From NCBI RefSeq assembly GCF_015291705.1, contig NZ_CP030050.1, positions 2,356,001-2,420,000 of the forward strand: 64,000 nucleotides of DNA, in the 5' to 3' direction. The stretch is from Bradyrhizobium arachidis (GTDB taxonomy: Bacteria; Pseudomonadota; Alphaproteobacteria; Rhizobiales; Xanthobacteraceae). Position numbers and translations under genes: made by a program. Every line of letters starts with the position of its first letter. Within the stretch, counting starts at the first letter, position 1. The notes under the pieces were generated by a model, which worked only from the letters and a program-made list of their open reading frames with translations, was not told the DNA's origin and did not search any database. This document shows positions 1-64,000 of the stretch, in pieces.

Positions 1-2214
1 GATGCGTTGCGTCCAGACTGCGCGACAGCCCTCACCGGGGCGGCCTCGAATTCGATTGCAAACAACCATCCCTATCTCGCAACCGCTCATTGCGTGCAAG
101 CCGGCATGGTACGGACCTACGACGTGCTGGCGCTGCCGACCTTATCGCGTTGGGCCGGTACGCTGGTCGGCGTCTATGTCAACGAGCGCGCTACAGAATA
201 CAATTTGATCGATGCAATCTTTTGCAAGACCGACGATGGCGTTATCTCGCTCTCAACCGTTCGCGATCCCGCAGGCAGGCCATTTGATTTTCAAGTTGTG
301 CACCACAATCAGGCAGCCGCAAGGCTCCTCGATGTGGAAGAGGGCAACCTGTTGTGGCAGCGCCTCGGCAATTCAGACCATCTGCTTTGTTCGGAAGAGG
401 TGATGGAGCGGTTGGGCGCCGCGGTCGCGAATGAATTCGGTGACGAGTTCGAGCTCGAATACGGTGATCAGAGCCTGCGCTTGCGCCTCAGTGCCTCCGG
501 AGACATCGTGTCCGTGGTCATTTCCGACGTTACGTCGTTCAAGCGCCGGGATGCCTCGTTCAGGTTGCTGTTCGACAGTAATCCGATGCCGATGTGGGCG
601 TTAGATGCCGAGACAATGGACTTCGTGAGGGTCAATGACGCGGCAGTGCTGCACTATGGCTATGCTCGCGAGACCTTCCTGCGAATGAAAGTTCAGGAGA
701 TCTGGCCAGACGACGAGCGGGTCAGCTATACGCGAGCGCTGCGAGAAGCGGGCGACATCTCTCAGTCTGAACATCCCTGGCGCCATGTCAGGGCTGATGG
801 CACTGAGATTTCTGCGCTGACCTTTGGGCGGCGCCTTATGATCGAGGGACGCGAGGGCTATCTGGTTGTGGTGGTCGACATCACCGAACGGCGCAAGGCC
901 GAGGCCCGCATCGCCCATATGGCACTTCACGACGGGTTGACCAACCTGGCCAACCGCGCACTCCACCAGAGGTGGCTCGCAGAGGCACTCGAAAGCGCTA
1001 ATGCAGTCGGCAACCGCGTCGCGGCGCTGTGTATCGACCTCGACCTCTTCAAGAACGTCAACGATTCGTTCGGCCACCTCATCGGCGATCGCCTGCTCGA
1101 GCAAGTGGCCGACCGGTTGCGGTCCAGGGTGGCCGGCAACAATCTGGCGGCACGGCTCGGCGGCGACGAATTTTCGATCATTCTCACGGATGATACCTCG
1201 CCGACGCATGTGAGCCAATTCGCGGGCGACCTGATCAGAACATTGAGTGCGCCATACGAGATTGACGATAACGAGGTCATTATCGGTGCCTCGGTCGGAA
1301 TCGCGCTGTCACCAGGCGACGGCGCGAGCAGCGCCGAGTTGATGCGTAACGCCGATATCGCGCTCTATCGCGCCAAAGAGGATGGCCGCGGAACGCATCG
1401 CTTTTTCGAGCGGGAGATGGATCAGCAGGTGCAGCGACGGCGCGAGATGGAGCTTGATTTGCGCCGCGCCTTTGCCAGCAGCGAGTTCGAGCTATACTAT
1501 CAGCCCCTGGTCGAGATCGCGAGCGACAAGATCTCAGGTTTTGAAGCGCTTCTGCGCTGGCCGCACCCAGGGAAGGGCATGATCTCGCCGGCCGAATTCA
1601 TTCCCCTTGCGGAAGAAATGGGGCTGATCGGGCCCCTCGGAGAATGGGTGCTGCGCGAAGCCTGTAAAGAGGCGGTAAAGTGGCCTTTAGAGATCAAGGT
1701 CGCGGTCAACCTGTCGCCGGTGCAATTCCGTAGCCGCAATCTGGTTCAGGTGGTGATTTCAGCGCTGGCGAATTCCGGCTTGGCCCCGAAGCGGCTCGAG
1801 CTTGAAATCACCGAATCGGTATTTTTGGCGGAGACGGAGGCAAACCTTGCGATCCTGCACCAGCTCCGCGAGCTCGGCGTCTCAATATCGCTGGATGACT
1901 TTGGAACGGGCTATTCGAGCCTCAGCTACTTGCGCAGCTTTCCCTTCGACAAGATCAAGATTGATCGCTCTTTTGTCAAGGATCTGGCGAAACGCTCCGA
2001 TTGCGGGGCCATCGTGCGGGCGATCTCGGGCCTCGGCCGGAGCCTCAACATCACGACGACAGCGGAAGGGGTGGAGACCACGGAGCAGCTCGATTGGCTT
2101 CGGGCCGAAGGTTGCAACGAGGTGCAAGGATTCTTGTTCAGCGGTGCCAGGCCGGCCGCCGAAGTGGAGCAGCTCTTGTTTCGCTTTGGCGCAATGGCGT
2201 CCAGGGCGGCGTGA
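1..2214 (+). CDS. PAS-GGDEF-EAL cyclic-di-GMP signalling protein, 5' end cut by window
   Basis: A bifunctional c-di-GMP turnover protein. The reading frame is open from the first base, so the true start lies upstream. In the visible 737 codons there is a PAS-like N-terminal part (about 75-180), a second clear PAS domain (about 185-295, ending in a VDITERR linker), a GGDEF domain with an intact GGDEF motif (in LGGDEFSIIL) and an EAL domain with FEALLRW, DDFGTG and EGVET all kept. Both diguanylate cyclase and phosphodiesterase chemistry are therefore possible. Which dominates cannot be told from sequence. No membrane helix is visible, so it is probably cytoplasmic unless the missing N-terminus carries one. 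It converges on the deacetylase gene downstream. Confidence 0.93.
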   Translation, partial: DALRPDCATALTGAASNSIANNHPYLATAHCVQAGMVRTYDVLALPTLSRWAGTLVGVYVNERATEYNLIDAIFCKTDDGVISLSTVRDPAGRPFDFQVVHHNQAAARLLDVEEGNLLWQRLGNSDHLLCSEEVMERLGAAVANEFGDEFELEYGDQSLRLRLSASGDIVSVVISDVTSFKRRDASFRLLFDSNPMPMWALDAETMDFVRVNDAAVLHYGYARETFLRMKVQEIWPDDERVSYTRALREAGDISQSEHPWRHVRADGTEISALTFGRRLMIEGREGYLVVVVDITERRKAEARIAHMALHDGLTNLANRALHQRWLAEALESANAVGNRVAALCIDLDLFKNVNDSFGHLIGDRLLEQVADRLRSRVAGNNLAARLGGDEFSIILTDDTSPTHVSQFAGDLIRTLSAPYEIDDNEVIIGASVGIALSPGDGASSAELMRNADIALYRAKEDGRGTHRFFEREMDQQVQRRREMELDLRRAFASSEFELYYQPLVEIASDKISGFEALLRWPHPGKGMISPAEFIPLAEEMGLIGPLGEWVLREACKEAVKWPLEIKVAVNLSPVQFRSRNLVQVVISALANSGLAPKRLELEITESVFLAETEANLAILHQLRELGVSISLDDFGTGYSSLSYLRSFPFDKIKIDRSFVKDLAKRSDCGAIVRAISGLGRSLNITTTAEGVETTEQLDWLRAEGCNEVQGFLFSGARPAAEVEQLLFRFGAMASRAA

Positions 2215-2338
2215 TCGCCATGCCGCAGGAACAGCTTCGTCACGTTGAGGCTTCGCAAATCGAACGAGATCAGGCCACGAGGTCGCCCGTAGCCGTCTCT
2301 GAACCCAGGAGGTGATCTCCGACACTTCTCGCGCGCCT

Positions 2339-3169
2339 TCACTGCGGGAAGGCGTGGTGCCAAGACGTCAATGGGGCTTCAGCGCTCTTGGCGGCAGCCG
2401 GCACCAGATGCACGATCCGATACCCGTTCTGATGCAGGTAGCGCAGGAACCCAGGCAGCATGGCCGCCGTCCGCGTCTGCGCATCATGCAGCAGAATGAT
2501 GCCCTTACGAGCGGCCTCGAGCCGCTCGATCAGGATTGTGAGCTCCTGCTCTGGAGTTATGTTCTCCCAATCGCTCGCCCAAAGGTCAGCGCCGAACACG
2601 ACAATTCCGCGCGCCAGCAAGAGATCGAGCGTCGCAGGTGTCGCGTCGAAGTAGGGGAACCGGAAGAACGGTGTCGAGGGCATTTTGGTGGACACACCGT
2701 CGAGCGCCATTTCGACGGCGGTGATACCGCGCTCGATGTCCTCTTTCGCCTGCTCGAACGAGATTTTCGACATCATCGGATGCGACCAGCTGTGGTGCGC
2801 TACGGTGTGGCCCTGGGCGGCCATACGCCGCACGAGCTCGGGAAATTCCGCCGAGGATCGGCCGACCAGAAAGAACGTGGCTCGCGCGCATTCCTGTGCG
2901 AGCGCAGCCAGCACCTTGTCCGTGTTGGGCGTCCGCGGTCCGTCATCGAAGGTGAGGACGACTTCATGGTCCGCCAGAGGAAGCGTCTCGGGAAAGTTCT
3001 TCAGCCCCACCCGCGGGAAGAGTGCGGCATCGACAGCGAGCACCCGCGCCGTGCCGAGCGCATCCCGCCGATTGCAGCTAGAGGCGTCTGTCACGGCAGT
3101 ACCGGCGAGCAACGCCAGCCCAGCGCAGCCGATGCGAAATGCTAATCTAGGCAGGCGCAACTTTGTCAT
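2339..3169 (-). CDS. Exported polysaccharide deacetylase (NodB homology domain)
   Basis: A carbohydrate esterase family 4 type protein of 276 residues that should remove N-acetyl groups from an amino-sugar polymer outside the cytoplasm. The N-terminus (LAFRIGCAGLALLAGTAVTDA) reads as a signal peptide. The NodB domain follows from about residue 65: TFDDGP carries the metal and base aspartates, HHSWSHP supplies the two metal histidines, and RFPYF is the third motif. The C-terminal ILLHDAQ is the usual last motif. It is too long at the N-terminus and lacks any nod context, so I do not call it NodB. Substrate unknown. It converges with the GGDEF-EAL gene. Confidence 0.88.
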   Translation of the reverse strand: MTKLRLPRLAFRIGCAGLALLAGTAVTDASSCNRRDALGTARVLAVDAALFPRVGLKNFPETLPLADHEVVLTFDDGPRTPNTDKVLAALAQECARATFFLVGRSSAEFPELVRRMAAQGHTVAHHSWSHPMMSKISFEQAKEDIERGITAVEMALDGVSTKMPSTPFFRFPYFDATPATLDLLLARGIVVFGADLWASDWENITPEQELTILIERLEAARKGIILLHDAQTRTAAMLPGFLRYLHQNGYRIVHLVPAAAKSAEAPLTSWHHAFPQ

Positions 3170-3400
3170 TGCGCTTGGCGCGACCTTGATTGGTGGTGAG
3201 CCCCGTGTTGTTCAGCAGACTATCTGATAGGCATCGCGGGATTTCGGCACATCGAGGCTGTGTCGTGCGCAAAAAGGTCGTCGAACGGCCGTTATCCGCT
3301 CGAACCGCTCCTGCTGCCTGCCTTTTGAGCTAGGGGTAGGCGGCTTGGCTCGGACAATGGCTGCAGTGCGCCACGCGTCTGCAGCACGCGCGGCCGCGTG

Positions 3401-3628
3401 TCAGCGGGTACGACGGCGCACCCGTTGGCTGTTCCGGGCATTCGAACTCTGATGATCTTCTGCCGCGACGTATATTTCCAGATCGGCTTGTGAGAGGCCG
3501 AGGCCTGGATAACACCCGAGCTGACGAGTGAGCCGCAGATGTCTCACGTGGCTCGTCGAGCAACGCAGCAGTTGAGCAGCTTCGCTTTCCGTCAACATCT
3601 GCGAGTTCGGTTTGATTCTGCGCTTCAT
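3401..3628 (-). CDS. Small HTH (MerR/excisionase-like) DNA-binding protein
   Basis: A 75-residue protein starting at the ATG on 3628. A longer frame reaches 3700, but the internal start places the HTH near the N-terminus as in its relatives. The segment LTESEAAQLLRCSTSHVRHL has the helix-turn-helix pattern of the excisionase/AlpA group (helix-turn-helix 17). The tail is Arg- and Gln-rich. Proteins of this kind are common in integrative elements, where they control excision or transcription. It sits at the left side of the AT-rich block, with no integrase beside it. Role inferred only from the HTH. Confidence 0.5.
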   Translation of the reverse strand: MKRRIKPNSQMLTESEAAQLLRCSTSHVRHLRLTRQLGCYPGLGLSQADLEIYVAAEDHQSSNARNSQRVRRRTR

Positions 3629-3920
3629 TGCGCGATTCAAACACGGTGCACCTTTGTGTGTCGATATAATTACTGACTCAATACGTGTTATACAAAACAA
3701 TACAACTTAAACGTTGACATGGCCGAATCGCATTTCCTATTGTCGGATGAGGTCCAGAAAACCTCGTACGGCAGGCGTAATCGTTTTTCCCCAAAGTCCG
3801 GAGTCCTCGCGCGTATGTCCAGTGGCGCAAGCCTAAAGGTGCGAGGGAGCGCCTGTCGTTGCTTATTTCTGGCTCCGGACGACTATCTCGATCCCAGAAA
3901 GATCGACGGAGAAAACGACG

Positions 3921-4139
3921 GTGAAAGCGGTAACAAAACAGAAGGCAGACAGAGCTTGCGCCAAAGAGTTGAAGATTTTGGCGGGGGTCGAAAAGGATCT
4001 TGAAAATGCACGCGGCTCCGGAGCGGTTGATGATGTCTTCCTGGGGCTTGAGGAAATCTACTCGATGCACATGCACACCAAGCATCAAAGCGTCCGAGCA
4101 AGATGCGAAGCCATCTTACGCCTGGATGCTGCCCCGTGA
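3921..4139 (+). CDS. Hypothetical small protein
   Basis: A 72-residue charged protein, GTG start, with a purine-rich stretch (CGGAGAAAACGAC) in front that can serve as ribosome binding site. The composition is protein-like (Lys/Ala/Glu-rich helix, then HMHTKH). I recognise no domain. Two overlapping antisense frames look like shadows. This is the only plausible gene in the stretch 3629-4437; the rest of that stretch shows nothing. Confidence 0.35.
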   Translation: MKAVTKQKADRACAKELKILAGVEKDLENARGSGAVDDVFLGLEEIYSMHMHTKHQSVRARCEAILRLDAAP

Positions 4140-4437
4140 GCGTGATCCGTCTGGGAGGTGCTGCGCCATGCGGGTGCTGCGGTCGCTATCCGTGCCGAAC
4201 TATGACCGCTTATCAGACTGAGCAGCGCTGGGCGAGGCATGAGTTCAGGCGCCGGCGACACGATCGCACCGAAATCGAACGGGCCATTCGGCGTTTGTCA
4301 CGCCTGGCAGGCTAGAAAAAATGGCGCTCTAGGCAGGTCAGATCGAAGTGTTGCTTGGCCCTTGGGAGGCGATCCGGTCGATCGACAAGGGCGCAAGCCG
4401 CTACTGCCACCAGCCCGGCCCGGAGGCCGCGCGGTGC

Positions 4438-4878
4438 TCAACCTCGGGCCTGCGCGGTCGTTGGCCCGGTTCTCAGACCGTCGCAATGTGCAAAGCTTGC
4501 AGTCTCAATCATCGATGAGCCGCCACCGTCAGTGCCTCGGATTGCCTGTAGAACAATCGTTTGTCGCGGAGTGAACGTGGCTTTGATGATCGGTATTGTT
4601 CGCTCGGGCTCGGCGCTGCCGCACATAAACACATCTAGCGCTGCGTAACTGCTTTCTGGCCAGGTATGAATACTGATGTGGCTTTCGGCTAGCAGCGCGA
4701 CACCAGTGACACCCCCGTGGGGCTCGAATTTGTGCAGATGCACATGCAGCAGTTTTGCTCCAGCCCGCAACGCAGCGTTGATCATCGTTTCTCTGATGCG
4801 ATCGGCGTCTTCCAAATGACGTGCTCCCCACAGATCGATCAGCAGGTGAGTGCCGTGGGACCGGCGGGCTTGGATCAT
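4438..4878 (-). CDS. speH: S-adenosylmethionine decarboxylase proenzyme (SpeH/SpeD type)
   Basis: A pyruvoyl-dependent enzyme that turns AdoMet into decarboxylated AdoMet, the aminopropyl donor. The protein is 146 residues from the ATG at 4878; an in-frame TTG at 4914 would add 12 residues. The N-terminal GTHLLIDLWG is the family start. LLAESHISIHTWPE contains the Glu-Ser self-cleavage site, whose Ser becomes the pyruvoyl group, and the catalytic His. DVFMCG matches the conserved Cys region. The C-terminus is about 20 residues longer than usual. No spermidine synthase lies nearby. Instead the gene is back to back with the peptide and radical-SAM operon, which suggests its product is used there rather than for general polyamine synthesis (inference). 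Confidence 0.9.
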   Translation of the reverse strand: MIQARRSHGTHLLIDLWGARHLEDADRIRETMINAALRAGAKLLHVHLHKFEPHGGVTGVALLAESHISIHTWPESSYAALDVFMCGSAEPERTIPIIKATFTPRQTIVLQAIRGTDGGGSSMIETASFAHCDGLRTGPTTAQARG

Positions 4879-5065
4879 CAGGGCAGACTCGCTGAAACGG
4901 TGGCGGGGTTGCAAGCCATAACCAGCGTCGCAACTTTATCCTGTGAATTTCCTAAAAGACAACTATCGCATTGATCTTCGTAAAGTCATCATGTGGACAA
5001 GGTACAATCAAGAGTAGTGACGGTTTTGTGAAACGTAATTCCCGCAGCGCAAAAGGAGAGCTTCG
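4879..5065 (+). promoter_or_regulatory. Divergent intergenic region between speH and the peptide gene
   Basis: About 190 bases with start codons leaving in both directions, so promoters for both must lie here. The right-hand side ends in a near-ideal ribosome binding site (AAAAGGAGAG, 5051-5060) six bases before the peptide ATG, much stronger than those of the downstream enzyme genes. That would give an excess of peptide over enzymes. I could not place -35/-10 boxes with confidence. Confidence 0.5.
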
Positions 5066-5248
5066 ATGTCCAAAAGCCCAGCCCCGCAAACATTGGCTCT
5101 TGAACTCACACCTGAGCAAAAGAAGCAATTGGAGGAATTCGCGAAAGCGACCGGCAGCAGGAAGCTGACAGCTAGCGCAGAGTTCGAGGCGCACGTGGAC
5201 ACCGGGAAGATCTCCCCGGCGACGTTCCTCGTTGGAAACGCCATTTAA
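5066..5248 (+). CDS. Candidate RiPP precursor peptide (60 residues)
   Basis: A 60-residue peptide directly ahead of a SPASM radical-SAM gene and behind the best ribosome binding site in the cluster. The first half is a charged, helix-forming leader-like segment (LELTPEQKKQLEEFAKATG). The second half, ending HVDTGKISPATFLVGNAI, is less charged and would be the core. It has no cysteine, so thioether or lasso-disulfide chemistry on Cys is excluded. Available side chains include Thr, Ser, Asn, Lys, His, Asp and two Phe. I find no Nif11, NHLP or PqqA signature. That this is a modified peptide is inferred from context; a small regulatory or structural protein is the alternative. Confidence 0.7.
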   Translation: MSKSPAPQTLALELTPEQKKQLEEFAKATGSRKLTASAEFEAHVDTGKISPATFLVGNAI

Positions 5249-5284
5249 AACGGCTTTACAGCCCTGTCAGCTCCGCAAGCGCGA

Positions 5285-6532
5285 GTGAAATTCATGCGCA
5301 AACGAACGCGGTCGCGCATCGAGGAATTCGGCTACACACTCGCGTTTGCGGACACTGGCGATATTGGTTTCTATTCAAAAGAGGCTGCCCCTCTGATCAA
5401 CGCAGAGGCGGAGCAGCAAGAGTTCGAACCCTTTAGATTAGATACGGTCCCGATTGGCGACAGCTTCCGTCTGTCAGCTCCGCTGATCGTGTGGTTCGAA
5501 ATCACGCGGTACTGCAATCTTCCGTGTCTGCACTGCTACGTGGAAGCCGGTCCGAAAAGAACAAACGAGCTGAGCACTTCCGAAATCTATGCGATACTTA
5601 ATCAGCTGAAGGCGAAGGGCGTCTTCTCGATCGTGTTCTGCGGAGGTGAGCCTTTTGCTCATCCCGATTTCATGTCCATCGTCAAATATGCTCACGATCT
5701 CGGCTTCGTCATTTCGATTGCTACCAACGGCACCTACCTCTCTCAATCGGTCATTGATGAAATTCCACGTGAGGAGTGCGTTGTCAGCGTGAGCCTGGAC
5801 GGGACCGAATCGCACAAGAAGATGCGGCATCTGTCAACTTATGAGGAAACGATCGAAAAGCTGAAACTACTCAAGAAGAACGGGATCCGCTCAGCCGTAA
5901 TGACGACTTTGACGAATTCCAATCTCGCTGAACTGGAGGAGATTTTCGAGTTCACTTCGCAGCAGGATCTGTTTTTCGGAGTGACGCCTTTTAGCCCTGT
6001 CGGGCGAGGAAAGCGGTTTCCCCATCTGACACCAGATGGCAATGTCGCACAAAGTGCCTCGCCTCTCTACTTTAGAAACTACCTCGATCGGATCGAAAAG
6101 ATGCAGAGGATTGGCCTTTGCGTTCAAAAGTTTCTGTCCTTCTCGTATAGGCTTTCGCACGCCATACAGCGGGAGTTTTGTGGCATCTCGCTCGCGTATA
6201 TTGCATCGGACGGCGAGGTTTACCCGTGCTCGGTCTGCATGTCCGCCAAGAAATACTCTGCAGGGACCTTGCGAGAAGCGAGCTTTGCCGAACTCTGGGA
6301 CACATCCTTCAAGGACATCAGGGCTGTATCCTTCAACGACTTCAAGGGTTGCGCCAGCTGCGACATTGGGAGCGCCAAACACGCTTGCGCTGGCAGATGC
6401 CCGGTTATGTCCGAGATCTACACCGGTGATCCATTGTTGTGCGGTGCGTCAGATTTCCTGAAGCAGGCCAATAGGTCAAACGGCGCGCGGATTGCAGCCC
6501 ATCTCCCGTCGGCTGAGACCGGCGATGGCTAG
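5285..6532 (+). CDS. Radical SAM/SPASM peptide-modifying enzyme
   Basis: A 415-residue radical-SAM enzyme (GTG 5285; an in-frame ATG at 5294 is also possible). Residues 1-65 form a small N-terminal domain that might help bind the peptide. CNLPCLHC gives the CX3CX2C cluster (C77, C81, C84), and FCGGEPF (119-124) is the SAM-binding loop. The C-terminal SPASM region carries C299, C315, C318, C356, C359, C368, C372 and C386, enough for two auxiliary iron-sulfur clusters, as in PqqE, MftC and sactisynthases. It starts 36 bases after the peptide gene and overlaps the next gene by 8 bases. Radical modification of the upstream peptide is the simplest reading; the bond made cannot be predicted. Confidence 0.88.
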   Translation: MKFMRKRTRSRIEEFGYTLAFADTGDIGFYSKEAAPLINAEAEQQEFEPFRLDTVPIGDSFRLSAPLIVWFEITRYCNLPCLHCYVEAGPKRTNELSTSEIYAILNQLKAKGVFSIVFCGGEPFAHPDFMSIVKYAHDLGFVISIATNGTYLSQSVIDEIPREECVVSVSLDGTESHKKMRHLSTYEETIEKLKLLKKNGIRSAVMTTLTNSNLAELEEIFEFTSQQDLFFGVTPFSPVGRGKRFPHLTPDGNVAQSASPLYFRNYLDRIEKMQRIGLCVQKFLSFSYRLSHAIQREFCGISLAYIASDGEVYPCSVCMSAKKYSAGTLREASFAELWDTSFKDIRAVSFNDFKGCASCDIGSAKHACAGRCPVMSEIYTGDPLLCGASDFLKQANRSNGARIAAHLPSAETGDG

Positions 6533-7631
6533 GCAGTCAATTGGGCTCCTGAAGGAGCGAGGAACGAGCGAGAGGCGGGTGCTCCTGCTGCCACACGAAA
6601 TCAAAACTTTGGTCCAGGATAGATACGATGTTATGGTCGAGGCCAAGGCTGCGGCATCGCTTGGAATATCCGACGAAGCCTACGCGGAGGCTGGGGCGCG
6701 CATCGTAACATCGCTCGAGGCATGGCAAGCTAATCTCGTCCTCAAGTATAAGGCCCCTCTACTCGAAGAATATAGATTCTTCCGCAAAGGGTCCCATCTG
6801 GCCGCATTCATGCACGCAGAGGGAAACCCTGCGCTGATGAAGGCACTAAAGACCTCGCAGCTCACCGCGTACGCTTTCGAATTTATTTCGCGCGCGGGCG
6901 CCTATCCGGCTTCGGTGTCGGATTCCGATATTGCCGGTCGGATGGCCGTGATCTATGCCGCGTACCATTTACAGTCTCATCTCGGCGGCCGAGGATTGCT
7001 GATGGGCGCAGCGCCGAACGGGCCTTTTCCTCGGGTGGTCATTATAGGCGCTGGAAATGTCGGGCGCGCAGCGGCGCAAACGGCGATCGCATTGGGCGCT
7101 CAGGTGACAATCTTCGTGCGCAACGCCACCAAGATAGCGCAAATTGAGCAGGAGTTCGGTAGGCGCGTGAGATGTCTGCTCAATCGCCGAGGTGTCCTGC
7201 GTGAGGAAGTCAAGAAGGCTGACGTACTGATCGGCGCAATCCTGATTTCCACCTTCGATACGCCCGCGATGGTGGACGAACGCATGGTGTCCACCATGAA
7301 ACCTGGGTCGGTGATCGTGGACGTCACTTGCGGCTACGGGAAGGGATACTTGCCGTCCTTTAAGAGCACAACAAGCCATCGCGCGCCAGCGCGGCTCATA
7401 AACAGCGTCTTGCACATCAAGATCGATCATCTGCCTGCATCGGTACCGGTAACAGCATCTAAAGCGACATCCGAGCGTGTGATCAGATATGTCCGCAAGT
7501 TGGCCGATGTCTGCTTGCGCGGCGGTCGGTCAAGAATGATCGAACGATGCATGATAGCCAAGGCCGGCGAGCTCGTTCATCCAGAGCTCATTCGGCATGA
7601 TGCCTTAGAAACGCGAATGCCAATCGCCTAA
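6525..7631 (+). CDS. Alanine dehydrogenase/PNT-family oxidoreductase with altered active site
   Basis: A 368-residue member of the alanine dehydrogenase / N5-(carboxyethyl)ornithine synthase family. The ATG at 6525 sits in an ATGGCTAG overlap with the upstream stop, so translation is coupled; an earlier in-frame ATG at 6492 is less likely. GLLKERGTSERRVLLLPHE is the N-terminal family motif. LKYKAP holds the substrate-binding lysine (near K74-K76), FMHAEG the conserved His (H97), and IGAGNVG (174-180) binds NAD(P). The loop that in alanine dehydrogenase carries the second catalytic Asp reads VDVTCGYG (265-272), so that Asp is replaced. I infer a different substrate, such as reductive amination or opine-like coupling on the pathway product, but this is unproven. 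Confidence 0.78.
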   Translation: MARQSIGLLKERGTSERRVLLLPHEIKTLVQDRYDVMVEAKAAASLGISDEAYAEAGARIVTSLEAWQANLVLKYKAPLLEEYRFFRKGSHLAAFMHAEGNPALMKALKTSQLTAYAFEFISRAGAYPASVSDSDIAGRMAVIYAAYHLQSHLGGRGLLMGAAPNGPFPRVVIIGAGNVGRAAAQTAIALGAQVTIFVRNATKIAQIEQEFGRRVRCLLNRRGVLREEVKKADVLIGAILISTFDTPAMVDERMVSTMKPGSVIVDVTCGYGKGYLPSFKSTTSHRAPARLINSVLHIKIDHLPASVPVTASKATSERVIRYVRKLADVCLRGGRSRMIERCMIAKAGELVHPELIRHDALETRMPIA

Positions 7632-7648
7632 ACGATGTGGAGTTCGGT

Positions 7649-9211
7649 ATGTTCTCGCAATTTGAGACGAGCCCTTCAAGGATCCATCCGGAGGTCCTGC
7701 GCTACTTCCTCTCCAAACAGAGCGAATTCGGGTGCACGAACGTCTTGCCTGGGCACCTTCCGAAGACCTCGCATTCAATCGAGATGGCTAAGAACGCGAT
7801 GACGCTCGACTTTGCGATATCCAAGGCCTATCGGATACCGTTCTATGCGACCTCAATTGAAAGGTTTGCCGGCGAGCGGCGATTGCCAGACGGTCAGTGC
7901 GGGTCCGTGAATCTGGATATGCCCGGCTGGTTTACGGCGGATTCGGCCTACTCGTCCCACCTCGATAGCATCCGGCGCGCGACCAGAGAGGAACTGATGA
8001 GCCGCGTGCGAAGCGCGTTGACGAACTGCATAGATTCTCTGCATCTTTTTTGTCCGAAGCAGTGCAATTTGGCGTGTTCGGGCTGCTATGCGTCCGCCGT
8101 TCCGATCGACAAGCACCCGTATATGGAAGAGCAGATAACCTCCTATTTCGATGGAGCAGCCGGCACCATCTCCCAAGCTCGCGCACTGGGAGCCAAGGTG
8201 ATACAGACATCGGGGGACGGTGAAGTAACTGTGTTCCCACGGTTCTTCGATCTGCTGGAGCTCGTCGCAGCATCCGGCATGCAATGGCTCATCTTCACTG
8301 CAGGATTGATATTTTCAAGCGAGGAAGCGGCTGCCGGTCATTGGCGAACATACGGCCGTTTTTCGAGCTCTCACATCCGTGAACAGATTGCTCGCAATAT
8401 TGAGCGCTTCTCTGCTGCCGGCGACAGCAAGCCGACTGTGCGCGCGTTCATCGCGCAGATCGAGGAATACAAGGATGTCTTGCAGATCTATCATTCCATT
8501 TGGAGCACATCGAGCCCCAATAATTCAAGCTGGCGCAATCCGAGAACCGGAGAATACGACTATCGTGAGGTCGTGCTTACTGATCACGCGCTGGAGCTGC
8601 CAACGAGCCTGCTGGACCTGATGGCGGTGTTCAAAGGGAACCATCGCAGCCGTTTCGGTATAGAGTTTCCCGTCAGCGATGCTTCCGCTCGAGATGTTCC
8701 TGCGTTAGCCACGTTTGTCGCTCACGAAGGCCTTCGGAGCTACTTCGAGCCTGTCATAAGGACGGGACGGGCTAGACGGGGAAGAATAGGCGGACAAAAG
8801 TCGTGGTCCTGCGAAAGTGAGGCCGTAGCTTCGCACGATGTGGACAAGCTGCTTGCAAGAAAGGAGTGCTCGTTTCGTTTCCTCCATCAGCCGATCGCGA
8901 AGTTCAGAGCTGGTGACGGATTCTTTGCCAGCCCAGGCACCGGTGTCGACTTGGACGATCTGGCAAGCCTGGGCGTGCTAGAAGGATTGAGTGTAGGTGA
9001 CAATCTGTTTGGTGCCATCCATTCGCCTTTGATAGTCAATGCCAACTACAATTACACGTCTGGTTGCAAATGCAATCACTTCTCAGAGCGTCTGTTGTTC
9101 GATAGAGCCAACCTCGCCGCTGAATGGCAGAACCTCGCTAACCTATCTTCAGCCGATATCACGGCCGCCGATCTCGTCAGTCGCTTGGGTGAGACGAGCA
9201 ATGAGCTCTAA
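7649..9211 (+). CDS. Second radical SAM enzyme, large, no clear SPASM domain
   Basis: A 520-residue protein from the ATG at 7649, which has GGAG six bases upstream; an in-frame GTG at 7637 is possible. The first 130 residues form an unrecognised domain. CNLACSGC (C139, C143, C146) is the radical-SAM cluster motif, followed by the TIM-barrel region with QTSGDGE as the SAM loop. The C-terminus lacks the SPASM cysteine spacing but ends with SGCKCNHF, which might bind a metal. It lies 17 bases after the dehydrogenase gene and overlaps the following methyltransferase by 11 bases, so it is part of the same operon. Substrate unknown; the peptide or an intermediate made from it is the obvious candidate. 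Confidence 0.82.
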   Translation: MFSQFETSPSRIHPEVLRYFLSKQSEFGCTNVLPGHLPKTSHSIEMAKNAMTLDFAISKAYRIPFYATSIERFAGERRLPDGQCGSVNLDMPGWFTADSAYSSHLDSIRRATREELMSRVRSALTNCIDSLHLFCPKQCNLACSGCYASAVPIDKHPYMEEQITSYFDGAAGTISQARALGAKVIQTSGDGEVTVFPRFFDLLELVAASGMQWLIFTAGLIFSSEEAAAGHWRTYGRFSSSHIREQIARNIERFSAAGDSKPTVRAFIAQIEEYKDVLQIYHSIWSTSSPNNSSWRNPRTGEYDYREVVLTDHALELPTSLLDLMAVFKGNHRSRFGIEFPVSDASARDVPALATFVAHEGLRSYFEPVIRTGRARRGRIGGQKSWSCESEAVASHDVDKLLARKECSFRFLHQPIAKFRAGDGFFASPGTGVDLDDLASLGVLEGLSVGDNLFGAIHSPLIVNANYNYTSGCKCNHFSERLLFDRANLAAEWQNLANLSSADITAADLVSRLGETSNEL

Positions 9212-10052
9212 CATTGGTGCTTTGGGTAAAGCTGGCTCGGGTCCAATAGGCGGAAATCACCCCCTTCCAATCGGCTATAGGGAGAGAAGTGCATTCTATG
9301 ATTGTGAATTTGGCTCGTTCCCGGATGAAGTCGAGTTCATCGCCTCTGTGGGGCAAATGCGGGGGGGAAATGTCCTCGAGGTGCCGTGCGCTTGCGGCAG
9401 ATTGACGCTCCCACTTTCGCGCCGCGTCGAGCGCATCACTGCGGTCGACCGTGACCCGAAAATGCTTCTGCAGCTGCAAAGGCGTTTGGCGGCACGCGGC
9501 GGAATCGAGAACGTAAAGACTGTTCTTGAGGACATGCGGTTTCTCAAGCTTTCCGCCATGTTCGACCTCATCGTGTGTCCGCGCGAGTGTTTTCAGCTTC
9601 TCGGCAGCGAGACCGAGGCACTGGACGCCTTATCATCATTCAAGCGTCACATGTCGAAGCGAGGGTGCCTGGTTCTAGATCTCGCGACGTTCGCCCGGTC
9701 GAGCGAACCTACTGAGGATGGGCCTGAATACTTCGCGGCCGGACTCGGTGACAACGAACTCATCGCAGAGTGGGAAAGAGGCCTGGACGATGGTAGCCTC
9801 CTCAGGCGATCGCGATCCCAACGCCTCCGTTCAAATCAGCTGCTTGAGCTAACGTTCTTCTACACTCTCGTAAATGGCGCGTTGACCGAAGAGTTTGTCT
9901 CGACGGTCGAGTTAAGGATCTACTCGCTTTGCCAGATATCCGCCCTGCTGCAAGCCGCTGGGTTTCGGATGGTTGAAGCATATGGCAATTACAGGCGGGT
10001 GCCCGTCAGCGAAAACTCTGCCCGCCTGCTCATCGTGGCGGAAGCTACGTGA
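9201..10052 (+). CDS. Class I SAM-dependent methyltransferase-fold protein
   Basis: A 283-residue protein; the ATG at 9201 overlaps the radical-SAM gene by 11 bases, and a longer frame upstream only covers that gene. VLEVPCACGRLTLPLSR is motif I of a Rossmann methyltransferase, with Pro-Cys-Ala-Cys in place of the usual glycine run. AVDRDP is the acidic strand-2 motif and MFDLIVCPRECFQ fits motif IV. The closest general type is the small-molecule methyltransferase group. Because an AdoMet decarboxylase is encoded nearby, an aminopropyl transfer using decarboxylated AdoMet is an alternative role (inference). Confidence 0.75.
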   Translation: MSSNIGALGKAGSGPIGGNHPLPIGYRERSAFYDCEFGSFPDEVEFIASVGQMRGGNVLEVPCACGRLTLPLSRRVERITAVDRDPKMLLQLQRRLAARGGIENVKTVLEDMRFLKLSAMFDLIVCPRECFQLLGSETEALDALSSFKRHMSKRGCLVLDLATFARSSEPTEDGPEYFAAGLGDNELIAEWERGLDDGSLLRRSRSQRLRSNQLLELTFFYTLVNGALTEEFVSTVELRIYSLCQISALLQAAGFRMVEAYGNYRRVPVSENSARLLIVAEAT

Positions 10053-10849
10053 TGCGAAGCCGAACTCAATATGTTGGCGGGTGGTTGGGTGAGGACGAAA
10101 GCCGGGTGAAGTCCTCCAGCGCTCCCTGGAGGGACGCGCTGTCACACACCAGGCTTGATCAAGAGCATGTTGATTACTTCTCGCAGTACCGATCCCTGTA
10201 TTTCAATGAATCCTTCCGGGACGGGCAGGGGACCGACGAAATTCTCGAGCTCATCGCGGGCGTAGAAGAGGTCGAGTGCTGGCTTGATCTTGGTTGCGGT
10301 CCAACGACCTTGTTCTGGTCTATTCCCGCAAATGTCCGAACGAGCATCGATTGCTGCGACAAAAGCGCCGAAGCACTCAAGGTGCTTCACGATTTCATTC
10401 TATCGGACGACATCCCTCCCTGCTACCAGCAAGTGCTAGCAAGGTTCGGGCGTGACCACCATCACTTGGCGTGCGTGCGGGAGAAGATCGACAAGTTCAT
10501 CATCCATGATGTGCTCAGCACGCCCTTTCGTGACGTACCCGGCCCGCAGCACGACTTGATTACGGCAATTGGTCTGTTTGGGCTTTGCAAAAGCCCAGAA
10601 CGCTACGCATGGGCTCTTGGAAACGCCGCGGCTCAACTCGCTGAGGACGGCTACATGATCGGTGCCGACTGGGTCAGGAGCGCGCGTTTTATCGACGCGG
10701 AAGGGCATGATAACTCATATATCAACGAAGTATCTATCAGGCGCGCCGCCGACGAACACCGGCTAGACGTACTGTCTCTTAGCAAGGTTTGTATTCGGGG
10801 CGACCCGCTTTATTCGACCGTGTTCGTCTGGCTCATGCGCAGAGAGTGA
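10052..10849 (+). CDS. Class I methyltransferase-fold protein, last gene of the peptide cluster
   Basis: A 265-residue protein whose ATG shares one base with the previous stop (TGATG); the preceding GTG at 10049 is also in frame. CWLDLGCGPTTLFW (76-89) is motif I, with the glycine-rich loop intact. IDCCDKS is the acidic motif. Later, DLITAIGLFGLCKSP fits the strand-4 region. The family has some resemblance to small N-methyltransferases, but I cannot name the acceptor. It closes a run of six genes that begins with the peptide, with no transporter or protease among them. Confidence 0.72.
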   Translation: MRSRTQYVGGWLGEDESRVKSSSAPWRDALSHTRLDQEHVDYFSQYRSLYFNESFRDGQGTDEILELIAGVEEVECWLDLGCGPTTLFWSIPANVRTSIDCCDKSAEALKVLHDFILSDDIPPCYQQVLARFGRDHHHLACVREKIDKFIIHDVLSTPFRDVPGPQHDLITAIGLFGLCKSPERYAWALGNAAAQLAEDGYMIGADWVRSARFIDAEGHDNSYINEVSIRRAADEHRLDVLSLSKVCIRGDPLYSTVFVWLMRRE

Positions 10850-10895
10850 GGCCGCTCGGATTGGACGCCAGTGACTAGTCCTCGCTCTGGTGCGG

Positions 10896-11396
10896 CTATT
10901 GCGGTGAAGATTTGATGATCTGCAGCAAGTTCAGTTGTTTGACCCAGCGGCTACGACGACCTTCTTGAGGTGAAATGACCTGGAGAGGACCGGTCCCGCT
11001 CGGCAATGGGGAGCCATCTTGCGCATCTGCCACCAGGAACGTGCCGTTATCAAACTCGGGCAGAGAAATAATCGCGACGAAACCATCAGCGCCTTGAACG
11101 TGGAGATATTTTGCGACGTCGGCACCTTTCAGGTCTTGCTTGAGCGGCACCCCCGCTTTGTTCAAAAGGACAGCCAGGTCAACTCCTGAATAGGTCGTAC
11201 TTTTCCCGGCCGAATCTGTGACGGTGATCGATGTGTGAGGAAGTGCCTGAAAGTCGGGTTCAGAGAAGGACAGTGGAGTCGTCACTTGTCCATCTACCGT
11301 CAAATAAGCAGATGACGTTGCAGTCTGCGCCTGCGCGCTTGCTGCAAAGAGAAAAAGGAGAAGCGCCGTACGTTTCGTACAGAACACGATCATCAT
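10896..11396 (-). CDS. Exported molybdopterin-oxidoreductase-like domain protein
   Basis: A 166-residue protein with a signal peptide (ALLLFLFAASAQAQ). The rest resembles the small oxidoreductase molybdopterin-binding domain (the fold shared with sulfite oxidase and YedY): LTVDGQVTTPLSFSEPDF, YSGVDLAVLLNKAGVP and GPLQVISPQE are typical stretches. It lacks the cysteine that holds molybdenum in the true enzymes and is only about one domain long, so it is probably non-catalytic or a ligand binder. GAGAGG just upstream serves as ribosome binding site. It is divergent from the cytochrome gene at 11531. Confidence 0.62.
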   Translation of the reverse strand: MMIVFCTKRTALLLFLFAASAQAQTATSSAYLTVDGQVTTPLSFSEPDFQALPHTSITVTDSAGKSTTYSGVDLAVLLNKAGVPLKQDLKGADVAKYLHVQGADGFVAIISLPEFDNGTFLVADAQDGSPLPSGTGPLQVISPQEGRRSRWVKQLNLLQIIKSSPQ

Positions 11397-11530
11397 CCTC
11401 TCTTTAAAGGTCAGGGCCTACTTCCAAGCTCTGAGCGAAAACTTACTGGGAATCAATTCGGGCTTGCAATGGCGAATTCGCGCTGTAATTGTATCGGAAT
11501 GAAGTGGTGCGTCATAGAGGAAAGAGGCTC

Positions 11531-12889
11531 ATGCGCGTTATTCAACATTTAGGAAGTCGTATATTTCGCAACGTCCTTTTTGCGACCACGATCACATGCC
11601 TTGCTCCAACACATGGACATGCCGCTAGCGGTTGTGCTCCCGGATCGACTTGCCTCTCGGTGACAGGGAAGGGCGTTCCGGCTCCTGAGCCGGCACCTTT
11701 CATTGCGCAATGCACCGGGGCCTTTCCAGACTTCGTCACGCCATCAGCGATGGTACCGAGCGCTGGTCCGTGGTTCAAACTGTCCCAATCGTACCCTACG
11801 GCTGTCCCGGCGAACGACGCACCGTGGTCGAATATCGACTTCAAGGACGGAGTGACGGGCGCCGATGCTTACCTCTATGCCCTGCGAGACTATGCATTTG
11901 ATGGCATGATCGATGCCGACTTCAAGCCGGAAGCTAACAACGTTCGGCCCTGGTTTCACATGCCGCTGATGAATTTTGGACCGCGTGCACGAGAGCCGAT
12001 GCGCGGCTTGACCTCAGAACGTTCTGTGACCGGACCGGAGCTCGGTCTCAAGCCAGGAGTGACCATTCACAATTATGCGGTCGGCTTCTACAATGCAGCG
12101 GGTGCCGTCACGATCGGACAGGTCTTGGGCGGCGCTTCGCCCGATCTAGCAAAAGCTCAATTCCCCCAAGGAGCAATGACCTTCAAGATCTTGTTCAGCG
12201 ACGTTACTGCGAATGACTTTCAGGATTCTGACGTCTTGTCGGGTGCTCCGCAGTGGACGATCCGGACAGCTGCCGGCCCCCAAACCGTGCGCCTCATGCA
12301 GATGGACGTCGCCGCGGTGGATAGTCGTTCGCCAACCGGGTGGGTCTTCGGGACTTTTGCTTTTGACAGCAATGCAACTGATACCTCCCCGTGGCGGAGG
12401 CTCCGGCCGGTAGGCCTTTCATGGGGAAATGACTTCGGCTTCACACCCGCTGACCAGCAAGCAGGCAAGAAGCTGACCGAAACCACGATCTCGGACCAGG
12501 CGCCTGCTTACGCAGCCTCCCATTTGGGATGGGCGGGGCGCGCGAACGGGCCGGTCGACAATCCGATTTCGGGGTGCTTGAGTTGTCACAGCACCGCCCA
12601 ATTGCCGTCGGCCCCCATTACATTTTCGAGCGCCTGTACGACGGACGCTCAGAAGATGCTTTGGTTCAGAGATCTGAAGGGTAATCAGCCGTTTGGAGGT
12701 GTGGATGCAAGCTGCAATCCCATCACCAGCGCACCTCCGCCGAAGCCTCTCGACTTTTCACTCCAATTATCGGTCGCAGTCCAGAACGTGGTGCAGTTTG
12801 GTGATGCCAATCCGTGTTCGCCATCGGCCTCTATCATGAACCTTCGGGTCGACGACCATCCCGGAGAGCACCCGCGTATTGCGCGCTAG
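11531..12889 (+). CDS. Exported c-type cytochrome-like protein, single CXXCH
   Basis: A 452-residue periplasmic protein. The ATG at 11531 follows a strong GAGGAAAGAG site; a frame reaching 11489 adds only filler. The N-terminus (FRNVLFATTITCLAPTHGHA) is a signal peptide. A single heme c motif CLSCH lies at residues 349-353, late in the protein and inside a Cys-containing C-terminal part. The first 340 residues contain no heme motif and match no domain I can name. The same intergenic region drives the molybdopterin-fold gene, so the two may act together in the periplasm (inference). Confidence 0.65.
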   Translation: MRVIQHLGSRIFRNVLFATTITCLAPTHGHAASGCAPGSTCLSVTGKGVPAPEPAPFIAQCTGAFPDFVTPSAMVPSAGPWFKLSQSYPTAVPANDAPWSNIDFKDGVTGADAYLYALRDYAFDGMIDADFKPEANNVRPWFHMPLMNFGPRAREPMRGLTSERSVTGPELGLKPGVTIHNYAVGFYNAAGAVTIGQVLGGASPDLAKAQFPQGAMTFKILFSDVTANDFQDSDVLSGAPQWTIRTAAGPQTVRLMQMDVAAVDSRSPTGWVFGTFAFDSNATDTSPWRRLRPVGLSWGNDFGFTPADQQAGKKLTETTISDQAPAYAASHLGWAGRANGPVDNPISGCLSCHSTAQLPSAPITFSSACTTDAQKMLWFRDLKGNQPFGGVDASCNPITSAPPPKPLDFSLQLSVAVQNVVQFGDANPCSPSASIMNLRVDDHPGEHPRIAR

Positions 12890-12976
12890 CGCCAATTACA
12901 GGGATGGAAGAGGCCCTTCCGCCAAGATGCTTCTTCTCAACGACGTGCTGCGACATCTTCGTCGCGGCGGTTGGCA

Positions 12977-13700
12977 TCAAGCTGTCAGGTCTTTGACGAA
13001 GTCCTTCTCGTAATAGCTCTTGGCTTCGAGCCCGAGAAATTTCGAACTCGGTTCGGGATTTCTGGCGATCGTCTGCAACTCTTCGATCTGCGGTGGGGTT
13101 GCAGGCAGGAATCCAGCAAGCCTATGTGCTCGCTCGACTTCTCCCGCATATAATGCGGTGCGCTGAGACCACTGGAGCTTGAGCTCCTGCTCGAAGCGGG
13201 CGTCCATGTACGGACGTGCAATAATGAGCTCTGCCAGCAAATTGGCATCAAGAAAGGCTTAATTCCCTGGGCGGTGAGGTCCTTGTGAGACCAAGCATCG
13301 CCAATGAGACACGCTCCGGTGTCTGACACGGCGCGGATGAACGATTGTTGATTCAACGCCCTTCGGAAGCCCTCACAGAGCGTGGCCTGGAGCGGGAGCG
13401 TGACGAAGTTTGCTATTCGAGTTGCCGCTTCGCGCAGAAAACGTTGGGGACCAGCCTTGAAACTGTCGAAGAGAGCCGCCGGTCGCTGAATGACGTAGAT
13501 CATGTCTCCGTCTGTGGTGGGAACACGGGGTACCCCACTCGTCCACAAGCATGTAGCAATCACTCTGGACCTTATTTGGTACATACTTGTAGAGCGTGAA
13601 GTGATCGAGTGATGAAACATTGAGTATTGGACCTGGAGCCGCGATGCCACGCTCGACATCATGCCGTCGGCGGCTACAAGGAAACGGGCAGCCACCGTCC
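12977..13700 (-). pseudogene. FAD-dependent monooxygenase remnant, frameshifted and N-truncated
   Basis: The minus strand encodes FLVAADGMMSSVASRL, the GADG-type motif of aromatic/flavin hydroxylases, and further on ACLIGDAWSHKDLTAQGI, the GD motif that contacts FAD. Near 13245 the frame shifts and the protein continues as DANLLAELIIARPYMDARFE to the stop at 12977. The N-terminal FAD-binding Rossmann part is missing altogether: upstream of the first motif the sequence runs straight into a P-loop fragment. The gene is dead by deletion plus frameshift. Confidence 0.68.
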
Positions 13701-13832
13701 GACAAGAGCCTCGGACAGACGCGCCGTGCGAGTCGACTTTCCCGTGCCCGGTGCCCCCAGTACGCCGAGCTTAATTGTCCCGCTCGGCGGGCCTGGCCGA
13801 AATCGGTCTAAAATATCGTTGAGACTCGTCAT
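13674..13832 (-). pseudogene. P-loop NTPase 5' fragment
   Basis: From an ATG at 13832 the minus strand reads MTSLNDILDRF, then LGVLGAPGTGKSTRTARLSE, a textbook Walker A (GAPGTGKST), then stops after EALVGRWLPVSL. Only about 52 residues remain. The 3' part of the gene is replaced by the monooxygenase remnant. The fragment resembles the N-terminus of an AAA-type or nucleoside-kinase-like ATPase. Confidence 0.6.
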
Positions 13833-13868
13833 ACCGGCATTTTTTCTACTACACGTTAGATTAGAAAC

Positions 13869-14195
13869 ATGGCGTCCAAAAAGCAAATTGTCGCACGCGC
13901 GCTAATCCCGGACTCGTTGGGACGGATTTTCGTGTAGAAGCGCACAATGAGCCGTCGCCTCTTCCCGGTTGCTGGGAGCTCGTCGGCGGTCAGGTTGATG
14001 AAGGCGGAGACGTGTTCGCTGCGCTGAACCGAGAAATCGAAGAAGAGACTGGTTGGAAACTAGGACGATCATAGAAGAGCTCACCGTCAAGCCTTGGTCC
14101 AGCAACGGAACGGAGTACGAGGAGCGGCAGTTCATCGTGACCGTTGATGGCGAGCTTGAAAGGACGATGTGCCTCTTTCCCCGTAGAGCGCGCCA
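13869..14195 (+). pseudogene. Nudix hydrolase remnant with two frameshifts
   Basis: Joining three frames gives a Nudix protein: an N-terminal strand (KKQIVARALIPDSLGRIFV), a frame change near 13935, then the Nudix box LVGGQVDEGGDVFAALNREI followed by EEETGW, then a second shift near 14062 into EELTVKPWSSNGTEYEERQF. The box keeps the REUxEExGU half but has Gly where the first catalytic Glu is expected. It is divergent from the P-loop fragment. Both are probably debris of one former locus. Confidence 0.65.
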
Positions 14196-14800
14196 GAATG
14201 AATCATGTTCAACGTTTGATCGATCAAAGCGATACGAGCATTTAGCGAGGGCGCGCAGGCGTGCCAGGCCTTCTCAACGCGGCCCTCGAGGATCCGGTGG
14301 TCCGCGTTTGCAACCGGCTCGATAAACGTGCGAATTTCAGCCGGCGAAAAGCTGAAATACGCCGGAATGGCGCCTTTCATCATGAGCTTTGCCTTGCCGT
14401 CCGCGGCATTACATTCCGAACAGACGAGCTCGCGAGGGAAGCTGGATACCAAGTGTTCGACGGTATCGGCTATTTCTCCACATCCTGACGGAAGATCCAC
14501 GGTCCAGCGGTCCCCGAACAACGTGCGACCTCGACGCCCCATAATAGTCCCGCAGGTGATCGTGATGCTCTTCCAAATTGGCGAGCAGAATACCGCGACC
14601 GGAAAGGCGGAAGAGTATCGACTTTGCTGCGCCGGCAAACGGGACAGAACCAATTCTGTTCGACAAGAGCCCAATTCTGATTGAGGTCGAGACCCTTCGC
14701 ACCGAGTCTGAGAACGGCAGCCTTGGTTTGGCTGCTGCTCCATCTTCCATTTCGGTCTGGAAAGCAGGATTCCATTTCATCGTCGGGCAGTGTTGAAGGG
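14170..14800 (-). pseudogene. Possible HNH-type nuclease remnant
   Basis: Pieces in three minus frames line up: NWFCPVCRRSK (a CXXC knuckle), ILLANLEEHHDHLRDYYG, then RELVCSECNAADGKAK followed by IPAYFSFSPAEIRTFI. CXXC, paired histidines and CXXCN with DG/AK resemble the zinc-stabilised HNH endonuclease layout. At least two frameshifts separate the parts, so no intact protein can be made. The call rests on motif spacing only. No recognisable gene lies in the 14800-15057 stretch that follows. Confidence 0.4.
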
Positions 14801-15057
14801 CGCCAGAAGGCGAGTTCGACAAGCTACATGCGGCTCGGTCCCCATTCGAACTCAGGCTCAATTTCAAAGTCGCCGGATTTGTCTGCCGTTTTTCAATCGT
14901 TTGCGTTCATGCTATGTTCGCGAGGTCGATGCCGCAATCTGTCGCGCCTTTAGATGCGAAAAATCTCCTGTGGGAAGCTTGGACGAGGCAAGCTCTGTGC
15001 TTGAATGGCGGTCCTCGGCAGCTCCTTGATAATTTCCCGTTTTCTGTGGAACCTAGA

Positions 15058-15176
15058 TGATCCATTAATGGACCATAAGGGGCTCATTTGGGCTTTTTAT
15101 GAACCACCCAGTTGGCTTTTGCAGTTTTGGTCTATATATGATCCACGAGCGGCGAGACGATCTATTTATGAACCAT
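15058..15176 (+). promoter_or_regulatory. Operator repeats upstream of hipB
   Basis: A near-perfect palindrome TGATCCATTAATGGACCA lies at 15058-15075. The related word TATGAWCCA then recurs three times in the same orientation at 15099, 15137 and 15167; the last copy runs into the hipB start codon. HipB-type antitoxins are known to repress their own operon by binding palindromic sites, so these are probable HipB operators with the last one blocking translation start. Confidence 0.65.
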
Positions 15177-15513
15177 GGCTAAGATCCATCATCCCATTTC
15201 TGCCTATGCCGCCGATGCTGCGGTGCTGCTTGGGCAGCTCCTGCGCAAGGCCCGCATCGAACGGAAGATGAGCACGCTCAATGTCGCGGAGCGGGCAGGG
15301 ATCTCGCGCGGGCTGCTGCGGCGCATAGAGGCAGGCGACCCGCGATCCACAATTGGCGCTGTCTTTGAGGTCGCCGCGATTGTCGGCGTCAGGCTGTTCG
15401 ACGTCGAGCAGGCGACAATGTCTCAGGCGATCGAAAGCAATCGCGAAGTCATGACGCTTTTGCCTAAATCCATTCGTGCCCGGCGGGGTGAAGAGGTCAA
15501 GGATGACTTCTGA
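15175..15513 (+). CDS. hipB: HipB-type antitoxin / XRE repressor
   Basis: A 112-residue XRE-family helix-turn-helix protein. The segment LGQLLRKARIERKMSTLNVA, continuing into SRGLLRRIEAGDP, is the HTH. The rest follows HipB-like regulators. It ends inside the start of hipA (11-base overlap), the standard antitoxin-first layout. It would bind HipA and the operator repeats upstream. Confidence 0.85.
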   Translation: MAKIHHPISAYAADAAVLLGQLLRKARIERKMSTLNVAERAGISRGLLRRIEAGDPRSTIGAVFEVAAIVGVRLFDVEQATMSQAIESNREVMTLLPKSIRARRGEEVKDDF

Positions 15514-16783
15514 TCCCAAATTCACTGAGGCCTATGTCTGGACTTGGCTACCGGGCCAGACGAAACCGGTTGTTGCAGGACTTCTGTCGGCGCGTGGCGA
15601 ACAGCTCCTGTTCAACTATGGACGGAGCTATATCGAGCGCAAGGACGCCATTGCGCTTTACCAGCCCGAATTGCCGCTGCGGAGCGGAATCCTTCCGCTT
15701 CTTGCGGGTCTGAACATGCCGAATTGTATTCGCGACGCCGCTCCCGACGCCTGGGGCCGGCGCGTGATCCTCAATCGCAAGTTCGGTGCCCGTGAGAAGG
15801 AGATTGACGCGGGCAGTCTTGCCGAGCTGACCTTTCTCCTCGAGTCAGGGTCGGATCGCATCGGCGCGCTCGATTTTCAAGCCTCGCCCTCCGCCTATGT
15901 CGCGCGTGAAGGCGAGGGCGCCTCTCTCGATGAGCTCTTGAATGCGGCGGCGCTCGTCGAACAAGGAACGCCGCTGACGCCCGAGCTCAACCGGGCTCTC
16001 TTCCACGGTAGCTCCATTGGCGGGGCGCGCCCGAAAGCGACGATTACCTCCAACGATAAGAAATTCATCGCGAAGTTTTCTTCGCAAACCGACCTCTATA
16101 GCGTGGTGAAGGCGGAATTCATCGCAATGCGCTTGGCCGCGGCGGCCGGGCTTCGCGTCGCGCCTGTGAACCTTCAACGCGTGGCGGGCAAGGACATCCT
16201 CCTCATCGAGCGCTTCGATCGTGCGAAGGCTACCGACGGATGGTACCGCAAGGCCATGGTATCCGCCCTAACATTGCTTGAACTGGACGAAATGATGGCC
16301 CGTTACGCCAGCTACGAACAGCTGGCCACGACCATCCGCCACCGTTTTACGGAACCCAAGGAGACGCTACGGGAGTTGTTTTCGCGCATTGTCTTCAACG
16401 TGCTCTGCGGCAACACGGATGACCATGCCCGAAATCACGCAGCCTTCTGGGACGGCACGAATCTGACGCTCACACCTGCCTATGATATTTGCCCGCAAAG
16501 CCGCACGGGCGGCGAGGCGACGCAAGCGATGCTTATATTGGGCCAGGATCGACACAGTCAGATTGCGCTCTGCCTGAAAGGCGCGCCATCGTTTCTTCTC
16601 AACGAGGCCGATGCCGTCGCGATTGTCGTGCATCAAATCAAGACCATCAAGGATCGCTGGTCGGCTGTTTGTGACGAAGCCGCGCTTGGACAAGTGGATC
16701 GAAACTTGTTTTGGCGCCGCCAGTTCCTGAATCCTTACGCCTTCATTGGCGCGCCGCAGGCCATAACGAGCCTGATCAGCTAG
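15503..16783 (+). CDS. hipA: HipA-type serine/threonine kinase toxin
   Basis: A 426-residue HipA-family kinase from the ATG at 15503, which overlaps hipB; an in-frame upstream start would only lengthen the overlap. An N-terminal HipA_N region (GLLSARGEQLLFNYGRSYIE) precedes the catalytic half: KFIAKFSS, LLIERFDR, then GNTDDHARNH, in which D306 is the expected catalytic Asp and N311 the metal Asn, and AYD with D328 as second metal ligand. All key residues are present, so it should be active. Known HipA proteins phosphorylate glutamyl-tRNA synthetase or related targets; the target here is unknown. Confidence 0.88.
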   Translation: MTSDPKFTEAYVWTWLPGQTKPVVAGLLSARGEQLLFNYGRSYIERKDAIALYQPELPLRSGILPLLAGLNMPNCIRDAAPDAWGRRVILNRKFGAREKEIDAGSLAELTFLLESGSDRIGALDFQASPSAYVAREGEGASLDELLNAAALVEQGTPLTPELNRALFHGSSIGGARPKATITSNDKKFIAKFSSQTDLYSVVKAEFIAMRLAAAAGLRVAPVNLQRVAGKDILLIERFDRAKATDGWYRKAMVSALTLLELDEMMARYASYEQLATTIRHRFTEPKETLRELFSRIVFNVLCGNTDDHARNHAAFWDGTNLTLTPAYDICPQSRTGGEATQAMLILGQDRHSQIALCLKGAPSFLLNEADAVAIVVHQIKTIKDRWSAVCDEAALGQVDRNLFWRRQFLNPYAFIGAPQAITSLIS

Positions 16784-16803
16784 TTCGATCGGAGACCAAA
16801 CAC

Positions 16804-17330
16804 ATGAGCGACAAACACGATCGAAGTCTTCCAGGATCTCTCGATCCTTGGTCCCGAAACCAGGCGTGCAGAGCTGCGGGAGGCGCTTATTGCCGCTACA
16901 GCAACGCCATGGGAGCGTGGGATAGACGCCGAGAAGGACCTTAGTCGCATGGCACGCGGCGACGATGTCCTCGTCTTTCAACGGCAGAGCGACAAGAGCC
17001 TGCCTGCGGCCAGGCTCACGCTCTGGTCCCGCGAAGGCGGGTATACGATTACAAATATCGTTCCAAGAGAGCTCGACCGGCTTACTTACGCGCAATACAA
17101 TGGCCTCTTGCAAGAATTCGAACGCCTGATCGCCAAACCAGCAGCCTTCGACCGGCTTCGTCGTAGAACTCTCTTCTCCCCGGCAGTCCCTTGAAGAGTG
17201 GGTCCCGCCTGAGGCGGCTAAGGCGCTCGAAGCTTTCTCGGATTTGGCGAACAAATCCACCGGCTCATCGCATCCGCTCGACCAACAGCGCTGGCTCCGC
17301 TTTTTGATCCTGGCGCATTGCAGCGCGCAA
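16804..17330 (+). pseudogene. Broken gene of unknown function after hipBA
   Basis: Starting with ATG at 16804 (MSDKH), the reading frame must slip near 16817 to continue as TIEVFQDLSILGPETRRAEL and on through ARGDDVLVFQRQSDKSLPAA to about 17155. A second slip gives FVVELSSPRQSLEEWVPPEA and DQQRWLRFLILAHCSAQ. Each piece is clearly protein-like, and together they form one protein of roughly 170 residues. I do not recognise the family. Its position suggests a former third member of the hip operon. The 17331-17526 stretch shows nothing. Confidence 0.55.
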
Positions 17331-17526
17331 AAAACCGGACGGCGAACGGTTACGCCGCAGGTTAATGGAGGTCGAGGGGGGACGAGGACCATGCCTTGTA
17401 GCTCGTCATTGAATATGAGTTCGGGCTCGATTTGCTGAATGCCTATGATTCCCAGCGCGCGTGATGGCTTTTCCAGTCTCCGACATCGTGACGCGGGGCC
17501 GGCGGTGCTGTGCCTCGGCACGTGCA

Positions 17527-17808
17527 TTAGCGAGTCTGATGTTCCTTGCGATACCAGTACCAAGAACTCAGGAATGAATTGATTGGGATGACGTTGCGAT
17601 CATCACTGACAATGGTTTGGAGATTCCGGGCAATCCCGTCGTAACGGGCTCGCAATTCGGCTTCCGGCATGCGACCGAGATAGGATGGACGCGGTAATTC
17701 GAACTCCCAAACATCCGGCTCATAGGATGAGGCTGCTTGTCCCCACGATCGCATAGCCTCGTCCCGCGGAAGGGAGGTCGGCAGGGGCAGAGACGGGATT
17801 TCGGACAT
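17527..17808 (-). CDS. Hypothetical protein
   Basis: A 93-residue protein from the ATG at 17808, which has GAGAG at a suitable distance; the open frame extends to 18126, but the extra part is low-quality sequence. The end INSFLSSWYWYRKEHQTR, after SDDRNVIP, is protein-like and reminiscent of small acidic proteins found next to DUF5677 (HEPN-like) genes. A DUF5677-like fragment does begin on the opposite strand at 17984. No function assigned. Confidence 0.42.
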   Translation of the reverse strand: MSEIPSLPLPTSLPRDEAMRSWGQAASSYEPDVWEFELPRPSYLGRMPEAELRARYDGIARNLQTIVSDDRNVIPINSFLSSWYWYRKEHQTR

Positions 17809-17983
17809 GACAATATCACTCTCTTGAGCGCCATCAGCGACACGTCTTATAGCCGAGTCGTTCTGTGATCCTGTCGTCGGCTGTTCGGGGAATTGCCGAA
17901 ATTGAGGACCGTTGTCGTCGGTCCCGATAATCCCACTATCAGCTGCAAATCGGTTAGGATGCCGGCCTGCGGGGGCCTGAATC

Positions 17984-18270
17984 ATGAAGACTTTTGAACA
18001 GATATTTGAAGAATTGATCGAAAGGGCCTTGGAAGCGCATCCTGATCTAACTGAGCAGGATATCGCCGGGGCTTCGGCCAACTTGCTGTCGCAGTTTATT
18101 CCAGCTGTCGCGCGCGATATGTGCAAGGATCTGAAGCGAAGGATGCCTCAGCTTCTTGCGCGCGCCAGAAAATCGGACGCAGGTTTCGAGAAGAGAATTT
18201 TTAAGCGATGGCGCAAGCCGCTCGATCTTCTGGAGCTGCATCAGCGGGTCCCAGGTTCGAGGCGCCATGT
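17984..18270 (+). pseudogene. N-terminal remnant of a DUF5677-like protein
   Basis: The first 85 codons are convincing protein: an amphipathic helix (FEQIFEELIERALEAHPDL), then ending in RIFKRWRKPLDLLEL, which resembles the entry of DUF5677 proteins. After about 18245 no frame continues the family; the open frame runs on to 18622 as Arg/Pro-rich filler. I read this as a truncated gene joined to unrelated DNA. The DUF5677 assignment is tentative. Confidence 0.4.
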
Positions 18271-18391
18271 GCCAAGCCTACAAATCAACCACTTACGACC
18301 TGCTCCTTGGAAGAGAACTTTCAGTTGGACGGGTGCTGCGCCATCCGATCCATGGACCTCCCAACCGCGCGAAGCAGTGCGTCTTTCCGTT

Positions 18392-18665
18392 TCATCGGCG
18401 AGCTTTTCGTTTAACGTGTTGATGCGCTCGAGGCGCATCCGTATTTTGCAAGGCCTTCCATTCGTCATAAGGCGACCGCTGCGATTCAACCGTGGGCTTG
18501 AGCCCGGAGAGCCGGTCAAATGCTGCATCTATAGCTTTCCTGTCCCACCGATGTGTTCCGGGAATGGGTCCCGGCATAATCCCCGCCCAATCCAGTCGTT
18601 GAAAGCTGATAGCGTTTCATAACCGGCGTAGGCCGCGGCTGCTCTTTTGACATCCCGCGAGGTGG
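18392..18665 (-). pseudogene. AlpA/excisionase-like DNA-binding protein with a 1-base deletion
   Basis: Minus strand reads RAAAAYAGYETLSAFNDWIG, then RG, loses one base near 18577, and continues MPGPIPGTHRWDRKAIDAAF and SPYDEWKALQNTD. The pattern (Trp before the turn, PGPIPGTHRWD, DRLSGL, SPYDEWKA) is typical of small DNA-binding proteins carried with rhizobial integrative elements. The deletion separates the N-terminal HTH from the rest. The stretch 18666-19013 has no gene that I can see. Confidence 0.55.
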
Positions 18666-19013
18666 GATCATTTGATCGTCCATATCGTCAACGAGTTCCT
18701 TGGTCCAAACGTCCCTAAACTGCGATGGTAGGTCTGCGTGGGAATCGGCTCGACAGTAACTTTGGATCCATAACTAATTGCCTCGACCATAGCACCCTAC
18801 GCTTCATCCGGAACGGCCCGTTCTTGAATCGTGCCGAGACCCGAGTGTGAGCTTTACTGATTCCCTACCGCTGTTGTCGTCTTTACTTATTTGTACGATT
18901 TTACGCTCGAGTGCGCGATAGAGGTGGGGCTGAGCTTGCCCACGGAGTAGGTCTCCGCGACGAATGTTGCAGCACGAGTAAGCTTCCGCTCTACAATATT
19001 CGATAAGGCGTCG

Positions 19014-19373
19014 ATGACAAATCGAACGCAACCTGAAATTACACCCGATACCCCTCTTCGCCTTGCTGATGCCGTGAAGATCGCGTTTCCTTTGGGAGGA
19101 ATGACGGTCGCGGGCTTACGTCGCGAGCGCGATCGTAACCGATTGGTTATTGAGAAGATTGCCGGCAAGGAATTTACAACGCTGGCTCATATCGGACGGA
19201 TGCGAGAGCTATGCCGCGAAGAAGCAAGGGCGCCAGACTTCAGCTTAAGGCCGCCCGCCGAAACAAGAGGGGAAAGATCACCCACCAAGCAACCTGGATC
19301 ATCAGAGACAACGGCCGGGATGTCGGCACAGGCTGCGCTGCAGATGAGATTGCGGCCGCGGAGGAAAAACTAA
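19014..19373 (+). CDS. Excisionase-like protein upstream of integrase
   Basis: A 119-residue protein whose middle, PLRLADAVKIAFPLGGMTVA and then GLRRERDRNRLVIEKIAGKE, is the pattern of the small HTH proteins that precede tyrosine integrases in Rhizobiales. The 3' third overlaps the integrase start by more than 160 bases in another frame, so the last 40 residues may be extension only. It probably controls integration and excision direction with the adjacent integrase. Confidence 0.68.
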   Translation: MTNRTQPEITPDTPLRLADAVKIAFPLGGMTVAGLRRERDRNRLVIEKIAGKEFTTLAHIGRMRELCREEARAPDFSLRPPAETRGERSPTKQPGSSETTAGMSAQAALQMRLRPRRKN

Positions 19374-20449
19374 GGGATTACATAAGCTCCAAACATACCC
19401 CCAAGCGACGCGTCCGCCACATAGACGATATCGCAATCGCGGATGTCCTCTCAATTTATTTGGATGCACAACTGGACAAGCTTCGCTGTCGTTTCAACGC
19501 TGATTGCGAAAATGAGGACACCATCCCCGATATCCGCAAGTTCAAGAAACGAATAGAACGATTAAACGAATGGTGGGGAGCAAAAATGCTTGGCGAGGTC
19601 AATGGGGAGGCATGTCGCTCCTACACCAAGTGGCGCGGCAAAAAGGGAGGCGCTCGGCGAGACCTTGAAGACCTACGAGCTGCGATTGGCCACCATGCAG
19701 CCGAAGGATTTCACCGGGAAATCGTGAAGATCTCACTACCAGAGAGAGGCCAGCCTCGAGACCAGTGGCTGACGCGCAGCGATGCGGCCAAACTGATTTG
19801 GACGTGCTGGCGCTATCGTGAAATGCAGAAGGGCTCGCGTCGGCCGACCGACGACCTGAAGGTCCCGACAAGCAAGCGTCCGCTACGCCATCTTGCACGG
19901 TTCATTTTGTTGGGGATCTACAGCGGAACTCGTGCTGGAGCTATCGCAGCTGCATCTCCCATTCCCGCGATTGGTCGCTCTTACGTCGACTTAGAGCGCG
20001 GCCGCTACTACCGCCTGAAGCAGGGCAGCGCGAAAACCAACAAACGGCAACCCACCGTGCCGATCCCCTTGCGCTTGCTCGCGCACCTGCGGCGCTGGCA
20101 CCGAGCTAGTCCAGAGGCGAAGCATTTCGTGGAGTACAATGGGAAGGCTGTGACGTCAGTCAAGACTGCATTCAAGAGTGCAGTCAGGCTCGCAGGCCTC
20201 GGCCCGCGAATCTCCCCTCACACTTTGCGGCACACAGCTGCGACTTGGCTCATGCAGAGAGGTACGGACCCTTGGCAGGCAGCTGGCTATCTTGGCATGT
20301 CGCTAGAGGTCTTGCTCAACACCTATGGTCATCACCACCCCGATTTTTTGTCCGATGCCGTGGAAAAAATCACCAGTCGAAATCCGGCTGGGGAACGAAA
20401 AGCCCACGTATCTGGTGCGGTGATTCCGATCCGGCGAAATGGCGCCTGA
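19211..20449 (+). CDS. Tyrosine recombinase / island integrase
   Basis: A full-length 412-residue phage-type integrase. The catalytic residues are all present: Arg in YSGTRAGAI, HTLRH (His and second Arg), HH in YGHHHP, and the nucleophile Tyr in LNTYGHH. The N-terminal arm-binding domain includes a DNA-contacting basic start. It reads towards a 15-base copy of the tRNA-Ile2 3' end located 20 bases after its stop, the expected position of its attachment site. A decayed paralogue of its C-terminus sits next to the tRNA itself at 29.5 kb. Confidence 0.9.
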   Translation: MPRRSKGARLQLKAARRNKRGKITHQATWIIRDNGRDVGTGCAADEIAAAEEKLRDYISSKHTPKRRVRHIDDIAIADVLSIYLDAQLDKLRCRFNADCENEDTIPDIRKFKKRIERLNEWWGAKMLGEVNGEACRSYTKWRGKKGGARRDLEDLRAAIGHHAAEGFHREIVKISLPERGQPRDQWLTRSDAAKLIWTCWRYREMQKGSRRPTDDLKVPTSKRPLRHLARFILLGIYSGTRAGAIAAASPIPAIGRSYVDLERGRYYRLKQGSAKTNKRQPTVPIPLRLLAHLRRWHRASPEAKHFVEYNGKAVTSVKTAFKSAVRLAGLGPRISPHTLRHTAATWLMQRGTDPWQAAGYLGMSLEVLLNTYGHHHPDFLSDAVEKITSRNPAGERKAHVSGAVIPIRRNGA

Positions 20450-20468
20450 ATGAGTTACGGACTTTTTT

Positions 20469-20483
20469 GGTGAGCCCGGCAGG
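20469..20483 (+). repeat. Partial attachment-site copy (tRNA-Ile2 3' end)
   Basis: GGTGAGCCCGGCAGG differs at one base from GGTGGGCCCGGCAGG, the 3' end of the tRNA-Ile2 gene at 29686-29700. It sits 20 bases after the integrase stop; the tRNA copy sits 19 bases after the stop of the integrase remnant. The similarity ends after the repeat. I interpret it as a former att junction left by the inner island. Confidence 0.6.
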
Positions 20484-20487
20484 GCCC

Positions 20488-22150
20488 TCAGACTCTCAAT
20501 TTATCCTTGGTGTGCGACGAAGTGGGCAACTTGCGCGCTTCAAGCGAGTTCAGGGGTTTTCGCGACACTGTTACCAACTTTTTGAGCCACAGGTCCGGGT
20601 TAACCGCAGCAAAGGGCTGCTTCGCAGCTCGTCGTGTAAGCCTAGGGCACAGCCACGACTGCTTCGCCTTCGGCGGCAAGCCAAACCGCACTGGCTTTCC
20701 CGCAAGACGCACCAGGCTGATCAATTCGTAGGCGGCCGTGAGTGAGCCGGAGTGACGAACCACTGTGCCACACGAAGGCAGGTCAGAGTCCTCATCGATA
20801 AGTCGGGCTGAAACCCGGCCCTTTTGTTCCGCTAGCCGCTTCAGTCCAACGAGGATGTCTTCTGAGCGATACCATAGACGGGCGCGCTGCCCTTGAAGTC
20901 GGGGCTGACGTCCAATGATCGCCCTGCCTTCCTCCTTCCGCTTCAAGACGGCCTTCATGACGTCGGAGGCCGTCCGGGGTGGCAAGTCCGCCAAGGTCCT
21001 TGCATTCGTACCGAAGGGCTTCGTAAAATGGTAGGCGCTCGGAGTAACACCGTTCTGGTCGAGCAGCGTCGCCGATATGTAGCCGTTCTGCTCCTCAAGC
21101 TGGCGCAAGGCCTGTAGTAGGCTCACCTCCGTCCAACGAACGCCATGATAGAATTCATCGCACTTGGCGTCTTTTCCTGCCCTTCCACAGACGCTGCTGA
21201 ATTTTGCTGCGGGATAAAACAGGAAAGCCGGCCTGTTTCATTGCTGCTGTCCTTGAGCCGAAGTAACGGCGAATGAGATTATTGGACGGCAGGTCGGGCG
21301 CGCCATCAATGAGACCGGTGGTGATCTGCCCGTGCTCAGCATAGAGCTTCCGCAAGCCGGCCAATATCTCCTTCTTGCTCCAATGCAGCGCATTCATACC
21401 GAACGGAGGTATCGGCGGCGGAGTCTATCCAATGGCCTCATACGCCCTTCGGAGCGAACCGAAGTAGCTGAGGATGGTTTCCGGCGCCGGGACGGCAATC
21501 GAGAGCTTCTGGCGCACGTACATCCGAAAAAAAGTCGCCTAATCACCTCAAGTTATTCCGGTGGTCCTGGGATGACCATGACCTTGTCGGTGGTGAGCGC
21601 CTTCCTTTCTCCACGTTGCAGGACCTGCCGAGCACTCTGCTCAGCATCGACCAACAGACGACGGAAGCCGTAGATCAACGTGCCGCCCGTCGATATCTAA
21701 TTGGGCCTGCTGGCGCTTACGGGGCATTTTCTCGGAAAGTTCGCGGCTATATTCTCCAGCCATCACCCGTTTCAGATGTTTGATGATGGTGGTGATGGAA
21801 GTCACATCGTCACCGAACGGTTCGCCGCAGTAGCATCACGCGTACCCCAGCTTGCCTGCAAAGGAACTCATAGTGGGCGGCCTGGTCGGGATTCTGAAAG
21901 CGGGCCCATCTTTGACGTCAACAACCAGGATCGCTTCGAATTTGCGCTGAACCGCCAGTGCATCGCTAACCAGATTCTTGAGTGCGTCGCGGCCTCTTAG
22001 CGACAGTCCACTTTTTCCGGCGTCGATGTATGACGCCACAATTTTGTGTCCGTGCTGGCTCGCGTACTCGGCAATTGCATTCCGCTGATTTGCAGTTGAG
22101 TAGCGCTGGTTATCGGAGGACATGCGCAAGTATTGGGCGGCTCGCAGCAT
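20488..22150 (-). pseudogene. Large serine recombinase, decayed, with homing-endonuclease-associated repeats
   Basis: Reading from 22150 down: AQYLRMSSDNQRYSTANQRN is the resolvase catalytic N-terminus (Ser in YLRMS) and FEAILVVDVK the next motif. A frameshift near 21920 leads to RWARFQNPDQAAHYEFLCRQ, and ITTIIKHLKRVMAGEYSREL is also clear in a third frame. RQVLQRGERKALTTDKV follows, then repeated modules of the type WSKKEILAGLRKLYAEHG and DILVGLKRLAEQKGRVSARL, which are the homing-endonuclease-associated repeats seen at the end of rhizobial serine recombinases. The 3' third (20488-21126) is still one open frame of 212 codons. Several frameshifts make it inactive. Confidence 0.75.
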
Positions 22151-22872
22151 CCCCCAGGCTCCATGAGCGTAGGCGAATCAGCCGCTGCAAGTGAGAAAAG
22201 GGCTCAGCAGGCGTCCAGCTTGAACAGACTTCGGGACACAATTTCTAGCTAAAGAAGAATCTGCACGCGCCCTTCGTCAGCGCTGATTGACGGCCTGGGG
22301 TTGGGCGACTCCGAATGACATGGTCTGTTGCGGCGCCGGTTGCCGAAGCGGTGCGCTTTCCGACGCTTGCTTCTGAAAGGAGGAAGTCATTGCAGGCCCA
22401 TCCGCGCGCGGTCATCGTGCTTTGCCACATCGTCATGGCCCTGAGATCGATCATTTGCGACGCTCGAGATGGGCGCCAGGTCTCTGGTTACCAATGCCGA
22501 CTCGCCTGGAAGGACTCACCCGCGAGCGCGATGGTGCATAAAGGCAATGGATATAAGCGGTGGCCTACGCGCGTTGCGCAGCATCTCAGTTAAGCGTCGA
22601 CGAAAGGCAGTTGTAGGCACCCCGAGCTGCGCGCTAAGGAGCTTCGAACGTTCGCTTTCTTCCTGATCGTCGCCTACTTCCCGTTTTTTGAGCTTAGCAA
22701 AAACAACGCGGCTTCCGGCCACCAGTGACGATGTGCGGCCATCGGCGCGCTTGGAGGGCTGGATTCTCAACATGGCCGGATCGGCAATCAAGCGGCGATT
22801 TGCCAGGGAGCAGGGAGGGCAAGAGTTTTCCGAAGGAGGAGCCAGGCTAAACCGCTTCTCTCTTGGGCGTTC
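22151..22872. other. Gene-poor stretch
   Basis: No frame on either strand looks like a conserved protein. A minus-strand frame at 22516-22791 is open but shows no motif or convincing start signal. No strong hairpin was seen. Confidence 0.4.
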
Positions 22873-23061
22873 CTAGTGGTCCTGACGAAGTTGCCGCTCA
22901 ATGTCGATTGCTTGATCTGCATTGCGTGCTCGCTTGAGCAAGGCATTGCGCTCGTTGCCGGGAGGCTTTCCATCTGCCCGCTCACGCATATCCTGTGCAA
23001 ATTGCTCGAGTCGCATTTCCAGAGAATCCGTCTGCTTGAATCGCCGTCGCTTCAATCCCAT
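22873..23061 (-). CDS. Small conserved-looking rhizobial protein
   Basis: A 62-residue basic protein (MGLKRRRFKQTDSLEMRLEQ, later LPPG-like KPPGNERNALLKRARNADQA). The pattern, a basic start, an amphipathic helix, a PPG turn and a closing helix, is one I associate with a family of short hypothetical proteins found repeatedly in Bradyrhizobium. Function unknown. The neighbouring minus frame at 22788 is a shadow. Confidence 0.6.
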   Translation of the reverse strand: MGLKRRRFKQTDSLEMRLEQFAQDMRERADGKPPGNERNALLKRARNADQAIDIERQLRQDH

Positions 23062-23277
23062 CGCATGTTCCTTCTGCTGATGGGTATTGATTGTACGTCC
23101 GCGTGCAGATCATCGCAGGAACATAAGTTATTTCGGACTTAGACCTTTGAACTATCAAGCGCCTTGCGAATCTGCGCCGATGTTGTCCGAATCCAGCCAC
23201 TGACGCCTACGGGCAGAGCCTTGGCCGGTGATGGTGCGGTAGGTAGCGCACAAAGACCTTAGTTCCAGCTTTAACTT

Positions 23278-23475
23278 CTAAGGAGCCCCCGGCGCGGGGC
23301 ATCTTTGCTGCTCCTCCCTTGTAAGCGCATCAAGCCGATCCAATTGACCCGCCAACCCGGTAAGGCTCCGAGCTATGTTCTTCGTCAGGAAGGCGCGGTC
23401 TGGGGAAGTGTTGGGGTTCTGGGAGAGGGCTCTGTACTGACGTGCAAACTCTAAGCAATGCGCGGCGGAAATCAT
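23278..23475 (-). CDS. Small conserved-looking rhizobial protein
   Basis: A 65-residue protein from an internal ATG at 23475 (MISAAHCLEFARQYRALSQN); the frame continues upstream to 23532, but the family-like sequence begins here. It is mostly helical (NIARSLTGLAGQLDRLDAL) and ends in a Pro-rich tail. Short proteins with the pattern of an FA-Y-L helix followed by SRSWTALA-like helices are common in rhizobial accessory DNA. Function unknown. Confidence 0.55.
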   Translation of the reverse strand: MISAAHCLEFARQYRALSQNPNTSPDRAFLTKNIARSLTGLAGQLDRLDALTREEQQRCPAPGAP

Positions 23476-23669
23476 CTTGCCTCCGAGGGCCATAAAAACG
23501 ATCAAAACGTTCAACCTTCGGCTTAGTTCCATGAATGAGAATGACTATAGAATGCATCTGTCTCGGAAGGCAACGCCGTCCGGATCGTCGCCAACCCGGA
23601 CACAACGGAAGCGGGAGCCCCGGAAGGTCGGCTCCCGCGACTGGAAAAATAGAACTTGCCTCAACCGAT

Positions 23670-23830
23670 GGCGATCCAGTTTCAGCGTACGCCCCGCTCC
23701 CAGTTTCATTGAACCCTGCATCGCCACGGTCGCCAAGACCGCACCGGTAGAGCCGGATTGGGTCTACGAAATCAAGCACGACGGCTAGCAGCTCTTGGTG
23801 CGAATCTTCGCAGCTGGGACGTCAGCCAAT
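23670..23830 (+). pseudogene. ATP-dependent DNA ligase (LigD type) remnant
   Basis: APSFIEPCIATVAKTAPVEP then WVYEIKHDG is the N-terminus of the ATP-dependent ligase domain, with the lysine of KHDG that would take up AMP. The codon right after HDG is a TAG stop; two further family-like residues groups (LLVRIFAAG) follow, then nothing. Only the first 50 residues of a ligase survive, so it is inactive. The sequence upstream in the same frame back to 23477 is not ligase-like. Confidence 0.65.
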
Positions 23831-24125
23831 AACTCATCTCAAAGGGGGCTTGTTGCTCGCCCATGTGATTCGCCTCTCTTTTAAGTGGGATCAGATCGCG
23901 AGTTCGGCATCAATAACATGGATTATGCCGAGGGCGGCTTGGTAGCACCGGGGTCGTCAAGACACCCATATTCAATACGCGCCGATTACCCGCGACTAGG
24001 GCGGTGGACAACTGTAGCGGACCGCCTAATGTTGGGGATCGCTCCTGTCGGCCTCTTTGCGGTCGCGACCGAGGCGTGCACCGTCAATCGCGGGTTCAAC
24101 GTCGATAGATGGTGGTGAACAAGCC

Positions 24126-24368
24126 ATGCCCCGGAGCACAAACCGTAACTTGCCGAAGTCCGCAGACCTATTTGTTATCAAAGAAGAGCTGATGACTGGG
24201 CGCAGGATTGTTGTTGCTGCTTCGGCCGGGCCGCGCCTGAGTGGTCGGATCGGTATTATCGTTGGCCAAGGGGCAACGGCGACTCAGGTCAAAGTGCTCC
24301 TCGACGGAGCCAAGCGCTTTGTAACATTGCACGCGCGCTACGTTGACCTGCTCAAAACACGCTCTTAG
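24126..24368 (+). CDS. Small KOW-like conserved protein
   Basis: An 80-residue protein from the ATG at 24126 (a longer frame begins at 24057). IVVAASAGPRLSGRIGIIVG followed by QVKVLLDGAKRFVTLHARYV forms a short beta-rich unit resembling a KOW motif, a fold often used to bind RNA or protein. Such proteins occur as singletons in rhizobial islands. Function unknown. Confidence 0.6.
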   Translation: MPRSTNRNLPKSADLFVIKEELMTGRRIVVAASAGPRLSGRIGIIVGQGATATQVKVLLDGAKRFVTLHARYVDLLKTRS

Positions 24369-24730
24369 TCGCCGGCTACCGCGACGCCATTATGAGTGTA
24401 ACACCGGCGAATGTACGAGCGGCAAAAATAGGCGACGGAACTGTGCGAAAGTGAACAGGGGTGCTTTTCGCCATGTGGGTAGGCTCGCGTCTGCTTGGCG
24501 CAACCCGGACCCCACAGCGGCCCGGCCTACACCCGCAAACGCCTCCCCGGCCGGGGCTGTCTGGCGGTTTAATGCTGAACAATGTTGCTCGTCTGAGGCC
24601 TGGCGGCCACTGGCGCATCTCGAAGTCCCGGACTTTAAGAATTGCCGGATCCCATGAGATGGTTTCGATCGGAGTTGCTGCGAGACACTCCGGATCCGCT
24701 AATCGGCCACTTGACCGCCGTTTTAGAGGA

Positions 24731-24829
24731 TGATCCGGAAAAGTGCGCAGCGGTTTTTCGAAAAGATCATGCTCAAACAATAACCTAAAGCGCGATGACG
24801 ATTCATCCTGATCTCATCGCGCTTTAGGT
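24731..24829. repeat. Bradyrhizobial extragenic palindromic element, copy 1
   Basis: A compound palindrome: TGATCCGGAAAAGTGCGCAG with GATCATGCTC on one side, and CTAAAGCGCGATGA pairing with CATCGCGCTTTAG on the other. A second copy with the same two modules in reverse order is at 38761-38844. This type of element is scattered between genes in Bradyrhizobium. The open frame covering it on the minus strand (24376-24780) is an artefact of the repeat. No gene lies in 24369-24730. Confidence 0.75.
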
Positions 24830-25026
24830 CCAGCGCTTGGTTTCCACGACATAGCCGTCTGCCATGGCGGGGAGGTCGAAGCGGCGGTCGGGAAGCACGA
24901 AGCCCCGCGCTCCAAATGTGCATGGCGGTCTGCGGCACCGCTGATGCGAGCATTAACCCATTTGCCTCTGCGGGAACCTAGGCTACCGGCCTGTGTTGTT
25001 CGGCTAAGCGAACCGGAGGTTGGGTG

Positions 25027-25236
25027 ATGAGCACCGAGACGACGTTCGTCTGCGATTGTTGCCTACGGAAAGCGGATAATCATGTTGGTTGGGCTCATAT
25101 CAATGTCAATTGGGCCGATCGGGATCAGCAGGTCATGCCGGACGAAGTCTGCGATCTATGCGAAATCTGTTGGAGCCCACTGCAGCAATTGCTGAAACAG
25201 CAGCTTGAGCAACATGCTCGAAAGCGAGGTGCATAA
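25027..25236 (+). CDS. Small zinc-binding-type hypothetical protein
   Basis: A 69-residue protein with ATG at 25027, eight bases after GGAGG; GTG at 25024 is also in frame. It has CDCC near the N-terminus and CDLCEICW in the middle, which together could form a four-cysteine zinc site, and a Gln/Lys-rich C-terminal helix. No family recognised. It has its own ribosome binding site and no obvious operon partner. Confidence 0.55.
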   Translation: MSTETTFVCDCCLRKADNHVGWAHINVNWADRDQQVMPDEVCDLCEICWSPLQQLLKQQLEQHARKRGA

Positions 25237-25588
25237 ACACGCAGATCATAGGATTCAGATCTCAAAAGGATTGAACGGTCAGCACAAATTGTCGGCCGGA
25301 ATGCAGCGATGTGGCATGTTCATGATGTCTCTACCGTCGGACCTTCGGCAACGACTTCTAAACTGTCCTGAGCTATTCTTGTGGCATGGACGACGATGAT
25401 GTACCTGCAGGGTTTGGCACCGCTCTTCGACAGAGCTATGCCCGTCTAGCCGCTTGGATGGTGCGGTTCAACCGCGCATCTGAGCCGAGTCGATCGCCGC
25501 ACCCGACGCGGGTTGAACAACCCAATCGAGTTCTCGACAAATCGCGTCAGCCCGCGCCTCCGCGCCCATAAGCTCGGACGAGGCCACG

Positions 25589-25804
25589 TTGACGAAAAGC
25601 CGCAACTTGCGCCGATCTTGGTCACCGGAAGAGGAGGGGCAATTAATCTCCCTTCTTGGCGACGGAGCCATTGCCGACGAAATTGGAGTACGGCTAGGTC
25701 GGACGCGTCAGTCGGTTTACGCTCGCCTCCAGCGCTTTCAGAGGCAGCGGTGGCAAGCGAGCAGAACAAGCGGGAAATTCTTCCCGCAGTTGCCCATTGT
25801 TTGA
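25589..25804 (+). CDS. SANT/Myb-like HTH small protein
   Basis: A 71-residue protein with a possible TTG start. RRSWSPEEEGQLISLLGDGA followed by IADEIGVRLGRTRQSVYARL matches the SANT/Myb-like or GcrA-like three-helix DNA-binding pattern seen in short rhizobial regulators. The start is uncertain because no good ribosome binding site is visible. No other convincing gene lies between 25237 and 26084. Confidence 0.5.
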   Translation: MTKSRNLRRSWSPEEEGQLISLLGDGAIADEIGVRLGRTRQSVYARLQRFQRQRWQASRTSGKFFPQLPIV

Positions 25805-26084
25805 ACCTTACCGCTTCGCATTGCTCTTTCGCCAGCTACCGCTTCAATCCTCAGGCCATCACGCGCCGCACATGCATGTCTCTCCAGAATCACTGTGGCA
25901 GAGACCCTCACCGCGGGGTCGACCGGCAAAGTGTCGCGTTGCCGCGGCGGAGGACCCAAAAAACGAGACTGGCAGCGCCTCATGGCCCACCGACGTCGAG
26001 CGGTAACCAGGCATGAACCGATACCGGCTTACGATAGATCATCGCGGATTGGTGACGAGTACCGCGGTACGCATGGGCATTGAG

Positions 26085-26120
26085 AACCCGCTGGCTGTCG
26101 AGGCCGGCGGGTTTTTCGTT
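26085..26120 (+). terminator. Rho-independent terminator, plus strand
   Basis: AACCCGC and GCGGGTT form a stem, extended by GG/CC pairs inside, followed by TTTTTCGTT. It would end a plus-strand transcript such as one coming from the HTH gene at 25589. Confidence 0.6.
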
Positions 26121-26122
26121 GA

Positions 26123-26335
26123 CTAGTTTTCTCTGTATGGAATACCGAGATTGTTGCAGGCCGCCGCAAATGACGCTTTTGCCTTGGCGTCTTCAAAGCA
26201 GAACTTAGTGCCGACCTGCGCGCGGTCTGTCCACCAGCCAACATTTGCATCTTTCGCGATACGGAAGGCTTCGTCGCGCAAAAGGTCCAGTTGCCTCCCG
26301 GCAGCACGGACAATCAGGCAATTGTCTTCAGGCAT
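26123..26335 (-). CDS. Conserved-looking hypothetical protein
   Basis: A 70-residue protein from the ATG at 26335, behind TTGGAGACAATACCT; a TTG at 26356 is in frame too. CLIVRAAGRQLDLLRDEAFR and WTDRAQVGTKFCFEDAKAKA are well-formed protein sequence with a beta-alpha layout. I have no function for it. Its 3' end lies right after the plus-strand terminator. Confidence 0.58.
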   Translation of the reverse strand: MPEDNCLIVRAAGRQLDLLRDEAFRIAKDANVGWWTDRAQVGTKFCFEDAKAKASFAAACNNLGIPYREN

Positions 26336-26410
26336 AGGTATTGTCTCCAATGGCAACGAACCACAAAGTTGTCAATTGAACGGAAAACGCTCGGCCGGAG
26401 CGACTGTCAG

Positions 26411-26442
26411 CAAAAGGCCGCAGCAGTCGTCCTGCTGCGGCC
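26411..26442 (-). terminator. Strong minus-strand Rho-independent terminator
   Basis: GGCCGCAGCAG (26416-26426) and CTGCTGCGGCC (26432-26442) are a perfect 11-base inverted repeat with a 5-base loop. On the minus strand the stem is followed by TTTT. It ends a transcript coming from the right, where only a weak small ORF can be seen. Confidence 0.7.
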
Positions 26443-26507
26443 ACTTGTCAAAACATTGCGGGGTAAAAGAGGATCTAAGTAGAACAAGTCGAATATGCGC
26501 AAGCTCC

Positions 26508-26681
26508 CTAACACATGTATGCCGCCAGTCGCGAATCATTTCGCCAATTCCGAATTTGGAACTTTTCGGGCCATTCGCCCGCTACGCTCCGACCCGCAAT
26601 TGGATCGGCAGCCGGGAGCACTGGGGCTAGAAAATAAGCCGTGCCATGTTCGGTCCTAAGGTGCAATCCTTCGAATGACAT
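26508..26681 (-). CDS. Doubtful small ORF ending near a strong terminator
   Basis: From ATG 26681 the minus strand encodes 57 residues (MSFEGLHLRTEHGTAYFLAP...). The frame stays open upstream to 26759. No motif and no clear ribosome binding site. The only support is the strong terminator 65 bases downstream. A non-coding RNA is an equally good explanation. Confidence 0.25.
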   Translation of the reverse strand: MSFEGLHLRTEHGTAYFLAPVLPAADPIAGRSVAGEWPEKFQIRNWRNDSRLAAYMC

Positions 26682-26970
26682 TGATTTGGCAACGGTATGT
26701 TCGCCCGCAGGACCGCCAGGCGGCTTGATCCGATCCGAGCGACATCTTAGAGCCCTCAAGAGTCCCGCGCCGATCCTGCGGAACGTCGCGGCGCCGGCCG
26801 CAGGAGTCTACCAGGAGCGGCGCCTGCGGCCCTTCCCTTTTGTCAGCATAGCTGTGGGAATTTGGATACACATCCGGGAATAATCGGCAAGCGCACAAAC
26901 AGCTGATCGGAAATGTGCTTGTGTCTCGCGGGTGACGGCCTCTGTCCCAGGAGGCAAGAGCCTGTCCGGG

Positions 26971-27011
26971 GGCCCCAGCATCATCATGCCCCCCGGCCCG
27001 ATGCTGGGGCC
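26971..27011. repeat. Isolated long inverted repeat
   Basis: GGCCCCAGCATC (26971-26982) is repeated inverted as GATGCTGGGGCC (27000-27011) around a 17-base GC-rich loop. There is no T-run on either side, so it is not an ordinary terminator. Confidence 0.6.
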
Positions 27012-27664
27012 ACCACGGGCACCGTTTCTGTACGAGGCGTCGATTGGACGAGACTTGGAGAGTCCTGTTTGCGATCAGTGCGACGGCTGTTGTCGCCGTT
27101 GGCTCATTCTTCGTCATCCGGTTTATTATCGGTTTGCACCTGTGACTTCGATCTGAATTGATCACTGCCCGGATGGTCTACGATTGCAAGTCGTGCATCG
27201 CCGCGCTCGAAGTCGGGGCCGAACGTCGGCTCCCCGAGAGCCGCACCCCTGACGGACAAACCGCGGCTCGAGATCTGACAGCCGGACGTCATCAGCCTAG
27301 CGATCAGCGCTCAGTTCAACGTGGTGTCCGCAATGGCAGTAGACTAGGACGCCGCGCAAGCCCGTCTCACGCATCTCCGCCGAAGGTGGTCTTGAACTGT
27401 CGACCGTCAGCATGCGTGGGCTTGGGGCGTCGGACTGGGCGAGGCATGCCCCCATTCAAGCGGCATCGTAAGTACCTCGCAAAATATAGATCGATGGTGG
27501 CCTCGAACCCGCGCGAGCTACAGCCTCTTGTGGGTGTGGAAAAGCAAAGCCTGTCGCTCACTCAGAGAGAGCGATCGAGACACCGGTTATACATACCCGA
27601 TTGCCGAATCTTCCTAGACATTAGCATGCCTCGGCGGCTCCCCATTACTGTCGAGGCCTCCAAC

Positions 27665-27696
27665 GGCTCCGGCGGGTTGTGCTGGGGCCTTTTTTC
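27665..27696 (+). terminator. Possible plus-strand terminator
   Basis: GGCTCC pairs with GGGGCC across a 13-base loop and is followed at once by six T. The stem is short. No clear gene upstream. Confidence 0.4.
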
Positions 27697-27825
27697 CGGC
27701 CAGCGAGCGGCACCCAGTGCAACGTATTACCTGCAATGTGGAAAGTCCCACAGCTGTTAATTGCGAGCTTAGGAACGAGAGCTCGGCTTTCACATTCCTT
27801 CTGAAGTGCAATCGGGAGCCTTAGC

Positions 27826-28047
27826 ATGGCAATTCAAATCGTGATGGATCATAGCGGCGATAGCCGACACTTCTTCGACAACTCAAATTCAGAAGCATTG
27901 GCAGAGGCGGAGAAGCGTTTTCTGCAATTTGCTCTCAAAGGATATACCGCGGCGGTGCGGAAAGGGCCCGGTGAGGTGAGCAGGATCACCGCGTTCGATC
28001 CGATCGCGGAAGAAACGTTGTTCTTCCCCCGGCTCGTGGGCGGGTGA
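27826..28047 (+). CDS. Conserved-looking small rhizobial protein, first of a pair
   Basis: A 73-residue protein (MAIQIVMDHSGDSRHFFD...). The end, FDPIAEETLFFPRLVGG, and the DHSGDSRH start are features I associate with a recurring short protein of rhizobial islands and symbiotic regions. Its stop lies seven bases before the GTG of the next gene, so the two are probably co-translated. Function unknown. Confidence 0.62.
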   Translation: MAIQIVMDHSGDSRHFFDNSNSEALAEAEKRFLQFALKGYTAAVRKGPGEVSRITAFDPIAEETLFFPRLVGG

Positions 28048-28054
28048 TCACGAG

Positions 28055-28513
28055 GTGACGAGAAGGCTTCGTCGCATCGGCTTTTGGCCCCATCGAAGCG
28101 TCGCGGTTAGCAGGCTTTATCAAGCAGCTAAGGCCGAGAAGACGATTCAGGGGCGTGCGCTACGACTGCTGCGTTCTTGGCTTTCGTCCGAGCAAAGGGC
28201 AGCGTTCGATACCAGGGGGTACTTCGATGTGGTAGGATGCGACAGTGGGAAGCGGTATCGCATCCGGCGGGGAACATCCGGGAACGTCAACGAGATCGAC
28301 GAGTACGGGCGGCTCGACAGGGGCTGGTGTTTCGTCCCGCTGGGTGGCTTGGTCGAGGGCGACGTCATGCTCGCCCAAAAAATAGCTCTTGAGACGGACG
28401 AGGAGCGCGCTTTGAGCGTTGCCAACAGCTTCCCGGGACCGATCCGATGGCGCCTACCCAGATATCGTCCATCAGAGGGGAGGAGTTTGGGCGCACGTTT
28501 TTATTCCAGCTAA
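28055..28513 (+). CDS. Conserved-looking rhizobial protein, second of the pair
   Basis: A 152-residue protein with a GTG start after the preceding stop. A basic N-terminus is followed by RALRLLRSWLSSEQRAAFDT, YFDVVGCDSGKRYRIRRGTS and GDVMLAQKIALETDEERAL, all highly ordered sequence. The C-terminal 25 residues after NSFPG look like read-through, so an ancestral stop may have been lost. Pairing with the preceding small gene suggests a shared role. Function unknown. Confidence 0.6.
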   Translation: MTRRLRRIGFWPHRSVAVSRLYQAAKAEKTIQGRALRLLRSWLSSEQRAAFDTRGYFDVVGCDSGKRYRIRRGTSGNVNEIDEYGRLDRGWCFVPLGGLVEGDVMLAQKIALETDEERALSVANSFPGPIRWRLPRYRPSEGRSLGARFYSS

Positions 28514-28881
28514 GAGCCGGTCGGGACAATCAATAAACCTCCAGACATCGCCCGCAGGTTGGGGAAGTGCGGCTCAACGCCGTCGCAGCATCGAGCTTAA
28601 TCGGCATTGTGTTTCACAATGAAAAGTTCGCGTGCGCCATTCGTTGTCGGCTCACCTAAGCACGGATGCTCCCGCACGAGATCCGGCCGCCTGCGTGCCT
28701 ACTGCGGGGCCAGTTTGGTTCACTGGCGCTGTCCGATGCCGCTGGCTCTCACGAGGCCGGGCTTTTCTTCATTGCTCCAAGTTAGTCGAAACTCTTCCGC
28801 TTGGACCGAGCCATGAGTCGCCTTTGAAGCTCTTGCGTGGTTCAATCTTCCAATCAACAACCTGCTCTCTATTGATCAGCT

Positions 28882-29110
28882 TTAGATCCCGAATAGGATG
28901 AAAGTTTGATCGCAGTCAAACGTCGTCACAATACCAAAGATCCCAATCCCTCGAGCCTCTGCCTTCCCAACAAGTCTCCTCATTAACTTATCAAACGACA
29001 GCGTCTGCTTTCCATCAAAACGACGTTCGTCACTTGTAACTGACTTCGGCGCTCCTTCGATGTCGAACGACGCGATGCCCGCGGCGAGTTTTTCCGCGCC
29101 TATGACGACG
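28882..29110 (-). pseudogene. Truncated ORF of unknown family
   Basis: The minus strand encodes EKLAAGIASFDIEGAPKSV, ERRFDGKQTLSFDKLMRRLV and IGIFGIVTTFDCDQTFILFG before a stop at 28882. The sequence is protein-like but has no start codon at its upstream end, where the frame dissolves. It is probably the 3' end of a lost gene. I do not know the family. The stretch 28514-28881 shows nothing. Confidence 0.35.
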
Positions 29111-29424
29111 GCTCCGCGGGGTCGACAGCGGCCGCCTTCTCGGCCTGTGTCAGACCGACCTGCTGAACGACCACAACCTCACGACGTTGAGACTAAGATT
29201 GAGAACGCGCATGGACGACAAACGATGGCATTGACTTCCTAACCTTGAGGAGGCTGAAACCAGAAACGTGGGTCGCGTCGGCCAAAGCTACCGGACCGAG
29301 GTATCCGTGCTCGAGTTGGCATGTTGGGGGACCCAGTCCCTCCCTTATGCCTGCGTTGTCGTTGGACGAGCGCTCCTCGAGAAGGGAGCGATTACCGCGG
29401 CGTCCAGTTACGAGCATCCATCGG

Positions 29425-29667
29425 TGCTACGCTGCGACAGATCGCAGCGACTTGGCTCATGCAGCGAGGCGCGGATTCGTGGCAGGCAGCGGGGTATCTC
29501 GGGATGTAGCTTGAGGTGCTGTCAACACGTATGGCCATCACAATCCCGACGATTTGTCCGATGCCGTCGACAGAATCGCTAAGTGCTACCCAGTCAGCGA
29601 ACGAAAAGCGCACGTATCTGGTGCGATATCTGGTGCGGTGCTTCCGATGAAACGAAACCGGCCTTGA
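29425..29667 (+). pseudogene. Decayed integrase C-terminus next to the tRNA
   Basis: ATLRQIAATWLMQRGADSWQ and AAGYLGM, then a stop, then in a shifted frame VNTYGHHNPDDLSDAVDRIA and SERKAHVSGA, match the last 75 residues of the intact integrase at 19211-20449 almost residue by residue. The catalytic HTLRH has become ATLRQ. The rest of the gene is gone. It lies just inside the tRNA attachment site, where an island's own integrase is expected. Confidence 0.8.
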
Positions 29668-29684
29668 TAAGTCACTGATTTCAT

Positions 29685-29760
29685 TGGTGGGCCCGGCAGG
29701 ACTCGAACCTGCAACCAGACCGTTATGAGCGGCCGGCTCTAACCATTGAGCTACAGGCCC
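29685..29760 (-). tRNA. tRNA-Ile2 with CAU anticodon (lysidine type), CCA encoded
   Basis: The minus strand folds into a full cloverleaf: acceptor GGGCCTG/CGGGCCC, D-arm GCTCAATGGTTAGAGC, anticodon arm GGCCG-CTCATAA-CGGTC, T-arm CAGG-TTCGAGT-CCTG, then ACCA. The anticodon is CAU. The body matches the minor isoleucine tRNA, whose C34 is changed to lysidine, rather than an initiator or elongator Met tRNA. Its 3' end forms the right end of the island (attachment sequence 29686-29700). Confidence 0.93.
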
Positions 29761-30089
29761 CGCCGCGGGACGGCCCTTCGCGAATGCGCGGCCGGCAACG
29801 GTGCGCGGTTCGTTTACAGGGATGGAGGCGGGGGTGCAATGCTGGCACCCGTGGATGGGAACGCCGGCATGGCTGGGTCAGTTATTTCTAAATTCCCGAA
29901 ATCGGCGATGATGCCCTTATGCTCCTGTTTTGCCCGACGATCAAATGGGTTTTCGCGGCCAGGCGCGTTCGATTTTGTAACCCATTGCAATTGCGTTGGT
30001 TTTCTACTGTGCATGGGGTTGTTTTCGTTTTTTGAGTGAAGGGGCCTTGCGGCCCCTCCGATGGCTTGCTTGCGAGCCGCCAGGCCCGC
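29761..30089. other. Intergenic stretch after the tRNA
   Basis: No gene seen. GGGGCCTTGCGGCCCC at 30041-30056 is a short palindrome beyond the end of the TctC-like gene, but it has no T-run on the correct side for a standard terminator. The return of GC-rich sequence marks the end of the foreign block. Confidence 0.45.
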
Positions 30090-31064
30090 CTAGTCGACCG
30101 AGACCCCGGCGAACTCCACCACTTTGCGCCACTTCTCGGTCTCGTCGGCGACCAGCTTGCCGAACTCTGCGGGCGCCATGGGCTTGGGGATGCCGCCATT
30201 CTCGGTCAGCCGCGCGATCACCTTCGGGTCCTTCAGCGCTTCGCCGACAGCCTTGTTGAGGATCTCGATCACCTCGCTCGGCGTGCCCTTGGGCGCGGAG
30301 ATGCCGTAGAAGCCGACCGATTCGAAGCCGGGCACGGTCTCGGCGATCGCCGGCACATCAGGCACGGTCGGCCAGCGCTGCGGCGAGGTCACACCAAGGG
30401 CGCGGACATTGCCGCCGCGCGACTGCTCGAGCGCGGAGGGCAAATTGTCGAAGATCAGCTGCACCTTGTTGGAGATGATGTCGGGGAAGGCGATCGCCGA
30501 GCCGCGATAGGGCACGTGGATCATGTCGCACTTGGTCATCGCCTTGAACAGCTCGGCCGACATGTGCACCGAGGTGCCGTTGCCGGATGAGGCATAGGAG
30601 ATCTTGCCGGGATTGGCCTTGCAATAGTCGATGAACTCCTGGACCGTCTTGGCCGGAAACGCGTTGGAGACGACCAGCATGTTGGTGAGCTGCATGATGC
30701 TCGCCACCGGCACGGTGTCGCGCAGGAAGTCGAACGGCAGCTTCTTGTACAGCGAGGTCGAGATCGCGTTGTTGGGCGCGACGAACAGCAGCGTGTAGCC
30801 ATCGGGGGCTGCGTTGATCGCAGCCGCGGCCGCGATATTGCCGCCGGAGCCGGCGCGGTTCTCGACGATGAACTGCTGGCCGAGGCGATCAGACAGCGCC
30901 TGCGCCATAATTCGCGCCACGATGTCGACCGGGCCGCCGGCGGCAAAGCCGATCATCCAGTGCACGGGGCGGTCGGGGTAGGCGGCGGAGGCGGGAGGGG
31001 AGACGCTGAAAAGACCTAAGAGAAGTGTGAGCCCGAAAAAACCGTTACGCAAAATTCGCAACAT
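30090..31064 (-). CDS. Bug-family (TctC-like) periplasmic substrate-binding protein
   Basis: A 324-residue binding protein of the tripartite tricarboxylate transporter type. The start at 31064 gives a signal peptide (ILRNGFFGLTLLLGLFSVSP...ASA) and has GGGAGA in front; the frame goes up to 31100. YPDRPVHWMIGFAAGGPVDI, QQFIVENRAGSGGNIAAAAA and the late VGFYGISAPKGTP are family hallmarks. It would capture a small carboxylate in the periplasm. No TctA or TctB membrane gene is nearby. It is divergent from the TAXI gene. Confidence 0.9.
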   Translation of the reverse strand: MLRILRNGFFGLTLLLGLFSVSPPASAAYPDRPVHWMIGFAAGGPVDIVARIMAQALSDRLGQQFIVENRAGSGGNIAAAAAINAAPDGYTLLFVAPNNAISTSLYKKLPFDFLRDTVPVASIMQLTNMLVVSNAFPAKTVQEFIDYCKANPGKISYASSGNGTSVHMSAELFKAMTKCDMIHVPYRGSAIAFPDIISNKVQLIFDNLPSALEQSRGGNVRALGVTSPQRWPTVPDVPAIAETVPGFESVGFYGISAPKGTPSEVIEILNKAVGEALKDPKVIARLTENGGIPKPMAPAEFGKLVADETEKWRKVVEFAGVSVD

Positions 31065-31170
31065 GACGTCTCCCATTGTTCTATTGTCGTTGTGGGGCAT
31101 GCTTTCACAAAAACGGGCCGCTGCCTACATCGCCGCAAGTCGGTGTTGACGCAGGCCGCCGGGACTGACC

Positions 31171-32133
31171 ATGAGATTCGCAATTCTCCTTCTCGCAGCG
31201 GTGCTGCCCCTCGGCCCCGCCGTTGCTCAAACCGGAGGCAAGGCCATTTCGAGCACGACACTCAGCCTCGGCACCGCGACGCCGGGCGGCGGCTTCCCGC
31301 TTTATGGCAATGCCTTTGCCGAGGTGATGAACGCGGCTGATCCGCAAATCACCATCGCGCCGCGCAACACCAAGGGCAGCAACGAGAACATTCCGCTGCT
31401 GGAGAAGGGCGAGCTCGATCTCGCCTTGGTCGCGGGCGAGCCGGCCTATGAGGCCTTTGCCGGCATCGGCCGCGCGCCCGTGCGGCTGAAGATCTTGACG
31501 GCGATCTATTCCAACCCCGGCATGTTCGTGGTGCGGGCGGACAGTCCCTACAAGACGATTGCCGATCTCGTCGGACAGCCGGTCGCGTTCGGCGCCAAGG
31601 GCTCGGGCCTGCCGATCCTGGCGCGCTATGTGCTCGATGGCCTTGGCCTCAAGCAGGACGAGGACTTCAAGGCCATCTATCTCGACCGCGCCGGTGACGG
31701 CCCTGCGATGGTCGAGGACAGCCGCGTGGCCGCACTCTGGGGCGCCGGCATCGGCTGGCCCGGCTTTGCCGCGGTGGCGTCGAGCGCAGCAGGCGCGCGC
31801 TTCATCGCGCCCAGCGCGGAGGAGATCGCGCGCATCCGCGCCAAGCATGCGTTCCTGAAACCGCTCACGGTGCCGGCGGGCTCCTATCCGAAGCAGAGCG
31901 AGCCGATCGCCTCGCTCGGCTCCTGGAGTTTCGTCCTCACCCGCGAGGACCTGCCCGACGATGTCGCCTATCGCCTGGCGAAGACGCTGCACGGCGTCGA
32001 GGCCACCTTCTGCAAGCAGCTCGCGCAGGCCTGCGAGACCACGGCCGCGAACACGGTGGCGGCCGCGCCGAAGGCGGAGCTGATCCATCCGGGTGTGATG
32101 AAGTATTTTCGCGAGATCGGGGTGATGAAATAG
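31171..32133 (+). CDS. TAXI-family TRAP transporter solute receptor
   Basis: A 320-residue exported binding protein with signal peptide (FAILLLAAVLPLGPAVAQ). LSLGTATPGGGFPLYGNAFA and STKGSNENI-like TKGSNENIPLLEKGELDLAL, DLVGQPVAFGAKGSG are typical of the TAXI group. Such receptors usually feed a fused DctQM permease, which is absent here. Divergent from the TctC-like gene with about 105 bases between, and convergent with the LivK-like gene. Confidence 0.88.
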   Translation: MRFAILLLAAVLPLGPAVAQTGGKAISSTTLSLGTATPGGGFPLYGNAFAEVMNAADPQITIAPRNTKGSNENIPLLEKGELDLALVAGEPAYEAFAGIGRAPVRLKILTAIYSNPGMFVVRADSPYKTIADLVGQPVAFGAKGSGLPILARYVLDGLGLKQDEDFKAIYLDRAGDGPAMVEDSRVAALWGAGIGWPGFAAVASSAAGARFIAPSAEEIARIRAKHAFLKPLTVPAGSYPKQSEPIASLGSWSFVLTREDLPDDVAYRLAKTLHGVEATFCKQLAQACETTAANTVAAAPKAELIHPGVMKYFREIGVMK

Positions 32134-32136
32134 CGA

Positions 32137-32202
32137 ATGGCGAGTCGCGAGTCGCGAATGCAGGCATCCCCTATTCGCCACTCCCTATTCGCCACTCGCC
32201 AT
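32137..32202. repeat. Inverted and tandem repeat between convergent genes
   Basis: CTATTCGCCACTC is repeated in tandem at 32171-32183 and 32185-32197. ATGGCGAGT (32137-32145) is inverted as ACTCGCCAT (32194-32202). The structure lies between two stop codons and may act as a two-way terminator or as a repeated extragenic element. Confidence 0.6.
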
Positions 32203-32204
32203 CA

Positions 32205-33419
32205 TCACTTCTTCACCAGCGCGCACGCCGGGTCCGGCGGCCCGAACGCCTTCTCGCCGGAGATCGTGGTGAGGATCTTGTAATAATCCCACGGGTACTT
32301 GCTCTCCTCCGGCGTCTTCACCTGCACCAGCCAGAGGTCGTGCACCATCAGATTGTCCTCGCGGATCTTGCCGTTGCGGGCGAAGAAATCCTCGACCGGC
32401 TTCTCGCGCATCTTCGCCGCGACTTTCAGCGGATCGTCGGTGCCGGCGTCCTTGATGGCGTTGAGATAGTGGATCACGCTCGAATAGACGCCGGCTTGCC
32501 ACATCGACGGCATCTTGTTCATCTTGGCGAAATAGCGCTTCGACCACTCGCGGGTCTTGTCGTCCATGTCCCAATAGAACGACGTCGTCAGGAGCAGGCC
32601 TTGCGCTGCTTGCAGGCCGAGACCGTGGATGTCGGTGATCAACGCCAGCAGCGCCGCCATCTGCTGGCCGCCCTTGAACACGCCGAACTCCGAGCCGGTC
32701 TTGATCTCGTTCATGTTGTTGGGCGGGCCTGCCGCAATGCCGATGATCTTGGCCTTGGAGGCCTGCGCCTGCAGCACGAAGGAGGAGAGATCGGGTGTTG
32801 CCAGCGGCGGCTTCACCGAGCCCAGCACCTTGCCGCCATTGGCGGTGATGACGCTGGAGGCGTCGCGTTCGAGGGAGTGACCGAAGGCGTAGTCGTCGGT
32901 GATGAAGAACCAGCTGTCGCCGCCGCGCTTCACCACGGCATCCGCGGTGCCGACCGCGAGCGCGCGGGTGTCGAACACCCATTGCATCGCATAAGGCGAG
33001 CAGAACTTGCCGTGGAAATCCGCGGTGCCGGTGGAGTGGGTGATGAACAGCTTTTTCTTCTCGTTGGCGATGTTCTGCACCGCAAGGCCAACGGCGGAGA
33101 CCGGCACGTCGACGATCAGATCGACCTGGTCGACGTCGTACCAGCGCCGCGCGATCCCGGCGCCGATGTCGGCCTTGAGCTGGTGGTCGCCGATCACGAT
33201 GCTGATCGGCTTGCCGAGCACAGTGCCGCCGAAATCGTCGATCGCCATCTGCGCCGCGGTCACCGAGCCCTGGCCCGTCGGCGCGGAGGCGGGGCCGTTC
33301 ATGTCGGTGAGCACGCCGATCTTGACGACATTGTCGGACACCTGCGCCATTGCGGCACCCGGCAATAGCGCTGCCGCCAAGGCAGCCGCGACCGGCAGTC
33401 CAAATCTCGCTGGATTCAC
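32205..33419 (-). CDS. LivK-like ABC transporter substrate-binding protein
   Basis: A 404-residue periplasmic binding protein of the branched-chain amino acid type. Signal peptide (VAAALAAALLPGAAMAQ), then VKIGVLTDMNGPASAPTGQG and GKPISIVIGDHQLKADIGAG, the usual first strands. A late AVGTADAVVKRGGDSWFFIT, DYAFGHSLERD, is the second-lobe signature. In rhizobia members of this group bind many ligands, including aromatic acids and amides. No livHMGF genes are present. Confidence 0.88.
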   Translation of the reverse strand: MNPARFGLPVAAALAAALLPGAAMAQVSDNVVKIGVLTDMNGPASAPTGQGSVTAAQMAIDDFGGTVLGKPISIVIGDHQLKADIGAGIARRWYDVDQVDLIVDVPVSAVGLAVQNIANEKKKLFITHSTGTADFHGKFCSPYAMQWVFDTRALAVGTADAVVKRGGDSWFFITDDYAFGHSLERDASSVITANGGKVLGSVKPPLATPDLSSFVLQAQASKAKIIGIAAGPPNNMNEIKTGSEFGVFKGGQQMAALLALITDIHGLGLQAAQGLLLTTSFYWDMDDKTREWSKRYFAKMNKMPSMWQAGVYSSVIHYLNAIKDAGTDDPLKVAAKMREKPVEDFFARNGKIREDNLMVHDLWLVQVKTPEESKYPWDYYKILTTISGEKAFGPPDPACALVKK

Positions 33420-33518
33420 GCTTGTCCTCCCCTGATCCGGCGCGTTGGCCGGTGTTGCCCCGGGTATGGCCCGGCTGAATTGGTTTCTTTTGCAACTATT
33501 AGGGGGCAGGCGTCAATG

Positions 33519-34412
33519 TCAGGCTGCGAAGCGGATCTGTCCTGCGGGCGAGGGATCGTAGCCGGTCAGCTCCTCGGCGCGCTGGCGCAGCCGCCGTTCG
33601 TTCAGGAACCGGATCAGGGCCTGCATGGCGGGGCGGAAATAGCTGCGCTGCCGCATCGCAAGATCGAAATTCTCCCAGACCAGCGGCACGAAATCGAGCC
33701 CGGCCGAGCGCGCCGCCGCCCGCGTCGCGACGCCGCAGTCCGCCTGTCCCGCGCGCACGATCTCGGCGAGGTCCGGGCCGGTGAGGGCCGGCGTCTCGAC
33801 CCGGTGCACATCCCGCGTCGAGGCGCCGGCGCGCTTGAGCAGCACGTCGAGCAGCATCTGCGCGCCCGTGCCCTGTTGCCGCATCGCCATCCTGGCGCCG
33901 AGCGCGAGCACGTCGGCGAGGCCGCGCAGCCGCTTCGGGTTGCCCGGCGACAGCACGAGGCCCTGCTCGCGGCGCACGAACGCGACCAGCACCGCATCAT
34001 GCAGGTCCGGCGCGTCGCGCAGCGCCGTCGCACTGGCGTCGGCGGCAAGATTGCCGTCGGCATCGAGGCTGTGGAAGTGCACCGCAGCCGCCATCACCTC
34101 GTCGCGCTGCAAGCGCTCGAGCCCGCGCGCGCTGCCCTCGCTCATCGATCCCAAGCCCGAGCCGGATTCGCGCAGGCCCCAATCCAATAGCTCGTCCTGG
34201 CTGCCGCCCACGACCGGCGGCGGCTCCGCGATCAGCATGCCGGCGGGACGCGCGAGGCCCGACAGCACCCAGAGGTCGAGCTCGTGCCGCGGGAAGAGCC
34301 ACTTGCCGGTCACCTTGGTGCAGGGGATCGCGCCGTTGGTGACGAGTTCGTAGAGCTTGCGTTCGCCGAGCCGGAGATAGTCGGCGGCTTCGCTGGTCGT
34401 CAGGAATTCCAT
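33519..34412 (-). CDS. HTH plus PBP-like domain regulator (Mo/W-type)
   Basis: A 297-residue protein with an excisionase-type HTH (FLTTSEAADYLRLGERKLYE) at the N-terminus and a periplasmic-binding-protein-like domain after about residue 85 (PF12727 pattern: DEVMAAAVHFHS, GLADVLALGARMAMRQQGTG, QADCGVATRAAA). The same type of C-terminal domain forms the end of the MoeA fusion at 36814. It is divergent from the tungstate-type binding protein gene, so I infer that it senses molybdate, tungstate or a cofactor and controls that operon. It has no signal peptide. Confidence 0.82.
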   Translation of the reverse strand: MEFLTTSEAADYLRLGERKLYELVTNGAIPCTKVTGKWLFPRHELDLWVLSGLARPAGMLIAEPPPVVGGSQDELLDWGLRESGSGLGSMSEGSARGLERLQRDEVMAAAVHFHSLDADGNLAADASATALRDAPDLHDAVLVAFVRREQGLVLSPGNPKRLRGLADVLALGARMAMRQQGTGAQMLLDVLLKRAGASTRDVHRVETPALTGPDLAEIVRAGQADCGVATRAAARSAGLDFVPLVWENFDLAMRQRSYFRPAMQALIRFLNERRLRQRAEELTGYDPSPAGQIRFAA

Positions 34413-34806
34413 CCTGCATTCCTATGCAAATTCTTGCTTCTTTTTGACGTTCGACGCAGGTGGAATTCTGCATTTCAATTTGTGTTCATCGGAACCATGC
34501 ACGATGATCTCGCTGCTTTGCAACACATCCTCGCGCGCGATTTTTGCTTTGGTGAACGATCCTGTTGCGCGCGCATGACGCGAGGGTTGCGATCGCGATC
34601 GAGATGAGCGCCGCAGCCTTGCCGAACTTTCCCGAGTGTCACGCCTTTGAACGGTTGCGCCGGCGCGGCGAAGTCTGCTGCTGGTGGTGATCAGATGTCA
34701 GCTCTATCTGTCGTTGTCAGGACCCGCGCCGCGAAGCGACAATGCGTCACGAGTGCGGCGCAATCGATCATCATCATGACCGCGTCATATCCGAGGGAAC
34801 CCGCTC
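34413..34806. promoter_or_regulatory. Divergent region between the HTH-PBP regulator and the TupA-like gene
   Basis: About 390 bases without a gene. It must contain the promoters of both neighbours and is the natural place for the regulator's operator. I did not find a convincing ModE-type box or a clear inverted repeat. Confidence 0.4.
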
Positions 34807-35640
34807 ATGGCCGTTCGCCGCCTGTCCGCTCTGCTTGCGCTTCTCTGCGGCCTTGCCGCAGGCGTCGTGGCGTCGTCCGCGGAGGACCGCGCGATCGTGC
34901 TGGCGACGACGGCATCGACGCAGGAGTCCGGCCTGCTCGACTATCTCCTGCCGATCTTCCGCGACAGGACCGGCATCGACGTCACGGTGATTGCGCGGCG
35001 CGCCGATGAGGTGCTCGACGGCGCGCGACGGGGCGAAGCCGACGTGGTGCTGATGCATGCGCGGCCGCAGGAGGAGAAATTCGTCGCCGACGGTTTTGCA
35101 TCGAAACGCTACGACGTGATGTACAACGACTATCTGCTGATCGGCCCGAAGAGCGACCCCGCCGGCGTGAAGGGCAAGGACATCGCGACCGCGCTGAAGG
35201 CGATCGAGGCCAAGGGCGCGCCGTTCGTGACGCGCGGCGATCGCTCGGGCACCCACGCAGCCGAGCTCGCGCTGTGGATCGTCGCCGGCATCGACATCGC
35301 AAGTGCCAAGGGCGCCTGGTATCGCGAGGCGAGGCAAGGCATGAACGCGGCACTCGAGGCCGCGCGCGCTGCGAATGGCTATGTGCTGTCCGACCGCGGT
35401 AGCTGGATCGCCTTCAAGGAGCGCGGCGATCTCGACATCGTCGTCGAAGGCGACAAGCGGCTGCTCAACCAGTACGGCGTGATGCTGGTCAATCCTGAAA
35501 AATTCCCGGACGTGAAGAAGGAGCTGGGGCAGGCCTTTGTCGACTGGCTGACCTCACCGGAGGGACAGACCGCGATCGCCGGCTACAAGGTCGACGGACA
35601 GCAGCTGTTTTTTCCGAATGCCGACAGGTCAGGCGGCTGA
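34807..35640 (+). CDS. tupA: TupA-like tungstate (or molybdate) binding protein
   Basis: A 277-residue exported binding protein. Signal peptide (LSALLALLCGLAAGVVASSA). LATTASTQESGLLDYLLPIF is the oxyanion-binding start typical of TupA, followed by GARRGEADVVLMHARPQEEK and PFVTRGDRSGTHAAELALW, where Thr, Ser and Arg form the anion pocket. TupA-type proteins prefer tungstate, but molybdate cannot be excluded. The permease and ATPase genes (TupB, TupC) are missing from this window. It is followed within 55 bases by MoeA-like genes. Confidence 0.85.
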   Translation: MAVRRLSALLALLCGLAAGVVASSAEDRAIVLATTASTQESGLLDYLLPIFRDRTGIDVTVIARRADEVLDGARRGEADVVLMHARPQEEKFVADGFASKRYDVMYNDYLLIGPKSDPAGVKGKDIATALKAIEAKGAPFVTRGDRSGTHAAELALWIVAGIDIASAKGAWYREARQGMNAALEAARAANGYVLSDRGSWIAFKERGDLDIVVEGDKRLLNQYGVMLVNPEKFPDVKKELGQAFVDWLTSPEGQTAIAGYKVDGQQLFFPNADRSGG

Positions 35641-35694
35641 TGGCTGCATCGTCGGCGGTTGCCAAACCGGGCGATGCATGGTCCATCATGGCGC

Positions 35695-36801
35695 ATGACC
35701 CAGCGCCTGCCGCCCTCGCTCACATCGCTCGACGTCGCGCTCGCCGCGTTGCTGCGCGGCGTTGATCCGCTTGCGCCGGTGGAATTGCCGGTGACCGAAG
35801 CGGCCGGCTGCATCGCGGCGGGCACTCCGCTGCTTCCGGCCTGTCCGTCTCACGACGTTGCCGCCACCGACGGCTGGGCGCTATGCGCCAATGATCTCGT
35901 CGGCGCGTCCGCCTATTCACCGCTGCCTCTGCTTGCGGCGCCTACGTGGGTCGAAGCCGGTGACGCGATACCTGGGGGATGCGACTGCGTGCTCGACGCC
36001 GATGCAGTCGAGGTGTCGGGGCCGCTCGTGCAGGTGCTGGCCGAGGGCGTGCCCGGGCAGGGCGTCAGGCGCGCCGGCAGCGATATCGCGGACCGCGCGC
36101 CTGCCGGGAGACAGGGACATCCGGTCAGTGCAGCCGATCTGCTCATCGCGCGCGTCGCGGGTTTGGAAAAGCTCGGCGTGCGGCAGCCGCGGCTACGCAT
36201 CGTCAATGTGCCGGACGCGACGGCGACGGCGCATATGATCGCCGGGATCGCGCGCACAGCGGGACTGGACGTGACGACGCTCGAGGCCGGCGCGCGTGAC
36301 GAAGCATCGATTGCCGCTGTGCTCGATGCCTCCTCCTGCGATGCGCTGCTGACCGTCGGCGGCAGCGGCGTTGGTCGCCAGGATGCCGCCATCACTGCGC
36401 TGACCCAGTGCGGCGATGTGCTCGCTCATGGTCTCGCGCTCCAGCCCGGACGCACCGCGGCGGTGGCGCGGGTCGGCAAGGTTCCCGCCGTCGCCTTGCC
36501 GGGATCGCCGGATCATGCGCTCGCGGCCTGGTTCGCGCTGGTGCTTCCGTTGATCGATCGTCTGTCGGCGCGGCAGCCGCGCCGACAGGTGACCTTGCCG
36601 CTCGCGCGAAAAATCGCATCCAGCGTCGGCATCGCCGAGATCGCGCTGCTCGCAAGGGAACATGAAACATGGATGCCGATTGCGGTCGGCGAGTGGCCGC
36701 TCCAGGCGATCGCCCGCGCGGATGCATGGCTGCTCATTCCCGGCAGCCACGAAGGATTTGCGGCGGGCGTGCCGGTCGATGCTTATCTCATGCGGGAGTG
36801 A
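35695..36801 (+). CDS. Divergent MoeA-like molybdopterin biosynthesis protein
   Basis: A 368-residue member of the MoeA family, start at ATG 35695 (earlier in-frame starts exist). Motifs are recognisable but changed: ATDGWAL for the usual DGYA, LLTVGGSGVGRQDAAI for TGGVSxGxxD, and ALPGSPDHALAAWF for LPGNPVSxxxxF, where the conserved Asn-Pro-Val is Ser-Pro-Asp. It may insert a different metal, act in a regulatory way, or have lost activity. It overlaps nothing and lies 12 bases before the MoeA fusion, so the three plus-strand genes here form an operon. Confidence 0.8.
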   Translation: MTQRLPPSLTSLDVALAALLRGVDPLAPVELPVTEAAGCIAAGTPLLPACPSHDVAATDGWALCANDLVGASAYSPLPLLAAPTWVEAGDAIPGGCDCVLDADAVEVSGPLVQVLAEGVPGQGVRRAGSDIADRAPAGRQGHPVSAADLLIARVAGLEKLGVRQPRLRIVNVPDATATAHMIAGIARTAGLDVTTLEAGARDEASIAAVLDASSCDALLTVGGSGVGRQDAAITALTQCGDVLAHGLALQPGRTAAVARVGKVPAVALPGSPDHALAAWFALVLPLIDRLSARQPRRQVTLPLARKIASSVGIAEIALLAREHETWMPIAVGEWPLQAIARADAWLLIPGSHEGFAAGVPVDAYLMRE

Positions 36802-36813
36802 TATGGTTCCGGC

Positions 36814-38763
36814 ATGACCATGATCCCAAAACCGCCAGACCGCAGCGCGCTCGAACAGGAGCAGTTCCTCAAGATCCTTTCGCGCGAGGAGGCGCTGGCG
36901 CGCTTCGAGGCGGCGCTGTTCCCGCGTGCGCTTCCGAATGAGGTTTGCAAGCTCGGTGCTGCGCTCGGCGCGGCACTCGCCGAAGACGTCACGGCACCGA
37001 TCGATGTGCCGCCGTTCGACCGCTCCAATGTCGATGGCTTTGCCGTGCGCTCGTCCGACCTCGCCGCGGCCGGCGAAGGCGCGCCTGTTCGCCTTGCGCT
37101 CAACGGCGAGACCATCCATTGCGGCACCGCGCCGGCGCTACAAGTCGCAGTGGGAACCGCAACGGCGATCGCGACCGGCGGTCCGCTGCCGCGCGGCGCC
37201 GACGCCGTCGTCATGGTCGAGCATACCCAGCCGACCGGCTCGGATGCGATCGACGTCCGCCGCGCGACATCGCCCGGCCAGTTCGTCTCCTATGCGGGTT
37301 CCGACATCGCGCGCGGCGAGGCGCTGCTGCGCGCCGGCACGGTTATCGGGTCGCGCGAGATCGGCATGCTGGCGGCCTGCGGCATCGCCGAGGTGAAAGT
37401 CGCACGCAAGCCGCGCGTTGCCGTGATCTCCACCGGCGACGAGCTGGTGCAGCCCGGCGAAGCGCTCGCGTCGGCCGCGATCTACGATACCAATGGTGCG
37501 ATCGTCACCGCGGCGATCAACGAGAATGGTGGTGAGGCGGTCTTCCTCGGCGCCATTCCCGACGATGAGGCAAAGCTCGAAGCCGCCATGCGCAGCGCGC
37601 TGGCGGACGCCGACATGCTGGTCCTCTCCGGCGGTACGTCGAAGGGCGCCGGCGACCTGTCACACCGCATCATCGGCCGGCTCGGGGCACCCGGCATCAT
37701 CGCGCATGGTGTTGCGCTCAAGCCGGGCAAGCCGCTGTGCCTTGCGGTGTGCGACGGCAAGCCGGTGGTGATCCTGCCGGGCTTTCCGACTTCGGCAATG
37801 TTCACCTTCCACGACATGATCGTGCCGGTGTTGCGCAAAGTGGCCGGACTGCCGCCACGCTCCGACGCCAAGGTGAATGCGACGGTACCGGTCCGCATCG
37901 CGTCCGAGCTCGGCCGCACCGAATTCGTCATGGTCTCGCTGGTCGAGGGCAAGGACGGCTTGATCGCCTATCCATCCGGCAAGGGCTCCGGTGCGATCAC
38001 GTCCTTTGCGCAGGCCGATGGTTTTCTGCGCATCGATGCGCTCGCCGACCAGATGCCGGCCGGCACCGAGGCCGAGGTGACGCTGGTCACGCCGCATGTG
38101 CGTGTGCCCGATCTCGTCATCGTCGGCAGCCACTGCACTGGCCTCGATCTCGTCACCGCGCAGCTCGCGCATGCCGGGCTCACCGTGCGTTCGATCGCGG
38201 TCGGCAGCCTCGGCGGGCTTGCGGCGGCCAAGCGCGGTGAATGCGATCTCGCGCCGATCCATCTGTTCGACGACAAGAGCGAGACCTACAACACACCTTA
38301 TCTCGTCGAGGGGCTTGAGCTCGTGCCGGGCTGGCGGCGGATGCAGGGCATCGTCTTTCGCAAGGGCGACAAGCGTTTCGAAGGCCTCGGCGCGAAAGAG
38401 GCGGTCGCGGCTGCGCTCAGCGATCCCGCCTGCATCATGGTCAACCGCAACCAGGGCGCCGGCACGCGCATCCTGATCGACCGGCTGCTCAACGGCGCGC
38501 GCCCCGAAGGCTACTGGAACCAGCCGCGTTCGCATAATGCGGTGGCCGCGGCCGTCGCGCAGCACCGCGCCGACTGGGGCATGACCATTGCGCCGGTCGC
38601 CCATGCGGTCGGCCTTGGTTTCATTCCGTTCGCGGAAGAGCATTATGACTTCGCGCTGGTGACGGCGCGCAAGCAGCGGCCGGCGGTGCAGGCCTTTCTT
38701 GATGCGCTCGGCTCGGACGAGGCGCGCGCCGCACTGGAGCACGCGGGCTTCCGGCCCGCCTAA
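36814..38763 (+). CDS. MoeA fused to a C-terminal PBP-like domain
   Basis: A 649-residue fusion. Residues 1 to about 410 are MoeA, with SNVDGFAVRSSDL, ATGGPLPRGAD, ISTGDELVQPGE, VLSGGTSKGAGDLS and ILPGFPTSAMF. MoeA joins molybdate to adenylylated molybdopterin. From about residue 430 a PBP-like domain follows (VIVGSHCTGLDLVTAQLAHA, GSLGGLAAAKRGECDLAPIH, GAGTRILIDRLLNGARPEGY), of the same type as in the regulator at 33519. Such a domain may bind the oxyanion or sense it. Cytoplasmic. Confidence 0.9.
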   Translation: MTMIPKPPDRSALEQEQFLKILSREEALARFEAALFPRALPNEVCKLGAALGAALAEDVTAPIDVPPFDRSNVDGFAVRSSDLAAAGEGAPVRLALNGETIHCGTAPALQVAVGTATAIATGGPLPRGADAVVMVEHTQPTGSDAIDVRRATSPGQFVSYAGSDIARGEALLRAGTVIGSREIGMLAACGIAEVKVARKPRVAVISTGDELVQPGEALASAAIYDTNGAIVTAAINENGGEAVFLGAIPDDEAKLEAAMRSALADADMLVLSGGTSKGAGDLSHRIIGRLGAPGIIAHGVALKPGKPLCLAVCDGKPVVILPGFPTSAMFTFHDMIVPVLRKVAGLPPRSDAKVNATVPVRIASELGRTEFVMVSLVEGKDGLIAYPSGKGSGAITSFAQADGFLRIDALADQMPAGTEAEVTLVTPHVRVPDLVIVGSHCTGLDLVTAQLAHAGLTVRSIAVGSLGGLAAAKRGECDLAPIHLFDDKSETYNTPYLVEGLELVPGWRRMQGIVFRKGDKRFEGLGAKEAVAAALSDPACIMVNRNQGAGTRILIDRLLNGARPEGYWNQPRSHNAVAAAVAQHRADWGMTIAPVAHAVGLGFIPFAEEHYDFALVTARKQRPAVQAFLDALGSDEARAALEHAGFRPA

Positions 38764-38844
38764 AGCGCGTGAACGCGCTTTAGATTCTTGTTCGAGCATG
38801 ATTTGTTCGGAAAACCGCTTCACACTTTTCCGGATCATGCTCTA
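38761..38844. repeat. Bradyrhizobial extragenic palindromic element, copy 2
   Basis: TAAAGCGCGT and ACGCGCTTTA form a perfect stem that contains the stop codon of the MoeA fusion, followed by GAGCATGAT...GATCATGCTC enclosing CGGAAAACCGCTT and CACACTTTTCCG. The same modules occur at 24731-24829. It may also help to end the transcript. Confidence 0.75.
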
Positions 38845-38892
38845 GATCGACGACGCGGCGCTCAAGCCGCGCGGCAGGGGGGTGGGGACGCG

Positions 38893-40023
38893 ATGGCAAG
38901 GCCGCTTTCGGTTGCGATCGTCGGTGCCGGCATGGGTGGGCTCGCGACAGCCGCGGCGCTCAGGCGCGTCGGCGTCGACGTCATGGTCTACGAGCAGGCC
39001 TCGCAGTTCGCCCGCATCGGCGCCGGCATCCAGATCGGCTGCAACGCGATGAAGGTGCTGCGCGCACTGGGGCTCGAGCAACGGATGCGCAGCCAGTCGT
39101 TCTATCCACGCTCCTGGAATAATCGCGACTGGAAGAGCGGCGACATCAAATTCGACATGATCTTTGGCGAGAGCGCGGAGGAGAAGTTCGGCGCGCCCTA
39201 TCTGCTCGCCCATCGCGGGGATCTGCATGCGGCGCTGGCGAGCGCCGTGCCGGATGAGTTCGTGAGGCTCAACCACAAGCTGGCCGGTCTCGACGAGACG
39301 GGCGAGGGCGTCCGGCTCAGCTTCGCCGACGGCACCAGCGCCGTTGCCGATGCCGTTGTCGGCGCGGACGGCGTGCATTCGACCGTGCGCGATACCCTGT
39401 TCGACACCGCGCCGGTCAGGTTCACCGGCCGCATCGCCTATCGCACCACCTATCCGGCAGCGCTGCTCGGCGGCGCAGAGATCGACGACTGCACCAAATG
39501 GTGGGGCGAGGACCGCCACATCGTGATCTATTACGTCAAGCCTGATCGCAGCGAGGTCTATCTCGTCACCAGCCAGCCCGAGCCGGATTTCCGCATCGAG
39601 TCCTGGTCGGCGAAGGGTGACGTGCGCGATCTGCGCGCCTCATTCGAAGGCTTTCATCCGCAGGTCGGTCACGTGCTCGCGGCGTGTCCCGACGTGCACA
39701 AATGGGCGATCATGGATCGCGACGCGCTGGAGCGCTGGGCCGACGGCAATGTGACGCTGCTCGGCGATGCCTGCCATCCCATGACGCCCTACATGGCGCA
39801 GGGCGCGGCGATGGCCATCGAGGACGCCGCGGTGCTGTCGCGCTGCCTCGACGGCGTCGACCGCGACGGTGTCGCGGACGCATTCCGCCGCTTCGAGGCG
39901 ACGCGCAAGGAGCGAACGACACGGGTCCAGGAAACCTCGCGTGCCAACATCTGGCTGAGAGAGCGGACCGACACGAGTTGGGTCTACGGCTACGATGCCT
40001 GGTCGGTGCCGCTCGCGGCTTGA
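38893..40023 (+). CDS. FAD-dependent aromatic hydroxylase, NicC-like
   Basis: A 376-residue flavoprotein monooxygenase; ATG at 38893 (a longer frame covers the repeat element). IVGAGMGGLATAAALRRVGV binds FAD, EQASQFARIGAGIQIGCNAM follows, and LLGDACHPMTPYMAQGAAMA is the second FAD motif. The order and the closing WVYGYDAW closely resemble 6-hydroxynicotinate 3-monooxygenase (NicC), which hydroxylates and decarboxylates its substrate with NADH and O2. No other nicotinate-degradation genes are present, so the true substrate stays open; salicylate-hydroxylase-like activity is an alternative. Confidence 0.8.
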   Translation: MARPLSVAIVGAGMGGLATAAALRRVGVDVMVYEQASQFARIGAGIQIGCNAMKVLRALGLEQRMRSQSFYPRSWNNRDWKSGDIKFDMIFGESAEEKFGAPYLLAHRGDLHAALASAVPDEFVRLNHKLAGLDETGEGVRLSFADGTSAVADAVVGADGVHSTVRDTLFDTAPVRFTGRIAYRTTYPAALLGGAEIDDCTKWWGEDRHIVIYYVKPDRSEVYLVTSQPEPDFRIESWSAKGDVRDLRASFEGFHPQVGHVLAACPDVHKWAIMDRDALERWADGNVTLLGDACHPMTPYMAQGAAMAIEDAAVLSRCLDGVDRDGVADAFRRFEATRKERTTRVQETSRANIWLRERTDTSWVYGYDAWSVPLAA

Positions 40024-40208
40024 GCGGCGCGCTCGCGTTCCTCCGCCTCGGCCAGTGCACGCTGCGCGGCGGGCGGCAGCGGCTTCGGGTCGGGCGGGAC
40101 TTCGACGATGTCAGGCTTGCTAAGCCGTTTCGTGCGATCGATCGTATCCGAAACATCGATGGCGAAATCGACAACTTCGAATATGACATCCAAAAGGGAG
40201 TCGGCCAT
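39990..40208 (-). CDS. Small hypothetical protein
   Basis: A 72-residue acidic protein (MADSLLDVIFEVVDFAIDVS...) with a Pro-rich middle (VEVPPDPKPLPP) and an Ala/Glu helix at the end. Its last 34 bases overlap the end of the NicC-like gene. The N-terminal sequence is convincing, but no family is known to me. Confidence 0.5.
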   Translation of the reverse strand: MADSLLDVIFEVVDFAIDVSDTIDRTKRLSKPDIVEVPPDPKPLPPAAQRALAEAEERERAAQAASGTDQAS

Positions 40209-40288
40209 GGCTCATCCGGGGCAACGTACCGATCATTGGTCGTTCCCGTGCGGGGCCCGGTTCACGGCCAGGAGCTCAAAGCGGCGCC

Positions 40289-40924
40289 CTACGACGCGTC
40301 ATCCAGCGCCGCCAGCCGCTCGGCCTCGGCGATGTCCTCGACCGTGTTGGCATTGAAGAACGGATCGAGCGGCGCGGCCGGCCAGGTCACCGTCGCGAGC
40401 GGATAGCGCGCGGTCCAGCGGTCGATCTTGCGGAGGTCCTCGACGACCAGCGCGTGCCGGAGCTCGTTGCGCAAGGCGACGCGCCACAATCCGATCACCG
40501 GATGCGACTGATCGCCGGATGCGGCGACCGCGAGCTGGGCGTTCTCCCGTGTTCGCGCCTCGTGCAGGCGCGCGACGAGATCGCGCGGCAGGAACGGGCA
40601 GTCGCCGGCAGCGCTGAGCACCCACTCGATGTCAGGACGGTTCGCAGCGGTCCAGTCGAGCGCGGCCAGAATGCCGGCGAGCGGGCCGGGGAAGCCGGGC
40701 ACGTCGTCGGCGATGACCTGCAAGCCGAACGAAGCGAAACGCGCGGGATCGCCGTTGGCGTTCAGGATCAATCCGCTGCACTGGGGTGAAAGGCGCGCGA
40801 TCACGCGCTCCAGAATGGTGCGGCCGCTGATGGTGCGCATAGGCTTGTCGCCACCGCCCATGCGGCGCGCCAGACCGCCGGCGAGCAACACACCTTGCGT
40901 GGCGGGAATGTCAGTCGTCACCAC
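40289..40924 (-). CDS. mobA: Molybdenum cofactor guanylyltransferase MobA
   Basis: A 211-residue protein that attaches GMP to molybdopterin to give the guanine dinucleotide cofactor. GTG at 40924 has AAGGG in front and overlaps the fdhD stop; GTG 40921 is also possible. [17 protein letters not shown] is the nucleotide-binding signature (LAGGxxxRMGxxDK), and [14 protein letters not shown] has the catalytic Asp. NANTVEDI ends the domain. Together with FdhD and MobB it forms the cofactor-completion set for formate dehydrogenase. Confidence 0.93.
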
Positions 40925-41801
40925 CTTCACCCTTGCGCTTGTGCTTGGCCGATTCCTCCTCGACGTAAGCGAGGTTCTGATCGTAGACGATCCGCTCTTC
41001 GCCTGCGAGCACGATGAAGCGCTTCCCGCGGGTGCGGCCAACCAGCGTCAGGCCAACCTGTCTTGCGAGATCGACACCCCAGGCGGTGAAGCCGGAGCGC
41101 GACACCAGGATCGGAATGCCCATGCGTACCGTCTTGATCACCATCTCCGAGGTGAGGCGTCCCGTGGTGTAGAGGATCTTGTCGCTGGCATCGACGCCGT
41201 GGCGGTACATCCAGCCCGCGATCTTGTCGACGGCGTTGTGGCGCCCGACGTCCTCGGTGTAGCAGAGCGGCTCGCCTTCCTTGCACAGCACGCAGCCGTG
41301 GATCGCGCCAGCCTCGAGATAAAGCGAGGGCATGGTGTTGATGGTCTGCGTCATCTGGTAGAGCCAGGAGGTACGCAGCTCGGCCTTCGGCAGCGCGACG
41401 CTCTCGACCGCCTCCAACAGATCGCCGAAGGCCGTGCCCTGCGCGCAGCCCGAGGTCTGCGTGCGCTTCTTCAGCTTGGCCTCGAAATTGGTGTGGTGCT
41501 CGGTGCGCACCACGACCACCTGGAGGTCGTCGTCGTATTCGACCTCGGTGACGGCGTCATTATATTTCAGCATGTTCTGGTTCAGCAGATAGCCGAGCGC
41601 CAGGTATTCCGGATAGTCGCCGATCGTCATCATGGTGACGATCTCCTGGGCATTCAGGTAGAGCGTCAGCGGCCGTTCCATCGGCACCTTGATCTCGACC
41701 TGGGCGCCGGTCTGGTCGGTCCCGGTCACGCTCTGGGTCAGGCGCGGGTCGTCCGGGTTGGGGACGATCAGGGGTACCGGGGCTTTGTCGATCTTCATCA
41801 T
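40911..41801 (-). CDS. fdhD: Sulfurtransferase FdhD for formate dehydrogenase
   Basis: A 296-residue FdhD-family protein, needed to transfer sulfur to the molybdenum site of formate dehydrogenase. [50 protein letters not shown] and [20 protein letters not shown] are the family motifs. The loop that in E. coli carries two cysteines (CxxC) reads [10 protein letters not shown] here, so only C119 is present. The gene ends inside mobA. The divergent mobB starts about 90 bases away. Confidence 0.93.
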
Positions 41802-41894
41802 GGCCGTGACGTTAGCATGACATTCGGGTCAAGCCGATATAAGCATGGTCACTATGATGGAGAAGGCGGTTCCGGCCGCGGAGATCGAGTTACG

Positions 41895-42422
41895 ATGAAA
41901 GTCATCGGCCTTGCAGGCTGGAGCGGTGCGGGCAAGACCACGCTGTTGACGCGGCTGATCCCGCATTTCAACGCGCAGGGCCTGCGTGTCTCGGTCATCA
42001 AGCACGCGCACCACCAGTTCGACGTCGACGTGCCCGGCAAGGATTCCTGGCGCCATCGCGAGGCAGGCGCGGCCGAGGTGCTGGTGGCCTCGTCAAACCG
42101 TTGGGCCCTGATGCATGAATTGCGCGGAGCGGCGGAGCCGCGGCTGCCGGAACTATTGAGCAAGCTGTCCGCCGTCGATCTCGTCGTGGTCGAGGGCTTC
42201 AAGCGCGAGCCGCATCGCAAGATCGAGGTGCACCGCGCCGCCAACGGCAAGCCGCTGCTGTTTCCCGACGATCCCGGCATCGCCGGGATCGCGACCGACG
42301 TTGCGATTGACACGCGGCTGCCGACTGTCCATCTCGATGATATCGAGGCTGCCGCGGCGCTGATGCTGCGGGCGGCGATGCCGGTCGAGGAAGCGGTGGC
42401 CAAAAGCGCCGCGATGCGCTGA
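41895..42422 (+). CDS. mobB: Molybdopterin-guanine dinucleotide biosynthesis protein MobB
   Basis: A 175-residue GTP-binding accessory protein of MobA. GLAGWSGAGKTTLLTRL is the P-loop; VVVEGFKREPHRKIEVHR is the second conserved region. Full length for the family. It is nine bases ahead of moeA, so they are co-transcribed, and divergent from fdhD-mobA. Confidence 0.92.
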   Translation: MKVIGLAGWSGAGKTTLLTRLIPHFNAQGLRVSVIKHAHHQFDVDVPGKDSWRHREAGAAEVLVASSNRWALMHELRGAAEPRLPELLSKLSAVDLVVVEGFKREPHRKIEVHRAANGKPLLFPDDPGIAGIATDVAIDTRLPTVHLDDIEAAAALMLRAAMPVEEAVAKSAAMR

Positions 42423-42431
42423 CGAGGCACC

Positions 42432-43688
42432 ATGGCGCAACTGTCTGACGATTGCTTTGCCTTCGGCGGACCGATGATGTCGGTCGACGAGGCCGTTGGC
42501 CTGATCACGACCCGTGTCAACGCGATCACTGATCTCGAAACGGTCGCGCTTGTCGATGCGGATGGCCGCGTGCTGGCGCACGATATCGCGGCGCCCCTGC
42601 CGCTTCCGCCGTTCACCAACTCGGCGGTTGATGGCTACGCCGTGCGCAATGCCGATCTTCCGCAAAGTGCGGAGCAAGCGTTGCCGCTCGATGGCCGCAT
42701 CCAGGCCGGTGGCCTCGCGCATGCGCCGATCAAACCGGGCCACACCGCGCGCATCTTCACGGGCGCGCCGATGCCGCCGGATGCAGAGACCGTCTTCATG
42801 CAGGAAGATGTCCGCATCGATGCAACAGGCAAGATCGTGCTGCCGGCGGGGCTGAAGCCCGGCGCCAATGTACGTCCTGCGGGCGAGGACATCCCTCAAG
42901 GGCACATCGCGCTGCGCGCCGGCCAGCGCCTGCGGCCGCAGCATGTTGCGCTTGCTGCGGCCTTTGGCCTGACCAAGCTCGACGTCGTCAGGCGCATCCG
43001 CGTCGCAGTGTTCTCGACCGGCGACGAGCTGGCCTCGCCCGGCGAGCCGCGCGCCGCCTCGCAGCTGTTCGATTCCAACCGCTTCATGCTGATGGCGATG
43101 CTGCGCCGGCTCGGCTGCGAGGTCAGCGACCTCGGCATTTTGCGCGACGATCGCACTTCCCTCGCGAACGGCTTGAAGCAGGTCGCGGGTGACCATGACC
43201 TGATCCTCACCACCGGCGGCGTCTCGACCGGCGAGGAGGACCACGTCAAGGCAGCGGTCGAAAGCATCGGCTCCCTCGTGCTGTGGCGGATGGCGATCAA
43301 GCCCGGACGGCCCGTGGCGATGGGCATCATCGGCGGAACGCCGCTGATCGGTCTGCCCGGCAATCCCGTCGCGAGCTTCGTCACCTTCGTCCATGTGGTG
43401 CGGCCGACGGTGCTGGCGCTCGCCGGCAGCCTGCCCGAGCCGCTGTTCCCGATCCCGGTGCGCGCCGCGTTCACCTACAAGAAGAAGATCGGCCGCCGCG
43501 AATATGTTCGCGCGTCATTGCGGCGCGGAGAGGATGGTGCGCTGGAGGCGGTCAAGTTCCCGCGTGAAGGTGCCGGCCTGTTGTCCTCGCTGGTCGAGAC
43601 CGACGGCCTCATCGAGCTCGGCGAGGACATCATTCGGGTCGAGCCCGGCCAGAGTGTAGGTTTTCTGTCCTATGCGGATTTGCTCTGA
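42432..43688 (+). CDS. moeA: Molybdopterin molybdenumtransferase MoeA
   Basis: A 418-residue canonical MoeA: SAVDGYAVRNADL, RIFTGAPMPPDAE, VFSTGDELASPGE, LTTGGVSTGEEDHVKAA and GLPGNPVASFVTF are all standard. It inserts molybdate into molybdopterin. This is the third MoeA-type gene in 8 kb and the only one with every usual motif, so it is the likely housekeeping copy. Co-directional with mobB. Confidence 0.94.
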   Translation: MAQLSDDCFAFGGPMMSVDEAVGLITTRVNAITDLETVALVDADGRVLAHDIAAPLPLPPFTNSAVDGYAVRNADLPQSAEQALPLDGRIQAGGLAHAPIKPGHTARIFTGAPMPPDAETVFMQEDVRIDATGKIVLPAGLKPGANVRPAGEDIPQGHIALRAGQRLRPQHVALAAAFGLTKLDVVRRIRVAVFSTGDELASPGEPRAASQLFDSNRFMLMAMLRRLGCEVSDLGILRDDRTSLANGLKQVAGDHDLILTTGGVSTGEEDHVKAAVESIGSLVLWRMAIKPGRPVAMGIIGGTPLIGLPGNPVASFVTFVHVVRPTVLALAGSLPEPLFPIPVRAAFTYKKKIGRREYVRASLRRGEDGALEAVKFPREGAGLLSSLVETDGLIELGEDIIRVEPGQSVGFLSYADLL

Positions 43689-43733
43689 CGCTCCTTCGTT
43701 GACGCCAACGCTTCGCCTCGCCATGTTGCGCCC

Positions 43734-43997
43734 ATGACCAAAACGACGCTCGATCTCACCGGCTTGAAATGCCCGCTGCCTGCCTTGAAAACGCGCAAGG
43801 CGCTGAAGCCGTTACTGCCGGGCGATCAGCTCGAAGTGCACTGCACCGATCCGCTGTCGGTGATTGACATCCCGAACCTGATCCGCGAGACGGGCGACAC
43901 GGTGGAGATCACCGAGCGCAACGACGCGCGCATCGTGTTCTTGATAGAAAAGACAAATGGTCCAATAGAAAGCATCAATGCTGCGCTGCGTCCTTGA
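43734..43997 (+). CDS. tusA: TusA-family sulfur carrier
   Basis: An 87-residue protein with the LTGLKCPLPALKT motif; C13 carries the persulfide. TusA-like proteins pass sulfur to FdhD or to tRNA and molybdopterin enzymes. Its place after moeA and close to fdhD points to cofactor sulfuration. ATG at 43734. Confidence 0.88.
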   Translation: MTKTTLDLTGLKCPLPALKTRKALKPLLPGDQLEVHCTDPLSVIDIPNLIRETGDTVEITERNDARIVFLIEKTNGPIESINAALRP

Positions 43998-44311
43998 GGA
44001 CGTTACCGCGCTGATACCGACCATTTGTCTATCGACATCGATCACGGCTTCTGCCCCAATTGACAATCTCCGTGCAGGCGCGGAGGTTGAGTCTTGTCTG
44101 CGATACGCGGATCAAGGGGCCACACGAAGCTTGCACGTCGTATCGGCATAGCGCCCCGCTTGCGGGGTTAACTTTTGGGATGCGCGCAACGATCCTGGCG
44201 CGCGTCGGATGATTGAGCGGAGCAGCAGGGACAATTGGCTGCCCCGCAACGGGCTGAGGATCAGGATCTTTGCGGCAGGCTGTTCAGAAGGGCGGCTTAG
44301 GGGAGGAATGT
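43998..44311. promoter_or_regulatory. Intergenic region before the oxalate/formate antiporter
   Basis: About 310 bases without a gene, ending with GGGGAGGAATGT ahead of the antiporter ATG. The promoter of the formate operon is expected here. No clear operator found. Confidence 0.4.
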
Positions 44312-45967
44312 ATGGCTACTATTGAGAGCGCTGGAACGATATCGGGCGCCGGCGCAGGTTTTCTTGATCGCGAGCGGACCATCGCGACCGCCGGCTTCAA
44401 TCGCTGGCTGGTGCCGCCGGCGGCGCTGTGCATCCATCTCTGCATCGGCATGGCCTATGGCTTCTCGGTGTTCTGGCTGCCGCTGTCGCGCGCGATCGGA
44501 TTGACCGCGCCGAAGGCCTGCCCGGACATCTCGCTGTGGCAGGAGCTGTTCACCACGACCTGCGACTGGAAGGTCGCAAGCCTCGGGTGGATGTACACGC
44601 TGTTCTTCGTTGTGCTCGGAGTCTCCGCCGCGCTGTGGGGCGGCTGGCTCGAGCGTGCCGGACCGCGCAAGGCTGGCTTCGTCGCGGCGCTGTGCTGGTG
44701 CGGCGGCCTCGTGCTCGGCGCCATCGGCATCTACCTCCATCAGCTCTGGATCATGTGGCTCGGCTCCGGCGTGATCGGCGGTGTCGGCCTCGGTCTCGGC
44801 TACATCTCGCCGGTGTCGACGCTGGTGAAATGGTTCCCCGACCGGCGCGGCATGGCGACCGGCATGGCGATCATGGGTTTTGGCGGCGGCGCGATGATTG
44901 GCGCGCCGCTGGCGAACTGGCTGATGGACGTGTTCAAGAGCCCGACCTCGGTCGGTGTCTGGGAAACCTTCCTCACCATGGGCGCGATCTATTTCGTCTT
45001 CATGATGATCGGCGCCTTCCGCTATCGCCTGCCGCCGACGGGGTGGAAGCCTGAGGGCTGGACGCCGCCGAGCGAGAAGAAGACGATGATCTCCGAGCAT
45101 CACGTCCATCTCGACAACGCACACAAGACGCCGCAGTTCTGGCTGATCTGGTGGGTGCTGTGCTTGAACGTGTCCGCCGGCATCGGCGTGATCGGCATGG
45201 CCTCGCCGATGCTGCAGGAAATCTTCGCGGGCAAGCTGATCGGCCTGCCTGATGTGGGCTTCAACGCGCTGAACGCCGCGCAGAAGGCGCAGATCGCCGG
45301 CATCGCGGCGGGCTTTGCCGGCCTGCTGTCGCTGTTCAACATCGGCGGCCGCTTCGTCTGGGCTTCGCTGTCGGACTATATCGGCCGCAAGAACACCTAC
45401 TATACGTTCTTCATCCTCGGCATCGTGCTCTACGCGCTGGCGCCGACCTTTGCGGCAATGGGCTCGAAGCTGCTCTTCGTGCTCGGCTTCGGCATCATCC
45501 TGTCGATGTATGGCGGCGGCTTCGCCACCGTGCCGGCCTATCTCGCCGACATGTTCGGGACCCAGTTCGTCGGCGCTATCCATGGAAGGCTGCTGACCGC
45601 CTGGTCCACTGCGGGCATCATCGGCCCCGTCGTGGTCAACTACATCCGCGAGTTCCAGCTCGCGGCGGGCGTGCCGCGTGACCAGCTCTACAACACCACC
45701 ATGTACATCCTCTGCGCCATGCTGATCGCGGGCCTGATCTGCAACTATCTGGTCAAGCCGGTCGATCCGAAGTGGTACATGAGCGAAGCCGAGGTGGCGA
45801 AGCTGCAAGCCTCGAGCGCAGGCGCGAACGCTGCGCAGCAGACCGGCTCGTTCGGGATCGGCACGGGCGGTCTCGACGCCAAGGCCGCGCTGTTCTGGGC
45901 CTTCGTCGCCATCCCGCTGGCCTATGGCGTGTACAAGACGCTGGAAAGCGCGGTGAAGATCTTCTGA
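44312..45967 (+). CDS. OxlT-like oxalate/formate antiporter (MFS)
   Basis: A 551-residue major-facilitator protein with 12 predicted membrane segments. The ATG at 44312 has an excellent ribosome binding site; the frame begins at 44270. KWFPDRRGMATGMAIMGFGG is the hallmark of the OxlT group, GKLIGLPDVGFN lies in the long central loop, and the last helix is ALFWAFVAIPLAYGVYKTL. It would exchange oxalate for formate or import one of them. Its place upstream of formate dehydrogenase favours supply of formate. Confidence 0.85.
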   Translation: MATIESAGTISGAGAGFLDRERTIATAGFNRWLVPPAALCIHLCIGMAYGFSVFWLPLSRAIGLTAPKACPDISLWQELFTTTCDWKVASLGWMYTLFFVVLGVSAALWGGWLERAGPRKAGFVAALCWCGGLVLGAIGIYLHQLWIMWLGSGVIGGVGLGLGYISPVSTLVKWFPDRRGMATGMAIMGFGGGAMIGAPLANWLMDVFKSPTSVGVWETFLTMGAIYFVFMMIGAFRYRLPPTGWKPEGWTPPSEKKTMISEHHVHLDNAHKTPQFWLIWWVLCLNVSAGIGVIGMASPMLQEIFAGKLIGLPDVGFNALNAAQKAQIAGIAAGFAGLLSLFNIGGRFVWASLSDYIGRKNTYYTFFILGIVLYALAPTFAAMGSKLLFVLGFGIILSMYGGGFATVPAYLADMFGTQFVGAIHGRLLTAWSTAGIIGPVVVNYIREFQLAAGVPRDQLYNTTMYILCAMLIAGLICNYLVKPVDPKWYMSEAEVAKLQASSAGANAAQQTGSFGIGTGGLDAKAALFWAFVAIPLAYGVYKTLESAVKIF

Positions 45968-46059
45968 TCTTTGAACCTACATCATCGCGGGGTGCCGGCT
46001 GCCCGGCATTCCCGCGATGCTCGTCTTTCAAGTCAAGAATGGGATCTAGGGGGATTCTT

Positions 46060-46344
46060 ATGCTTCGTACCCGTATCTGCCTTGCTGCCATGCTGCTGGC
46101 CGCAGGCCTTCACGCCGCCTCCGCACAGACCGCAACGGCGCCCGCAACTTCGGCGCCGGCGGCAACGACCGCCGCCAAGCCGCCGGGCAAGATCAAGCTC
46201 ACCATGCAGAAGCTGAAGGACATGAAGGCGAAGTGGTCCGCCAACAAGCCCAAGCTGAAGGCCTGCCGCGGTGAGGTTAAGTCCAAGGGTCTGACCGGCG
46301 ACGATCGCTGGTTCTACATCGAGGAGTGCATGAGCAAGACCTGA
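46060..46344 (+). CDS. Small exported PsiF-like protein
   Basis: A 94-residue protein with signal peptide (ICLAAMLLAAGLHAASA) and an Ala/Thr/Pro-rich linker. The end, KACRGEVKSKGLTGDDRWFY followed by EECMSKT, resembles the PsiF repeat with its two cysteines. ATG 46060 follows AGGGGGA. Its function is unknown. It lies between the antiporter and the dehydrogenase, which suggests shared expression. Confidence 0.72.
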   Translation: MLRTRICLAAMLLAAGLHAASAQTATAPATSAPAATTAAKPPGKIKLTMQKLKDMKAKWSANKPKLKACRGEVKSKGLTGDDRWFYIEECMSKT

Positions 46345-46439
46345 GGCAAGGTTCCCGCGAACAGTTTGCGTAAAGGGGCGCGGCAGGGCGGCTGCCCGTC
46401 CCTAAATGACTATAGACACGTTCTAAATTTACTTGGCAC

Positions 46440-46451
46440 CTGGTATACCAG
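46440..46451 (+). promoter_or_regulatory. Palindrome upstream of formate dehydrogenase
   Basis: CTGGTATACCAG is a perfect 12-base palindrome, about 140 bases ahead of the dehydrogenase start. Its TGGTnnACCA core is of the type used by FCD-group GntR regulators. A site for a regulator of formate genes is inferred. Confidence 0.5.
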
Positions 46452-46592
46452 AGGCTAGAGTTGCCTGGAATGAGGCCTGACTCAGGGGGTGCGGACGACG
46501 CGGTTCCCGGTCCATCAGGCCTGGAAATGGGGGGATCGCGATGGCGATCCCGCCTGAGGTCATCGCGCTTTTGAGGAGAACGCGACGTTTCC

Positions 46593-48302
46593 ATGAGCAG
46601 CAACGACGACGTTCAGAAGGTCAGGGAATTCGAGCATCCGGGCGAGGGGCGCCGACGCGCCAAGGCCACGCCCAAGGGCCGGCAGGTCGATCCGACCGCC
46701 GCGCATGAGATCGAGCAATTGCTCGGCGACCGCCCGCGGCGGCGCGATCTCCTGATCGAATATCTCCACCTGATCCAGGACAAGTACCACCAGATCTCGG
46801 CCGCGCATCTTGCCGCGCTTGCCGACGAGATGAAGCTCGCCTTCGCCGAAGTGTTCGAGACCGCGACCTTCTATGCGCATTTTGACGTAGTGAAGGAAGG
46901 CGAGCCGAATGTTCCGCCGCTCACGATCCGTGTCTGCGACTCGCTGACCTGCGCGATGCTCGGCGGCGAAAAGCTGCTCGCGGATTTGCAGGACGCCTCC
47001 GGTCCCGGCATCCGCGTCGTGCGCGCGCCTTGTGTCGGCCGCTGCGATACGGCGCCGGCGGCTGAGGTCGGCCACAACTTCGTCGATCATGCCACCGTTG
47101 CGAATGTCATGGCGGCGGCGAAGGCCGGCGATACCCACGCGCATTTGCCTGATTATACCGACTACGACGCCTACGTCGCCGGCGGCGGCTACAAGTTGCT
47201 GGGTCGCGTGCGCTCCGGCGAATTGTCGAAGGACGATCTGCTCAAGGCGCTCGACGATGCCTCGCTGCGCGGCCTCGGCGGCGCCGGCTTCCCGACGGGA
47301 CGCAAATGGCGCGCGGTGCTGGGCGAGCCCGGTCCGCGGCTGATGGCGATCAATGGCGACGAGGGCGAGCCCGGCACGTTCAAGGACCGCTATTATCTCG
47401 AAACCGATCCGCATCGCTTCATCGAGGGCATGCTGATCGGCGCGCATGTGGTGCAGGCCTCCGACGTCTACATCTATCTGCGCGACGAATATCCGGCCTC
47501 GCGCGAGATCCTCGAGCGCGAGATCGCAAAGCTCCCGCCGGGCGGCCCGACGCTGCACATGCGCCGCGGCGCCGGCGCCTATATCTGCGGCGAGGAATCC
47601 TCGCTGCTGGAAAGCATCGAGGGCAAGCGCGGCCTGCCTAGGCACAAGCCGCCTTATCCATTCCAGGTCGGCCTGTTCGGCCTGCCGACGCTGATCAACA
47701 ATATCGAGACGCTGTGGTGGGTGCGCGATATCGTCGAAAAGGGCGCTGACTGGTGGAAGGGCCATGGCCGCCATGAGCGTCATGGCCTGCGCAGTTTCTC
47801 GGTCTCGGGCCGCGTCAAGAACCCGGGCATGAAGCTCGCGCCTGCGGGCATCACCGTGCGCGAGCTGATCAATGAGTATTGCGGCGGCATGGCCGACGGC
47901 CATCAATTCTATGCGTACCTGCCGGGCGGCGCGTCGGGCGGCATCCTGCCGGCATCGATGGACGACATCCCGCTCGATTTCGGCACGCTGGAGAAATACG
48001 GCTGCTTCATCGGCTCGGCCGCGATCGTGATCCTGTCGCAGAAGGACAGCGTGCGCGCAGCCGCACTCAACCTGATGAAGTTCTTCGAGGACGAGAGCTG
48101 CGGCCAGTGCACGCCGTGCCGCGTCGGAACCCAGAAAGCGGCATTGCTGATGCAGAAGCCGGTCTGGAACCGTGCCTTGCTGGAAGAATTGAGCCAGGCG
48201 ATGCGCGATGCCTCGATCTGCGGGCTCGGACAGGCGGCATCGAATCCGCTGTCCTCCGTGATCAAATATTTCCCTGACGAGTTCAAGGAAGCGGCCGAAT
48301 GA
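46593..48302 (+). CDS. fdsB: NAD-dependent formate dehydrogenase, fused gamma-beta (FdsG-FdsB) subunit
   Basis: A 569-residue fusion. Residues about 30-185 are the FdsG/NuoE thioredoxin-like domain with 2Fe-2S ligands in RVCDSLTCAMLGG and APCVGRCDTAP. The rest is FdsB/NuoF: GLGGAGFPTGRKW binds FMN, GEPGTFKDRYYLE and GAYICGEESSLLES bind NADH, and SCGQCTPCRVGT with a later Cys binds 4Fe-4S. Electrons from FdsA would pass to NAD+. The stop overlaps the ATG of fdsA (ATGA), so synthesis is coupled. FdsG is separate in many relatives. Confidence 0.93.
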   Translation: MSSNDDVQKVREFEHPGEGRRRAKATPKGRQVDPTAAHEIEQLLGDRPRRRDLLIEYLHLIQDKYHQISAAHLAALADEMKLAFAEVFETATFYAHFDVVKEGEPNVPPLTIRVCDSLTCAMLGGEKLLADLQDASGPGIRVVRAPCVGRCDTAPAAEVGHNFVDHATVANVMAAAKAGDTHAHLPDYTDYDAYVAGGGYKLLGRVRSGELSKDDLLKALDDASLRGLGGAGFPTGRKWRAVLGEPGPRLMAINGDEGEPGTFKDRYYLETDPHRFIEGMLIGAHVVQASDVYIYLRDEYPASREILEREIAKLPPGGPTLHMRRGAGAYICGEESSLLESIEGKRGLPRHKPPYPFQVGLFGLPTLINNIETLWWVRDIVEKGADWWKGHGRHERHGLRSFSVSGRVKNPGMKLAPAGITVRELINEYCGGMADGHQFYAYLPGGASGGILPASMDDIPLDFGTLEKYGCFIGSAAIVILSQKDSVRAAALNLMKFFEDESCGQCTPCRVGTQKAALLMQKPVWNRALLEELSQAMRDASICGLGQAASNPLSSVIKYFPDEFKEAAE

Positions 48303-51067
48303 CGAAAATTACGTTCGAGCTCGACGGCAAGCAGGTCGAGGCCAAGCCCGGCGAGACGATCTGGCAGGTCGCAAAACGCCAGGGCCGCGACATCCCGCAT
48401 CTCTGCTATTCGCCGGCGCCCGACTATCGCCCCGATGGCAATTGCCGCGCCTGCATGGTCGAGATCGAGGGCGAGCGCGTGCTGGCTGCGTCGTGCAAGC
48501 GCACGCCGTCGGTCGGCATGAAGGTGAAGACCGAATCCGCGCGCGCAACTGCTGCGCAAAAAATGGTGATGGAGCTGCTGGTCGCCGACCAGCCGGCGCG
48601 CGAGACCAGCCACGATCCGGATTCGAAGTTCTGGCACTGGGCCGAGACGACCGGCGTCACCGAGAGCCGTTTCCCCGCTGCCGAGCGCTGGGAGACCGAC
48701 GCCAGCCATCCGGCGATGCGCGTCAATCTCGATGCCTGCATCCAGTGCGGCCTGTGCGTGCGCGCCTGCCGCGAGGTCCAGGTCAACGACGTCATCGGCA
48801 TGGCTTATCGTAATCACGATTCCAAGATCGTGTTCGACTTCGATGATCCCATGGGCGAGTCCACCTGTGTCGCCTGCGGCGAATGTGTGCAGGCCTGCCC
48901 GACCGGCGCGCTGATGCCGGCCGTGATGCTCGACGAGAAGCAGACGCGCGTCGTCTACGCCGACAAGAAGGTGGATTCGCTCTGCCCGTTCTGCGGCGTC
49001 GGTTGCCAGGTGACCTATGAGGTCAAGGACGAGAAGGTGATCTATGCGGAAGGCCGCGACGGTCCCGCCAATCACAACCGTCTCTGCGTCAAGGGCCGCT
49101 TCGGCTTCGACTACATCCACCATCCGCATCGCCTGACCAAGCCGCTGGTGCGGCTGCCGAATGCGAAGAAGGATTCCAACGACCAGGTCGACCCGGCCAA
49201 TCCCTTCACGCATTTCCGTGAAGCGAGCTGGGAGGAGGCGCTCGACATCGCCGCCAAGGGCCTCGTCAAGATCCGCGACGAGAAGGGCGTGAAGGCGCTG
49301 GCCGGCTTCGGCTCGGCTAAGGGCTCGAACGAGGAAGCCTATCTGTTCCAGAAGCTGGTGCGCACCGGCTTCGGCTCGAACAATGTCGACCATTGCACCC
49401 GCCTGTGCCATGCCTCGTCGGTCGCGGCGCTGTTCGAAGGTCTGAGCTCGGGCGCGGTGTCGGCGCCGTTCTCGGCCGCGATGGATGCCGAAGTCATCAT
49501 CGTGATCGGCGCCAATCCGACCGTGAACCATCCGGTCGCCGCGACCTTCATCAAGAACGCGGTCAAGCAGAACGGCGCAAAGCTGTTCGTGATGGATCCG
49601 CGCCGGCAGTCGCTGTCGCGTCACGCGACCAAGCATTTGCAGTTCAAGCCGGGCTCGGACGTCGCGATGCTGAACGCGATGATCAACACGATCATCACCG
49701 AAGGCCTGACCGACGACCAGTACATCGCCGGCTACACCGAGGGGTTCGAGGACCTCAAGGAGAAGATCAAGGAGTTCACGCCGGAGAAGATGGAGGCGAT
49801 CTGCGGCATCCCGGCGCAGACGCTGCGCGAGGTCGCGCGCACCTATGCGCGGGCAAAATCGTCGATCATCTTCTGGGGCATGGGCATCAGCCAGCACGTC
49901 CACGGTACCGACAATGCGCGCTGCCTGATTGCGCTCGCGCTGATCACCGGCCAGGTCGGCCGTCCCGGCACCGGCCTGCATCCGCTGCGCGGTCAGAACA
50001 ACGTGCAAGGAGCGTCCGACGCGGGCCTGATCCCGATGTTCCTGCCGGACTATCAGCCGGTCGGCCGCGACGACATGCGCGGCGCCTTCGAGAAGCTGTG
50101 GCAGCAGGATCTCGATCCTGTCCGCGGCCTGACCGTGGTCGAGATCATGAACGCGATCCACGCCGGCGAGATCACGGGCATGTATATCGAGGGCGAGAAC
50201 CCCGCGATGTCCGATCCCGATCTCCAGCATGCGCGCCAGGCGCTCGCGATGCTCGATCATCTCGTGGTGCAGGATCTGTTCGTCACCGAGACCGCGTTCC
50301 ACGCCGACGTCATCCTGCCGGCCTCGGCCTTCGCCGAGAAGGAGGGCTCCTTCACCAACACCGATCGCCGCGTGCAGCTCGCGCGCCAGGTGATCAAGCC
50401 GCCGGGCGATGCGCGGCAGGATCTCTGGATCATCCAGGAGATCGGCAAGCGCATGGGCCTGCCGTGGAATTATTCGGGCCCCGGCGACGTCTACACCGAG
50501 ATGGCAGAACTGATGCCGTCGCTCAAGAACATCAGCTGGGAACGGCTGGTGCGCGAAGGCGCCGTCACCTATCCGGCCGATGATCCGAACAAGCCCGGCA
50601 ACGAGATCATCTTCACCACGGGCTTTCCGACCGCGAGCGGCCGCGGCAAGATCGTGCCGGCCAAGGTCGTCCCGCCGGATGAGTTGCCCGACGCCGAGTA
50701 TCCGATGGTGCTCTCGACCGGCCGCGTGCTGGAGCACTGGCACACCGGCTCGATGACGCGCCGTGCCCAGGTGCTCGATCAGATCGAGCCGGAGGCGGTG
50801 GCGTTCATGTCGCCGAAGGACATGCGCAGGAAGAAGCTTGCGCCGGGCGATTTCATTCGCTTGGAGACCCGCCGCGGTGCCGTCGAGGTCAAGGTCCGCT
50901 CCGACCGCGACGTGCCGGAGAACATGGTGTTCATGCCGTTCTGCTACGCGGAGGCGGCGGCGAACCTCTTGACCAATCCGGCGCTCGACCCGTTCGGCAA
51001 GATCCCGGAGTTCAAGTTCTGCGCAGCAAGGGCCGAGCGCGTGGAGATGCGGGACGCGGCGGAGTAG
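48299..51067 (+). CDS. fdsA: NAD-dependent formate dehydrogenase, alpha (catalytic) subunit
   Basis: A 922-residue molybdenum (or tungsten) formate dehydrogenase. An N-terminal 2Fe-2S domain (C36, then NCRACM) is followed by ferredoxin-like clusters (CIQCGLCVRACR and CVACGECVQACPTG), then SLCPFCGVGCQV with another 4Fe-4S, then the catalytic domain. NVDHCTRLCHASS holds the expected metal-ligand Cys and the nearby catalytic His. RGQNNVQGASDAGL binds cofactor. It oxidises formate to CO2. The small FdsD chaperone gene is not seen downstream; FdhD lies 7.5 kb upstream. Confidence 0.95.
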   Translation: MTKITFELDGKQVEAKPGETIWQVAKRQGRDIPHLCYSPAPDYRPDGNCRACMVEIEGERVLAASCKRTPSVGMKVKTESARATAAQKMVMELLVADQPARETSHDPDSKFWHWAETTGVTESRFPAAERWETDASHPAMRVNLDACIQCGLCVRACREVQVNDVIGMAYRNHDSKIVFDFDDPMGESTCVACGECVQACPTGALMPAVMLDEKQTRVVYADKKVDSLCPFCGVGCQVTYEVKDEKVIYAEGRDGPANHNRLCVKGRFGFDYIHHPHRLTKPLVRLPNAKKDSNDQVDPANPFTHFREASWEEALDIAAKGLVKIRDEKGVKALAGFGSAKGSNEEAYLFQKLVRTGFGSNNVDHCTRLCHASSVAALFEGLSSGAVSAPFSAAMDAEVIIVIGANPTVNHPVAATFIKNAVKQNGAKLFVMDPRRQSLSRHATKHLQFKPGSDVAMLNAMINTIITEGLTDDQYIAGYTEGFEDLKEKIKEFTPEKMEAICGIPAQTLREVARTYARAKSSIIFWGMGISQHVHGTDNARCLIALALITGQVGRPGTGLHPLRGQNNVQGASDAGLIPMFLPDYQPVGRDDMRGAFEKLWQQDLDPVRGLTVVEIMNAIHAGEITGMYIEGENPAMSDPDLQHARQALAMLDHLVVQDLFVTETAFHADVILPASAFAEKEGSFTNTDRRVQLARQVIKPPGDARQDLWIIQEIGKRMGLPWNYSGPGDVYTEMAELMPSLKNISWERLVREGAVTYPADDPNKPGNEIIFTTGFPTASGRGKIVPAKVVPPDELPDAEYPMVLSTGRVLEHWHTGSMTRRAQVLDQIEPEAVAFMSPKDMRRKKLAPGDFIRLETRRGAVEVKVRSDRDVPENMVFMPFCYAEAAANLLTNPALDPFGKIPEFKFCAARAERVEMRDAAE

Positions 51068-51109
51068 GGTCCTGTCGAGTCTGACGGCGTAACACCTCCA
51101 AACTCCACT

Positions 51110-51135
51110 GTCGTCCCCGCGAACGCGGGGACGAC
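51110..51135. repeat. Perfect 12-base stem palindrome after fdsA
   Basis: GTCGTCCCCGCG followed by AA and its exact complement. It could fold into a very stable hairpin. No T-run follows, so it is an extragenic palindrome rather than a standard terminator, though it may protect the mRNA end. Confidence 0.7.
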
Positions 51136-51169
51136 ACCGAGGGGGGCGGGCAACTGTGCCCAACACCGT

Positions 51170-51249
51170 CATTGCGAGCGAAGCGAAGCAATCCAGGCTG
51201 CCTCCTTGGCGGGCTTCTGGATTGCTTCATCGCTTCGCTCCTCGCAATG
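51170..51249. repeat. Second extragenic inverted repeat
   Basis: CATTGCGAGCGAAGCGAAGC and CTGGATTGC on the left pair with GCAATCCAG and GCTTCGCTCCTCGCAATG on the right. The half-sites are of the GAAGCAATCCAG type common between genes of Bradyrhizobium. It lies just ahead of the deacylase gene. Confidence 0.7.
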
Positions 51250-51268
51250 GCGGTGGTAAGTGTGGCCC

Positions 51269-51742
51269 ATGTCCAAAGCCACCCCCGCCACCCGCGCGCT
51301 TGAAGTCGCCCGCGTCGCCTTCACCGTCCACAGCTACGACTACGATCCCGACGCCGAGAGCATTGGCCTTCAGGCCGCGGCCGCACTCGGCGAGGATCCG
51401 GCGCGCGTCCTCAAGACTCTGATGGCGCTGGTCGACGGCAAGCCGGTTTGCGTGATCGTCCCGTCCGACCAGGAAGTGTCCATGAAGAAGCTCGCCGCGG
51501 CCGTGGGCGGCAAGTCGGCGCAGATGATGAAGCCGCCCGAAGCCGAGCGCGTCACCGGCTACAAGGTCGGCGGCATCAGCCCGTTCGGGCAGCGCAAGCC
51601 GGTCCGCACCGTGATCGAGCAGAGCGCGCTCGCCCATGACCTTGTCTATCTCAACGGCGGCCAGCGCGGCTTGCAGGTGCGGCTCAAGCCCACTGACGTG
51701 CGGGATGTCGCGAAAGCGGTCGTTGCGGACGTGCTGGCCTAA
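51269..51742 (+). CDS. ybaK: YbaK-type aminoacyl-tRNA deacylase
   Basis: A 157-residue protein of the YbaK/EbsC family that hydrolyses mischarged Cys-tRNA(Pro). The start is ATG 51269. VHSYDYDPDAESIGLQAAAA, FKTL-like VLKTLMALVDGKPVC, KLAAAVGGKSAQMM and GYKVGGISPFGQRKPV with the conserved GGISP loop are all present. Standalone house-keeping gene, converging with the GntR gene. Confidence 0.9.
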   Translation: MSKATPATRALEVARVAFTVHSYDYDPDAESIGLQAAAALGEDPARVLKTLMALVDGKPVCVIVPSDQEVSMKKLAAAVGGKSAQMMKPPEAERVTGYKVGGISPFGQRKPVRTVIEQSALAHDLVYLNGGQRGLQVRLKPTDVRDVAKAVVADVLA

Positions 51743-51751
51743 GCGTTCCGG

Positions 51752-52435
51752 CTACTGCTTCTGCAACAATTTCAGCCGGCAACGCAGCGCTTCGCGGATA
51801 TGTGCGCGCGCGAGCTGCTCGGCCTTGTCGCCGTCGCGCGTGGCGATGGCCTCGACGATGGCCTGGTGCTCGCCATGGCTGGTCGAGGGGCGGCCCGTGA
51901 CCGTGAAGGTGGTCGGGCCGAGCAGGGCGATCCAGTCCTGCAATTCACGGGAGGCGTTGTCGAGATAGCGGTTGCGCGCGGCGCGGCAGATCGCTTCGTG
52001 GAAGGCGCGGTTGAGCTTCGCCATCTCGGCGGCGTCGGTCGCGGACGCCTCGACAAAGGCTTGCTCGATATCCCTGAGTGCATCGACCTCGGGCGCCGAG
52101 GCATGCTCGGCGGCAAGGCGCGCGGCGGCGCCTTCCATGATCTCGCGCATGGCGTAGAGCTCGAGCACCTCGGAGATGTCGAGGTTGCGTACGATGAGCC
52201 CGCGGCCGCCGGCGGGCTCGACGAAGCCGCGCGCCGCGAGCCGTCCCAGGGCCTCGCGCACCGGAGTGCGGCTGACCTTGAGCCGCTGGGCGACCTCTTC
52301 CTCGCGCAGCCGGTCGCCGGCGCGGTAGCTGCCGGCCTGCAGCGCCTCGCAGAGCGAGCGGAACACGGCCTCGCCCAGCGCGACGCCGGCGCCGCGCGCG
52401 ATCGATCCGCCTGCCTTTGCCGGGCGTCTGGCCAT
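51752..52435 (-). CDS. GntR-family regulator, FadR/FCD type
   Basis: A 227-residue repressor. The N-terminal wHTH contains DRLREEEVAQRLKVSRTPVR and EALGRLAARGFVEPAGGRGL; the C-terminal FCD domain has the metal/ligand motif around DALRDIEQAFVEA, NRAFHEAICRAARN and HGEHQAIVEAIATRD. It is divergent from the TcuA-like gene, with a large inverted repeat in the gap, so it probably regulates that operon in response to its tricarboxylate-type substrate. Confidence 0.9.
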   Translation of the reverse strand: MARRPAKAGGSIARGAGVALGEAVFRSLCEALQAGSYRAGDRLREEEVAQRLKVSRTPVREALGRLAARGFVEPAGGRGLIVRNLDISEVLELYAMREIMEGAAARLAAEHASAPEVDALRDIEQAFVEASATDAAEMAKLNRAFHEAICRAARNRYLDNASRELQDWIALLGPTTFTVTGRPSTSHGEHQAIVEAIATRDGDKAEQLARAHIREALRCRLKLLQKQ

Positions 52436-52482
52436 GGTCCCTCAACACGCATCCTGCCCATGCAGAGATGCCGCTTGCGTGT

Positions 52483-52508
52483 CTTTTGTATATCTTTGTA
52501 TACAAAAG
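52483..52508 (+). promoter_or_regulatory. GntR operator candidate
   Basis: CTTTTGTATA (52483-52492) and its exact inverted copy TATACAAAAG (52499-52508) lie between the gntR and tcuA-like genes; the core TTTGTATACAAA is itself a palindrome. This is the TGTATACA pattern bound by many FCD-type GntR regulators. Confidence 0.72.
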
Positions 52509-52584
52509 TGCGCAATGGCGGCGGCATTGATCGAAGCCACCGGCGGGCAGAATGTCTCCAACTTCGTCGCATCGGGCAGACGGC

Positions 52585-53976
52585 ATGGGCAGCAAATACG
52601 ACGTGCTGGTGATCGGCGGCGGCAACGCGGCGCTGTGCGCGGCGATCTCGGCGCGCCGCGGCGGCGCCTCGGTGCTGGTGCTCGAAGGCGCGCCAAAATT
52701 CTATCGCGGCGGCAATACCCGCCACACCCGCAATATGCGTTGCGCCCATGACGCGGCCACCGAGATCCTGACCGGCCCCTACACCGAAGACGAGTTCTGG
52801 GAGGATCTGCTGCGCGTCACCGGCGGGCAGACCGACGAGGTTCTCGCCCGCCACATGATCCGGGAGTCCAAGGACATCCTGAACTGGATCGTGGAGCAGG
52901 GCGTGCGCTGGCAGCCCTCGCTCGGCGGCACGCTGAGTCTCGGCCGCACCAATTCCTTCTTCCTCGGCGGCGGCCGCGCGATGCTGAACGCGCTCTATCT
53001 CACCGCCGAGCAGCTCGGCGTCGAGGTCGAATACGATGCCGAGGTCACCGACCTCGTGATCGAGCACGGTATGTTCCTCGCCGCGCACCTGAAGCGGCCG
53101 ATCAAGGGCGAGACCGAGATCCGCGCGACCTCGCTGGTGGCCGCGGCCGGCGGCTTCGAGGCCAACATCGAATGGCTGAAGCAATATTGGGGCGAGGCCG
53201 CCGACAATTTCCTGATCCGCGGCACACCCTATAACCGCGGCTCGATCCTGAAGATGCTGCTCGACAAGGGCGTGCAGGAGGTCGGCGATCCCACCCAGTG
53301 CCATGCGGTCGCGATCGACGCCCGTGCGCCGAAATTCGACGGCGGCATCATCACAAGGCACGACTCGGTCGTGTTCGGCATCGTCGTCAACAAGCACGCC
53401 CAGCGCTTCTATGACGAGGGCGAGGACATCTGGCCCAAGCGCTACGCGATCTGGGGCCGCCTCGTCGCGGCGCAGCCCGACCAGATCGCCTACATCATTT
53501 TCGATTCGACTGTTGTTACCAGCTTCATGCCGACGCTGTTCCCGCCGATCGCGGGGCAGACCATTGCCGAGCTCGCGGGCAAGCTCGAGCTCGATCCGGC
53601 TGCGCTGGAAAAGACCATCACCGAGTTCAACGCCGCGGTGCTATCAGGCACGTTCGACCACACCATTCTCGACGACTGCCGCACCGAAGGCATCACGCCG
53701 CAAAAGACGCACTGGGCGCGCAAGATCGAGACGCCGCCCTATCTCGCCTATCCGGTGCGGCCCGGGATCACCTTCACCTATCTCGGCACGCGCGTGAACA
53801 AGGAGGCGCGGATGCTGATGGCTGACGGCAAGCCGTCGGCCAACATGTTCGCGGCGGGCGAGATCATGGCCGGGAACGTGCTCGGCAAGGGCTATGCTGC
53901 CGGCATGGGCATGACCATCGGCAGCGTGTTCGGACGCATCGCAGGACGGGAAGCGGCGCGCCACGCCAAGAACTAG
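52585..53976 (+). CDS. tcuA: FAD-dependent tricarballylate dehydrogenase (TcuA-like)
   Basis: A 463-residue flavoprotein of the fumarate-reductase/succinate-dehydrogenase group. YDVLVIGGGNAALCAAISAR binds FAD; RGGNTRHTRNMRCAHD and AAGGFEANIEWLKQYWG belong to TcuA; MFAAGEIMAGNVLGKGYAAG is the closing FAD motif. TcuA oxidises tricarballylate to cis-aconitate and passes electrons to TcuB, which is encoded two genes on. The start ATG 52585 is preferred to an upstream in-frame codon at 52552. Confidence 0.88.
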   Translation: MGSKYDVLVIGGGNAALCAAISARRGGASVLVLEGAPKFYRGGNTRHTRNMRCAHDAATEILTGPYTEDEFWEDLLRVTGGQTDEVLARHMIRESKDILNWIVEQGVRWQPSLGGTLSLGRTNSFFLGGGRAMLNALYLTAEQLGVEVEYDAEVTDLVIEHGMFLAAHLKRPIKGETEIRATSLVAAAGGFEANIEWLKQYWGEAADNFLIRGTPYNRGSILKMLLDKGVQEVGDPTQCHAVAIDARAPKFDGGIITRHDSVVFGIVVNKHAQRFYDEGEDIWPKRYAIWGRLVAAQPDQIAYIIFDSTVVTSFMPTLFPPIAGQTIAELAGKLELDPAALEKTITEFNAAVLSGTFDHTILDDCRTEGITPQKTHWARKIETPPYLAYPVRPGITFTYLGTRVNKEARMLMADGKPSANMFAAGEIMAGNVLGKGYAAGMGMTIGSVFGRIAGREAARHAKN

Positions 53977-54003
53977 GGCAAAGAAAAGATAAAGGGAGCA
54001 ACC

Positions 54004-55032
54004 ATGTCACGCCTTGCCATTGCTTCGACCGCGGCGTTGCTGATGATCGGCCACGCCCGCGCCGCCGAGCCGATCACCCTGCGCGACATGGGCTCGTTCC
54101 ATGTCGGCGGGCGTCTCGTCGAAATCTCCGGCAAGCCGGTGAGGGAGGTTGTGTTTGCGCCTGGCGGCGTGCCGGCCAAGGTCGATCCCAACGGCACCTA
54201 TCAGGTCGAGCAGATGTACGTGCAGTATTTCCTGCCGGCCAACGAGAAGGGCGCATACCCGCTGCTGATGTGGCACGGCGGTGGACTGACCGGCGTCACC
54301 TACGAGACGACACCCGACGGACGCGAAGGCTGGCTGAACTATTTCCTGCGCAAGGGATGGGCTGTCTACAATTCAGACGCGGTGGAGCGCGGACGCGCGG
54401 GCTGGGCGCAGTACCCCGACATCTTCAAAGGCGAGCCGGTCTTCCTGACCACGGCCAATCCGTTCGAGCGCTTCCGCATCGGCGATGGGCCAAACTCCTA
54501 CGATCCCGATCCTGCGAAGCGGAAAGTGCTGCCGGGCAACCAGTTTCCCGTCGAGGGCTACGAGAATTTCGTCAAGCAGAACGTGCCGCGCTGGACCACG
54601 ACGGATGATGCGACCATCGCCGCTTATATTGCCGAGATCGATCGCGTCGGCCCATCGGTGATCCTGTTCCACAGCCAGGCCGGCACCTTCGGTTTCAAGG
54701 TCGCGCAGGCCCGGCCCGACAAGGTCAAGGCGCTGATCGCGATCGAGCCGGCCGGCATCGGCGATCTCGCCAAGGCGGCTGTGCTGAAGAACATCCCGAC
54801 CCTGATCATCTATGGCGACTATATCGAGCGCGACTCGCGCTGGCCAAAAATCCGCGCCAACGGCATCGCCTTCGCGGATGCCATCAAGGCGGCCGGAGGC
54901 AGCGTTGACATCGTCGACCTCCCACAAGCCGGCATCAAGGGCAATTCCCACATGGTGATGATGGACAAGAACAACCTCGAGGTCGCAGGCCTGATCCAGA
55001 AATGGCTCGAGGCCAAGGGCCTGACGAAGTAA
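54004..55032 (+). CDS. Exported alpha/beta hydrolase (esterase-like)
   Basis: A 342-residue protein with a signal peptide (LAIASTAALLMIGHARA). LMWHGGGLTG is the oxyanion-hole region; LFHSQAGTFGFKVAQ holds the nucleophile Ser in an HSQAG elbow (Gly-X-Ser-X-Gly is changed to His first). LIIYGDYIERDSRW holds the probable acid and GNSHMVMMD the catalytic His. It lies between tcuA and tcuB, so I infer that it releases the carboxylate substrate from an ester outside the cytoplasm. Confidence 0.78.
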   Translation: MSRLAIASTAALLMIGHARAAEPITLRDMGSFHVGGRLVEISGKPVREVVFAPGGVPAKVDPNGTYQVEQMYVQYFLPANEKGAYPLLMWHGGGLTGVTYETTPDGREGWLNYFLRKGWAVYNSDAVERGRAGWAQYPDIFKGEPVFLTTANPFERFRIGDGPNSYDPDPAKRKVLPGNQFPVEGYENFVKQNVPRWTTTDDATIAAYIAEIDRVGPSVILFHSQAGTFGFKVAQARPDKVKALIAIEPAGIGDLAKAAVLKNIPTLIIYGDYIERDSRWPKIRANGIAFADAIKAAGGSVDIVDLPQAGIKGNSHMVMMDKNNLEVAGLIQKWLEAKGLTK

Positions 55033-55036
55033 CGCC

Positions 55037-56143
55037 ATGCACGGAACCAGAATTCTGGACGAGGCCGACCGTCTGATGACGGTCTGCAATTCCTGCCGCT
55101 ACTGCGAGGGTCTTTGCGCGGTGTTTCCGGCGATGGAGATGCGTCGCGCCTTCTCTGATGGCGACCTCAACTACCTCGCCAACCTCTGCCATTCGTGCGG
55201 CGCCTGCTACGTCGATTGCCAGTTCTCGCCGCCGCACGAGTTCAACGTCAACGTCCCCAAGACGCTGGCGGTTGCGCGTGCCGAATCCTATGCGGCCTAT
55301 GCCTGGCCGCAGGCGCTGTCCGGAGCGTTCGCGCGCAACGGTCTCGTCATCAGCATCATCGCCGCGCTCAGCATGGCAGCCTTCATCCTCGGCTTCGCAG
55401 CCCTGAACGACCGCAGCGTGTTGTTCGGCATCCACACCGGCCCCGGGGCGTTCTACAAATTGATGCCGCACAATGCGATGGCCGCCTTGTTCAGCGCCGC
55501 CTTCCTCTATGCCATCCTGGCCCTCGTCATGAGCGTGCGTGCGTTCTGGCGCGACATCGGCTCACCCATCGGCGGCCGCGCCGAAGGCGGCTCCATCTTC
55601 CAGGCGGTCCGCGACGCCGGCGAGCTGCGCTATCTCCATGGCGGCGGCGTTGGTTGCTACAATGAGGACGACAAGCCGACTGACCGGCGCAAGCTGTATC
55701 ACCATCTGACGTTCTACGGCTTCCTGCTGTGCTTTGCCGCGACCTCGGTGGCCACGCTGTACCACTATCTGCTCGGCCGCGAGGCGCCGTATCCGTGGTG
55801 GGATCTGCCCGTGGTGCTCGGCACGCTCGGTGGCATCGGCCTCATTGTCGGTCCGATCGGCCTGTTCACGGCCAAGACCCAGCGCGATCCGGCATTGCTC
55901 GACGAGAACCGTTACGGCATGGATGTCGGCTTCATCGCCATGCTGTTGCTGACCGGCCTTACCGGCATGCTGCTTCTCGTCCTACGCGAGACCTCTGCCA
56001 TGGGGCCGCTGCTGGCGCTGCATCTTGGCGCGGTGTTCGCGCTGTTCATCACCATGCCCTATGGCAAGTTCGTGCACGGCATCTATCGCTTCGTGGCCCT
56101 GGTGCGTTATGCGCAGGAGCGGCGCAGCGAAGCCGGCTCTTGA
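55037..56143 (+). CDS. tcuB: TcuB-like iron-sulfur/membrane electron-transfer protein
   Basis: A 368-residue protein with two N-terminal ferredoxin-type clusters (VCNSCRYCEGLC and CHSCGACYVDC) followed by about six membrane segments with conserved His, for heme or quinone binding. This is the TcuB layout: it reoxidises TcuA and gives electrons to the membrane chain. It begins four bases after the hydrolase stop. Confidence 0.88.
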   Translation: MHGTRILDEADRLMTVCNSCRYCEGLCAVFPAMEMRRAFSDGDLNYLANLCHSCGACYVDCQFSPPHEFNVNVPKTLAVARAESYAAYAWPQALSGAFARNGLVISIIAALSMAAFILGFAALNDRSVLFGIHTGPGAFYKLMPHNAMAALFSAAFLYAILALVMSVRAFWRDIGSPIGGRAEGGSIFQAVRDAGELRYLHGGGVGCYNEDDKPTDRRKLYHHLTFYGFLLCFAATSVATLYHYLLGREAPYPWWDLPVVLGTLGGIGLIVGPIGLFTAKTQRDPALLDENRYGMDVGFIAMLLLTGLTGMLLLVLRETSAMGPLLALHLGAVFALFITMPYGKFVHGIYRFVALVRYAQERRSEAGS

Positions 56144-56214
56144 GGGGCATGCGGCGCTGACGTATCTCTGGGGCTGTTCGCGCGATGCGCGAATCGCTTG
56201 GGGAGCCCACGCTG

Positions 56215-56373
56215 ATGTACATGTTTCTGCCCTTTCTGCTGGCGCTCGCAGGCTGCGCGTCGGTCTGGCGTTCGCGCGCGGGGCTGAGCTATGCGCTCTG
56301 GAGCGCAACCATGGTCGTCGCCATCGCATGGTTCTTCCACCACGCGACCGATCCGCTGAAATTCTCGTTCTGA
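56215..56373 (+). CDS. Small membrane protein, DUF5993-like
   Basis: A 52-residue two-helix membrane protein (FLPFLLALAGCASVWRSRA, then LSYALWSATMVVAIAWFF). ATG 56215 has GGGGAGC in front; an ATG at 56185 is in frame. The pattern FLLFL-xLA and a late WFxHHATDPLKFSF end matches DUF5993 proteins, which often lie next to DsbB genes. Ten bases separate it from dsbB. Confidence 0.72.
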   Translation: MYMFLPFLLALAGCASVWRSRAGLSYALWSATMVVAIAWFFHHATDPLKFSF

Positions 56374-56383
56374 GGGTGACGAG

Positions 56384-56950
56384 ATGGGCGCGACAGAGGT
56401 GAGCGGACGGCGGTCGGTCGGGGCGATCCTGAATATGCTGGGGCTGCTCGGGATCTCGCTGATCCTGGCTGTCGCATTCTTCTATCAGCTTGCGCTTGGC
56501 GAGTTGCCCTGTCCGCTCTGCCTGCTGCAACGGGCCGGGTTCATCGCGATCGGCATGGGATTCCTGTTCAACATGCGTCTCGGCGAGCGTCCGTCGCACT
56601 ATGCGATGATCCTCATTGCGAGCCTCGTTACCGGCTTCATTTCGATGCGGCAGGTGTCGCTGCATCTCGCGCCCGGCGATCCCGGCTACGGTTCGACGCT
56701 GCTGGGCTTGCATTTCTACACCTGGGCGCTGATCGCGGCGGTCGGAATCGTCTGCTATGTCGCGCTCGTCTTCGTCCTGAAGGACGTGACGGACGACCGC
56801 GATGGCGCCGTGCCTCTGAACGGTCCGGCATCGAACGCGGTGTTCGCGATCTTCGCAGTTCTGGTTGCCGCAAATCTGCTGTCGACCGTGCTGGAGTGCG
56901 GAGCAGGGCAGTGTGACGACAACCCGGTCCGCTATCTCCTGCTCAAGTGA
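56384..56950 (+). CDS. dsbB: DsbB-family disulfide bond formation protein
   Basis: A 188-residue four-helix membrane protein. CPLC (C43, C46) is the first redox pair, after the first helix; the second pair is in LECGAGQCDDNP near the C-terminus. It reoxidises a periplasmic DsbA-like thiol oxidase and hands electrons to quinone. The second pair is at the extreme C-terminus, unlike the E. coli periplasmic loop, so this is the DsbI/DsbB-like branch. Paired with the DUF5993 gene. Confidence 0.86.
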   Translation: MGATEVSGRRSVGAILNMLGLLGISLILAVAFFYQLALGELPCPLCLLQRAGFIAIGMGFLFNMRLGERPSHYAMILIASLVTGFISMRQVSLHLAPGDPGYGSTLLGLHFYTWALIAAVGIVCYVALVFVLKDVTDDRDGAVPLNGPASNAVFAIFAVLVAANLLSTVLECGAGQCDDNPVRYLLLK

Positions 56951-56995
56951 CGGGATCGTCGCACCGGGCATTCGCCGGTGCGACGATCATGAGCC

Positions 56996-59900
56996 TCACG
57001 CCACCTCGCGCTCCGGCGCGGGCGCCTGCTCGCGGGCCATCGTCGTTGCGGTGACATAGTCGGTCTTGCCGGTGCCGAGCAGCGGTACCTTGTCGACCAC
57101 CATGATCGTCGCGGGAACGGTCAGCTCGGAGGCGCCGATCGTCTTGGCCTGGGCCTGCATCGCGCTGCGCTCGGCGCTCTTCTCCGTGGTCAGCAGCACG
57201 ATGCGTTCGCCCTTGCGCTGGTCGGGGATCGACACCGCGACCGAGGCGGCCTGCGGCCACAGCGTCGTCGCGATGGCCTCGACCGCCGACAGCGAGACCA
57301 TTTCGCCCGCGATCTTGGCAAAGCGCTTCGCGCGGCCCTTGATGGTGATGAAGCCGGCGGAGTCGATGGCCACGATGTCGCCGGTGTCGTGCCAGCCCTC
57401 GGCGAGCTTTTCGAGCACGCCGGGATTTTCGGCCCGCAAGTATCCGAGCATCACGTTCGGTCCGCGCACCGAGAGACGTCCGCCTTCCTCGATGCCGGGG
57501 ACCGGATCGAGGCGGCTTTCCATCAGCGGCGACAGGCGGCCGACGGTGCCGGGACGGTTGGCCATCGGCGTGTTCATTGCCAGCACCGGCGCCGTCTCGG
57601 TGACGCCATAGCCTTCGAGGATGCGGATGCCGTAGCGCTCCATGAACACCTGGCGCGTGCGGTCCTTGACCGCCTCGGCGCCGGCGATCACGAGGCGCAG
57701 CGTGCGGAAGTCGTAGGCATGCGCCGAGCGCGCATAGCCGGTGAGGAACGTATCGGTGCCGAACAGGATCGTGGCGCCGGTCTGGTAGATCAGCTCGGGC
57801 ACGATGCGGTAGTGCAGCGGAGAAGGGTACATGTAGATCGGAATGCCCGCGAGCAGCGGCATCATCATTCCGCCAGTGAGCCCAAAGGAGTGGAACACCG
57901 GCAGCACGTTGAACACCTTGTCGTTGGCGTTGGCATCGACCCGCGCCAGCGCCTGCGCGGCGTTGGCGAGGATGTTGCGATGGGACAGCACCACGCCCTT
58001 GGGCGTGCCTTCCGAGCCCGACGTGAACAGCACCACGGCCGGATCGTTTGCCTGACGGGCGACGCGCGGCGCGGTGCCGGCGAGCAGGCCCTTGATCTTG
58101 TCGGCCGTGCCAATCGAGGCGCGGACGTCCTCGAGATAGACCACGCGCGCTTCCGCGGAGATCGCGGTCATCAGCTTGTCGAGCTTGCCCTTCTCGATGA
58201 AGGCTTTCGAGGTCAGCACGGTCTTGACCTGCGCGGCCTTCATGGCGGCGAGGACGTTGACCGGGCCGGCGGAGAAGTTGAGCATCGCCGGGACGCGGCC
58301 GATGCTCTGCAGCGCCATGAACACGACAGCAACGCCCGCCGAATTCGGCAGCAGCACGCCGACATTCTCGCCGGCCGACGTGCCGGCTTCGAGCTTGCTG
58401 CTCAGCACCTGCGCGCCGAGGATCAGCTTGCGATAGGTCAGCGTGGTGCCGAGCGCATCCTCGATGATGACCTTGCCGGTGTCGCGGTCGCGATAGGCGT
58501 GGCCGAGCGCTTCGAACAGGGTGTGATCGAGCATGGCATTCTTGACCATCGCATCGATCATCACGTCTTGGAGCGCGGCGCCCGCGGCATTGCGGCGTGC
58601 CTTGCCCTTCAGCTGTTCATCGATCGGGAGCTTGACCGGCGGCAGGATCGTGACCGTCACGCGCGGGAACCACGAACGCTTGATCTGGCTGCCGTTGAGG
58701 TAGCTGAGATGCGAGCGCTGCGCGCCCTCGATGCGGACCGGCACGACCACGGCGTCGGCCTTGTCGGCGATCATCGCGGTGCCGTCATAGACCTTCATCA
58801 GCGAGCCGGAGACGGTGATGCGTCCCTCCGGGAAGATCACCACCGGTTCGCCGGCGGCGACCAGCTTGATCAGGTCGCGTGCGGCGAGCGGCTTGGTCGG
58901 GTCCATGGTGTAGTGCTTGACCACGCGCAGGAAGGGCTTGGCCCACCAGGCCTTGGAGATGCCGGTATCGACCGCGAAGCTCGCGTCGATCGGCAGCACG
59001 GCGTGCAGCAGCGGGCCGTCGATCAGGCTGACATGGTTCGGCGCGATCAGCATCCGCGTGCCGGGAGGCGGCAGGTTCTCGAGCCCGCGAACCTCGGTGC
59101 GGAACAGTGCGCGGAACAAGAGCGAGCCGAAGTCGCGCACGCCTTCCTTGCCCCATTTATTGAGCACGAACCACACCGCGCCGAAGCTGGCGATGCCGAG
59201 GCCGAAAAAGATCCAGCCGACATGCAGCCCGCCCGCCTGGAGCAGCGCGACGAACAGCGAGCCGACCACCATGAAGGCGGCCTGCAGCACGTTGCCGGCA
59301 GCGATGATGCGGGCGCGCTCGTTCGGTGCCGACCAGGCCTGCACGGCGGCGAAGGAGGGAACGACGAACAGGCCGCCGCCGAAGGCGAAGGCGACGAAGT
59401 CGGCGAGCATACGCAGGCCGGCGAACGAGGTCGCGAAGCTGGCCGCGGTGATGTCCTGACCCTTGGCGGTCACGGCGATGGCCCAGGCGAGGTCGAGGCC
59501 GGCGCAGCCCATGATGATGGCGCCGATCGGCACCAGCGCGAGATTCGGGCGAACGTGGCTCAGGCTGGCCGCGAACAGCGAGCCGATGGCGATGCCGATC
59601 GCGAAGACCGCAAGGCACAGCGTCACCACGCCCTCGGTGCCACCGACGACCTCCTTGATCAGGGCCGGCAGCAGCGACAGCACGATGGCGCCCACCAGCC
59701 AGAACCAGGAGACGATCACGGTGCCGTCCCACAGCCGGTGGTCGGCGTGCAGCGTCCTCAGCAGGCTCAGCGTCGAGGTCCAGGGATTGGCGTTGACGGG
59801 CAAATCGGGCGCGGACGGCGTGGTCGCGGGAATGCGCGAGGCGAAGGCCCAGGACAACAGCGCCAGCACGACCACGGCCGATGCGACCCAGCCCATGTGC

Positions 59901-60400
59901 GCGGAGCCGGCGACGAACTGGCCGCCGGCGACGGTGCCGAGCAGGATGGCCATGAAGGTCGCGCCTTCGACCAGCGCGTTGCCGGTCGCGAGCTCGCCGA
60001 GCTCGAGCTGGTCCGGCAGCATCGAATATTTCACGGGGCCGAAGAGGGCGGCGATGATGCCGAACAGCGCCAGCGCTGCGAACAGCAGGGGCACCGAATG
60101 CAGGAAGAAGCCGGCGGCGGCAAAGGCCGCGGCGAAGATCTCGGCGAATTTGAGCCGCCTTGCGACGACGGATTTGACGTATTTGTCAGCGAGCTGGCCG
60201 CCGAGCCCGGACAGGATGAAATAGGGGAAGATGAAGACGGCGCCTGCCACCGTCACCAGGGCATCGCCGTGGCCGGTTGCGGCGCTGTAAAGCAGGATGA
60301 TGACGAGTGCGTTCTTGAGCACGTTGTCATTGAGCGCCGAGAAGAACTGCGCCCAGAACAGCGGCGCAAAGCGGCGTGACGACATCAAATCCCTGATCAT
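56996..60400 (-). CDS. aas: Three-domain lysophospholipid transporter/acyltransferase/acyl-ACP synthetase (Aas-LplT fusion)
   Basis: A 1134-residue fusion. Residues 1-410 are an MFS transporter like LplT (FALF.. start RFAPLFWAQFFSALNDNVLK is the family hallmark). Residues 440-640 are a PlsC acyltransferase (NHVSLIDGPLL and FPEGRITVSGS). The rest is an AMP-forming acyl-ACP synthetase (LFTSGSEGTPKGVVLSHRNI, EGYGVTETAP). It would flip, then re-acylate, lysophospholipids in one protein. In E. coli the parts are LplT and Aas. The opposite strand has a long shadow frame. Confidence 0.92.
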   Translation of the reverse strand: MIRDLMSSRRFAPLFWAQFFSALNDNVLKNALVIILLYSAATGHGDALVTVAGAVFIFPYFILSGLGGQLADKYVKSVVARRLKFAEIFAAAFAAAGFFLHSVPLLFAALALFGIIAALFGPVKYSMLPDQLELGELATGNALVEGATFMAILLGTVAGGQFVAGSAHMGWVASAVVVLALLSWAFASRIPATTPSAPDLPVNANPWTSTLSLLRTLHADHRLWDGTVIVSWFWLVGAIVLSLLPALIKEVVGGTEGVVTLCLAVFAIGIAIGSLFAASLSHVRPNLALVPIGAIIMGCAGLDLAWAIAVTAKGQDITAASFATSFAGLRMLADFVAFAFGGGLFVVPSFAAVQAWSAPNERARIIAAGNVLQAAFMVVGSLFVALLQAGGLHVGWIFFGLGIASFGAVWFVLNKWGKEGVRDFGSLLFRALFRTEVRGLENLPPPGTRMLIAPNHVSLIDGPLLHAVLPIDASFAVDTGISKAWWAKPFLRVVKHYTMDPTKPLAARDLIKLVAAGEPVVIFPEGRITVSGSLMKVYDGTAMIADKADAVVVPVRIEGAQRSHLSYLNGSQIKRSWFPRVTVTILPPVKLPIDEQLKGKARRNAAGAALQDVMIDAMVKNAMLDHTLFEALGHAYRDRDTGKVIIEDALGTTLTYRKLILGAQVLSSKLEAGTSAGENVGVLLPNSAGVAVVFMALQSIGRVPAMLNFSAGPVNVLAAMKAAQVKTVLTSKAFIEKGKLDKLMTAISAEARVVYLEDVRASIGTADKIKGLLAGTAPRVARQANDPAVVLFTSGSEGTPKGVVLSHRNILANAAQALARVDANANDKVFNVLPVFHSFGLTGGMMMPLLAGIPIYMYPSPLHYRIVPELIYQTGATILFGTDTFLTGYARSAHAYDFRTLRLVIAGAEAVKDRTRQVFMERYGIRILEGYGVTETAPVLAMNTPMANRPGTVGRLSPLMESRLDPVPGIEEGGRLSVRGPNVMLGYLRAENPGVLEKLAEGWHDTGDIVAIDSAGFITIKGRAKRFAKIAGEMVSLSAVEAIATTLWPQAASVAVSIPDQRKGERIVLLTTEKSAERSAMQAQAKTIGASELTVPATIMVVDKVPLLGTGKTDYVTATTMAREQAPAPEREVA

Positions 60401-60747
60401 GACTAGTCCTGTTTTGGAAAGGCAGCCTGAGGTTGTTACGCTGTTAGTGAAAAGTCACGACCGGAAGGATATGGGGCGAACGATTGCGGGGTGACGACGG
60501 TCACCGCCTGCTCTGTCCCCCGGTCCTCCGATCCTGTTGGTCTCCAAGTGATCTCGTTAGGTTCGCAAATATCTGGTCACGGCCGCACTTCGGGCGGAAG
60601 GGCCGCACCTGTCGGGGATATCGCGCCGGTCGATGAGGAAAAGTGAACCGCATCGCCGAGGATCGCGGGATGGGCTGCGAATGTCGGGACATGGTGAGTC
60701 CTTTGTTGCAACCGGCCCTTGCATTCTAGCCGCTCCGAACCGTTGCC

Positions 60748-61014
60748 TCAGGTGAGATGGGCCAGATGGCGAAAGGGCGAGAAGCGGCGGATCATGCTGA
60801 ACCGGCGGCCGTCGTGACGGGCACGGGTGCGACTGGCCCGCCACATGCGGAAGGTCGCGCGCCGTTCGGCCAGCACGCCGGCAATGTCGCAGGCATTGGC
60901 GATGCGATCAATCGGAGCCATGGCGAACCGCAGCAGGGCGCGACCGAGGCCGGTCGCCAGAGCGGCGGCGTCATCAACGAAAGTGGAGGCGATATCAACA
61001 GCGAGGGTTTGCAT
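60748..61014 (-). CDS. Small hypothetical protein divergent from the TetR gene
   Basis: An 88-residue basic protein from ATG 61014, behind CCGGAGACC. MQTLAVDIASTFVDDAAALA followed by GLGRALLRFAM is a plausible amphipathic segment, and the end is Arg-rich (SMIRRFSPFRHLAHLT). No family recognised. It shares the intergenic operators with the TetR regulator, so it is probably its target. Confidence 0.5.
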   Translation of the reverse strand: MQTLAVDIASTFVDDAAALATGLGRALLRFAMAPIDRIANACDIAGVLAERRATFRMWRASRTRARHDGRRFSMIRRFSPFRHLAHLT

Positions 61015-61036
61015 TTTGCGGGTCTCCGGGTTAATT

Positions 61037-61079
61037 TGAACAATGTTCACGTGAGTAGCTTGAAAATGAACAATGTTCA
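61037..61079 (+). promoter_or_regulatory. Two copies of a palindromic operator at the TetR gene start
   Basis: TGAACAATGTTCA occurs at 61037-61049 and again at 61067-61079, exactly 30 bases apart (three helical turns). The second overlaps the regulator's start codon. A homodimeric TetR protein binding both would block its own gene and, from the first copy, the divergent gene. Confidence 0.78.
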
Positions 61080-61686
61080 AGAAGAATCGCTGCGAGACCA
61101 GAAAAAAAATCGGCGGCGGCTCCAGATCCTGGAGATCGCCCGCAGCATTATCGCGACTAAGGGATTGAGATCATTGAAGGTTCGGGACGTCGCGGAAGCT
61201 GCCGGCTGCTCGGTCGGCAGCGTCTATAACGAGTTCGGCGATTTCGACGGGGTGATATTGACCGTCAATCGGGAGACGGTTCAGGCGCTGACGCTGCGAC
61301 TGCAAGGGGTTCCGGCCGAGGATCCGGTTCGCCAGCTCTATGGGCTGGCGGAGACCTATCTCGACTTCTTCGCCGAGCACGCCAATCTGCTGCGTTCGCT
61401 GTTCGAGCACCGGATGGAGGACGACCGTCCTTATCCCGACGACATCCTCCAGATGGTGATGGATGCGTTTGCGCTGATGCATCCGCCCCTGGTGCGGGTG
61501 CTACCGGATGCGGACGACGTGAAGATCGCGCTGCTGTCGCGCACGCTGTTTTCGGCCGTGCATGGCATCATCTCGCTCGGCCTCGAGGAGCGCATGGTGG
61601 CCGTGCCATCGCAGATGCTGCGTCAGCAGGTCGAACAGTTCCTGGACGCGCATCTCGCCGGTCTTGGGATCCCCAGCCGGCGATGA
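61066..61686 (+). CDS. TetR-family transcriptional repressor
   Basis: A 206-residue protein from ATG 61066; a longer frame extends upstream but has no gene character. The N-terminal HTH is RSLKVRDVAEAAGCSVGSVY followed by NEFGDFDGVI. The ligand domain is a helical C-terminal half with TLFSAVHGIISLG, the pattern of the TetR-C group (WHG-type variants). It starts inside the second copy of the operator, so autoregulation is expected. The ligand is not predictable. Confidence 0.85.
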   Translation: MNNVQEESLRDQKKNRRRLQILEIARSIIATKGLRSLKVRDVAEAAGCSVGSVYNEFGDFDGVILTVNRETVQALTLRLQGVPAEDPVRQLYGLAETYLDFFAEHANLLRSLFEHRMEDDRPYPDDILQMVMDAFALMHPPLVRVLPDADDVKIALLSRTLFSAVHGIISLGLEERMVAVPSQMLRQQVEQFLDAHLAGLGIPSRR

Positions 61687-61692
61687 GCCGCG

Positions 61693-63000
61693 TCAGGCGC
61701 GGACAACCTCGCGCGGCCGGGACGCAACGAGGACGACGTCCGCTTTCGCACTGTCGACCTGGACCCGGTTGCGTCCCTTTTCCTTGGCGCGATAGCAGGC
61801 GGCGTCCGCGCGCCGCATCGCGTCTTCGAGCGTGGTGTCGCGATCGGCAATGCAGGTGACGCCGACGCTCGCGGTCACAGTAAAGCAACGATCGTCCCAG
61901 GCGAAGCTGAACATCTCGAGCGACCGGCGCAACCGTTCGGCGATATCGACGGCGTTCGCGGGCGAGCACTGCGGCAGGATCAGGCCGAATTCGTCGCCGC
62001 CGAGCCGGGCCACCAGATCATGCCGCCGCCGATCCTGTTGCAGCAGCTGCGAAACCTGGCAAAGCAGGCGGTCGCCGGCGAGATGGCCGCAGCTGTCGTT
62101 GACGCTCTTGAACTGGTCGAGGTCGAGCAGGATCAATGCGAGCGAACCCGCCGCGGTGTTGTCCAGCTCGCTTTGCAGGCGCGCTTCGAAGGCGCGGCGG
62201 TTGGAAAGGCCGGTCAGCCAGTCGTGCGAAGCCTGAAAGGCGAGGCGCTCCTTCTCGGCATGCAAGGCGTCCTCGAATGCCTGTCGTTGCAGCACCAATC
62301 GCCGCGTGTGCCAGACCAGGAGCACGATCAGCATCACCGCAGTGACGATGTTGATGCAAGTCAGCGTCACCTTGATGGCGCGGGAGCCTTCGCCGAGCAC
62401 GGTGGAGAAGCGATTGGCATGCACCGTGAATTGAGCGTTGAGGTCCGAGAGCCGCGACGACAGGAATTGCAGGCGGTCCTTGTCCTGAACCGGGCCGCTC
62501 TCCAGCTCGGACCGGATCACCTCGCCGAACACGCTCAGCTCCAGCAGCATGGGGTCGGTCGCGGCCCACTCGCGGATCGCCTCCTGGAGGAAGCTGACGC
62601 CATTGAAGTAGCGAAACAGCCAGATCAAGCCCGGAACATCGTCGGGATGGTTGCCGCCTTGCAGAAACCCGATGCGGGCGGCCTCGACGTCGATCGGATC
62701 GCGCTCGAGCGCCCAGCGTGCGAACTCGTCGCCGATCGGAACGGCGAGCGAGGCCTGGTATTGCGTGAACTGGCTGGCCTTGCCCGAATGCAGATAGAGA
62801 TTGAGGAAATAGACGGCGTTCTTCTGCGAGCGCGACCACAACGCTTCGCCCGCGACATAGGCGCGGACCGACGACATCACTTCGAGACTGAATCCCGCGA
62901 TCGCCGCCTGGAGCACGACGACCATGACGAAAGGCGAGACGAGCTTGATGACATGAAGGAAGCTGTGTCCCTTCGTCGAAGACGCTGTTCTGCGAAACAC
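61693..63000 (-). CDS. Membrane diguanylate cyclase (sensor domain + GGDEF)
   Basis: About 435 residues from a GTG at 63000, which has GGGGAA upstream; a longer frame from 63057 (TTG) is possible. A membrane helix (LVSPFVMVVVLQAAIAGFSL) is followed by a periplasmic sensor part of about 175 residues with no known domain, a second helix (LTCINIVTAVMLIVLLVW) and then GGDEF (HDWLTGLSNRRAFE, LILLDLDQFKSVND, LVARLGGDEFGLIL). The motif is intact and an RxxD-type inhibitory site is not obvious. It makes c-di-GMP in response to an unknown signal. Confidence 0.86.
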   Translation of the reverse strand: MFRRTASSTKGHSFLHVIKLVSPFVMVVVLQAAIAGFSLEVMSSVRAYVAGEALWSRSQKNAVYFLNLYLHSGKASQFTQYQASLAVPIGDEFARWALERDPIDVEAARIGFLQGGNHPDDVPGLIWLFRYFNGVSFLQEAIREWAATDPMLLELSVFGEVIRSELESGPVQDKDRLQFLSSRLSDLNAQFTVHANRFSTVLGEGSRAIKVTLTCINIVTAVMLIVLLVWHTRRLVLQRQAFEDALHAEKERLAFQASHDWLTGLSNRRAFEARLQSELDNTAAGSLALILLDLDQFKSVNDSCGHLAGDRLLCQVSQLLQQDRRRHDLVARLGGDEFGLILPQCSPANAVDIAERLRRSLEMFSFAWDDRCFTVTASVGVTCIADRDTTLEDAMRRADAACYRAKEKGRNRVQVDSAKADVVLVASRPREVVRA

Positions 63001-63235
63001 CCTGCGTTCCCCAAATCGATCAACGACCCCAGCGGAGCGTTGCGCCTGCAACGCCAAGTAGAGGAGATGGTTGCTTAACTCGACCTGAAAGCGATAGGGA
63101 CTGCGTCGCAGAGTGAAGGCGCTGTGAAGTGGATGGGTGCAGATCGCTTCAAATGCCGGAAGATCGGAACTGGCGCAGCGTCGGCGAGCCGATGCCTCGC
63201 ATTCGTCGCGTGCGATTTACCCGATCGAGAGAATT

Positions 63236-64000
63236 CTAGACCAGCACCGGCTTGCGCACGCGACCGGCGTCACCGAAGACGCGCAAGTACCGATCGATCT
63301 CGGAGGGCATTCCGGTCGCCTTCTCCGGATTGTCGGAGAGCTTGACGGCCGGATGGCCGTCGACCGACGACACCTTGCAGACCAGCGAGATCGGATCGAG
63401 GTTGAACGAGCCGTCCGGCGTGCAGCCGACGAAGTCGTTGGTGAGATTGGTGCCCCAGCCGAAGGAGAGCCGCACGCGGCCGGCGAAATGGTGATAGGTC
63501 TCCTCGATCGAGCCGACATCCATGGCGTCGGAGAAGACGAGCAGCTTGTCCTTGGGATTGCGTCCCTTCTTCTCCCACCATTTGATGATCTCTTCGCCGG
63601 CCTGGATCGGCGGCGCGCTGTCGGGACGGAAGCCGGTCCAGTCGGCGACCCATTCCGGCGCATCGCGCAGGAACGCCTTGGTGCCGAAGGCGTCGGGCAG
63701 CGCGATCAGCAGATTGCCGCCATAGGTCTGGCGCCACTGGTCGAGAATGCGATAGGGCGCCCAGCGCAATTCCTCGTCGTCCTTGGCGAGCGCTGCCGCG
63801 ACCATCGGCAGCTCGTGCGCGTTGGTGCCGATGGCTTCGAGATCGTTATCCATCGCGAGCAGCACGTTGGAGGTGCCGATAAAGGACGAGCCCAGGCCTT
63901 CCTTCACTGCCTCGACACACCAGCGCTGCCACAGGAAGCCGTGGCGGCGGCGGGTGCCGAAGTCCGACAACCGCAAATTCTCCAGCTTGCGCAGCCGCTC
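63236..64000 (-). CDS. pncB: Nicotinate phosphoribosyltransferase, C-terminal part (cut by window)
   Basis: The minus-strand frame is open to the last base, so the N-terminus lies outside. [19 protein letters not shown] has the histidine that is phosphorylated, [20 protein letters not shown] is the next conserved block, [19 protein letters not shown] and [12 protein letters not shown] follow. The enzyme makes nicotinate mononucleotide from nicotinate for NAD salvage. The end of the protein (63236) is seen complete. Confidence 0.93.

Follow-up and report, generated by a model that had tools for sequence, protein, structure and literature searches.

A candidate RiPP pathway in Bradyrhizobium with a short conserved peptide, two radical-SAM enzymes and a divergent AdoMet decarboxylase

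Is a 60-codon gene that lies directly in front of a radical-SAM/SPASM gene in a Bradyrhizobium genome the source of a peptide substrate, and do the enzymes encoded behind it all act on that peptide? The locus was analyzed in a stretch of 64,000 nucleotides, here called the window, which covers positions 2,356,001-2,420,000 of a 9.87-Mb single-contig genome. On the plus strand, six genes run from 5066 to 10849 with a largest gap of 36 bases. The precursor-peptide candidate of 60 aa (5066..5248) is an ORF that starts after AAAAGGAG and is followed, 36 bases downstream, by the radical-SAM/SPASM gene rSAM1 (5285..6532). The ATG at 6525 of a divergent AlaDH/PNT-fold dehydrogenase (6525..7631) overlaps rSAM1 by 8 bases, and 5 bases separate this gene from rSAM2 (7637..9211), a member of an unnamed radical-SAM family. 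MT1 (9201..10052), a class I methyltransferase, begins at ATG 9201 and overlaps rSAM2 by 11 bases. MT2 (10049..10849), which has a methyltransferase fold and no named family, starts either at ATG 10052 (overlap of 1 base with MT1) or at GTG 10049 (overlap of 4). On the minus strand lies a divergent gene for a speD-like, pyruvoyl AdoMet decarboxylase of 158 aa (4438..4914). The spacer of 151 bases between speD and the operon (4915..5065) is 80% identical to that of the B. arachidis genome G752 (locus L021) and would contain the promoter region. An earlier note on this DNA had claimed this gene set with its coordinates, the 36-base gap, overlaps of 8, 11 and 1 bases and the divergent AdoMet decarboxylase; ORF positions and family searches showed all of this to be correct.

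At a threshold of 1e-10, rSAM2 was found in four of 265 Bradyrhizobium genomes: the source genome, G746 and G880 (99% identity) and G752 (B. arachidis, 81%). All seven genes were present without internal stops, in collinear stretches, in 4/4 genomes. The peptide contains no Cys, Tyr or Trp and has the C-terminus ..FLVGNAI; its conserved C-terminal part is ..VDTGKISPATFLVGNAI. The source genome and the loci L022 and L023 encode the same peptide; the B. arachidis version (L021) shows 88% identity to it, and its last 17 residues are unchanged across all four loci. Measured against the B. arachidis locus (G752, L021), to which identity is roughly 80%, dN/dS was 0.12 for the peptide, 0.07 for rSAM1, 0.10 for the AlaDH-like protein, 0.17 for rSAM2, 0.20 for MT1, 0.13 for MT2 and 0.21 for SpeD. 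The substitutions in the peptide gene (n=30) were distributed as 7/3/20 over codon positions 1/2/3 (binomial P 2e-4). An open frame alone is poor evidence for coding, because 15 of 35 other, unrelated ORFs of at least 50 aa in the same stretch, used as a control, also stay open in B. arachidis. The sequence comparison supports a peptide gene that is protein-coding and conserved, within one genus. Lack of conservation or absence of the peptide gene, which the earlier note had named as an observation that would speak against its reading, was not seen within Bradyrhizobium, where the peptide occurred in 4/4 loci. A search of 5.8 billion proteins returned two clusters, that of the peptide itself and that of B. 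arachidis; this search requires common 5-residue words and would miss relatives without one.

rSAM1 matched the Pfam families Radical_SAM (91 bits) and SPASM (37.8 bits), both above cut-off. The SPASM-type cysteines C315, C356, C359, C368, C372 and C386 were present in 22/22 aligned rows and C299 in 21/22, in an alignment of the window protein with 21 of 79 matches. The nearest solved folds of the predicted model (pLDDT 91.8) were the RiPP maturases SkfB and SuiB, at 18-20% identity. A predicted N-terminal beta-beta-beta-alpha-alpha segment falls inside the range aligned with SkfB and SuiB, a range defined by its end points only, and no PqqD/RRE family match was observed in rSAM1 with Pfam. 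None of the best 25 of 91 NCBIfam matches reached its cut-off; the best model was MftC (127.6 bits, cut-off 265), and SkfB scored 69.1 bits against a cut-off of 300. Relatives at 48-60% identity were found in Tatlockia, Actinoplanes, Collimonas and Duganella.

The third protein of the operon matched the AlaDh_PNT N domain (100 bits) and C domain (154 bits) of Pfam. It shares with alanine dehydrogenase the fold and the counterparts of Arg15, Lys75 and His96; Ser stands at the equivalent of Pro242, and the protein scored 263 bits against the NCBIfam alanine dehydrogenase cut-off of 391.85; no cut-off was reached among the best 25 of 82 NCBIfam matches. In an alignment with three alanine dehydrogenase chains, Gly replaces the Asp of the IDQG motif, which is Asp270 in M. 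tuberculosis numbering as transferred via these three other chains. Passages of a report on the M. tuberculosis enzyme describe mutation of His96 and Asp270 as abolishing activity (PMC4691113). The protein is not a standard alanine dehydrogenase because its Asp270 equivalent is Gly, and the term alanine-dehydrogenase-like in the earlier note holds for the fold, but not for this essential position. MT1 (283 aa) matched Methyltransf_25 in Pfam (45 bits). Its best NCBIfam model was the daptide methyltransferase NF041820 (69.9 bits, cut-off 175), and none of the best 25 of 29 NCBIfam matches reached a cut-off. MT1 aligned with CypM over residues 44-281 at 34 bits, and two unnamed PDB methyltransferases scored higher (54 and 46 bits). 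A match to the PADLOC model mad2 was also observed (54 bits). For MT2 the best methyltransferase match in Pfam remained below threshold (22.3 bits, cut-off 27), and searches of NCBIfam and the PDB gave no match.

No Pfam match was obtained for rSAM2 at E 0.1. Its Cx3Cx2C motif (C143, C147, C150) was invariant in 25/25 aligned rows, comprising the window protein and 24 of 37 matches, and C411, C477 and C479 were also invariant. Structure comparison returned radical-SAM folds, with the sugar/nucleoside enzymes DesII (ranked first) and BlsE as first Foldseek matches. By motif and fold, rSAM2 belongs to the radical SAM superfamily. A protein search that scored the 8000 candidates sharing most words with rSAM2 found 37 family members, with relatives at 41-53% identity. 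In Streptomyces P9-2B-2, the single context available, the gene after an rSAM2 relative encodes a methyltransferase that BLASTP did not relate significantly to MT1 or MT2, and no peptide gene is adjacent. The other strand of this Streptomyces plasmid (L010, 14908-18400) carries a 50-aa gene, an MBL-fold gene and two kinase-like proteins, the last two recognized by eye, possibly forming one cluster with rSAM2 and the methyltransferase. The earlier note had also held that its reading would suffer if the radical-SAM proteins belonged to a known non-peptide pathway. This was not observed within Bradyrhizobium, but rSAM2 relatives do occur outside such clusters.

The SpeD homologue scored 116 bits with AdoMet_dc (PF02675) and 127.5 bits with the equivalog TIGR03330, over its cut-off of 75.65. 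Its ESH, HTWPE and CG motifs align with those of solved AdoMet decarboxylases, and the Ser/His/Cys catalytic residues are present. It resembles SpeD of class 1b in score and motifs and differs in that no strong SpeE partner was found in the genome, where the spermidine-synthase family PF01564 gave two weak partial matches (24.7 and 24.6 bits, cut-off 22.9). No other AdoMet_dc match was found in the genome, and its motifs appear to fit an AdoMet decarboxylase. According to PMC10407285, those SpeD homologues without SpeE that were examined there turned out to be ODC or ADC. With this precedent, the divergent orientation and the weak spermidine-synthase matches, it is conceivable, though we lean against it, that SpeD stands outside the pathway, as a neofunctionalized ornithine/arginine decarboxylase or in polyamine synthesis. 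Against this, speD adjoins the operon in 4/4 loci, its product retains the motifs of solved AdoMet decarboxylases, and homology to B. arachidis ends just past the 3' end of speD, save for a 75-base patch. A separate role for SpeD is compatible with a RiPP pathway for the other genes, and its likelihood is not to be added to those of the other explanations.

Searches outside the genus yielded no homologous cluster from an independent lineage, and conservation of the peptide together with the enzymes rests for this reason on one lineage, Bradyrhizobium, which is the main reservation about the pathway. At 1e-3, rSAM2 matched in 3 of 296 family genomes, strongly in the source and at 26.5 and 20.3 bits in the others; among 398 phylum genomes it was found in the source genome only. 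rSAM1 was found at 1e-40 in 1 of 397 order genomes, the source, and in 2 of 398 phylum genomes, the source and G538. A search with the Duganella relative at 1e-50 had no match among the 234 genomes of the family of G538 and is uninformative, as no positive genome was known there. One genome-collection scan led to one locus, L006. Among plasmids, rSAM2 matched 3 records, one spanning most of the query, and rSAM1 matched 297, of which 52 spanned most of the query, all below 60% identity; the peptide and MT2 had no plasmid match. IMG/VR contained no rSAM2 and one 31% relative of rSAM1 (L026). A partial relative with 26% coverage was present in Rhizobium sp. K102 (L011); this locus and L027 of S. 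lavendulae, which carries no annotation, were left out of the comparison. Among the 37 rSAM2 and 79 rSAM1 matches listed, one contig was common to both, from Bradyrhizobium, and none from outside this genus; this shared-contig test is weak, each 90% cluster being represented by its longest contig alone.

Four loci with rSAM1-like genes (L017, L018, L020 and L026) were rejected as homologous clusters, the rSAM1-like gene being accompanied by a B12 radical-SAM protein and a PLP decarboxylase in a different system, and no convincing common peptide motif was found in them. They are rhizobial plasmids and one IMG/VR contig, L020 and L026 being assigned partly by annotation or by eye. A SnoaL/NTF2-like protein lies near the rSAM1-like gene in L017, L018 and L020, and in S. 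meliloti GR4 the rSAM1-like locus also contains genes for a PqqD-like protein and a CPBP protease. In G538 (L025, 8477-14055), the gene after one for a radical-SAM/SPASM protein encodes a peptide that carries the DGV(T/S)LAMVGAASA motif twice. The ORFs downstream, read by eye, are a hydrolase, tautomerase-like, TrmO-like and HemN-like radical-SAM proteins and a methyltransferase, making this a possible other RiPP cluster.

The GC content of the cluster is 0.55-0.57, compared with 0.62-0.69 in the part of the window past 30 kb, and the region looks horizontally acquired. In samples taken between 1.60 and 2.356 Mb the GC content was 0.55-0.60, and the sole strong match to the nifH family lies at 1.72 Mb. 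Together, these observations make it likely that the cluster sits in a large symbiosis-type island. The position of its edge is uncertain, since GC is still 0.59 in the samples from 2.45 and 2.50 Mb. Homology to B. arachidis starts just past the 3' end of speD and reaches, in pieces, to 14.16 kb. The 75-base patch to the left of speD (window 4216-4290; L021 10191-10571) lies within a gene stretch that, judged by eye, seems to encode the C-terminal end of a flavin monooxygenase. To the right (10896-12889), genes for a molybdopterin-oxidoreductase-domain protein (minus) and a CxxCH-motif protein (plus) stand beside the cluster in 4/4 genomes; the B. arachidis versions are 82.7% and 86% identical, respectively. 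Fragments of flavin-monooxygenase-like, small NTPase-like and NUDIX-like genes were seen by eye at 12985-14325; the latter two are longer open ORFs of 216 and 151 aa in B. arachidis (L021 19161-19880; L047 538-1626), and about 915 bases of B. arachidis are absent from the window right of the cluster. About 5-12 kb left of the window (L044 8310-14867), tyrosinase-like, cupredoxin-like, flavoprotein and LodA-like ORFs were noted by eye, perhaps a quinone-cofactor oxidase set.

From the observed gene set, operon layout and coding constraint on the peptide, and from the predicted fold of rSAM1, we think it probable that the locus encodes a RiPP pathway with a new enzyme set, acting through rSAM1 on the 60-aa peptide; its substrate, order and reactions we infer as follows. 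The 60-residue peptide would be made by the ribosome and gripped at its N-terminal half by the N-terminal recognition segment of rSAM1, which would then chemically alter the conserved C-terminal part. The AlaDH-fold protein could oxidize or reductively aminate the altered residue in an NAD-linked reaction, and rSAM2 could make a second radical change. MT1 might N-methylate the resulting amine, and MT2 might add a second group, either methyl or, with decarboxylated AdoMet from SpeD, aminopropyl. In its boldest form, which we regard as highly speculative, this would be a new RiPP class. Here rSAM1 would cleave or oxidize the peptide C-terminus by radical chemistry, a repurposed alanine dehydrogenase would take the role of an aminotransferase and aminate it, MT1 would methylate it, and MT2 would attach an aminopropyl group from decarboxylated AdoMet that a dedicated SpeD provides; rSAM2 would found a new maturase family, and the product would be a polyamine-like, positively charged peptide tail in legume symbiosis.

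Several observations count against a RiPP pathway. AlaDH folds and AdoMet decarboxylases usually belong to small-molecule enzymes, MT1 is nearer to two PDB methyltransferases than to CypM and matches mad2, Pfam and NCBIfam searches of the operon recognized neither a protease nor a transporter nor a separate RRE gene, the listed NCBIfam scores of rSAM1, the AlaDH-like protein and MT1 lie below cut-off and no independent cluster was found. The first Foldseek matches of rSAM2, DesII and BlsE, and its single available Streptomyces context without a neighbouring peptide gene count against it too. DesII as the first-ranked match of rSAM2, the occurrence of its family elsewhere, including Streptomyces P9-2B-2, and the single contig shared by the rSAM1 and rSAM2 matches listed would suit a locus of two modules, a RiPP module of peptide and rSAM1 (perhaps with MT1) and a small-molecule module of rSAM2, MT2, the AlaDH-like protein and SpeD, co-transcribed because their products are joined or jointly used. 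Such a division seems unlikely to us, as the operon is tight, with overlaps, and collinear in 4/4 loci, and the shared-contig test overlooked even the B. arachidis pair. SPASM maturases most often attack Cys, Tyr or Trp, and the lack of these residues, together with a weak LTXXQ match in Pfam (16.6 bits, cut-off 24.3), could indicate an accessory or regulatory 60-aa protein and a non-peptide product, e.g. derived from a polyamine or an amino acid. The position of the peptide gene directly 5' of rSAM1, the identity of its last 17 residues in four loci and the fold of rSAM1, nearest to peptide maturases with the N-terminal segment within the aligned range, make this very improbable. The claim of the earlier note that the whole set makes a peptide-derived product is thus sustained for the coding, conserved peptide and for rSAM1, with its fold near RiPP maturases, but not for the action of all enzymes on the peptide.

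If a RiPP pathway is correct, the locus would represent a RiPP class whose combination of enzymes was not found in literature searches and would give a function to the unnamed rSAM2 family, present also in actinobacteria. The cluster would also be a test case for an AdoMet decarboxylase that supplies peptide modification, and it points to a so-far-undescribed metabolite in Bradyrhizobium. In agreement with the earlier note, no described RiPP class with this gene content was found in literature searches, which covered search listings and missed most subscription papers. As these searches gave no description of the enzyme combination, the locus may yield a natural product of a new kind.

Among known systems, SkfB and SuiB resemble rSAM1 in fold, SPASM cysteines and an N-terminal segment within the aligned range. 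SkfB links Cys of SkfA and SuiB links Trp of SuiA, whereas identity to rSAM1 is low and the peptide here has neither residue. Mycofactocin is similar in its short peptide before a SPASM enzyme and in MftC being the best, though sub-cut-off, NCBIfam model for rSAM1. The mycofactocin precursor MftA ends in Val-Tyr, while the present peptide ends in Ile, and relatives of MftD, MftE and MftF were not recognized in the operon with NCBIfam. In sactipeptides and ranthipeptides a core Cys forms the thioether, and the peptide here is without Cys. Daptides (MpaABCDM) are similar in the best, sub-cut-off NCBIfam model of MT1 and in a dehydrogenase and a methyltransferase that could amine-cap a C-terminus. 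Daptide precursors have an invariant C-terminal Thr, as stated in passages of PMC10036551, instead of Ile, and radical-SAM enzymes take the place of other daptide enzymes here. Neither a DUF-RRE protein nor a PLP aminotransferase was recognized in the cluster, the latter in a Pfam search of its 7 gene products in which rSAM2 and MT2 had no family over cut-off. Because the peptide is without Cys, Tyr and Trp and its enzymes score below the cut-offs tested, the cluster is placed outside the mycofactocin, daptide, sactipeptide and ranthipeptide classes.
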